This document shows positions 1 through 39,811 of a stretch of DNA of 39,811 nt, piece by piece (the stretch's first letter is position 1; every line of letters begins with the position of its first letter). Where the stretch lies: the NCBI GenBank assembly GCA_937129355.1, contig CAKZNA010000151.1:1-39811 (forward strand), read 5' to 3'. The notes below the pieces were generated by a model. It was not told the DNA's origin, did no database searches, and saw only the letters and a program-made list of their open reading frames with translations. Source of the DNA: an uncultured Sphingomonadales bacterium. Lineage in GTDB: Bacteria > Pseudomonadota > Alphaproteobacteria > Sphingomonadales > Sphingomonadaceae. Made by a program: the position numbers and the translations under genes.

Positions 1-1
1 C

Positions 2-745
2 TTCGCCTCACAAATTCTCACGCTCTATCCCGAAATGTTCCCCGGCCCGCTTGGTATCTCGCTGGCGGGTAAGGCGCTGGGTGATGGCAAATGGTCCTGT
101 GACCCTATCAACATGCGTGACTTCGCGACCGACAAGCATCGCAGTGTCGATGATACGCCTGCGGGAGGCGGGGCAGGGATGGTGCTGCGCGCTGATATTC
201 TGGGGAAGGCTGTCGATCGCGCCATTGAGCAACAACCGAAAGCCCCCATCCTCGCGATGACACCGCGCGGAAACCCGATCACGCAATCGCGTATTCGTGA
301 CCTATCATCCGGCCCGGGCGTCACCATCCTGTGCGGTCGTTTTGAAGGCTTTGACGAACGTATTTTCGACGCACGCCCGCAAATCGAACAGGTATCGATG
401 GGTGACATCATCCTATCCGGCGGAGAAATCGGCGCATTGATGCTTTTAGACGCTTGCATTCGCTTGCTTCCTGACGTAATGGGCGCGGCTTCGAGTGGTG
501 TTGAAGAAAGCTTTGAACAAGGCTTGCTTGAATATCCGCACTATACCCGGCCCGCAATGTGGGAAGGGCGCGAGATCCCTGAAGTGCTGCGGTCGGGGGA
601 TCACGCGAAGATCAAGGCCTGGCGGAAAAGCCAAGCGGAAGATCATACACGGTTACGCAGGCCAGACCTTTGGGATCGGTACAACGCCGATCGGGACTGT
701 CCTGCCTCTGGCGCGCGGCGAGAAGAAAAAGGCAAAGAGGAATGA
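2..745 (+). CDS. trmD: tRNA (guanine-N1-)-methyltransferase TrmD, 5' partial (start lies outside the window)
   Basis: Frame is open from base 2 ([18 protein letters not shown]...) with TrmD motifs [42 protein letters not shown]; followed by rplS as in most bacteria. Confidence 0.95.
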
Positions 746-1125
746 ACCTCATCCAAACACTTGAACAGGAAGCTATGGCTGACCTGTCAAAAGAAAAAAA
801 CATCCCGGAATTTCGTGCCGGAGACACATTACGGGTTGGCGTTAAAGTCGTCGAAGGCGACCGCAGCCGTGTCCAGAATTTTGAAGGCGTTTGCCTCGCG
901 AAAGTAAATCGCGGCATGGGCAGCAACTTCACCGTTCGCAAAATGTCTTTCGGTGAAGGCGTGGAACGTGTGTTTCCGCTCTATTCACCAAATGTAGCAT
1001 CGATAGAAGTCGTGCGCCGCGGCGTTGTTCGCCGTGCGAAACTATACTATCTGCGCGGACGCACAGGTAAGAAAGCTCGTATTGCGGAACGCAAGGTTAC
1101 AGCCAAGGAGAGCGCTGCGAAATAA
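742..1125 (+). CDS. rplS: 50S ribosomal protein L19
   Basis: [54 protein letters not shown]...; ATG at 742 overlaps the trmD stop (ATGA). Confidence 0.96.
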
Positions 1126-1153
1126 GCCAATTGGCCAATTTCAGTTTCTTAAA

Positions 1154-1194
1154 GCAGCCGGCTCTCCAACAAACGGGATTGCCGGCTGTTTTTA
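1154..1194 (+). terminator. Rho-independent terminator downstream of rplS
   Basis: CAGCCGGC (1155-1162) pairs with GCCGGCTG (1181-1188), followed by a T tract. Confidence 0.8.
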
Positions 1195-1223
1195 TATTAT
1201 CTTGTGAATAAGGGATATATTTG

Positions 1224-2249
1224 ATGGGTTATAAGATCGTAGTGGCAGGCGCGACGGGCAATGTGGGCCGCGAGATGCTCGCCATCTTGGCAGAACGCGA
1301 ATTTCCTGCAGACGAGATTGCTGTATTGGCGTCATCGCGCTCGCATGGCACCGAAGTCGAGTTTGGCGAAACCGGCAAGATGTTGAAAATCCAGAATATC
1401 GAGCATTTTGACTGGAGTGGCTGGGACATGGCTCTCTTTGCCATTGGTTCCGAAGCCACAAAGACTTTCGCGCCTAAAGCGGCTGCAGCAGGCTGTACCG
1501 TGATCGACAATAGCTCGCTCTACCGAATGGACCCGGATGTTCCGCTGATCGTGCCGGAAGTGAACCCAGAAGCGATTGATGGATATAAGGTGCGGAACAT
1601 CATCGCGAACCCCAATTGTTCGACAGCGCAAATGGTCGTGGCGTTGAAGCCATTGCATGACACCGCAAAAATCAAGCGTGTCGTGGTCGCGACATATCAA
1701 TCGGTTTCCGGCGCAGGCAAAGAAGGTATGGACGAGCTGTTCGAGCAGAGCCGCAATATCTTTGTCGGCGATACCGCTGAACCCAAGAAATTCACCAAGC
1801 AAATCGCTTTCAATGTGATCCCACATATCGACAGCTTCCTCGACGATGGCTCGACCAAAGAAGAATGGAAAATGGTCGCGGAGACCAAGAAGATTCTGGA
1901 TAGCAAGATCAAGGTGACCGCAACCTGTGTTCGCGTGCCGGTGTTCGTTGGCCATTCCGAAGCCATCAATATCGAATTTGAAAAAGAACTTTCGGCAAAG
2001 AAAGCCCAATCAATCTTGCGTGAAGCCCCGGGCATTATGCTTGTCGATAAGCATGAAGATGGCGGATATACCACGCCGGTTGAATGCGTTGGTGATTATG
2101 CCACCTTCATCAGCCGCGTGCGCGAAGATTCAACAGTAGATAGCGGCCTCAATATCTGGTGCGTTTCGGACAATCTCCGCAAAGGCGCGGCGCTTAACGC
2201 GGTGCAGATTGCTGAGCTGTTGGGGCGCAAGCATTTGAAAAAGGGTTAG
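1224..2249 (+). CDS. asd: Aspartate-semialdehyde dehydrogenase
   Basis: MGYKIVVAGATGNVGREML..., catalytic Cys motif NPNCSTAQMVVALKPLHD, VSGAGKEGMDEL. Confidence 0.96.
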   Translation: MGYKIVVAGATGNVGREMLAILAEREFPADEIAVLASSRSHGTEVEFGETGKMLKIQNIEHFDWSGWDMALFAIGSEATKTFAPKAAAAGCTVIDNSSLYRMDPDVPLIVPEVNPEAIDGYKVRNIIANPNCSTAQMVVALKPLHDTAKIKRVVVATYQSVSGAGKEGMDELFEQSRNIFVGDTAEPKKFTKQIAFNVIPHIDSFLDDGSTKEEWKMVAETKKILDSKIKVTATCVRVPVFVGHSEAINIEFEKELSAKKAQSILREAPGIMLVDKHEDGGYTTPVECVGDYATFISRVREDSTVDSGLNIWCVSDNLRKGAALNAVQIAELLGRKHLKKG

Positions 2250-2286
2250 CTTGACCTGAGCAGGCGCGTCCGCATATCGTGGATTG

Positions 2287-3042
2287 ATGACAAATTGCTC
2301 GCTTGAACTTTATCAACCTATCAATATTCTCAAGCCAATCGACGACAACATATGGATGGTCGATGGTCCGATCATCCATATGGACTTTGTTTTGGGTGCG
2401 AAGGTTCCATTCTCAACCCGGATGATGGTTGTGAAAATGCCCGATGGCGGGCTGTGGTTACATTCGCCGATCGCTCCTGATGAGGAGCTATTCGCTCAAA
2501 TCGATGCTCTGGGTGAACCAACGTCGATAATTGCGCCGAACAGCATTCATTATTGGTATGTGCCCGATTGGGTGGAACGCTACCCAAACGCGAAAGTATA
2601 TGCCGTTCCCGGGTTAGGAGATACCGCAAAACGGCCGCTTCCTATCGATGAAACATTGTCGGATGGCGATACTGATGATTGGTACGGAATATTCGATCTA
2701 CTGGTTTTCCCTGGCAGTGTTGTCACTGAAGCCGTGTTCCACCATCGACCATCTAAAACCGTCATCTTATGCGATCTGATAGAGAATTTTGAACCACGCA
2801 GGGTGCAAAGTTGGTGGTTGAGGCAAATGTTGAAACTGGCTGGTGCGGCTGATCCAGATGGTAAAGCACCAATCGATCTTCGCATGACATTCTGGAAATA
2901 CCGGAAGATATTTGCCGAAAAGGCCAAACAGATGATTGCATGGAACGCGGATATCGTGATTATGGCCCATGGTCGGCCATATCTCGAAAATGGCACGAAG
3001 GAATTGCGGCGCGCGTTCCGTTGGGTGAAAGGAATAGAGTAA
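2287..3042 (+). CDS. DUF4336-like protein (metallo-beta-lactamase-fold-like)
   Basis: Complete ORF of about 251 aa; IWMVDGPIIHMDFVLGAKVPFSTRMMVVKMPDGGLWLHSPI...NSIHYWYVPDW...YAVPGL resembles DUF4336 proteins; family assignment from memory. Confidence 0.7.
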   Translation: MTNCSLELYQPINILKPIDDNIWMVDGPIIHMDFVLGAKVPFSTRMMVVKMPDGGLWLHSPIAPDEELFAQIDALGEPTSIIAPNSIHYWYVPDWVERYPNAKVYAVPGLGDTAKRPLPIDETLSDGDTDDWYGIFDLLVFPGSVVTEAVFHHRPSKTVILCDLIENFEPRRVQSWWLRQMLKLAGAADPDGKAPIDLRMTFWKYRKIFAEKAKQMIAWNADIVIMAHGRPYLENGTKELRRAFRWVKGIE

Positions 3043-3689
3043 TGACGCTTTCGGCAGATATCTTCTGGTCCTTTCGTTCTCCATACAGCTATCTCGCCAC
3101 ACAGCGATACGTGGCGTTGGCGAAGGAATATGATCTCGATCTAAGCCTGCGTCCCGTTTATCCGCTCGCCATCCGCGAACCTGATTTCTTTGAAAAGAAC
3201 CATCCCAACTGGCTGCGCTATACAATGACGGATATATTCCGCGTGGCGCAGTTCTTGGAAATTCCAATGGCGCCGCCAAATCCGGATCCGATTGTTCAGG
3301 ATATGGCAACACGCAAGATTGCCGATGAGCAGCCCTATATTTACAGGCTTACACGGCTAGGGCAAGCAGCCGCACGGCGCGGCAAAAGCCTGGCCTTTTG
3401 CGACGAGGTTTCGCGATTGATCTGGGGCGGCACCGCGGGTTGGCATGAAGGCGATCATTTGGCGCAGGCTGCAAAACGGGCTGGGCTTGATCTGGATGAA
3501 CTTGACCAAGAGGCGGGGAGTGACGCAGATTCGCTCGATACGGAAATATCTGAAAACCAGTCGGCATTGGAAGGCGCTGGTCATTGGGGCGTGCCGACAC
3601 TTGTTTTTGACGGCGAACCTTTCTTTGGTCAGGACCGCATAGAATTGGCGGTTTGGCGGATGCTGCAAAGCGGATTGGTAAAGCGATGA
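3042..3689 (+). CDS. 2-hydroxychromene-2-carboxylate isomerase / DsbA-like thioredoxin-fold protein
   Basis: DIFWSFRSPYSYLATQRY N-terminus and GHWGVPTLVFDGEPFFGQDRIELA C-terminus typical of the HCCA isomerase family; ATG overlaps the upstream stop (TAATG). Confidence 0.82.
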   Translation: MTLSADIFWSFRSPYSYLATQRYVALAKEYDLDLSLRPVYPLAIREPDFFEKNHPNWLRYTMTDIFRVAQFLEIPMAPPNPDPIVQDMATRKIADEQPYIYRLTRLGQAAARRGKSLAFCDEVSRLIWGGTAGWHEGDHLAQAAKRAGLDLDELDQEAGSDADSLDTEISENQSALEGAGHWGVPTLVFDGEPFFGQDRIELAVWRMLQSGLVKR

Positions 3690-4156
3690 CGGATAGCCTC
3701 GCCGGCGGCTGCCTTTGCGGTGTGGTGAGATATGTCGTAAAAACCGATACGATGCCGCCGTGTTATGCCTGCCACTGTACCGATTGCCAAACCCAAACTG
3801 GAAGCGCTTTCGGATTGCAGGTGCCTTTGATGTCAGACTCTTTGGAGATATCGGGATGTCTGCGGGAAGGGAAAAGGGAGATGCCCAGCGGATCTATCGG
3901 CCGTATATACTGCTGCACGGTCTGTGCCGTTCGTATCTACGCCGAAAATGGTGCTAGGCCGGGCATGAAGATACTCCGCGCTGGCACTTTGGATGATAGC
4001 GCAAGCATTGAACCCAGGTTCCATCTGTGGACCAGCAGCAAACAGCCTTGGGTAGAAATACCTAAAGATGTTGAAGCGCTCGCCAAGCAGCCGGAAACGC
4101 AGCAGGATTGGATGCAGCTATTCGCTGGCACCTATCGGGCCGAAGCTGGCGGTTGA
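3686..4156 (+). CDS. GFA (glutathione-dependent formaldehyde-activating enzyme)-like zinc protein
   Basis: GCLCGVVRY...CYACHCTDCQTQTGSAF...YCCTVCAVRIY cysteine pattern; ATGA overlap with the preceding gene. Confidence 0.8.
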   Translation: MTDSLAGGCLCGVVRYVVKTDTMPPCYACHCTDCQTQTGSAFGLQVPLMSDSLEISGCLREGKREMPSGSIGRIYCCTVCAVRIYAENGARPGMKILRAGTLDDSASIEPRFHLWTSSKQPWVEIPKDVEALAKQPETQQDWMQLFAGTYRAEAGG

Positions 4157-4213
4157 CCCCTAGAGCTAATCTGATAGCCATTAGCAGACCGACAGATTCA
4201 AGAGGAGACGCAC

Positions 4214-4387
4214 ATGGCGCATTATTTCGAGATCAAGAAAAACAAGAAAGGCGAACATGTCGCCTATTTCAAATATAACAGTGAAACGATTTTCTGGACA
4301 GAAGGCTATAGCTCGAAAGCCGGCGCAACAAATGCGATTGAATCAATCAAGAAGAACGGCCCAGGTGCCGAGACACGCGACGCCTGA
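4214..4387 (+). CDS. YegP/DUF1508 family small protein (57 aa)
   Basis: Not in the supplied ORF track (below its length cutoff). MAHYFEIKKNKKGEHVAYFKYNSETIFWTEGYSSKAGATNAIESIKKNGPGAETRDA, preceded by an AGAGGAG Shine-Dalgarno sequence. Confidence 0.85.
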   Translation: MAHYFEIKKNKKGEHVAYFKYNSETIFWTEGYSSKAGATNAIESIKKNGPGAETRDA

Positions 4388-4416
4388 AAGCAGGTCGGCG
4401 CTGGATTGTACCTGAT

Positions 4417-5169
4417 ATGGAAAGACGCAGCAGCAAATTCACATCATTCGATGGCGTAGAACTTGCTATACATGAGATGGGGCAGGGGCGTCCGCTTCTC
4501 CTTCTTCATGGGTTGTTCAGCGACGCGCATATGAACTGGATTAAATTTGGCCATGCGGAAAAGTTGGCCGATGCAGGGTTTCACGTCGTGATGCCGGATT
4601 TACGTGCGCATGGCCAAAGCGATGCGCCGCATGATCCGAAAGCCTATCCTAAAGACGTGTTGGTTAAGGATATTAGCGCGATAATCGATAGCTTTGGTTG
4701 GGATGAATTTGACCTTGGCGGTTTTTCCCTTGGCGCGCGAACGACGGCAAAACTGCTCGCGACAGGGACATGCCCGCGCAAGGCAATATTGGCCGGGATG
4801 GGGTTGGAAGGCCTTTCGGGCTGGCTTCAACGCCGCAATTTCTTCTTCACCGCTATCGACAAACGCAATAGCGCAAAGCGAGGAGACCGGCACTGGATGG
4901 CAATCCAGTTCATGAAAAGTCAAAAAATCGATCCGATCGCTGCCCGTTTTCTACTTGGCACATTTACGGATATGGAAACCGCAGATTTGGCAGAAATCGA
5001 TGTGCCAACGCTTGTCTTGTGCGGATCAAATGACCGGGACAATGGTTCGCCTGAAAAACTTGCCGCTGCTCTTCCAGATGGCCAGCATGTAGCGATCCCC
5101 GGGACCCATATGAACAGCGTAACACGGCCTGAACTGGCTGTTGCTATCAAGATGTTTCTGGAGGGCTAG
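4417..5169 (+). CDS. Alpha/beta hydrolase
   Basis: GRPLLLLHGLFSDAHMNW oxyanion region, nucleophile elbow GGFSLGARTT, PTLVLCGSNDRDN, and catalytic His in GTHMNSV. Confidence 0.88.
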   Translation: MERRSSKFTSFDGVELAIHEMGQGRPLLLLHGLFSDAHMNWIKFGHAEKLADAGFHVVMPDLRAHGQSDAPHDPKAYPKDVLVKDISAIIDSFGWDEFDLGGFSLGARTTAKLLATGTCPRKAILAGMGLEGLSGWLQRRNFFFTAIDKRNSAKRGDRHWMAIQFMKSQKIDPIAARFLLGTFTDMETADLAEIDVPTLVLCGSNDRDNGSPEKLAAALPDGQHVAIPGTHMNSVTRPELAVAIKMFLEG

Positions 5170-5171
5170 TT

Positions 5172-5702
5172 GTGGCTGCATTAGTGACACAAAGCAATTT
5201 TTGGCGGTTCTGGCTGGGAGGAATACTAATCTTCGCGGTTATGGTAGCCATCAACCCATCTTTGTCGGTTAGCGGTGTTGAGGGCGGCATTCCCGATATC
5301 CAGGCGGCGGGGAGCGCTGACCGTGTTGACGAGATTTTTGCCGCTTGGCGAAATGCGGGCGTTTTTGACTTTGCCAAACTTAGCATATCGCTCGATTTAA
5401 TATTCATCGGCATTTACAGTTTCGGGGCATTCTGCGGCGCTATGTTATTCCGGCGTATGTCATTATCCGCGATGCGCCGGTTGGGCAGTGTGGTTGCAGC
5501 GGCGACCGTCATTTTCTTTATTCTGGATTATGTTGAAACCGCCTGTCAGTTTATCCAGATAATGGATGGCGCGGGATCAGACGGCCTCGCGGAAACATCG
5601 GCGTTGGTAAAGCCCGTTAAAAATATCAGCTTTATCATCACCTTTGTTGGAATACTTGCCGGATTGATGCTTCAGGGCAGGTTAAACCGGGTCACCAAAT
5701 AA
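5172..5702 (+). CDS. Hypothetical multi-pass membrane protein
   Basis: Complete GTG-started ORF with several hydrophobic segments (FWLGGILIFAVMVAI, LIFIGIYSFGAFCGAML, VVAAATVIFFILDYV, ISFIITFVGILAGLML); no family recognised. Confidence 0.65.
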   Translation: MAALVTQSNFWRFWLGGILIFAVMVAINPSLSVSGVEGGIPDIQAAGSADRVDEIFAAWRNAGVFDFAKLSISLDLIFIGIYSFGAFCGAMLFRRMSLSAMRRLGSVVAAATVIFFILDYVETACQFIQIMDGAGSDGLAETSALVKPVKNISFIITFVGILAGLMLQGRLNRVTK

Positions 5703-5798
5703 CGCGTGCATTCGACGAGCGTCGCTTGACGCTGACGCAGCAAAGTTTCAAACAGGCGCAATAAATTTGTGCTTTAAAAATCACTGGGGACGCTATCC

Positions 5799-7679
5799 AT
5801 GAAAAATCTCGTTTCAATCGCCGCGCTGGCCGTCGCCAGCATTTCCACGCCTGTGTTCGCAGATAATCATACGGCCGATGCCCAAGAGGAACAGGCCGCG
5901 CCGACAGTTGCCGATGCCGAAGCATTTATCAAACGAGCTGAAGCAGAATTGTTGGCTCTATCCAACGAAGCAGGCCCGGCCTTTTGGCTCCAATCAACCT
6001 ATATTAATCAGGATAGCGCAAGCATTGCAGCGGCTTATGGGGCCAAGGGCACCAAGCTTGCCGTTGATCTCGCACTGGAAGCAGCCAAATTTCAGAATGT
6101 GAAGGGGCTTTCATCTGAAACCGCCCGGAAACTCAATACATTAAAGACAGCTATCGTTCTTCCTGCCCCAACGACGGAAGGCACTGCCGCAGAATTGGCG
6201 AAAATATCAACCGGGCTCGAAGGCCTTTACGGCAAGGGGAAAGGGACGTTGAAGGGGAAAGAGATTAACGGCTCTGACATTGAAGCCGAGATGGGCAAAA
6301 ATCGAAATCCAGCGGAACTTTCTGAAATGTGGGCAAGCTGGCACAGCAATGTCGGCGCCCCGATGAAAGAAGATTACAGCAAACTTGTGTCCATCGCGAA
6401 TGCCGGCGCGAAGGAGCTCGGGTATAAAGATACCGGGGCGCTTTGGCGGTCTAACTATGACATGTCGGCTGATGAATTTGCCCAGACAATGGACAAGCTT
6501 TGGTTGGAAGTGAAACCGCTTTATGACGAACTGCATACCTATGCGCGCACCAAGCGGAACGAAAGAGATGGCGATGATGTTCAGGCCAAAACCGGCGCAA
6601 TTCGCGCTGACTTGCTCGGCAATATGTGGGCGCAGGAATGGGGCGGTATCTATGACATCGTTGCGCCGGAAGGCAGCGGTGACCTTGGTTATGACGTCGG
6701 TGACCTCCTAAAAGCAAAGGGCTATGTCCAGACGACTGACGCCACACCCGATGCAGATCGAGGCAAGAGCGAAAAAGAAATGGTGAAAGTCGGCGAGGGC
6801 TTTTTCTCATCACTTGGTTTTGAACCATTGCCCGAAACTTTCTGGCAGCGATCACAATTCATCAAGCCGCGCGACCGTGAAGTCGTGTGCCATGCGTCGG
6901 CATGGGACCTTGATAATGTGGATGATCTGCGCATTAAAATGTGCATCAAGGTGAATACCGATGATTTCACAACCATTCATCACGAGCTTGGCCATAATTA
7001 TTACCAGCGCGCCTATAACAAGCAAAGCTATCTGCATTTGAATGGTGCAAATGATGGCTTCCACGAAGCGATCGGCGATATGCTCGCGCTTTCCATCACA
7101 CCGGAATATTTGGTGCAAATCGGCCTTCTTGACCGCAGTAAAATCCCCGGCGCAGACAAAGACACCGGATTGCTGCTGCGTCAGGCGATGGACAAAGTTG
7201 CGTTTCTACCATTTGGACTGCTTGTTGATAAATGGCGCTGGGGCGTCTTCGACGGCTCAATCACACCCGATACCTACAATACCGCATGGCATGGGTTGAA
7301 GAAGCAATATCAAGGGATCACACCGCCCGTCGAACGACCTGCCGATGCTTTTGATCCGGGCGCGAAATATCATATACCGGGCAACACGCCTTACGCCCGC
7401 TATTTTCTCGCACGCATTTTGCAGTTCCAATTTTACAAGGCCGCCTGTGATACAGCAGGCTGGAAAGGCCCGCTTCACCGTTGTTCTTTCTACGGCAACA
7501 AGGAGGTTGGCAAGAATTTGAACGCGATGCTCGAAATGGGCGCATCAAAACCTTGGCCAGATGCGCTGGAAGCTTTCACTGGCAGCCGCGAAATGTCCGG
7601 CAAGGCAATGATCGACTATTTCAAGCCGCTTATGATCTGGCTCAAAAAACAGAATAAGGGGCAGAAAAACGGTTGGTAG
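5799..7679 (+). CDS. Secreted M2 family peptidyl-dipeptidase A (angiotensin-converting-enzyme-like metallopeptidase)
   Basis: Signal peptide MKNLVSIAALAVASISTPVFA; gluzincin zinc motif HELGH followed by 23 residues and Glu (HELGH-NYYQRAYNKQSYLHLNGANDGFH-E). Confidence 0.93.
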   Translation: MKNLVSIAALAVASISTPVFADNHTADAQEEQAAPTVADAEAFIKRAEAELLALSNEAGPAFWLQSTYINQDSASIAAAYGAKGTKLAVDLALEAAKFQNVKGLSSETARKLNTLKTAIVLPAPTTEGTAAELAKISTGLEGLYGKGKGTLKGKEINGSDIEAEMGKNRNPAELSEMWASWHSNVGAPMKEDYSKLVSIANAGAKELGYKDTGALWRSNYDMSADEFAQTMDKLWLEVKPLYDELHTYARTKRNERDGDDVQAKTGAIRADLLGNMWAQEWGGIYDIVAPEGSGDLGYDVGDLLKAKGYVQTTDATPDADRGKSEKEMVKVGEGFFSSLGFEPLPETFWQRSQFIKPRDREVVCHASAWDLDNVDDLRIKMCIKVNTDDFTTIHHELGHNYYQRAYNKQSYLHLNGANDGFHEAIGDMLALSITPEYLVQIGLLDRSKIPGADKDTGLLLRQAMDKVAFLPFGLLVDKWRWGVFDGSITPDTYNTAWHGLKKQYQGITPPVERPADAFDPGAKYHIPGNTPYARYFLARILQFQFYKAACDTAGWKGPLHRCSFYGNKEVGKNLNAMLEMGASKPWPDALEAFTGSREMSGKAMIDYFKPLMIWLKKQNKGQKNGW

Positions 7680-7692
7680 CCTTTTTCGCGCC

Positions 7693-8481
7693 TTAGGCGT
7701 TTCTTGCCACCAGCCCGCCGTCAACCGGAATAACCGCGCCGGTTAGAAAACTGGCCGCGGGCAGCACGCAATTGAGTGTTATCTGTGCAACCTCTTCTGG
7801 TTCGCCATAGCGTCTTAAGGCGGTGCGACGATTTGCGTAAATACCTTTATGCTCGTCGCTAATCGTTTCGGTCATTCCGGTATTTATGGGGCCAGGGCAA
7901 ATGCAATTTACAGTGATGCCTTCTTTACCAAGATCCATTGCCAATCCGCGTGTTAACCCGATAACTCCCGTTTTTGCTGCAACATAGGGCGTATCGCCCG
8001 GCGTTGCGCCCAATCCTTCGGTAGAGGCGATATTTACTATCCGCGGTGCATTGCTTTTACGGAGCCATGGCAAAGCGGCGCGCACCATTCGCTGATGCGC
8101 GGTTAACATAACCGAAATCCCTCGATCCCAAATCTCGTCATACTCATTGCCTGCATCCAGCGAGCAAAAGCACGAAACACCTGCATTGTTTATCAAAATG
8201 TCGACAGCGCCAAAATGTTCGGCAATATTCTCGACCTCATTTTTGATCGCAGCGTGATCTGAAACATCCAAAGCAAATGCTTGCGCTACACCCAAGCCGG
8301 CGGATTCGATTTCATCTACGACTGATTGGCAGGCCGCCAAATCCAGGTCGGTTACAGCCACCTTCGCGCCTTCACCCGCAAAGAGGTGCGCCGTTGCTCG
8401 TCCCATTCCACTGGCTGCTCCAGTGATTACTGCAACTTTGCCTTTGATCGAACGATCCAAAGATTGATAGGGTTTTGGCAT
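7693..8481 (-). CDS. SDR family oxidoreductase
   Basis: VITGAASGMGRATAHLF Rossmann motif, LINNAGV, YVAAKTGVIGLTRGLA (YxxxK), SFLTGAVIPVDGG. Confidence 0.93.
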   Translation of the reverse strand: MPKPYQSLDRSIKGKVAVITGAASGMGRATAHLFAGEGAKVAVTDLDLAACQSVVDEIESAGLGVAQAFALDVSDHAAIKNEVENIAEHFGAVDILINNAGVSCFCSLDAGNEYDEIWDRGISVMLTAHQRMVRAALPWLRKSNAPRIVNIASTEGLGATPGDTPYVAAKTGVIGLTRGLAMDLGKEGITVNCICPGPINTGMTETISDEHKGIYANRRTALRRYGEPEEVAQITLNCVLPAASFLTGAVIPVDGGLVARNA

Positions 8482-9921
8482 CTATCTAAACGGTGGCTCA
8501 TTAAAGGCCCTCAATTTGCGACTATGCATACTGTTGCCGGCCTCTTTGAGTAACTGACAAGTCTGAATACCAATCTGCAAAAGTGCTTCAATGGCTTCTT
8601 CATAAAAGCGATTGGCCTGTCCGGGTAATTTGATCTCGCCGTGAATGGGCTTGTCGGAAACGCATAACAGCGTGCCGTAAGGAACACGGAAACGGTAACC
8701 TTGCGCCGCAATTGTGGCCGATTCCATGTCGATGCCAATCGCTCTGGACTGTGAAAAGCGCAAGGCGGAATCCGAATAGCGCAACTCCCAATTGCGATCA
8801 TCGGTTGTAACAATCGTTCCGGTCCGCATGCGCCGTTTCAGATCAGCGCCACTTGCTCCGGAAACTTGCCCGGCTGCCTTTGCCAAAGCCTGCTGAACCT
8901 CTGCGATTGGCGGAATGGGGATTTCGGGCGGCAGAACATTGTCCAAGATATTGTCATCGCGAAGATAAGCATGCGCAAGAACATAATCACCGATCCGCTG
9001 CGTTTCACGAAGGCCGCCGCAGTGACCAATCATCAACCATGCTTCTGGTCTGAGGACTGCCAAATGGTCGCAAATTGTCTTGGAGTTGGATGGTCCAACG
9101 CCAATATTCACCAGAGTTATGCCATGCCCATTTGGAGCGATCAGGTGATAGGCGGGCATTTGATGTTTCCGCCATGTGCTGTCGGCTATCAACTGCTCCG
9201 CATTTTCCGTCTTCGCATCTACATAAAGCCCGCCGGCGCCGGAAAGCGCATCATAGGTACCTTGCCCGACCTGTTCGCAGCCCCAGCTTACAAATTCGTC
9301 GACATAACGGTGATAGTTAGTGAAGAGTACATAACGCTGGAAATGCTCTGGCGCAGTCCCCGTATAGTGAGCCAATCGCGCGAGCGAGAAATCGGTGCGC
9401 AGGCCGTCAAACAAAGCAAGCGGCGTGCCACCGTCGACATCTGATAATATGTGACCATCGGCAATCTCGTCACCAATATACGCCAATTCTGTTGTTGGAA
9501 AATGCTGGGCAAGCTCTATCGGCGTCGTTTGGCCAAGTTCGGTGCTGCCATCAAGCACATAGGGGAAGGGGATTTCCTGCGCGCTAGACACAACTTCGAA
9601 TTCGACTTCATATTGCTCACATAGCAATTCGAGCTGTTGCTCCAGATAATCCGCAAACAGTTCGGGGCGGGTTAGAGTTGTGCGGAATGTGCCAGCCTTT
9701 TCAAGCCGACCAAATGACAAGTTGCTACTGACTTCCTTCTCCACGCCGCCATAACGGATTGTGAGCTCAGGATATCCGTAAATCCGCTCAGCCCGCGATG
9801 AAGGCGAAGGTACTGTTCCGTCATTCAAGAAAGTCCTAATATCATCGCGCAGACGCTTCACCGCTATGTGATAAAGATCGGAAATTTCCGCGACTATTTT
9901 TTTTGTTTGATTTGCAGCCAT
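8482..9921 (-). CDS. amn: AMP nucleosidase
   Basis: Long ORF with the AMP nucleosidase pattern (GHGITLVNIGVGPSNSKTICDHLAVLRPEAWLMIGHCGGLRETQRIGDYVLAHAYLRDD; AIGIDMESATIAAQGYRFRVPYGTLLCVSDKP). ATG at 9921; stop abuts the SDR start. Confidence 0.93.
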   Translation of the reverse strand: MAANQTKKIVAEISDLYHIAVKRLRDDIRTFLNDGTVPSPSSRAERIYGYPELTIRYGGVEKEVSSNLSFGRLEKAGTFRTTLTRPELFADYLEQQLELLCEQYEVEFEVVSSAQEIPFPYVLDGSTELGQTTPIELAQHFPTTELAYIGDEIADGHILSDVDGGTPLALFDGLRTDFSLARLAHYTGTAPEHFQRYVLFTNYHRYVDEFVSWGCEQVGQGTYDALSGAGGLYVDAKTENAEQLIADSTWRKHQMPAYHLIAPNGHGITLVNIGVGPSNSKTICDHLAVLRPEAWLMIGHCGGLRETQRIGDYVLAHAYLRDDNILDNVLPPEIPIPPIAEVQQALAKAAGQVSGASGADLKRRMRTGTIVTTDDRNWELRYSDSALRFSQSRAIGIDMESATIAAQGYRFRVPYGTLLCVSDKPIHGEIKLPGQANRFYEEAIEALLQIGIQTCQLLKEAGNSMHSRKLRAFNEPPFR

Positions 9922-9954
9922 GGTCAATTCTGTTCAATTATGGCGAGCAAGGCA

Positions 9955-9984
9955 AGAAAAAAGGGAGCAAATTGCTCCCTTTCC
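9955..9984 (-). terminator. Rho-independent terminator downstream of the peroxiredoxin gene
   Basis: Near-perfect palindrome AAAGGGAGCAAATTGCTCCCTTT (9960-9982); on the minus strand the stem is followed by TTTTTTCTT. Confidence 0.75.
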
Positions 9985-10015
9985 CCAATATTCTATTTAT
10001 GCGCGATTGCGCGAA

Positions 10016-10495
10016 CTATAGCTGGCCGAGCATATGTTCAGCCGAGCTAACATTGAAATCGCCGGGTTCTTCGACATTCACATGCTCAACCTTACCGTCG
10101 TTTATGACGAGCGAGAAGCGTTGGCCCCGCGTCCCCATACCAAAACCCGATGCATCCATTTCCAGGCCGAGTGCCTTTGCAAAATCACCATTTCCATCTG
10201 CCAGCATTGTAATTGCGTCGGAACCGCCGCTTTGGTTCCATGCGCCGAGTACAAAGGCATCATTCACAGCTGTGCAGGCAATTTCATCAACGCCCTTTGC
10301 CTTTAGTTCATCTGCTTTTTCGACAAATCCCGGCAGATGTTTGGCTGAGCAGGTTGGTGTAAATGCGCCCGGTACAGAAAATAGCGCGATCTTCTTTCCA
10401 GCAAAATATTCACTAGCCTGCGTTTGCTGTGGGCCTTCATTGGTCGCTTTGACCAGCTTTACGTCAGGAATGCTGTCACCAACAGAAATTGTCAT
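10016..10495 (-). CDS. Peroxiredoxin (Prx5/AhpE-glutaredoxin-type, redoxin family)
   Basis: VPGAFTPTCSAKHLPGF peroxidatic Cys motif, GTRGQRFSLVINDGKVEHVNVEEPGDFNVSSAEHML. Confidence 0.93.
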   Translation of the reverse strand: MTISVGDSIPDVKLVKATNEGPQQTQASEYFAGKKIALFSVPGAFTPTCSAKHLPGFVEKADELKAKGVDEIACTAVNDAFVLGAWNQSGGSDAITMLADGNGDFAKALGLEMDASGFGMGTRGQRFSLVINDGKVEHVNVEEPGDFNVSSAEHMLGQL

Positions 10496-10625
10496 TTTGG
10501 ATTACCTTTCGAGGAGTTTTCTTTTTGCGTGATGCGTTCGGATATGGAAGGCTTATGTGAGGCCTTATGTTTGCATTGGCAAGATGCCGCTCCATCATTT
10601 ATCGTGGATTGAAATATAATTACGG

Positions 10626-10645
10626 ATATAAAGCAATCTTTATAT
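10626..10645. promoter_or_regulatory. Candidate regulator-binding palindrome upstream of ahcY (SahR/ArsR-type operator candidate)
   Basis: Perfect inverted repeat ATATAAAG-CAAT-CTTTATAT, 65-84 bp upstream of the ahcY ATG in the peroxiredoxin/ahcY divergent intergenic region. Confidence 0.5.
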
Positions 10646-10709
10646 TTGATTTGAACTTCAGTCGCCGCTAGGGGAGGCGCATTCCAAACCTCCCAACAAT
10701 CCGGAGAAT

Positions 10710-12107
10710 ATGACTGTGTCCTTCAATGACTATGTAATTGCCGACATCGGCCTTGCCGATTTTGGCCGTAAAGAGCTTGATATTGCCGAAACCGAAATGC
10801 CCGGCCTGATGGCTTTGCGTGAGGAATACGGCTCTTCGCAACCTCTAAAGGGTGCACGTATTGTTGGCTCGCTCCACATGACGATCCAAACCGGCGTGCT
10901 TATCGAAACGCTTGTTGCTTTGGGCGCTGAGGTTCGCTGGGCAACCTGCAATATCTTTTCAACACAGGATCATGCCGCGGCTGCAATAGCGGCTCAGGAT
11001 ATCCCGGTATTCGCCGTTAAGGGTGAGAGCTTGGCAGATTATTGGGACTATGTTGGCCGCATCTTTGATTGGGGCGACATTACATCTAATATCATTCTGG
11101 ATGATGGCGGCGATGCTACGGCATTTGCTCTTTGGGGGGCGAAGCTGGAGCGCGGTGAAGAGTTTGCTGCACCAGAAAATGATGAAGAAGTCGAAATGCA
11201 ACGCGCCGTGAAAGAGTTTATCGCTCGCAAGCCCGGATATTTGACCGAAACAGTCAAAAATCTTCACGGCGTTTCGGAAGAAACTACGACCGGCGTTCAC
11301 CGCCTATATGACATTTCGAAGAAGGGCGAATTGCCATTCCCCGCTATCAACGTGAATGATAGCGTGACCAAATCAAAATTCGACAATCTGTATGGTTGCC
11401 GTGAATCGCTGGTCGACGCGATCCGCCGCGCAACAGACGTTATGTTATCAGGTAAAGTTGCGTGTGTCGCCGGTTATGGCGACGTTGGCAAAGGTTCCGC
11501 TGCTTCCCTGCGTCAGGGCGGTGCCCGCGTTATGGTGACAGAAATTGATCCAATATGTGCGCTACAGGCTGCAATGGATGGCTATGAAGTTGTGAGCATG
11601 GATGAGGCCGTTGCGCGCTGTGACATTTTCTGCACTGCGACCGGTAATGCAGATGTTATCACCGCGGAACATATGAAAAATATGAAACCGATGAGCATCG
11701 TTTGCAACATCGGTCACTTTGATAGTGAGATCCAGATTGGCGCTCTTTCCAACTATAACTGGGATGAAATCAAGCCGGGTACCGACATGGTGACATTCCC
11801 CGATGGCAATAAAATCCTGATCCTTGCGAAAGGCCGCCTGGTCAATTTGGGTTGCGCAACCGGCCACCCTTCTTTCGTCATGTCTGCAAGCTTTACCAAT
11901 CAGGTGCTGGCGCAGATTGAACTATATACCAAGGGCGACGAGTATAAGAATGAAGTCTACGTATTGCCTAAGCATCTCGACGAAAAAGTTGCGATGCTGC
12001 ATTTAGCAAAATTGGGCGTAACGCTTAGCAAGTTAGATGAGAAACAGGCAGGCTATATCGGCGTGCCAGTTGATGGTCCCTTCAAACCGGACCACTATCG
12101 CTACTAA
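10710..12107 (+). CDS. ahcY: Adenosylhomocysteinase (S-adenosyl-L-homocysteine hydrolase)
   Basis: [81 protein letters not shown], terminal FKPDHYRY. Confidence 0.98.
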
Positions 12108-12130
12108 TAATAACCAAATTTGCGAAAATG

Positions 12131-12163
12131 AGCCCGTTTCCGAAAGGAGGCGGGCTTTTTTCT
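12131..12163 (+). terminator. Rho-independent terminator downstream of ahcY
   Basis: AGCCCGTTTCC-GAAA-GGAGGCGGGCT: 11-bp stem (with two G-T wobbles) closed by a GAAA tetraloop and followed by TTTTTT. Confidence 0.85.
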
Positions 12164-12232
12164 TTGCTTTCACGGGCATCTTTGCTCTTTAAGGGAAGTA
12201 GGGGATTAAATATCAGGTATGGGAAATAGTTA

Positions 12233-14554
12233 GTGGCGTTGGGCAATGACAGCATATTGGCATTAGTTGGCCTGCTTCTTGCGCTATGGTTAGTCGCGGC
12301 AACGGTCCTAATTTGGCTTGGCTTGTCCGCGCGGCGAAAAGCGCAAAAAACACTTCGGCAAACGGCACGTTTGACGCGGCTCTTGGAAACAGGGCCTGCA
12401 GTCCCGGTTGTTGTACGAAGCGACGGAAAGATCGAGGTATCCGAGCGTCTTTCAAAAATTTTGGGTCTTGAGACTGCTGCGGATAGCCTTTCGGGGCTCC
12501 ATGATCCATCGGGGAAGGGGATTGTGGAAAGTGACCTGGAAGCGTTGCAGGAACATGTGCTCAACACGCAAAGGATGGGAAGCAGGTTTGATTTGCCTAT
12601 CCGGCTCGTAGGGTCAGAGCGCCGTTTTTTGGTGGTTGGAAATATAGCTGACACGCTTGTCTATCCTAACGGAGCGGCTTTGCTTTGGTTTTTTGATCTG
12701 ACCAACAACATTCAGGAATTGGAAAAGTCAAAAGAGCAAGCGGAAGAAGCGCGTAAAGCATTCGCAGCATTGTCTGGATTGATAGAAGAAGCCCCGATTC
12801 CGATGTGGCACCGTGGCAATGATCTTAAGATAAGTCTTGTAAACAACGCATATGTGCAAGCTGTTGAAGGCGAAAGCAGTGAGCAGGTTGTTGCAGATTC
12901 CATAGAGCTTGTTGAAATGCAGGATGGCAAATCACCTGTTTCTTTCGCAGCAGAAGCGAAGCAGGCTGGGGTCGCTCAAGAACGCGTTATTTCCAACACG
13001 CTCGATGGTGAGCGACGTCAGATCAAGGTGCTTGATATCCCTCTTGGAGAAGCAGGCGTCGCGGGTATGGCGATCGATATGCAGGAGCTGGAGGACGCCA
13101 AGATTCAGTTTCGCCGGTTGTCAGATGCGCAGCGAGACCTGCTGGATATGATGTCAGCTGGTGTTGCCCAGTTCGAAGCCGATCAGAGCCTGGTTTTTGC
13201 CAATAGCCCATTCCAGCGCATTTTTGCGCTTCGTGACCAGTGGCTGGAGGATAAACCTGAATTTGCGCGGCTTTTGGACCGGATGCGCGAAAATGGAAAA
13301 TTGCCCGAAGTTCGCGATTTTCCCGAATGGCGTGTCCAAAGAGAAAATTGGTTCCGGTCAACCCAGCCTAACGAAGAAAATTGGCTCCTGCCCGATGGCA
13401 CTCATTTGCGCGTGCTCGCACAGCCGTTACCTAATGGCAGTTTACTGGTAATATTCGAAGATCGAACAGAGCAAGTTCAGTTAGCAAGTTCGCGCGACAC
13501 CTTGCTGCGCGTTAGAACCGCGACCTTTGACAACCTGTTTGAAGCGATTGCGGTATTCGCTTCTGATGGCCGGCTTTCGATCTGGAATCGCAAATTCGCT
13601 GAAACCTGGGGGCTTGAAGAGAAAAAATTGGCGGAGCATCCTCGTTTGGATGAATTGTTGCCTGAATTGGCTAAGCTCCTTGACAGCCCGGCCCAAATTT
13701 CTGTGGTCGGTGAATTGTTGAGAATGACGACAGCAAATAGGGAGCACCGCCAAGCGCGCGTGGCTTTTGCTGATGACCGAATGTTCCAGATATCAACGGT
13801 GCCGCTGCCGGACGGCAATGCCCTGTTTGCCATGCTCGATATGACAGACAGTATTCAAATAGAGCAGGCACTTCGTGATCGTAACGAAGCTTTATCGGAA
13901 GCTGACACGGTGAAGAACAAATTTCTCGCCAATATGAGTTACGAGTTCCGCACACCGTTGACGTCGATTAGCGGATTCGCAGATCTCCTGAAGGAAGGGA
14001 TCGCTGGCGATCTGACTGATCAGGCCCAAGAATATGTTGCAGCGATCTCCGCCTCTGCAGACCGGCTGTCTCAGCAGATCAACACTGTACTCGACTTTAG
14101 CCAAGGCCAGGCGGGCGAATTACCGATAGCGATGGAAGAAGTTGACTTGGCTTCGCTTTTAGAAGCTGTCCTTCAGTCTAATGAAGAGTCAGCGGTTTCA
14201 CGTTCCATCGCACTACGACTGGACATTGAAGGTGGCTTGCCATCCGTGAGTGGTGACAGCGAACGCCTGTATCAGGCAATTAGCCATGTTGTCGAAAATG
14301 CCATTACATACGGCAATGAAGATGGGCAGGTGCTGATCGCCGCCGCTGCGCAAAATAAGGTTGAGATTGTCATCTCCGATGATGGGCCCGGGCTAGATGA
14401 AGAAAAATGTGCTGCAATTTTCAATGCCAGTAAGGACGGAGGGCTTGGACTACCGCTCGCAAAGCAACTAATAGAAGCGCATGACGGTAAATTGGATTTG
14501 CGGTCTGAAGTTGGTAAAGGCACCACAGTAACCATCACACTGCCCAAACCGTGA
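12233..14554 (+). CDS. divL: DivL-like PAS-domain sensor kinase with tyrosine in place of the H-box histidine
   Basis: N-terminal TM segment, PAS-like regions, dimerisation/H-box KNKFLANMSYEFRTPLTSISGFADLL (Tyr, not His), intact ATPase boxes (VENAITYG, DDGPGL, GGLGLPLAKQLIEAH). GTG start. Confidence 0.85.
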   Translation: MALGNDSILALVGLLLALWLVAATVLIWLGLSARRKAQKTLRQTARLTRLLETGPAVPVVVRSDGKIEVSERLSKILGLETAADSLSGLHDPSGKGIVESDLEALQEHVLNTQRMGSRFDLPIRLVGSERRFLVVGNIADTLVYPNGAALLWFFDLTNNIQELEKSKEQAEEARKAFAALSGLIEEAPIPMWHRGNDLKISLVNNAYVQAVEGESSEQVVADSIELVEMQDGKSPVSFAAEAKQAGVAQERVISNTLDGERRQIKVLDIPLGEAGVAGMAIDMQELEDAKIQFRRLSDAQRDLLDMMSAGVAQFEADQSLVFANSPFQRIFALRDQWLEDKPEFARLLDRMRENGKLPEVRDFPEWRVQRENWFRSTQPNEENWLLPDGTHLRVLAQPLPNGSLLVIFEDRTEQVQLASSRDTLLRVRTATFDNLFEAIAVFASDGRLSIWNRKFAETWGLEEKKLAEHPRLDELLPELAKLLDSPAQISVVGELLRMTTANREHRQARVAFADDRMFQISTVPLPDGNALFAMLDMTDSIQIEQALRDRNEALSEADTVKNKFLANMSYEFRTPLTSISGFADLLKEGIAGDLTDQAQEYVAAISASADRLSQQINTVLDFSQGQAGELPIAMEEVDLASLLEAVLQSNEESAVSRSIALRLDIEGGLPSVSGDSERLYQAISHVVENAITYGNEDGQVLIAAAAQNKVEIVISDDGPGLDEEKCAAIFNASKDGGLGLPLAKQLIEAHDGKLDLRSEVGKGTTVTITLPKP

Positions 14555-14964
14555 TAGTGGCTGATGAACAAGCTATGGTCGAACTTGGCCTTAGCATAGC
14601 GAACCAACTTAAAATTGGCGATATCGTAGCGATTGACGGGCCGCTGGGAGCGGGCAAAACTGTTCTTTGCCGCGGAATTCTGGCAGGTTTTGGGTATTCA
14701 GGCGAAGTATCAAGTCCATCCTATGCTTTCGTAAATAGCTATGGGAAAGAGGATACAAGCATTCCCATTATACATGCCGATTTGTATCGGATGGCAAGCG
14801 AGGCCGATATTGAAGAATTGGGGCTGTTTGACGATTCCGAAAACTGCCTGACATTGATTGAATGGGCCAGCCTTTCAGAAGCCTGTATCAAAAGAACGGA
14901 GAAAACAGTGAGCATTGAACCGGCACGCGACGGCGCGCGGCGTTTGATCATAAACGGATTTTAG
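14551..14964 (+). CDS. tsaE: tRNA threonylcarbamoyladenosine biosynthesis ATPase TsaE
   Basis: Walker A GPLGAGKTVLCRGIL, SSPSYAFVNSY, HADLYRM, LIEWAS; GTGA overlap with the upstream kinase stop. Confidence 0.94.
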   Translation: MIVADEQAMVELGLSIANQLKIGDIVAIDGPLGAGKTVLCRGILAGFGYSGEVSSPSYAFVNSYGKEDTSIPIIHADLYRMASEADIEELGLFDDSENCLTLIEWASLSEACIKRTEKTVSIEPARDGARRLIINGF

Positions 14965-15037
14965 TGCAAATTTCGCATTAACCGCGATTGGTGATATAAG
15001 ACGATCTTGGGCAGCTGCATTGTCGGCCTACCTAAAA

Positions 15038-15418
15038 ATGATGGATCGCAACAAATCTGGGATATTTTGCATGTTTGGTTCAATTTCGTTCGGAATGTTT
15101 CTCGTTATGGCGGCATATGCTGGTGACCCGGTTGATGATGCTCGCAAGGGATTTAACAACTGTCTGGTGCGATACACCGTTGAGCAGCTTGAGTTAAAAA
15201 CAACCTCGAATGCTTTCAAGAAGGCAGTCAAAACGTCTTGCGCACCAGAAAGCAAAGCGTATCGCGATATTATTGTAAGCGAAGAAGTTAAGATCGGTGA
15301 GCCAAAATCAGATGCAGAAACATATGCTGATGAAGAAGTGCAAATGATCGTGGAGGGCTTTGCAAACTCTTATGCGCGTCATGCCGCAGACAGAACAGCC
15401 CCAGTGGAAGAAAAATAG
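15038..15418 (+). CDS. Hypothetical small exported protein
   Basis: Signal-peptide-like N-terminus (SGIFCMFGSISFGMFLVMAAYAGDP) followed by a soluble domain with two Cys; start uncertain (TTG 15020 or ATG 15038/15041). Confidence 0.6.
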   Translation: MMDRNKSGIFCMFGSISFGMFLVMAAYAGDPVDDARKGFNNCLVRYTVEQLELKTTSNAFKKAVKTSCAPESKAYRDIIVSEEVKIGEPKSDAETYADEEVQMIVEGFANSYARHAADRTAPVEEK

Positions 15419-15515
15419 GCTTTCTTTTGCAAGTGATGCGCGAGGCCGTGGTTTGTTGCGACCGAAGCACGACCGCTAAGACGGGGCATATATAGAAAAT
15501 TATCAAAAAATATTC

Positions 15516-15605
15516 TGGCGGACAGGGTGGGATTCGAACCCACGGTACGCTTGCGCGCACGCTGGTTTTCAAGACCAGTGCATTCAACCGCTCTGCCACC
15601 TGTCC
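15516..15605 (-). tRNA. tRNA-Ser(UGA)
   Basis: Minus strand GGACAGGTGGCAGAGCGGTTGAATGCACTGGTCTTGAAAACCAGCGTGCGCGCAAGCGTACCGTGGGTTCGAATCCCACCCTGTCCGCCA: acceptor GGACAGG/CCTGTCC, long class-II variable arm, anticodon TGA (15569-15571 complement), encoded CCA. Confidence 0.97.
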
Positions 15606-15751
15606 GCAGAACGTGGTCCGATTATCCATTGAACGCGTTAAAGACAAGCGTAAAGGACATGCGTGGCAAATATAATTTGTGGCCATTAAGCGTTCAGGTG
15701 GTGTTTGCTAGCGACAAATAGGGATTCACAGCGGAATCGGGTTGTGGCACT

Positions 15752-16822
15752 ATGTGGCAAACGTCTCAGAAGGATATTGCTTTGAAGAATTTGCGTTATT
15801 TGTTGTTTTGCCTTGCCGGGTTGGGTTCAGCCTCGTTGCTGTCTCAATCAATTTCTGCCCAGCAAGTTGATCAAAGCGGCTTCCGCCAATATCTCTCTCA
15901 GGTGCGGGGCAAGGCGATTTCGCAAGGCGTTAAGCCGCAAACTGTCGATCGCGTATTTGCGTCTATCAAATATAATGACCGGGTTGTTCGGCTAGACCGT
16001 AAGCAACCAGAAGGCGGCTCCAACAAAAAGATACCTCCATTTGCGCCGTATAAGCGCCGGCATGTTGATGCGGCCCGGATCAACGGCGGCCGCGCAAAAT
16101 ACCGTAGCCTTCGTTCCGCATTGACGCGGATCGAGAATGAAACCGGCGTTCCAAAACAAATGATGATCGCCATCTATGGGCATGAAACCAACTACGGGTC
16201 TTATACTGGTAACTTTAACGCGCCAAACGCGCTAGCATCCCTGGCCTATGAAGGCCGCCGCCGTGCGCTGTTTGAAGGGGAGTTAATTGCGGTTCTTAAG
16301 ATGATTGATAGCGGTGTCCCGCAATATGCAATCACCGGCAGTTGGGCTGGCGCGTTGGGTAAGCCGCAATTTTTGCCATCGGTTTATTTGCGGTTGGCAA
16401 AAGATGGCGATGGAGACGGCTATGCCGATATCTGGAAAAGCGAAGTTGACGCGCTGGCTTCGATAGCGAATTATTTCGTCAATTCCGGTTGGCGCCGCGG
16501 ACAGGAATGGGGTTTTGCAGTCAATGTACCTTCTTCGCTCAGCCGTGCTTCAGTCGCATCGAAGATTAAGGCACCGCGTTGCCCCCGTGTATTCGCCCGT
16601 CATAGTGAATGGAAAACGGTCGCTGAATGGAAGAGGCTGGGCATTGCACCACAGCGAGGTTACTGGCCAAATGACAATATGATGCTAACGTTGCTGGAAC
16701 CGGACGGGCAGGGCAAAACCGCCTATTTACTCGGAAGCAACTACCGCGTGATACTGGATTATAACTGTTCGAATTTTTATGCATTATCAGTGGGGCTTTT
16801 GGCAGATGCAGTACGGAACTAA
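15752..16822 (+). CDS. Lytic murein transglycosylase (MltB-like, SLT type 3)
   Basis: GVPKQMMIAIYGHETNYGSYTGNFNAPNALASLAYEGRR...GSWAGALGKPQFLPSVYLRLAKDGDGDGYADIW. The start may be slightly downstream (TTG 15782). Confidence 0.93.
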   Translation: MWQTSQKDIALKNLRYLLFCLAGLGSASLLSQSISAQQVDQSGFRQYLSQVRGKAISQGVKPQTVDRVFASIKYNDRVVRLDRKQPEGGSNKKIPPFAPYKRRHVDAARINGGRAKYRSLRSALTRIENETGVPKQMMIAIYGHETNYGSYTGNFNAPNALASLAYEGRRRALFEGELIAVLKMIDSGVPQYAITGSWAGALGKPQFLPSVYLRLAKDGDGDGYADIWKSEVDALASIANYFVNSGWRRGQEWGFAVNVPSSLSRASVASKIKAPRCPRVFARHSEWKTVAEWKRLGIAPQRGYWPNDNMMLTLLEPDGQGKTAYLLGSNYRVILDYNCSNFYALSVGLLADAVRN

Positions 16823-17843
16823 ATTACTAACTGCGGCATCCGCTGCCGTCTTGCTTTCATCATGCGGAACCAGTGGCGGTGTTTCTAACGCGGATAGCGG
16901 CCTGAAACCGGCTAATGCGCCAACAACTTCGGGCGTATCCGATTTTCCGTCGAAACTTGGTGCGCCGTATAAAGTGGGCGGAAAAACCTACACACCGGTC
17001 GATGTCGCCAATTTCGATGATGTTGGTTATGCGAGTTTTTATGGGCAGGAACTCGCGGGCAGGCCGACGGCCAATGGCGAGACATTCAATCCTGCTGGCA
17101 TAAGCGCAGCGCATAAAACGCTTCCATTGCCAAGTTATGTTGAAGTTACGGCGCTTGATACCGGAAAGACAATTTTGGTGCGTGTGAATGATCGAGGTCC
17201 ATTTGCAAATGACCGCTTGATCGACCTTTCTGAAGGCGCGGCGCGTCAGCTGGGCATCATGGGACAAGGTGTTGCTGGCGTTCGTGTTCGCAAGGTTAAT
17301 CCACCGGAGCCAGAACGTGCCGTTTTGCGGAATGGCCGGGCTGTAAACACGCGGATCAATACGCCAGACTCGCTGCTTGTTGTGCTGCGCGAAAATTTGG
17401 CGAAGTTGCCGAAACCGCGCGCCGTCGCTCAGAATACTGCGCCGACGGCGGTTCCAGGGACTGCTCCGGCCTCAAATGGGCAGCGTTCCGGTCGTTTCAT
17501 TCGCGAAGGAGGCGGCGCTGTGTCCACTTCTCCGCGAGCTCCGGTTTCGCGGCCGCCTTCACCGGCGCAGCGTGATGGCCGTTTCGTCCGAGAGGGCGGA
17601 GGCACGCCTGAACGGGCTAACCTCCCCGTCAGCGGTCTCTATGTCGTCCAACTTGCTTCTTTCTCTTCAAAGGCTCGGGCGAGTGCGCTTGCTCGCAAAC
17701 TGGGTGCCAATGTCGCGGCCAGCAGCGATGGTAGATTATACCGCGTAAGGTTGGGCCCGTTTAATTCAGCGGCGGAGGCACAAAAGGGTCTGGAAACTGC
17801 GAAGCAACGCGGCTATCCCAATGCAAGAGTTTTCCGCCAATAA
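16806..17843 (+). CDS. rlpA: Septal ring lytic transglycosylase RlpA family lipoprotein with SPOR domain
   Basis: Lipobox LLSSCG; double-psi beta-barrel GYASFYGQELAGRPTANGETFNPAGISAAHKTLPLPSYVEVT...VRVNDRGPFANDRLIDLSEGAARQLG; C-terminal SPOR-like YVVQLASFSSKARASALARKLG...YRVRLGPFNS. Confidence 0.94.
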   Translation: MQYGTKLLTAASAAVLLSSCGTSGGVSNADSGLKPANAPTTSGVSDFPSKLGAPYKVGGKTYTPVDVANFDDVGYASFYGQELAGRPTANGETFNPAGISAAHKTLPLPSYVEVTALDTGKTILVRVNDRGPFANDRLIDLSEGAARQLGIMGQGVAGVRVRKVNPPEPERAVLRNGRAVNTRINTPDSLLVVLRENLAKLPKPRAVAQNTAPTAVPGTAPASNGQRSGRFIREGGGAVSTSPRAPVSRPPSPAQRDGRFVREGGGTPERANLPVSGLYVVQLASFSSKARASALARKLGANVAASSDGRLYRVRLGPFNSAAEAQKGLETAKQRGYPNARVFRQ

Positions 17844-17890
17844 TCCTTTGTCGGCGGAGGCGGTGTTTCTCTGCTGTAAACGGGGGTTTT

Positions 17891-19033
17891 ATGAAGGTGA
17901 GGCTATTAAGCCTGATTGCGTTGCTGGTGTTGTCCGTGTTTCCGGCAAAGGCTGCACCTACGTTCGAAACGGCGGCACCGATAGCGTATCTGCTTGATAT
18001 GTCATCGGGCGCAGTTTTGTTCGACAAAAATTCGGAAAAACGAATCCCGCCAGCATCGATGACAAAGATGATGACGGCTTATGTAATTTTTGAAGAACTT
18101 GCCGCTGAGCGGCTGAAGCTTGAGCAAAATTTCAAAATTTCACCTGCCACTGCAAGTGAATGGAGCGGAAGAGGTTCGACCATGTATTTGCGGGCGAGGC
18201 AAGAAGTGAGCGTGTCCAACCTCCTGCACGGATTGATAACTGTATCGGGTAATGACGCAGCCATTGCGCTTGCCGAAGGGGTGTCGGGTTCTGAAGTCGC
18301 CTTCATAGCGCGGATGAACGAGACCGCGCGCAAGATCGGGCTAAAAAATAGCCGTTTTGGGACAGCAAATGGTTGGCCGGATGAAGGCCGCACGCTAGTT
18401 ACCGCCCGGGACCTTGCGATATTGGCTCAGCGCACAATGGCCGATTTTCCGCTCTTGTATAAGAAATTCTACGCAAAAGAGAAATTCACGTGGAATAACG
18501 TGACGCAGCCGGATCGCAACCCGCTGCTTGGGAAGGTCGTTGGCGCAGATGGCCTTAAAACCGGGCATACAAATGAAGCAGGTTATTGCTTCACGGGCAG
18601 CGCAGTTCGTGATGGACGCAGGTTGGTGATGGTTGTTGCTGGGATAGGCAGCTTCCAGAGCCGGATCGACGAGTCGGTTAAGTTTATGAACTGGGGCTTT
18701 GATGCATGGCAAAGCCAGCGGCTTTTTGCAGGTGGGGAAAAGATTACCGCGGTGCCGGTGCAATTGGGCGAGGCCAATTCAGTGGATCTAGTGACTCCGC
18801 AAAATGTTGCTGTCACCATACCGGTGTCGGACAGCCGAAAATATACGCTCTCGGTCCGATACAATGGCCCGATAAAAGCTCCCTTCAAGAAAGGAAAACG
18901 CGTTGCTTTGCTTGTGGCGAAATTTGCCGATGGCAGCGAACAAGTTACCCCGTTACTGGCGGCAAATGACGTCGGAACAGCGGGATTCTTCGGCCGCGCG
19001 ATGAACGGATTCAAGGCGCTGGTCGGTTTGTGA
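17891..19033 (+). CDS. dacA: D-alanyl-D-alanine carboxypeptidase (PBP5/6-like)
   Basis: SxxK motif PASMTKMMTAYV, SGN motif (VSGNDAAIALAEG), KTG motif (DGLKTGHTNEAGYC). Confidence 0.94.
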   Translation: MKVRLLSLIALLVLSVFPAKAAPTFETAAPIAYLLDMSSGAVLFDKNSEKRIPPASMTKMMTAYVIFEELAAERLKLEQNFKISPATASEWSGRGSTMYLRARQEVSVSNLLHGLITVSGNDAAIALAEGVSGSEVAFIARMNETARKIGLKNSRFGTANGWPDEGRTLVTARDLAILAQRTMADFPLLYKKFYAKEKFTWNNVTQPDRNPLLGKVVGADGLKTGHTNEAGYCFTGSAVRDGRRLVMVVAGIGSFQSRIDESVKFMNWGFDAWQSQRLFAGGEKITAVPVQLGEANSVDLVTPQNVAVTIPVSDSRKYTLSVRYNGPIKAPFKKGKRVALLVAKFADGSEQVTPLLAANDVGTAGFFGRAMNGFKALVGL

Positions 19034-19662
19034 TGGAGCAGGGTGTTTTCATTTCTATTGAAGGCGGCGAAGGAGTTGGGAAAAGCACCCAGATAAAGGC
19101 GCTCGCTGAAGCTTTGCGCTCTCGCGGAAAAGATGTGGTCGTAACGCGCGAACCCGGCGGCACTGATGGCGCAGAAGCCATTCGCCAATTATTGTTAAGC
19201 GGTAGCGCTGATCGCTGGGAAGCAGGTGCAGAAGCGCTTTTGTTCGCAGCTGCGCGAAGCGACCATGTGAAACGGTTGATCAAACCGGCACTGAAGGCTG
19301 GAAAATGGGTGATATCAGATCGTTTTCTGGATAGTAGCCGTGCCTATCAAGGTGGCGGATCGGGGTTCAGTGATGATGATATTCTTGAATTGCATCGTAT
19401 CGGAAGTGGCGGCTTTTTGCCGTCTAGAACGCTTATCCTTACGCTCAAAGAGAGCGAGGCAGCGTCACGTGCAAGCGAAAGGGACGGTGCATCGTCGGAC
19501 AGAATCCAGGACAGGGAGAGTAGCTTTCATGAGCAGGTTCACCGAAGTTTTGAGCATTTTGCCGAAATGGAGCCTGAGCGCGTAAGGCTTGTCGATGCAA
19601 ACGGGAGCCCCGAAGATGTGACCGCGCGCTTGCTAAACGAATTAAGCGATCTTCTTGCGTGA
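19033..19662 (+). CDS. tmk: Thymidylate kinase
   Basis: FISIEGGEGVGKSTQIKALAEAL P-loop, REPGGTDGAEAIRQLLL, DRFLDSSRAYQGGG. Confidence 0.96.
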   Translation: MEQGVFISIEGGEGVGKSTQIKALAEALRSRGKDVVVTREPGGTDGAEAIRQLLLSGSADRWEAGAEALLFAAARSDHVKRLIKPALKAGKWVISDRFLDSSRAYQGGGSGFSDDDILELHRIGSGGFLPSRTLILTLKESEAASRASERDGASSDRIQDRESSFHEQVHRSFEHFAEMEPERVRLVDANGSPEDVTARLLNELSDLLA

Positions 19663-20627
19663 ACCCAATACTCGGCCATGACAAGAATTTCGAGAAGGTG
19701 AGCTTTGGTTTGAGCAAAGCTACGCTCCATCACGGCATAATTCTTGCCGGACCAAAAGGTGTTGGCAAGGCGAGTTTCGCCAAGGCTATCGCCGCTATGA
19801 TTGTGGACCCCGACAAGGCAAATCAAGCTTTGATAGCCAGCGGAAACCATCCGGACATTGTCACCATTTCGCGGCCGCCAAAGGAACCGCCTAAGCCCGG
19901 TGAAGCTGTCGCGGAAGATGCAGAATTGAAGCGCTCTATTGGTGTTGATCAAATTAGGCGATTACAGTCTGTTCTCACAAAAAGGCCAACGGTCGCGGAA
20001 ACGCGCGTTGTTATCATAGATGCGGCAGATGACATGGAATCCAGCGCCAGCAATGCGCTGCTAAAATCATTGGAAGAACCGCCTGCCGGATGTCATTTTC
20101 TGTTGATAAGCCATGCTAGCGACCGGCTGCTCCCCACAATTCGGTCACGTTGCCAGATGTTGCGGTTTGAGCCTCTGGAAAGCGAGCTTATGACGCAGGT
20201 GCTGCAGAAACTGCTTCCAGGCCATGATGCAGGCGAGATTGCATTGCTATCGAAGCTTGGCAACGGCGCGCCCGGGGCTGCCATAGAATTTGCGGGTTTG
20301 AATATTGGCGAATTAGAAAATTCGATGCAGAAAATTGTTGAAGGCGGCGACAGTGACAATGCCATCCGCAGCGCGCTTGCATCGAAGCTGGCGCTGAAAG
20401 CCGCGCAGCCGCGATATGAAGCATTCTTGCGAAGGGCTCCTGCGCTCATAGCAAACCAAGCGCGCCAACAGCCTGCTGAACAAAATCTTGCTGCGGTCGA
20501 CGCTTTTCAGCGCGCCACGCAGCTTGCATCACGGGCGACAGGTTTGAGCCTTGATAAAAATGCCGTGATACTGGAAATGGGAAGCTTGCTGGCTGGCCTT
20601 AATCAGCATAAGCATACAAGCAGATAA
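19659..20627 (+). CDS. holB: DNA polymerase III subunit delta'
   Basis: GIILAGPKGVGKASFAKAIAAMI, GVDQIRRLQSVLTKRPTVAETRVVIIDAADDMESSASNALLKSLEEPPAGCHFLLISHASDRLLPTIRSRCQ; downstream of tmk. Confidence 0.95.
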   Translation: MNPILGHDKNFEKVSFGLSKATLHHGIILAGPKGVGKASFAKAIAAMIVDPDKANQALIASGNHPDIVTISRPPKEPPKPGEAVAEDAELKRSIGVDQIRRLQSVLTKRPTVAETRVVIIDAADDMESSASNALLKSLEEPPAGCHFLLISHASDRLLPTIRSRCQMLRFEPLESELMTQVLQKLLPGHDAGEIALLSKLGNGAPGAAIEFAGLNIGELENSMQKIVEGGDSDNAIRSALASKLALKAAQPRYEAFLRRAPALIANQARQQPAEQNLAAVDAFQRATQLASRATGLSLDKNAVILEMGSLLAGLNQHKHTSR

Positions 20628-20649
20628 TTTCCCGACTTAAACGAGTGTT

Positions 20650-22221
20650 ATGGCCGAACCTTTCTATATTACGACTGCAATCGCATATCCCAATGGCCGC
20701 CCGCATATTGGCCATGCTTATGAAGCGATAGCAACGGACGCGATTGCGCGCTTTCAACGGATGATGGGCCGCGATGTCCGGTTCGTGACCGGAACCGATG
20801 AGCATGGGTTGAAGATGGTCCAAACCGCGCGAGATGCAGGGCGTGATACGCTCGAATTCGCTAGCGAAATGTCATCTTATTTCAAAGATATGTGTTCGAA
20901 ACTTGATATTTCTTACACAGATTTTCTGCGTACAAGCGATCCCAGGCACCATGACGCTAGCCAGGCATTGTGGAAAGCAATGGAAGCCAGTGATGATTTC
21001 TATCTTGATCGCTACGAAGGCTGGTATTCGGTCCGCGACGAGGCCTTCTATGATGAGAAAGAGCTTATCGATGGGGAGGGGGATGCAAAACTCTCTCCTC
21101 AAGGTACGCCGGTTGAGTGGACGAAGGAAGAAACCTGGTTCTTCAAGCTTTCGAAATATCAGGATGCTTTGCTGACACTTTACAACGAAAACGCCGACTT
21201 TATTCAGCCCGAAAGCCGCAGAAATGAAGTGACGCGCTTTGTCGAAGGCGGTTTGAAAGACCTTAGCGTTTCGCGCACAAGCTTTGACTGGGGCGTTCAG
21301 GTTCCCGGTTCGCAGGACCATGTGATGTATGTTTGGGTAGACGCGCTCACGACTTATATGACCGGCGTTGGTTATCCGGACACCGATGGTGACTATGCCA
21401 AATATTGGCCTGCTCACCTGCATATTATCGGCAAGGATATTGTACGTTTTCACGCGGTATATTGGCCTGCATTCCTGATGTCAGCAAAACTACCGCTGCC
21501 AAAGAAGATATTTGGCCACGGGTTCCTGCTAAATCGCGGGGAGAAAATGTCTAAATCGACGGGAAATGTGGTTGATCCGATGGAGCTGGCGGAGTTGTTT
21601 GGCGTTGATGCTCTGCGTTATTTCCTGATGCGGGAGGTAAGCTTCGGGCAAGATGGCAGTTACAGCGCGGATGCCATTGTGACGCGCGTTAATGCCGATC
21701 TGGCAAATAGCTTTGGCAATCTGGTTCAGCGTAGCTTGTCTATGATTTTTAAGAATATGGATGGCAAGCTAGAGCGTTACGAAGCATCTCCTGCGGATGA
21801 TGAACTCCATGCTACCGTTCGAATAGCTTGCGGTACAGATTTGATACGTGAATTCGGTAACCTGAACTTCACGCAAGGGCTGGATGCCTGGATGCGCGCT
21901 GTATTTGCGTGTAATCAGTATGTAGATGAGCAGGCGCCATGGGGTTTGAAAAAGACTGACCCAGAGCGGATGCAGGCTGTTTTGATGACATTGTTTATAG
22001 CGATCCGTGATCTTACAATTGCGATTGCACCAATCGTCCCAAAATCAGCTGCAGCCATTCTCGATCAAATGGGAATTCCGGAAAATGAACGGAACTATGC
22101 CGCGCTCGAAAATGATCAATGGTTTCCGGCGTCAGTTGAAACAGGATTTGTCATCAGCAAGCCAGTTCCCGCCTTTCCGCGCCTTGAGCTGCCCGAAGGG
22201 GAAGGGGAAGTCGCCGGCTGA
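20650..22221 (+). CDS. metG: Methionyl-tRNA synthetase
   Basis: AYPNGRPHIGHAYEAIATD (HIGH), GTDEHGLK, GEKMSKSTGNVV (KMSKS). Confidence 0.97.
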   Translation: MAEPFYITTAIAYPNGRPHIGHAYEAIATDAIARFQRMMGRDVRFVTGTDEHGLKMVQTARDAGRDTLEFASEMSSYFKDMCSKLDISYTDFLRTSDPRHHDASQALWKAMEASDDFYLDRYEGWYSVRDEAFYDEKELIDGEGDAKLSPQGTPVEWTKEETWFFKLSKYQDALLTLYNENADFIQPESRRNEVTRFVEGGLKDLSVSRTSFDWGVQVPGSQDHVMYVWVDALTTYMTGVGYPDTDGDYAKYWPAHLHIIGKDIVRFHAVYWPAFLMSAKLPLPKKIFGHGFLLNRGEKMSKSTGNVVDPMELAELFGVDALRYFLMREVSFGQDGSYSADAIVTRVNADLANSFGNLVQRSLSMIFKNMDGKLERYEASPADDELHATVRIACGTDLIREFGNLNFTQGLDAWMRAVFACNQYVDEQAPWGLKKTDPERMQAVLMTLFIAIRDLTIAIAPIVPKSAAAILDQMGIPENERNYAALENDQWFPASVETGFVISKPVPAFPRLELPEGEGEVAG

Positions 22222-22997
22222 TGCTTGTCGATTCCCATTGCCATCTCAACTATAAAGGGATCGTGGAACAGCAAGGCGATGTTCTTGCAAGGGCCCGTAA
22301 TCGCGGCGTGACGGCTATGCTCAATATATCGACACGCGAAAGTGAATGGGATGAGGTTGTTGGGCTTGCCGAAGAAGAAAAGGACATCTGGGCGACTGTC
22401 GGTATTCATCCGCATGAAGCCGATGCGCATCCGGAAGTCGATACTGCCAAACTGATTGAGCGCGCGCAAAACCCGCGCGTCATAGGTATCGGGGAAACCG
22501 GCCTCGATTATTTCTACGAACATAGCGACCGGGCAAATCAGCAAGCATCATTTAGGGCGCATATCGCTGCATCGCGAGAAACGGGTTTGCCCTTAATCGT
22601 GCATACTCGGGACGCCGAAGATGATACGGCGCATATTATGACTGAAGAGATGGAGAATGGGGCCTACCCCGCAGTTATCCATTGTTTTACAGCGAGCGCG
22701 GATTTTGCTCGAAAAGCGCTAGAGTTGGGATGTTATATTTCGCTATCGGGCATCGTAACGTTTAAGAATGCCAAAGACTTGCAGGACGTGGCCAAATGGC
22801 TTCCTGCTGATCGGATCCTTGTTGAGACAGACTCTCCATTTCTTGCGCCTGTTCCGCATCGCGGAAAAACCGGAGAGCCAGCCTACGTTTCAGATACAGC
22901 GGCTTTCGTCGCCGAATTGCGCGGCGAAACGATTGAGCAGTTGCAGCAACAAACAAGCGACAATTTCTACCGGTTATTTAGCAAGGCAAAGCCATGA
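22221..22997 (+). CDS. TatD family hydrolase
   Basis: MLVDSHCHLNY, ATVGIHPHEAD, GIGETGLDYFY, PLIVHTRDAEDDT, ILVETDSPFLAPVPHRGKTGEPAYV. Confidence 0.95.
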   Translation: MLVDSHCHLNYKGIVEQQGDVLARARNRGVTAMLNISTRESEWDEVVGLAEEEKDIWATVGIHPHEADAHPEVDTAKLIERAQNPRVIGIGETGLDYFYEHSDRANQQASFRAHIAASRETGLPLIVHTRDAEDDTAHIMTEEMENGAYPAVIHCFTASADFARKALELGCYISLSGIVTFKNAKDLQDVAKWLPADRILVETDSPFLAPVPHRGKTGEPAYVSDTAAFVAELRGETIEQLQQQTSDNFYRLFSKAKP

Positions 22998-23593
22998 ACC
23001 CCGAAGACGGAAGCTCGCTTATTTGGGGCGTCGTGATGGCGGTGCTGTTGATCAGCTCGCTTGCCGCACGCAGGCTTCCGCTGGGCGAGACTTTGAAGAT
23101 GATACTAGCTTGGGTAGCGATTTTTGCCGCGCTTTTTGCAGTTTTCAGCTTTCGAAGCGAATTTGGTATGATCTGGGAAAGGGTTAAAGCCGATGTTGCC
23201 GGAACCGCAAACCAGCAACTGGTTGGCAACACGCTGAAACTTAAACGCGGCGATGGCGGGCATTTCAGCGTCCTCGCGCGTATCAATGGTAAGCCGGTGA
23301 ACTTTCTTGTCGATAGCGGTGCGTCCGTGACTAGCGTTTCGACGGAGACCGCAGATGCCGCGGGTATTGAATATAGCCGCAGTTCGATTCCCGTTATGCT
23401 CGAAACGGCAAATGGCCGGGCCATGGCGTGGCGCGGTGAAATTTCTGAATTTGATGTTGGCGGCATTAAAACTAGCGATCATTTCGTATTGGTTGGTGAA
23501 GCGCTGGGCGACACAAATTTGTTAGGCATGAATTTTCTGGACAGTCTTTCAAGATGGAAAGTTGAAGGTAATGTCATGACCCTAGAACCATGA
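22994..23593 (+). CDS. Membrane-anchored retropepsin-like clan AA aspartic protease
   Basis: N-terminal TM helices, then FLVDSGASVTSVSTETADAAGI aspartic protease active site, NLLGMNFLDSLSRWKVEGNVMTLEP; ATGA overlap with tatD. Confidence 0.88.
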   Translation: MNPEDGSSLIWGVVMAVLLISSLAARRLPLGETLKMILAWVAIFAALFAVFSFRSEFGMIWERVKADVAGTANQQLVGNTLKLKRGDGGHFSVLARINGKPVNFLVDSGASVTSVSTETADAAGIEYSRSSIPVMLETANGRAMAWRGEISEFDVGGIKTSDHFVLVGEALGDTNLLGMNFLDSLSRWKVEGNVMTLEP

Positions 23594-23691
23594 CATAGAC
23601 TATATTTAACATAATATATATTATCGGACTTAAATAAACGCTTCGGAGTTACGCCTCATTTCATCCCCCTTCTTCATAGGCCGCCCATCAG

Positions 23692-25188
23692 ATGCATGAC
23701 ATTCTGGTCATTGGCGGTGGTATAAATGGCATTGGAATAGCCCGCGACGCTGCTGGCCGCGGATTGGATGTTGTCCTTTGCGAGAAAGATGATCTTGCAA
23801 GCCATACATCATCTTCCAGCTCAAAACTGATACATGGTGGCCTGCGTTATCTGGAGCATTATGAATTTCGGCTTGTACGGGAATCTCTTGGTGAACGAGA
23901 AACATTGCTGCGGACCGCACCGCATATAATTTGGCCGGTCCGTATTGTTTTACCAGTGGAGCCAGGCATGAGACCTTCATGGCTTCTGCGGATTGGTTTG
24001 TTTTTATACGACAATTTGGCAAAACGATCGATCTTACCAGGAACAAAGACGCTGAATCTACGCAATTCGAACCAAGGTGCGGCATTGCAAGAAAAATTGC
24101 GCAAGGGTTTTGAATATTCGGACTGCTGGGCTGATGATGCAAGGCTTGTAGCGCTTAATGCAGTCGATGCGAAAGAACGCGGTGCGGAGATATTAACTCG
24201 AACCGAATGCATAGCGCTTGAGCGTCACCCGGAGCATTGGACGGCTACCCTGCGTACCCAATCCGGTGAAGAGCGCAAAGTTGATGCCAAGTTACTCGTC
24301 AATGCTGCCGGGCCATGGGTTGAGCGGATATTGGATAGATTTGACCGAGTCGACGAGAGCGCGGCCGTCCGCCTGGTTAAGGGCAGTCATATCGTTACGA
24401 AAAAGCTGTATGAAGGATCACATAGCTATATATTTCAGTCTGCTGACGGACGGATTATATTCGCCATGCCTTATGAAGGCGAATTCACGTTAATCGGCAC
24501 AACAGATGTCCCGATGGATGCTCCGGACGCGACCGTTGAAATATCCGATTGGGAAATCGACTATCTTTGTGGTGCGGTGAATGGTTATTTCCACAAGCAA
24601 ATATCGAAAAGCGACATCGTGTGGAGTTATGCAGGTGTCCGCCCTCTTTCCGACGACCAAGCTGAATCGGCTAGCGTTGTTACCCGCGACTATGTGTTCG
24701 ATTTGGAGGGTGGCCAGGGTTCATTTGCCCCTGTCCTATCTATTTTCGGCGGCAAGCTGACAACCTATCGAAAACTAGCAGCGCATGCGATGGAAAAAAT
24801 AGGGAAATTCTTCCCATCTATGGGCGAAGGATGGACGCGCAGTAGCCCCCTTCCCGGCGGAAATTTCGAATTTGATGAGATAGATGAACTTATCGAAAGT
24901 TACATGGCCGCCTATCCCTGGCTTGCCGAAAAGACACTTCGCCGGATGGTACGCAGTTATGGGACTCTGATTCCTACAATATTGGGAAATGCACAATCGT
25001 TGGCGGATATGGGACGAGATTTTGGTGCAGGGCTTTATCAGAAGGAGGTTGATTATCTTCGTGCCAATGAATTTGCGAAGTCTCATGAAGATATATTGTG
25101 GCGCCGGTCAAAGTTGGGTCTGCATATGACGGACAATCAGATTGCTGCGTTTGCAAAAGCCTTCGACGAATTTCCGGACAAGGATTGA
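23692..25188 (+). CDS. glpD: Glycerol-3-phosphate dehydrogenase (FAD-dependent, aerobic type)
   Basis: DILVIGGGINGIGIARDAAGRGLDVVLCEKDDLASHTSSSSSKLIHGGLRYLEHYEFRLVRESLGERETLLR; LIGTTDVPMD. Confidence 0.97.
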   Translation: MHDILVIGGGINGIGIARDAAGRGLDVVLCEKDDLASHTSSSSSKLIHGGLRYLEHYEFRLVRESLGERETLLRTAPHIIWPVRIVLPVEPGMRPSWLLRIGLFLYDNLAKRSILPGTKTLNLRNSNQGAALQEKLRKGFEYSDCWADDARLVALNAVDAKERGAEILTRTECIALERHPEHWTATLRTQSGEERKVDAKLLVNAAGPWVERILDRFDRVDESAAVRLVKGSHIVTKKLYEGSHSYIFQSADGRIIFAMPYEGEFTLIGTTDVPMDAPDATVEISDWEIDYLCGAVNGYFHKQISKSDIVWSYAGVRPLSDDQAESASVVTRDYVFDLEGGQGSFAPVLSIFGGKLTTYRKLAAHAMEKIGKFFPSMGEGWTRSSPLPGGNFEFDEIDELIESYMAAYPWLAEKTLRRMVRSYGTLIPTILGNAQSLADMGRDFGAGLYQKEVDYLRANEFAKSHEDILWRRSKLGLHMTDNQIAAFAKAFDEFPDKD

Positions 25189-25192
25189 AACG

Positions 25193-26680
25193 ATGGACAA
25201 AAAAATCCTGGTGATCGATGAAGGTACGACGTCAACGCGCGCGATGTTGTTTACGTCAGAAGGGAAACACACCGGGAGCGCACAAAAACCGATTATACAA
25301 CATTATCCCTCCCCTGGCCTTGTGGAACATGATGCAGCAGAGATCTGGGAACATACACTCAGCTGTTGTCAGGAAATGGTCAAAAAAGCTGGTGGTGCAG
25401 AGCATATTGCGGCGATTGGCATTACAAACCAACGCGAGACTGTAGTTTTTTGGGATAGAAGGACAGGTGAACCCGTTGCGCCGGCCATAGTCTGGCAAGA
25501 TCGCCGCACGGCCAGTGATTGTCTTCGTCTGAAGGAGGACGGCCACGAGACTTTGGTGCAGGAAAAGACGGGGCTGCTTTTAGACCCTTATTTTTCTGGC
25601 AGTAAGATAGCATGGGCGCTCGCCAATTGGCCGGAATTGGCAGAACTCGGAGATAATCTCGCTGTTGGGACGGTGGAGAGCTACCTTGTGTACCGCCTAA
25701 CAGGCGGCACTCACATCACCGATGCGACCAACGCTTCGCGGACCGCTTTGATGAATATAGAGAGCGGCGAATGGGATAATGATCTGTTGGATTTGTTCGG
25801 TGTCCCCTCCTCTATCCTGCCAAAGATTGTTGATTGCGCTGGCCCGCTTGGCTCAACCAAGCGCGAAATATTCGGGCAACCAATTCCGATTACCGGAATG
25901 GCTGGCGATCAACAGGCCGCTACGATTGGGCAGTCCTGTTTGGAGTTAGGCCAGACAAAGGCAACCTTTGGAACGGGTGCCTTTATTCTTACGCAGGCTG
26001 GCAAAACAAAACCCAAATCCAAACATAAATTGCTTTCTACAATCGCGTGGCAGCTAAACGGTGAACGGAATTACGCTTTGGAGGGTTCGGTATTTGTCGC
26101 CGGTTCGTTGATGCAATGGCTGCGTGATGATTTGGAACTGTTGAAGGATACAGCCGATAGTGAAATGCTGGCGGGCAGCGTCGATGACAATGCCGGTGTA
26201 TATATTGTTCCCGCCCTATCGGGACTAGGCGCACCTTATTGGCAACCAGATGCTCGCGCGGCAATTTCAGGGCTTAGTTTTTCGGCAAAGAAGGCGCATG
26301 TTGTGAGGGCCGCTTTGGAAGCGATGGCACACCAAGCGCATGATCTAAAAGCTGCATATGCAGCGGACGGTTCCGATTGGAAAGAATTGCGCATAGATGG
26401 CGGTATGGCGGCAAATGATTGGATGGTTCAGGATATCGCGGATATCCTTGGCATTTGCGTCGAGCGGCCGAAATTTGTCGAGACCACTGCATTGGGAGCG
26501 GCGATGCTCGCTGGCGTTGGAGCGGGCATGTATTCTTCACTAGCGGACGCATCGGTGATGCGCGGCGATATTCAAAAATTTAATCCGCGAATGCCAGATT
26601 CCGCGCGGCAATTGCGGCTGAGCGGATGGTTTAATGCTGTAGAATCGGTGCTTGGAACCAGCGGAGGGAATGTTGGCTAA
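25193..26680 (+). CDS. glpK: Glycerol kinase
   Basis: MDKKILVIDEGTTSTRAMLF, GITNQRETVVFWDRRTGEPVAPAIVWQDRRT, LSGLGAPYWQPDARAAISGLS; 4 bp after the glpD stop. Confidence 0.97.
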   Translation: MDKKILVIDEGTTSTRAMLFTSEGKHTGSAQKPIIQHYPSPGLVEHDAAEIWEHTLSCCQEMVKKAGGAEHIAAIGITNQRETVVFWDRRTGEPVAPAIVWQDRRTASDCLRLKEDGHETLVQEKTGLLLDPYFSGSKIAWALANWPELAELGDNLAVGTVESYLVYRLTGGTHITDATNASRTALMNIESGEWDNDLLDLFGVPSSILPKIVDCAGPLGSTKREIFGQPIPITGMAGDQQAATIGQSCLELGQTKATFGTGAFILTQAGKTKPKSKHKLLSTIAWQLNGERNYALEGSVFVAGSLMQWLRDDLELLKDTADSEMLAGSVDDNAGVYIVPALSGLGAPYWQPDARAAISGLSFSAKKAHVVRAALEAMAHQAHDLKAAYAADGSDWKELRIDGGMAANDWMVQDIADILGICVERPKFVETTALGAAMLAGVGAGMYSSLADASVMRGDIQKFNPRMPDSARQLRLSGWFNAVESVLGTSGGNVG

Positions 26681-27437
26681 ACCGGATATATCACCTCTTG
26701 CCGACATTATGCAGCGGTTACGCGACAAAGAAACGGGTTGCCCTTGGGACGTCGAACAAAATTTTGCTTCGATTGCACCTTATACCGTAGAAGAAGCATA
26801 TGAAGTTGCCGATGCCATAGAACGCGCAGATATGGCGGATTTAAAGGATGAACTTGGCGATCTTCTGCTGCAAGTCGTGTTCCATAGCCAAATGGCGGCC
26901 GAAGAAAATGCGTTTAACCTTCAAGCCGTCATAGACGGGATTTGCGACAAAATGGTCCGCCGTCATCCGCATGTATTTGGTGATGCAAGCATCGGGATTG
27001 CAGAGGCGGTTGTGCAAAATTGGGAGCAGATAAAGGCTAGCGAACGGGCCCAAGGCGGCAAAGGTGATAGCGCCTTATCAGGTGTAGCGAATGCCCTCCC
27101 TGCCCTATTGCGTGCGCAAAAAATCCAAAAACGTGCTGCGCGAACCGGTTTTGATTGGCCCGATAAATCTGGTCCAGAGGCCAAGATCGCAGAAGAACTG
27201 GCCGAACTTGACGAAGCCGAAAGCGATGATGATCGCTTCGAAGAAATGGGTGACTTATTGTTCGCCGCGGTGAATTTATCACGTCACAGAGGCATCGATG
27301 CTGAGCTAGCATTAAAGGCTGCTAGTCAAAAATTTGAAAAACGCTTCCGCCTTATGGAAGAAATGGCCGGTGAGAAGTTTGTGGACCTAAACCTTGATGA
27401 GAAAGAAGAATTGTGGCGTCGCGCCAAGAAGGTGTGA
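26670..27437 (+). CDS. mazG: Nucleoside triphosphate pyrophosphohydrolase MazG
   Basis: IMQRLRDKETGCPWDVEQNFASIAPYTVEEAYEVADAIERADMADLKDELGDLLLQVVFHSQMA; RTGFDWPD; ATG overlaps the glpK 3' end. Confidence 0.96.
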   Translation: MLAKPDISPLADIMQRLRDKETGCPWDVEQNFASIAPYTVEEAYEVADAIERADMADLKDELGDLLLQVVFHSQMAAEENAFNLQAVIDGICDKMVRRHPHVFGDASIGIAEAVVQNWEQIKASERAQGGKGDSALSGVANALPALLRAQKIQKRAARTGFDWPDKSGPEAKIAEELAELDEAESDDDRFEEMGDLLFAAVNLSRHRGIDAELALKAASQKFEKRFRLMEEMAGEKFVDLNLDEKEELWRRAKKV

Positions 27438-27450
27438 ACGTCACTGTCCG

Positions 27451-28791
27451 CTAGTCGTGACCAATCAAGCTACCAAACCGTTTGTCAAACTGTCCCCAAC
27501 TTTGGGCGGTCAACGAGGCTTGAATTTGTATCTCGGTTCCATTGTCTGATGAATTTATAACATGCCCCTTTTGGTGAAGCCAAGCCAGTGCGGCGCCTGC
27601 CGTAACAGGCAGTGAAAATTGGCGTTCCTCATTTGAAGCTATAATAGCTTTGGATACGAAGGTTAACAGTTCAGGAACGCCCTCCCCAGTTTGCGCCGAT
27701 ATAATCCGCACGTCACCGCGCCGCGATGCCAAATGTGATAAACTCTCTTTGATTTCAGGTGATACGCGATCAATTTTGTTCCAAACTTCGATCATCAGCG
27801 GCGTATCTTCGCCTCCCTCACCCTCGGGATCATTTCCTACGCCAAGTTCTTGTAATATCTGAACCACATCATCGCGCTGCTCATCACTGGATCCGTGTGA
27901 AATATCGCGAACATGCAATATGATATCGGCAGAAATAACCTCTTCCAATGTCGCACGAAATGCCGCTACCAGTTGTGTTGGAAGGTCGGACACAAAGCCA
28001 ACCGTATCTGACAAAATCGCTTTCTCAATACCGGGAAGTGTGACCTCCCGCATTGTTGGATCCAAAGTTGCAAACAGCATATCCTCTGCAACCACATCAC
28101 CGAGGGTAAGCCGATTAAACAGCGTTGATTTACCCGCATTTGTATAACCAACCAGCGCTATCACAGGCCATGGTGCCTTTTGCCGGCGTTCGCGGTGCAA
28201 GCCGCGTGTGCGCTTCACTTCGGAAAGTTCGCGGCGCAATCTTGCCATACGATCACGGATAAGTCGCCTGTCGGCTTCGATCTGCGTTTCACCTGGGCCG
28301 CCGAGAAAGCCGAATCCACCTCGCTGCCGCTCAAGGTGGGTCCAGCTTCGAACCAAGCGTCCGGCTTGATAGTCCAAATGAGCCAGTTCAACTTGCAAGC
28401 GGCCTTCGGCTGTGTTTGCTCTCTCTCCGAAAATCTCCAGTATTAGGCCGGTTCGGTCGATTGTTTTGAGACCCGTTTTCTCTTCAAGATTACGTTGCTG
28501 GATTGCCGATAGCCCGCCGTCGATTATCAGTAAATCTATATCAAGAGCTTCGCCGATTGCCTTTATTTCGTCAACTTGACCACCGCCGAGCAGCGTCGAT
28601 GCTCGCGGATTGCGCACTCTGAAATATTTGCTTTCTACGACATACAGGCCAATTGCTAGGGCAAGGCCTTCCGCTTCGGCAATACGTGCTTCTACAGATG
28701 CAACCTGCTTGCCGGCAATTTCTGGAAACACAACCAGCGCTCTAGCGCCGCGAGCAAATTCGTCTGCGTCTTCACGCCCAAAACCACTCAA
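27451..28791 (-). CDS. hflX: GTPase HflX
   Basis: [45 protein letters not shown]-domain [17 protein letters not shown]...[12 protein letters not shown] start overlapping the hfq stop. Confidence 0.96.
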
Positions 28792-29294
28792 TCGCTGTCC
28801 TTCTCGGTTTCTTCAAAACCTTCATTATATTCGGCCAAATTTACCGGGCGTGCTGGCTGAATTGTCGATATCGCGTGTTTGTAAACGAGCTGTGTTACAC
28901 CGTCTCGCTCCAACAAAACTGAAAATAGATCATATGCCGCGATAACACCCTGCAACATTACTCCGTTGACCAAAAATGCGGTGACGGATTCCTGACGATC
29001 GCTCATGGCGTGCAAAAATACGTCTTGTAGAACGCCCGGTCTATGTTTGGTCTTTGCCATCATATCGTTGAAAATCGTAATATCCGGTGACGACGAAGGC
29101 ATGACGGTGGAAATACTATGCTTGTAAACGAGCTGTGATTGCCCGTCGCGGCGGAGCAATACCGAAAAATTGTCGAACCACGTAACAACGCCCTGTAATT
29201 TAACACCTTTTACAAGGAACATCACGACAGGAGTTTTTGATTTTCGGACAGAATTCAGGAAAAGATCCTGCAATCCATTATTCTTGTCAGTCAT
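28788..29294 (-). CDS. hfq: RNA chaperone Hfq with two tandem Hfq/Sm domains in one polypeptide
   Basis: 168 aa; domain 1 (aa ~7-67) [61 protein letters not shown]; domain 2 (aa ~87-148) [62 protein letters not shown]. Confidence 0.96.
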
Positions 29295-29416
29295 TATGTT
29301 TTTCCGTTTATTGTTATATTTTTACGGTCCGCCGACATCTATTTCAATATCAGCGGCCAAAACGCATCATTCATATAACTTAAGCGGAGATGATAAGCAA
29401 ATTTCAGAATTGCAAG

Positions 29417-30805
29417 TCAGTCGGCATCGGCACCTTGCTTTTTGCGAACAACCACACCGAGAAGTTTCAATTTGCGGTGTAAAGCAGAGCGTTCCATTCC
29501 CACGAACTCAGCCGTTTTCGAAATATTGCCGGAGAAACGTTTGATCTGAACCTGAAGATATTCGCGTTCAAACGATTCCCTCGCCTCTCGCAAGGGAACC
29601 CCCATAAGTGCCGAAACACTGGTATCGGCGCCTTTATAGTTGCTCAATATCTCCGATGGCAGCATATCTGCTTCGATAAATTCTACTCGTTCGGTTGGGG
29701 CAAGAATGATTGTGCGCTCTATTATATTTCTCAGCTGCCTGACATTCCCCGGCCATTCACATGCTTGAAGCGCGGCCATAGCGTCGCTGGAAATCTCTGG
29801 CGGGCTAATCCTGTTTTCTGCGGAAAACCGAGCGGCATAATGTGCTACCAGGTCGGGAATATCTTCCCTGCGTGCCGATAATGGCGGAATACCAACCGGA
29901 ACAACATTCAATCGGTAGTACAAGTCTTCGCGAAACGAGCCAGCTTCAATCTCAGCCGATAGATCGCGTGAAGTTGCAGATACAAACCTGACATCGACAC
30001 GAATTTGACGATCTCCGCCGAACCTTACAAAGCTTTGCTCCGTCAAAACGCGAAGAATTTTACCCTGTGTGGTAAGCGGCATGTCCGCAACTTCATCCAG
30101 AAACAACGTTCCGCCATGTGCCTTTTCAAGCATGCCAGCTTGGATAAGCTGACCATTTTCTTCAATTCCGAAAAGCTCTTCTTCGAACCGGTCCGATGAA
30201 AGTCGTGCAGAGCTGACGGATACAAACGGCGCATCGTGCCGCGGACTCCAACTGTGCAGCAATCTTGCGGCGACCTCTTTCCCGACACCTGCCGGTCCGG
30301 TTATTAAAAGCCGGCTTCCGGTGGCGGCCACTTTTTTCAACGTGGCGCGAACATTATTTATGGTCGTGGAGTTCCCGGTGAGTTCTTCTGCGTGGCCTAA
30401 TACAGCACGCATGGAAGCGTTCTCTCGGCGCAATCGTTCAGTCTCGGTGCCTTTTGCCACGAGATGCAGCAACTTCTCGGCCTCGAACGGTTTCTCGATA
30501 AAATCTACCGCGCCTTCCGAAATGGCGGCAACCGCCGTGTCGATATTCCCATGCCCTGAAAACACAATCACTGGAATGTTTCGATCACGTTCTTTGATAG
30601 CCTTTAACAACTCAAGACCATCCATCGAGGAACCGCGAAGCCAAACATCTAGAAGGATAAGAGAAGGTAGCCGCTCATCCAGCGCAGCTAGCGCCTGATC
30701 GGCAGATTCTGCTGTACGTGTCTCGTAGCCTTCATCGTTCAATACACCCGAAACCAGTTCGCGGATGTCTTTTTCGTCATCGACAACTAAAATATCGAGT
30801 GCCAT
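29417..30805 (-). CDS. ntrX: Nitrogen assimilation response regulator NtrX
   Basis: Receiver domain (ILVVDDEKDIRELVSGVL...LLDVWLRG), AAA+ (TGPAGVGKEVAARLLH...[13 protein letters not shown]), Fis-type HTH; directly after ntrY. Confidence 0.94.
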   Translation of the reverse strand: MALDILVVDDEKDIRELVSGVLNDEGYETRTAESADQALAALDERLPSLILLDVWLRGSSMDGLELLKAIKERDRNIPVIVFSGHGNIDTAVAAISEGAVDFIEKPFEAEKLLHLVAKGTETERLRRENASMRAVLGHAEELTGNSTTINNVRATLKKVAATGSRLLITGPAGVGKEVAARLLHSWSPRHDAPFVSVSSARLSSDRFEEELFGIEENGQLIQAGMLEKAHGGTLFLDEVADMPLTTQGKILRVLTEQSFVRFGGDRQIRVDVRFVSATSRDLSAEIEAGSFREDLYYRLNVVPVGIPPLSARREDIPDLVAHYAARFSAENRISPPEISSDAMAALQACEWPGNVRQLRNIIERTIILAPTERVEFIEADMLPSEILSNYKGADTSVSALMGVPLREARESFEREYLQVQIKRFSGNISKTAEFVGMERSALHRKLKLLGVVVRKKQGADAD

Positions 30806-33088
30806 TTACTTTTCCCGGTCCAAGTCTGATGAAGTTTTTTCTTTTGATGCAATACCGATTTGTTCGCTCAAAACTGCCGGGCGAAGCACTATTCTGACGA
30901 GTGCGCCCCCGTTTTCGGAATCCTCTAGTTCGATTTCTCCAAAATGTTCTGCAACTATTTTTTGAACGATGGCGAGCCCAAGACCTGAACCGCTTTTCCG
31001 CGTTGTCACATATGGCTCAAGAATTCGGCAACGGTCTGCAGGGAACCCTGCTCCATTGTCAGTAAATTTGATTGTAACGGTGTCGTTAGCGCGATTAAGT
31101 GAGATAGAAACTTCGCCATTTTTGACGGAGCTATCTTGCTCCATATGATCTTTGACGGCCTCGGCAGCATTCTTCAGCAAATTTGTAATGGCCTGACCAA
31201 TTTGCCGCCGATCACAGATCACAGTGATGGCATCTTTGGGTTTTTCGAAATTGAAGGTGATATCGTCATGGGCCACCTCGAACAAGAATACCGAATGGGC
31301 CACAATATCTGTAAGGCTCTCTTCACGGAACACCGGCTTCGGCATTCTGGCAAAAGAAGAAAATTCGTCGGCAATATTACGAAGGTCGCTCACCTGTCGC
31401 ACAATAGTCTCCGTCAACTGCCCAAAGACGTCTGAGTCATCATTGTCATTCTTGAGCTGCTTTCCAAACCGGCGTTGCAGCCTCTCTGCCGCTAATTGGA
31501 TAGGCGTCAGCGGGTTCTTAATTTCATGTGCTATTCGTCTGGCAACATCGGACCAAGCAGCTCTGCGTTGATCTGCTAGCTGCTGACTAATATCTTCAAA
31601 TGTAATCACATGCCCGGTCTCTCGCTCGGAGATTTTTACCGCCAAAGTTTGAGGGTCTGGTCCATCGCCCATTTGAACGACAGCGCGATATTGCTCGTCT
31701 TCCAAAAGAGCTACGAAGCGCGCTGAAACATCCGAAAGCGGTTGGCCAACGATCGTTGTTTCCCCTTCCGGCAGTAGAATTCCAGCCGTAGAATTGGCCA
31801 GCGTGATCATCCTGTTGCGATCAATATTGATGACGCCAGCGGAAACGGATTCCAGAACCGCTTCAATAAAGGCACGTCTATCGTCAAGCTGCTGGTTGGC
31901 GTTTAACAGCGTACTTGTCTGCGTTTCCAAACGGGTCGTCATAGCGTTGAAGGATCTGGACAATAACGCCACTTCATCTTGGCGGTCTGTATCTTCCTCT
32001 ACGCGCGCAGATAGATCCCCGTCAGCGATCTTCTGGGCGGTATCAACAAGGCTGTTAACCGGCTTAATCAAGCGATCTGCAACTACCAAGGCAACCCAAA
32101 CAACAATAGCGATAATCAGCAACGAAATCACATAAAGTGCGATATTGAACTGGAATTGTAACTGCTGAGAGCGCGAAACCATATCACGATAATCGGTCAA
32201 CACCGATTGCGCTTTTTCTCCAAGTTGGAATGACGGCACATCACCTGTACGTTTTGTGAAAAGATACGTTTTTTCCGGTTCTTCAAACAGCACCGTGACC
32301 GCCACGATCCCGTCTTTTTTTACCGAAACAACAAGGCCCTTTCCATTGTTCAATTGGTTCAACATATCACTGTCGATCCAATTTTTCCGCGGGCTATCAT
32401 CCGGTGAAACAACAGCAACTGTCTGCTGGGTTTCGTCGGCCCGAATAGTAACTATGGCAGATTCGCTTAGCTTGCGTCCGAGTACTTGTTTCACATACCC
32501 ATCGAGAAATGCGGGATCATCAGCTGACAATCCTCCCAAAGCAAACCTTAAGTCCCCCGCCATTGTTGTCGTTTCGGCTCCAACATCGTCGAGTTTTTCA
32601 CGGTAATAGCCTGTCGCGAGTTCTCCTGCATTAACGAGCATATCCCTTGCGGAATCTGAAAACCAAAATTGCACTCCGGTTTGGAAGAGGAATGATGCGA
32701 AAATAACCAAGAACAGAGTTGGAATGGCGGCGATCAAGGAAAAGATTGCTACCAGGCGAACATGGATCAATTGTCGGCTCGAAATATCTGCCTTTCGCGC
32801 GCGCGCCAAAGCCAACCGCCGACCTATTAGGACCAGCATAGCCGCCGCCGGCAAAAGGTTGACGATAAGCAACGCCGCCGCTTGATATGGGCGCAGCGGT
32901 TCGGATTCCGGTTGTTGATTTAGCAAAACAAAGGCAGTTAGAGAGGCTATGATAACTAGTGCCGCAAGTACGGCCAGCTCAAGCCATTTCATGGAACGAC
33001 TACGTTCAGACCAAGCCGGCCCGGAGCTTATTCCGAACTGCGCGTCTTCTGCGTCTAGATTTTCTGACTGCATTCCAACTGTGGCCAT
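30806..33088 (-). CDS. ntrY: Nitrogen regulation sensor histidine kinase NtrY
   Basis: Multiple TM segments, HAMP-like LIKPVNSLVDTAQKIADGDLSARV, PAS, H-box RRIAHEIKNPLTPIQLAAERLQRRFG, GSGLGLAIVQKIVAEHFG. Confidence 0.95.
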   Translation of the reverse strand: MATVGMQSENLDAEDAQFGISSGPAWSERSRSMKWLELAVLAALVIIASLTAFVLLNQQPESEPLRPYQAAALLIVNLLPAAAMLVLIGRRLALARARKADISSRQLIHVRLVAIFSLIAAIPTLFLVIFASFLFQTGVQFWFSDSARDMLVNAGELATGYYREKLDDVGAETTTMAGDLRFALGGLSADDPAFLDGYVKQVLGRKLSESAIVTIRADETQQTVAVVSPDDSPRKNWIDSDMLNQLNNGKGLVVSVKKDGIVAVTVLFEEPEKTYLFTKRTGDVPSFQLGEKAQSVLTDYRDMVSRSQQLQFQFNIALYVISLLIIAIVVWVALVVADRLIKPVNSLVDTAQKIADGDLSARVEEDTDRQDEVALLSRSFNAMTTRLETQTSTLLNANQQLDDRRAFIEAVLESVSAGVINIDRNRMITLANSTAGILLPEGETTIVGQPLSDVSARFVALLEDEQYRAVVQMGDGPDPQTLAVKISERETGHVITFEDISQQLADQRRAAWSDVARRIAHEIKNPLTPIQLAAERLQRRFGKQLKNDNDDSDVFGQLTETIVRQVSDLRNIADEFSSFARMPKPVFREESLTDIVAHSVFLFEVAHDDITFNFEKPKDAITVICDRRQIGQAITNLLKNAAEAVKDHMEQDSSVKNGEVSISLNRANDTVTIKFTDNGAGFPADRCRILEPYVTTRKSGSGLGLAIVQKIVAEHFGEIELEDSENGGALVRIVLRPAVLSEQIGIASKEKTSSDLDREK

Positions 33089-33175
33089 TTAGACACTATC
33101 GCAGCAATAAAGTTGCAATAAAAGCACAAAATGGAGCGACGTGCCGTTCTAGCGTAGCCATGGCTCGCCTCGTCT

Positions 33176-34594
33176 CTATCGCGAATAGAGAATGCCATGT
33201 TCATTCAGTTTTTTGCGCAATGTATTCCGGTTAATGCCGAGTATTTCTGCAGCGCGTAACTGGTTTCCGTTTACGTCTTGCAATATGCGTTTCAGCAAAG
33301 GCGCCTCGAATTGCATGAGAGCGCGTTGATAGACATTCCTATCATGGCCTTCCTTGCCCAAATTTTCGGCAAAGAAAGTCTCTATCGCCTGTTCAAAGCT
33401 AGCGCTCTCAGCATGCGGGATGGGTCTCTTCTCCGGCATAGTTTCCGACGAAATAAGTTCGTCCGAAATCACATTCTCTCGCGATATCAAGGCAAGTCGA
33501 TAGACGAAATTTTGCAACTCTCTTACATTGCCCGGCCATGGCATACGCGACAGCAGTGCAATCGCGTCATCGCTAATCTGCCGTTTTGGAAGTCCTTCGC
33601 CAACCGCCAATGTCAGGAAATGTTCGGCGAGCAGGCCGATATCTTCAGATCGGTCACGCAATGCCGGAATGGCAATGGGCACAACATTCAAACGGTAATA
33701 TAAGTCTTCCCTGAATTTACCATCGGCGATCAATTGGTCCAGATTTTGATTGGTCGCTGCGACTATCCGTACATCTAACCGGATGCTCGCTTTGCCGCCT
33801 ACCCTATTGATGGCGCCACTTTGTAATGCGCGCAGCAACCGTGTCTGCGCCTGGTAAGGCATATCGCCAATTTCATCGAGAAATAACGTCCCGCCTTGCG
33901 CTTGTTCGAACCGGCCTATCGATTGTCCGATCGCGCCAGTGAAAGCCCCTTTTTCATGTCCGAATAGCTCTGCCTCAATTAGGTCCGCCGGAATTGCGGC
34001 CATATTCACGGCAATGAAAGGCCCCGTTTTGCGGTGTCCCATATTGTGAATTGCTTCTGCGACAAGTTCTTTGCCCGTCCCAGACTCGCCCAGGATAAGT
34101 GCAGAAAGGTCATTGCGCAGCAAACGCGCAACCATTCGATAAACGTCCTGCATGGCCGGGCTACGGCCAACCATAGGAAGTTTTTCTTCGAATTTTTCAT
34201 CCGCCGATGCGTCTTGTGGACCCGCTTTCTTTCTCTCAGCCGCCTGTTTGATCGCGGTGATAAGCTCATCCAGATCGAAAGGTTTGGGAAAATATTCGAA
34301 AGCGTCAATTTCAGTGGCGCGAACGGCGGTTTCGAGGGAGTTTTGCGCGGACATGATAATAACTGGCATGTCACCATGACTGTCCAAAACAGGTTGAAGG
34401 CTGGCTATTCCGTCATCGTCTCGCAGCACAACATCCGTCACCATGACGTCAAATTCCTGCTTAGCCAAGAAATCATCCCTACCGGTCGTGGTATCGCAAA
34501 TTGAAACTTTAAAACCCTCACTTTCAAGAGCCGTGCAGACAACAAGGCCGATCGAACTATCATCTTCAACTATTAAGACCCGTCCAGTTGTCAT
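33176..34594 (-). CDS. ntrC: Nitrogen regulation response regulator NtrC (sigma54 activator)
   Basis: Receiver [14 protein letters not shown]...[37 protein letters not shown]-terminal [27 protein letters not shown]. Confidence 0.96.
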
Positions 34595-35697
34595 TTGTTT
34601 TTTCCTGTTTCAGCGGTTGGCAAATAGAAGCAGAACTTGGTCTTTAGGTTCTTTTCGTCGTCACGTTCAAAATGGATTCGACCGTGCATTTGCCGCACCA
34701 ATTTGCGAACGATCGCGAGACCAATCCCCTGGCCGTCTCGTTTTGAACTGACAAAAGGCGAAAATATCTCGTCAGCAATATTTTCTGGGACGCCCGGTCC
34801 ATTGTCGCAAATCTTTATCTCAACGGGTAATTTTGTGGTTTTTCCAGTTTTTTGATCATTTTCTGCTGCGTGCAAAGCGCCGCTCATCACATATCGTGTT
34901 GTGATCTCGATTTGAGGGTCGGTCACATCTGCCAAAGCATCAACGGCATTTTGTAGAAGGTTGATCGCAACTTGCAGCAATCCATCGGAATCGATCAATA
35001 CTTCGGGTATGGATGGATCATAATTGATTGAGATAGGTGGCACTGACGGGTTTGCGGCGCGTATTGATTTAATGGCTCGTTCCAAAACAATATGCACATT
35101 CTGCGGTTCTAGGTTGAGTTCACCGCCGCCGCCTAAATGCTGCATTTGATCGAGAAGGCGGGCTATACGGTCGACCTCAGCTACAATCAATTCCGTCATG
35201 CCAATCTGTGCAGCATCTGCATTACGCGCAAGCAACTGCGCGGCCCCCCGAATGCCTGCCAACGGGTTTTTTATTTCATGCCCCAAAATTGCAGGTGCAC
35301 CAACAGCTTGGTGAGTTCCTATAAGCTGGTTCTCGTTAATATGCTTTCGGGCAGGTTTGCGCGGCGAAATCGTAATTAGACGTAGCTCCGCCTCGTCTTC
35401 GGCGTAGCTTGAAAGGGTGATATCGACGTTTGAAGAGATTTTCGGATGCGTCAATTTCATATTTTGCGCCGTCAAATCACTCGAACTGGACACGAGAATT
35501 TTGTTCAGTCGTTCTTCTTCGAACATCAGACAATCAGATATCGACAGGCCAAGAAGTTTCTGCCGGGCCTTACCCAAAAATGCCTCGCACGCTTCATTTG
35601 CAAATGTAACAATGCCCGCCTCATCCAAAATGAAGAGTGGAATGGGAATATGCGATATTATTGCCGTGCTATCGGGCTGATCGAATGTCGATTGCAC
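34591..35697 (-). CDS. ntrB: Nitrogen regulation sensor histidine kinase NtrB
   Basis: PAS domain IPIPLFILDEAGIVTFANEACEAFLG, H-box LGHEIKNPLAGIRGAAQLL, GQGIGLAIVRKLVRQMHGRI. The frame opens at TTG 35754, but GTG 35697 just after the dusB stop is a plausible start. Confidence 0.92.
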   Translation of the reverse strand: MQSTFDQPDSTAIISHIPIPLFILDEAGIVTFANEACEAFLGKARQKLLGLSISDCLMFEEERLNKILVSSSSDLTAQNMKLTHPKISSNVDITLSSYAEDEAELRLITISPRKPARKHINENQLIGTHQAVGAPAILGHEIKNPLAGIRGAAQLLARNADAAQIGMTELIVAEVDRIARLLDQMQHLGGGGELNLEPQNVHIVLERAIKSIRAANPSVPPISINYDPSIPEVLIDSDGLLQVAINLLQNAVDALADVTDPQIEITTRYVMSGALHAAENDQKTGKTTKLPVEIKICDNGPGVPENIADEIFSPFVSSKRDGQGIGLAIVRKLVRQMHGRIHFERDDEKNLKTKFCFYLPTAETGKNK

Positions 35698-35701
35698 TGG
35701 A

Positions 35702-36700
35702 TTATGCAGCAATGCGTTTGATAAACGGCTCGTAGAAGCGAGAAAGCTCACCAACGACTTGTTCGGGGTCCTCGATACGGTTCACTTGGTTGCGAAAGTC
35801 AGCAGAACCGGGCAGACCTTTGGTATACCAACCAATATGTTTACGGGCAATTCTGACGCCAACATAGGGCCCGTAAAGTTCCTGCATCATTCCATAATGC
35901 TCGATAATCAAATGATACTGCTCTTCCAGCGTTGGATCAGTCACTTCACCGCCATCGGTAAAACTGCGCATAACCTGGCCCAGCAGCCATGGCTTTCCGT
36001 AGGCGCCTCTGCCAATCATAACGCCATCTGCACCAGATTGTTTGAGGGCCTCTTTAGCGTCGTCAATCGAACAAATATCTCCATTTGCGATAACCGGTAC
36101 ACTAACGGCATCTTTCACATTGCGGATGAACGCCCAATCAGCACTGCCCTTATACATTTGGTTCCGCGTCCGCCCGTGAACGGTTATTAGTTTTGCGCCC
36201 AAATCTTCGGCAATATGCGCCAGTTCAGGCGCGTTGAGACTATCATGGTCCCAACCCATCCGCATCTTGACCGTGACCGGAACCGAGACAGCCTTGACAG
36301 TTGCTTCAATTAAGCTCGCGGCAAGCGGCAAATCGCGCATCAATGCGCTACCCGCATCGCCATTGACGATTTTTTTGACGGGGCATCCCATGTTGATGTC
36401 GATAATCGCGGCGCCGCGATCTTCATTCAGCTTGGCCGCCTCTCCCATCTCATGGGGTGTACAGCCCGCGAGCTGCATCGACACTGGTTCTTCAAGCGGA
36501 TCCCAGGCGGCCTTTTGCAAGGATTGGCGCGTTTCGCGGATCATGGCCTGACTGGCAATCATCTCGGTCACGTTAAGGCCGGAACCAAAGCGCCGGACGA
36601 GCGTCCTGAAAGGGCGGTCTGTCACGCCTGTCATAGGTGCCAGAACCACCGGGCATGGGATAGTGATCGGCCCGATCTGAATGGGTTTAAGTGTCGTCAT
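35702..36700 (-). CDS. dusB: tRNA-dihydrouridine synthase DusB (NifR3 family)
   Basis: [89 protein letters not shown]. Confidence 0.96.
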
Positions 36701-36780
36701 TTCGCAATTGCCTAAAATTTAAGCAGCCGCATATCCTTTTCCGGCTTGGCGAGCAAGTGGCTACTGGCTAGGAACCCCTT

Positions 36781-37923
36781 ATGACGCGAAATGCCGCCAT
36801 TATTGTTGCCGCTGGAACCAGCAGCCGAATGGGCGGGGATATCCCGAAGCAATATCTTCCCCTGCGCGGCAAGCCGATGATAGCCCATAGTTTCGCGGCT
36901 TTTCATCAGCATCCCGCCATAAATAAAATAATTGTGGTGATCGGGCTTGGTCAGGAAGAACTGGCCAATAAATCGCTTGAAGGCTTTGAACATCCGAATT
37001 TTGTGCAAGGCGGGGCAACTCGCCGCGAAAGTGTTTTTAAAGGGCTGGATGCATTAAAAGAGCATGGCGGTATCGATAATGTCCTTATCCACGACGCCGC
37101 GCGCCCCGGCCTTTCACCGGAGGTTGTCGATCGCTTGATTGCAGCATTGGACAATCATGTTGGTGCCGTCCCTGCATTGCCGGTGGTGGACAGCCTTGCG
37201 CGTGGGGGAACAATGATGGTCGAAACGGTTGAGCGCGATAACCTATGGCGCATTCAAACTCCGCAAGCGTTTCGCTTTTACGATATCGCGCAGGCACATA
37301 GTGAGTGGACATCATTACAGGAAGCGACCGATGATGCGCGGATTCTAGCCGCTGCTGGCAAAGAGGTTGCGATCGTTGCGGGCGATGAGGCGCTTGCAAA
37401 ATATACCTTTCCGGGCGATCTGGATAATTATGGGGAGCGGAATATATCGATGATGAGAACGGGGTCGGGAATTGATGTGCATCGCCTCGTCAAGGGCGGC
37501 GAGCTCTGGCTGTGCGGGGTAAAGATTGATCATAGTCACGGTCTATCCGGCCATAGCGACGCCGATGTTGCGGTCCACGCTCTGGTAGATGCCATTCTTG
37601 GCGCATTGGCGCTTGGCGATATTGGCGACCATTTCCCGCCTTCCGATCCGCAGTGGCGCGGCGCTTCGTCGGATCAGTTTCTTGATCATGCGATGAAGCT
37701 TTCGCAAAAAGCGGGTTACAGCCTTTCCAACGCGGATATCACCATTATTTGTGAAGCGCCAAAGATTGGGCCGCATCGATTGGCCATGCGAGAAAGGTTA
37801 TCCAAAATTATGGACGTTCAGCTTTCACAAATATCGGTGAAGGCAACTACGACAGAGAGATTGGGTTATGCCGGACGAGGTGAAGGAATAGAGGCGCAGG
37901 CCACAGTCTGCTTGACCAAATAG
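36781..37923 (+). CDS. ispDF: Bifunctional 2-C-methyl-D-erythritol 4-phosphate cytidylyltransferase / 2-C-methyl-D-erythritol 2,4-cyclodiphosphate synthase IspDF
   Basis: IspD: IIVAAGTSSRMGGDIPKQYLPLRGKPM, HDAARPGLSPE; IspF: RTGSGIDVHRLVKG...GLSGHSDADVAVHALVDAILGALALGDIGDHFPPSD. Confidence 0.97.
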   Translation: MTRNAAIIVAAGTSSRMGGDIPKQYLPLRGKPMIAHSFAAFHQHPAINKIIVVIGLGQEELANKSLEGFEHPNFVQGGATRRESVFKGLDALKEHGGIDNVLIHDAARPGLSPEVVDRLIAALDNHVGAVPALPVVDSLARGGTMMVETVERDNLWRIQTPQAFRFYDIAQAHSEWTSLQEATDDARILAAAGKEVAIVAGDEALAKYTFPGDLDNYGERNISMMRTGSGIDVHRLVKGGELWLCGVKIDHSHGLSGHSDADVAVHALVDAILGALALGDIGDHFPPSDPQWRGASSDQFLDHAMKLSQKAGYSLSNADITIICEAPKIGPHRLAMRERLSKIMDVQLSQISVKATTTERLGYAGRGEGIEAQATVCLTK

Positions 37924-37926
37924 GAG

Positions 37927-38502
37927 ATGAATATGAACAGAATAATCAAATATATAGCGGCAGGGACAGTATGTTTCTCCATATCGTCTCAAGCCATCGC
38001 ATCAACAGCCATAGATTGTTTGAATCACAACGAGGCAACTGATGTTATGGTTGCCCTAGCACCTGGACTTATGCGTCAGGGAATGAGCGAATGCTCCAAA
38101 TTCCTTCCGGCAAATGCAACCTTGATGGAAAAAGGCCCGGCGGCCTTAAATAGATACGAGGCCTCAGCGGAAAATGTTTCGAACAGCGCAGGCAATGCCA
38201 TTCGCAAATTTGCGGGCGATTTCGTTCCAGAAAGCCTTCCTCCTTCGGCGATAGTTGCGTTTGCCGGGGCCATGTTGGTCGATCGGACAGCAGGAAAGCT
38301 GGATGAGGAAAGCTGCCTTGGGCTCAACAATGTCTGGGCCCCGCTAGCGGAATTTCCTTCTGAAAATTTGGTTGCTGCCTTTGTTGCGGTTGGCGGTATT
38401 GTAAGTCAGGAAGAAGATGAGAAGGAAGATAAGAAGGATCCGGACAAATCCAAAAACCCCTTGGCTGGCCTCAAGATTTGTCCTTACACAGCGACGTCTT
38501 AG
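37927..38502 (+). CDS. Hypothetical exported protein
   Basis: Signal peptide MNRIIKYIAAGTVCFSISSQAIAS; several Cys; charged low-complexity C-terminal stretch EEDEKEDKKDPDKSK; 3 bp after ispDF. Confidence 0.72.
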   Translation: MNMNRIIKYIAAGTVCFSISSQAIASTAIDCLNHNEATDVMVALAPGLMRQGMSECSKFLPANATLMEKGPAALNRYEASAENVSNSAGNAIRKFAGDFVPESLPPSAIVAFAGAMLVDRTAGKLDEESCLGLNNVWAPLAEFPSENLVAAFVAVGGIVSQEEDEKEDKKDPDKSKNPLAGLKICPYTATS

Positions 38503-38513
38503 GCGCTTAACAG

Positions 38514-39011
38514 GTGCAAGAAAATTGTCTCCACCCGTCTTTGGTTGAACGCGCGCAAGAGGTTGTCGAGGCCAATTGCAAAGCACAACGTACAATATCT
38601 ACTGCAGAAAGTTGCACAGGCGGATTGGTAAGCGCTGCAATCACATAAATTTCGGGCAGTAGCGCGGTTCTTCTCGCCGGCTATGTCACCTATTCCAATG
38701 AAGCTAAGTGTGACATGCTTGGCGTAGAGTTGGAGCTTATCAAAAAGCACGGAGCGGTATCGGAGCAGGTCGCTAAGGCCATGGCTGCTGGAGCATTGAA
38801 CCGAAGCGGATGTGATCTGGCAGTATCCATCACCGGAATTGCTGGGCCCACGGGCGGAAGTGCCGAAAAACCGGTGGGTACTGTCATGTTTGGCGTAGCA
38901 AAAAAGGGAGGCAAACCTCTGTCTTTTTGCCGGAGCTTTGGCGCCAATAAAAGCCGCGCAGAAATACGGCTCGCCGCTGCCGTTTATGCGTTAGAGTTGC
39001 TGCTTCCATAA
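38514..39011 (+). pseudogene. pncC: CinA C-terminal / nicotinamide-nucleotide amidase (PncC)-like gene interrupted by in-frame TAA at 38646-38648
   Basis: Reading through from GTG 38514: [123 protein letters not shown]...; all CinA_C motifs are in one frame apart from the single stop. Confidence 0.82.
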
Positions 39012-39433
39012 AGCTCTTCAGCGCGATCATTGAAGGCGCTGGTCATTTTGCGTAGAGCGGCATCGAAAAACTGACCCGCAAGTGCCTCGAACACGGCATT
39101 GTGGAATGAGAAGTCGACGGTGAAATCGATCAAGCAGCCGCCATCGGGCTTCTCTTCAAATTTCCAGACATTGTGTAAATGCTTCATCGGGCCATCGAGA
39201 TAATCAACCTCGATCTGCGTCTTGGGATGTTTGATAACGCGTGACGAGAATGTCTCACGCAGCGATTTAAATCCGACAATCATGTCGGCCATCATTTCAG
39301 TTTCACTATTAGAAGTTATACGTATCCCACTAACCCAAGGAAGGAATTGAGGATATTTTTTCACGTCAGCCACAAGATCATACATCTGCTCGGCACTGAA
39401 CGGTAACTCGCGTCTTTCGTGATGATGCGGCAT
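38984..39433 (-). CDS. Type II TA RatA-like / coenzyme Q-binding COQ10-like START domain protein
   Basis: [39 protein letters not shown]...[65 protein letters not shown]. Confidence 0.93.
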
Positions 39434-39449
39434 GCCCCTGCCCTTCTCG

Positions 39450-39811
39450 TCAGCCTGCGGCCTTAGCCAGCTGTGCTTCACGAGCGGCGCGCATCTTGTT
39501 GAAGTCATCGCCGGCATGATAACTCGAACGGGTTAGCGGGCTGGAAGCAACCAGCAGAAAGCCTTTTGCGCGCGCAATCGCGGCGTAAGCATCAAAAGCC
39601 TTTGGCGTCACGAAATCGATCACCTCAGTATGTTTTGGCGTGGGCTGCAGATATTGCCCCATGGTTAGAAAATCGATATCCGCGCTGCGCATATCATCCA
39701 TCACCTGATGGACTTCGAGCCGTTCTTCCCCCAGCCCAAGCATAACACCGGATTTGGTGAAAATGGACGGGTCATGCTTCTTCACATTCTCTAGCAGACG
39801 TATCGATGCGT
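39450..39811 (-). CDS. lipA: Lipoyl synthase LipA, partial (N-terminal part beyond the window end)
   Basis: [85 protein letters not shown]; frame open to the window edge. Confidence 0.95.

Follow-up and report, generated by a model that had tools for sequence, protein, structure and literature searches.

The window analysed here, a stretch of 39,811 nucleotides from an uncultured Sphingomonadales bacterium, encodes beside ahcY and tsaE a sensor kinase-like protein with a tyrosine where the phospho-accepting histidine of the H-box is expected. This raises the question of whether the gene is a true DivL, and hence a sign of a CtrA circuit in the organism, or an ordinary kinase that has lost its acceptor. 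The open reading frame lies on the forward strand at positions 12233 to 14554 and encodes 773 residues from a GTG start. Its HisKA (DHp) domain (PF00512, residues 561-628, positions 13913-14116, 69.8-74.8 bits against a cut-off of 26.9), which begins at 13913 in a genome-wide Pfam search, contains NKFLANMSYEFRTPLTSISGF, in which the TAC codon at 13940-13942 places Tyr570 at the acceptor position; coordinates and codon number are exactly those of the original prediction. The H-box was read in the eight best HisKA kinases of this genome, and tyrosine occupies the acceptor position in this one alone. We conclude, with a probability of about 93%, that this gene, from a Sphingorhabdus-like sphingomonad, is orthologous to divL and encodes a membrane-anchored, multi-PAS pseudokinase that most likely sets phosphate flow through CckA, ChpT and CtrA.

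The closest solved structure is that of Caulobacter DivL. A phmmer search against solved structures ranks 4q20 first (E = 2.3e-37), with an ordinary kinase as the next chain (5.7e-24), and the alignment of the product to 4q20, NVSYELRTPLTTI against NMSYEFRTPLTSI, equates Tyr570 with Caulobacter Tyr550. Among the matches listed in a fold search with the predicted model, 4q20 also has the highest identity (36%). In a maximum-likelihood tree of the DHp-CA region, whose deeper branches are weak and in which a few rows are long, the window DivL groups with Sphingorhabdus and congeneric DivLs (support 100/97), and a 98/98 branch sets the DivLs, that of Caulobacter included, apart from PhoR, ChvG, CckA, NtrB/NtrY (this genome) and HK853. 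Two loci first counted as DivL, L259 and L198, group with ordinary kinases in this tree and are not to be taken for DivLs. Querying contigs across genomes with the DivL protein returned just two hits, an unrelated kinase and, in a Sphingorhabdus MAG, a close relative (73%).

The tyrosine is widely shared. An order-wide search finds DivL in 116 of 121 genomes, and the acceptor is Tyr in all 37 Sphingomonadaceae DivLs, the window copy counted among them, and in 33 of 34 from other families of the order, the remaining one having Asp. At class level, in a sample that favours genomes matching the query well, 100 of 125 homologues have Tyr and 8 have His; the rest show Phe, Thr, Gln, Val, Ser, Gly, Leu, Lys, Arg or a gap. 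Conservation on this scale rules out chance or sequencing error as the origin of the residue. It also refutes the barely conceivable alternative that the gene is an ordinary sensor kinase of the PhoR/PnpS or WalK type in which the histidine was recently mutated in this lineage or misread. The top NCBIfam models for the product are indeed those of generic kinases, PnpS and PhoR among them, with a DivL model absent among the matches listed, but every score is far under its cut-off (168.6 versus 400). Moreover, Tyr is common to 171 of 198 homologues, a distinct PhoR-like kinase with the usual His is encoded on another contig of the genome, and both the best structural match and the conserved gene order belong to DivL. 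Tyrosine in place of histidine has been described throughout alphaproteobacterial DivL homologues, with the Ala of Magnetospirillum as the exception (Childers et al. 2014, PMC4211667), and because it is already stated there as a hallmark of the family, the substitution is a known one and not a local change. The window gene is an ordinary sphingomonad copy of divL, and its acceptor tyrosine is real but mostly expected.

Four DivL homologues (L216, L265, L266 and L139) carry an acceptor His together with an intact F-box and G boxes; ahcY and tsaE accompany L216, L265 and L266 within the same stretch. Judged from their sequences, these four may be DivLs with kinase activity, whether original or regained. 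Other DivL-like proteins with degenerate H-boxes have Thr (L236, L244, L263), Gln (L247, L252, L253) or Lys (L245) at the acceptor position and come from small genomes (about 0.8-2.2 Mb).

The domain plan agrees with the assignment. Pfam recognizes two PAS_7 stretches, PAS_4, HisKA and HATPase_c in the product, and an AlphaFold model shows an N-terminal helix, four PAS-like folds, a DHp and a CA domain (mean pLDDT 81); because its pTM is low (0.31), we use only its secondary and local structure. Residues 6-53 (12248-12391, forward strand like all features of the gene) form a hydrophobic run, modelled as one long helix, that corresponds to a membrane anchor and linker coil. PAS-like folds A (residues 56-155, 12398-12697) and B (residues 191-282, 12803-13078) come from model secondary structure only, whereas the PAS_7 domain (residues 304-416, 13142-13480; PF12860, 1.4e-23, in two stretches) and PAS domain D (residues 432-539, 13526-13849; PF08448/PF00989) are found by Pfam and in the model. 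The HATPase_c, or CA, domain spans residues 674-772 (14252-14548; PF02518, 77.3 bits). In Caulobacter DivL, residues 1-53 are a transmembrane helix and coil, followed by several PAS domains (PMC4211667).

Gene order is conserved as well. On the same strand, ahcY (S-adenosylhomocysteinase) lies upstream at 10710-12107 and tsaE downstream at 14551-14964, its start overlapping the divL stop (GTGA). All 37 family loci and all 34 order loci have tsaE downstream of divL on the same strand, and ahcY is a same-strand neighbour in 31 of 37 family, 25 of 34 order and 71 of 125 class loci, counts in which a missing ahcY can mean a location just outside the stretch read. An intrinsic-terminator-like hairpin with a T run (12130-12157, forward strand, 12-pair stem) stands right after the ahcY stop, in a scan that overall finds no more hairpins than shuffled sequence does; with the GTGA overlap, it suggests that divL and tsaE may form a unit apart from ahcY. 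A search near divL turned up no sigma-70-like promoter. The window holds no full TTAA-N7-TTAA CtrA site (0.47 expected by chance) and so gives no sign that divL is a direct CtrA target. At 28788-29294 on the reverse strand, the window also encodes an Hfq-like protein of 168 residues, apparently with two Hfq domains in tandem, which adjoins an HflX-like GTPase gene.

With structural match, tree placement, domain plan and ahcY-divL-tsaE order all on the side of DivL, and with the best matches being other than ordinary His kinases, the predicted orthology stands; so does its corollary, a CtrA circuit in this organism. The assembly (2.87 Mb in 312 contigs, 95.9% complete, 3.2% contamination) contains cckA, chpT, ctrA and divK, and cpdR and rcdA besides. 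CtrA, on contig C127, is 80% identical over 204 residues to a Caulobacter CtrA query and, independently of that query, scores 421.8 bits with the NCBIfam CtrA model (cut-off 350); its 97% identity to the CtrA of a congener argues against contamination for this gene. ChpT, on C21, exceeds the cut-off of PF10090 and matches ChpT in the PDB at 4.7e-23. For CckA, on C63, with the H-box AGGVAHDFNN, the top two NCBIfam models are CckA models, at scores under their full-length cut-offs. DivK, on C28, shares 51% identity with a Caulobacter DivK query, and its best PDB match, independent of that query, is DivK 1m5t (1.9e-33). CpdR is on C190 (NCBIfam 181.5, cut-off 180) and RcdA on C177 (PF07323). In the region upstream of ctrA (L041, 1301-1394), TTAACTCGAAATTAA matches the CtrA site TTAA-N7-TTAA exactly, and GANTC occurs four times.

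Across the 121 genomes of the order, DivL and ChpT occur together in 113, DivL only in 3 (fragmented assemblies), ChpT only in 1 and neither in 4, which fall in three genera (Fisher 2e-5, with genomes counted as independent despite their ancestry). Given this co-occurrence and the circuit genes in the assembly, the step from DivL to a CtrA circuit is sound, and a survey from 2010 agrees with it (PMC2877005). The input to DivK is less clear-cut: we found no clear DivJ or PleC orthologue in this genome, and the DivJ-PleC-DivK module is described as degenerate in Sphingomonadales (PMC2877005). A divergent 586-residue kinase on C131 (L007, G000:C131:1757-4948), whose HisKA part matches DivJ best (1.4e-10) and then PdhS (6.7e-10), in each case weakly and partially, may be what phosphorylates DivK. 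Contig C300 carries a second hybrid kinase, a potential counterpart of CcsA.

What the circuit controls is a separate matter. The literature searched contained no DivL work on a sphingomonad. In S. melonis, ctrA is dispensable and its known role is motility (PMC8116508), and the relay serves motility and biofilm formation (PMC8921679); a cell-cycle role should therefore not be assumed here, and coupling to the cell cycle in this organism is uncertain.

The ATPase domain, which the original prediction took to be intact, is so only in part. The N-box (Asn689), the G1 box (DDGPG, residues 716-720, 14378-14392) and the G2 box (GGLGL, residues 736-740, 14438-14452) are kept, but the F-box and ATP-lid between the latter two (FNASKDG, residues 730-736, 14420-14440) are shortened and the second F-box Phe is absent. 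The G1-to-G2 segment measures 21 residues in the window DivL, compared with 26 in Caulobacter DivL, 28 in the CckA of this genome, and 32 in HK853, PhoR and ChvG; family DivLs mostly have 30-33. At the two F-box Phe positions, Phe is found in 8 and 7 of 37 family members, as against 102 and 103 of 125 at class level (second position, Fisher p = 2e-12, with sequences counted as independent despite shared ancestry). Because L017, L027, L028, L030, L050 and L052 keep the F-box, its loss is nested inside the family.

Caulobacter DivL retains the H, N, G1, F and G2 boxes apart from the His-to-Tyr change, shows weak binding of an ATP analogue and lacks autokinase activity (PMC4211667). The window DivL departs from this pattern of retention. 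Since the Caulobacter protein is inactive even with its F-box, no more activity is to be expected of the window protein. Nor does the loss disqualify the latter as a DivL, because Caulobacter can do without the CA domain (PMC4211667) and short forms that lack DHp-CA are still counted as DivL. These comparisons also bear on the proposal, made for Caulobacter in 1999, that DivL acts as a tyrosine kinase. The conserved tyrosine and the kept N-box, G1 and G2 would suit such an activity, but with a Caulobacter protein that lacks autokinase activity despite having all its boxes (PMC4211667), and a window protein with a shortened F-box and ATP-lid, we consider it highly improbable that DivL works in this way here.

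The other half of the kinase-like region, the DHp domain, is strictly conserved where DivK would bind. Caulobacter Arg553 and Thr557, which matter for binding of phosphorylated DivK (PMC4211667), correspond to Arg573 (13949-13951) and Thr577 of the window protein, and the equivalents of the acceptor Tyr, Arg553 and Pro555 are each present in 37 of 37 family members. By analogy with Caulobacter, in which lack of kinase activity, binding of DivK~P, action on CckA and an allosteric role have been worked out, the window DivL would be expected not to phosphorylate itself, given its acceptor tyrosine and shortened ATP-lid, and its DHp domain would most likely still dock phosphorylated DivK. Its PAS domains would then most likely tip CckA, a hybrid kinase, towards either kinase or phosphatase activity, a bias that would set the flow of phosphate from CckA through ChpT to CtrA.

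Some genomes of the order lack most or all of divL. A genome of the same genus, G076, gave no DivL match in the order-wide search. Its ahcY-tsaE interval (L248, G076:C1:488000-500000, about 4636-4962, reverse strand) holds a frame of 109 residues, in which the first ~29 residues of DivL are joined to residues 710-794 of the version in the congener G111 (90% and 89% identical). A single copy of GGTTTTAATG marks the junction; G111 has this 10-mer at either end of the 2,058 bp that G076 lacks, a length divisible by three, which leaves the remainder in frame. The sequence has the look of a deletion by slippage between short direct repeats; the junction could also stem from faulty assembly. The genome keeps ctrA (97% identical) and chpT intact, and deletion of most of divL in a congener implies that DivL is not indispensable in the genus. 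Elsewhere, G091, G101 and G114 lack both divL and chpT and retain a diverged CtrA (60-67% identity), which suggests that loss of the DivL-ChpT layer goes with a relaxed or altered CtrA in these three genomes. In G059, DivL and ChpT are absent and no CtrA match was found either.

We tentatively propose, as a reading that we hold at less than even odds, that Sphingomonadaceae DivL has gone one step past the Caulobacter protein: the ATP-lid and F-box are dismantled while the DivK-docking DHp stays invariant, which would leave a nucleotide-independent reader of DivK~P that became dispensable in at least one congeneric lineage and was deleted there while CtrA and ChpT stayed. A less probable account, and in our view an unlikely one, is that DivL is in decay, with the whole DHp-CA region drifting to loss as the DivK input weakens and only the PAS part acting on CckA, as in the short DivL of Rhodobacterales. 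It would fit the loss of the F-box in most of the family (second Phe 7/37 versus 103/125 in the class), the deletion of residues ~30-709 in the congener, the degenerate DivJ-PleC-DivK module (PMC2877005) and the path traced in Rhodobacterales, from DivK loss to a degenerate and then a truncated DivL (PMC9430884). It sits poorly with docking residues that are fully kept (Tyr, Arg553 and Pro555), with the retained G1 and G2 boxes and with a DivK orthologue in this genome.

Our analysis confirms that a Sphingorhabdus-like sphingomonad has a CtrA circuit that includes DivL and DivK, a layer poorly studied in this group. To the known picture of DivL, the family-wide F-box loss and the deletion in the congener add modestly. 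That deletion, and the joint loss of divL and chpT across the order, are of more interest than the tyrosine. A lineage-specific F-box loss and a natural divL deletion with ctrA and chpT intact offer a handle on the role of the kinase-like half of DivL, and a way to ask whether DivL is needed where CtrA is non-essential.

Set beside Caulobacter DivL (4q20), the window protein shares the acceptor Tyr, the transmembrane helix, multiple PAS domains, a HisKA-type DHp and a CA domain, as well as the docking residues Arg553 and Thr557 and the co-occurrence with CckA, ChpT, CtrA and DivK. It differs in having Phe for Tyr562 and Ser for Ala601, and a G1-to-G2 segment of 21 rather than 26 residues without the second F-box Phe. 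Its own gene adjoins ahcY and tsaE. The short DivL of Rhodobacterales and DvlL of Anaplasmataceae are PAS-bearing proteins of this one family, likewise linked to CckA and CtrA (PMC9430884, PMC4426382); these proteins lack the DHp-CA region and usually occur without DivK, whereas in this organism both are kept.
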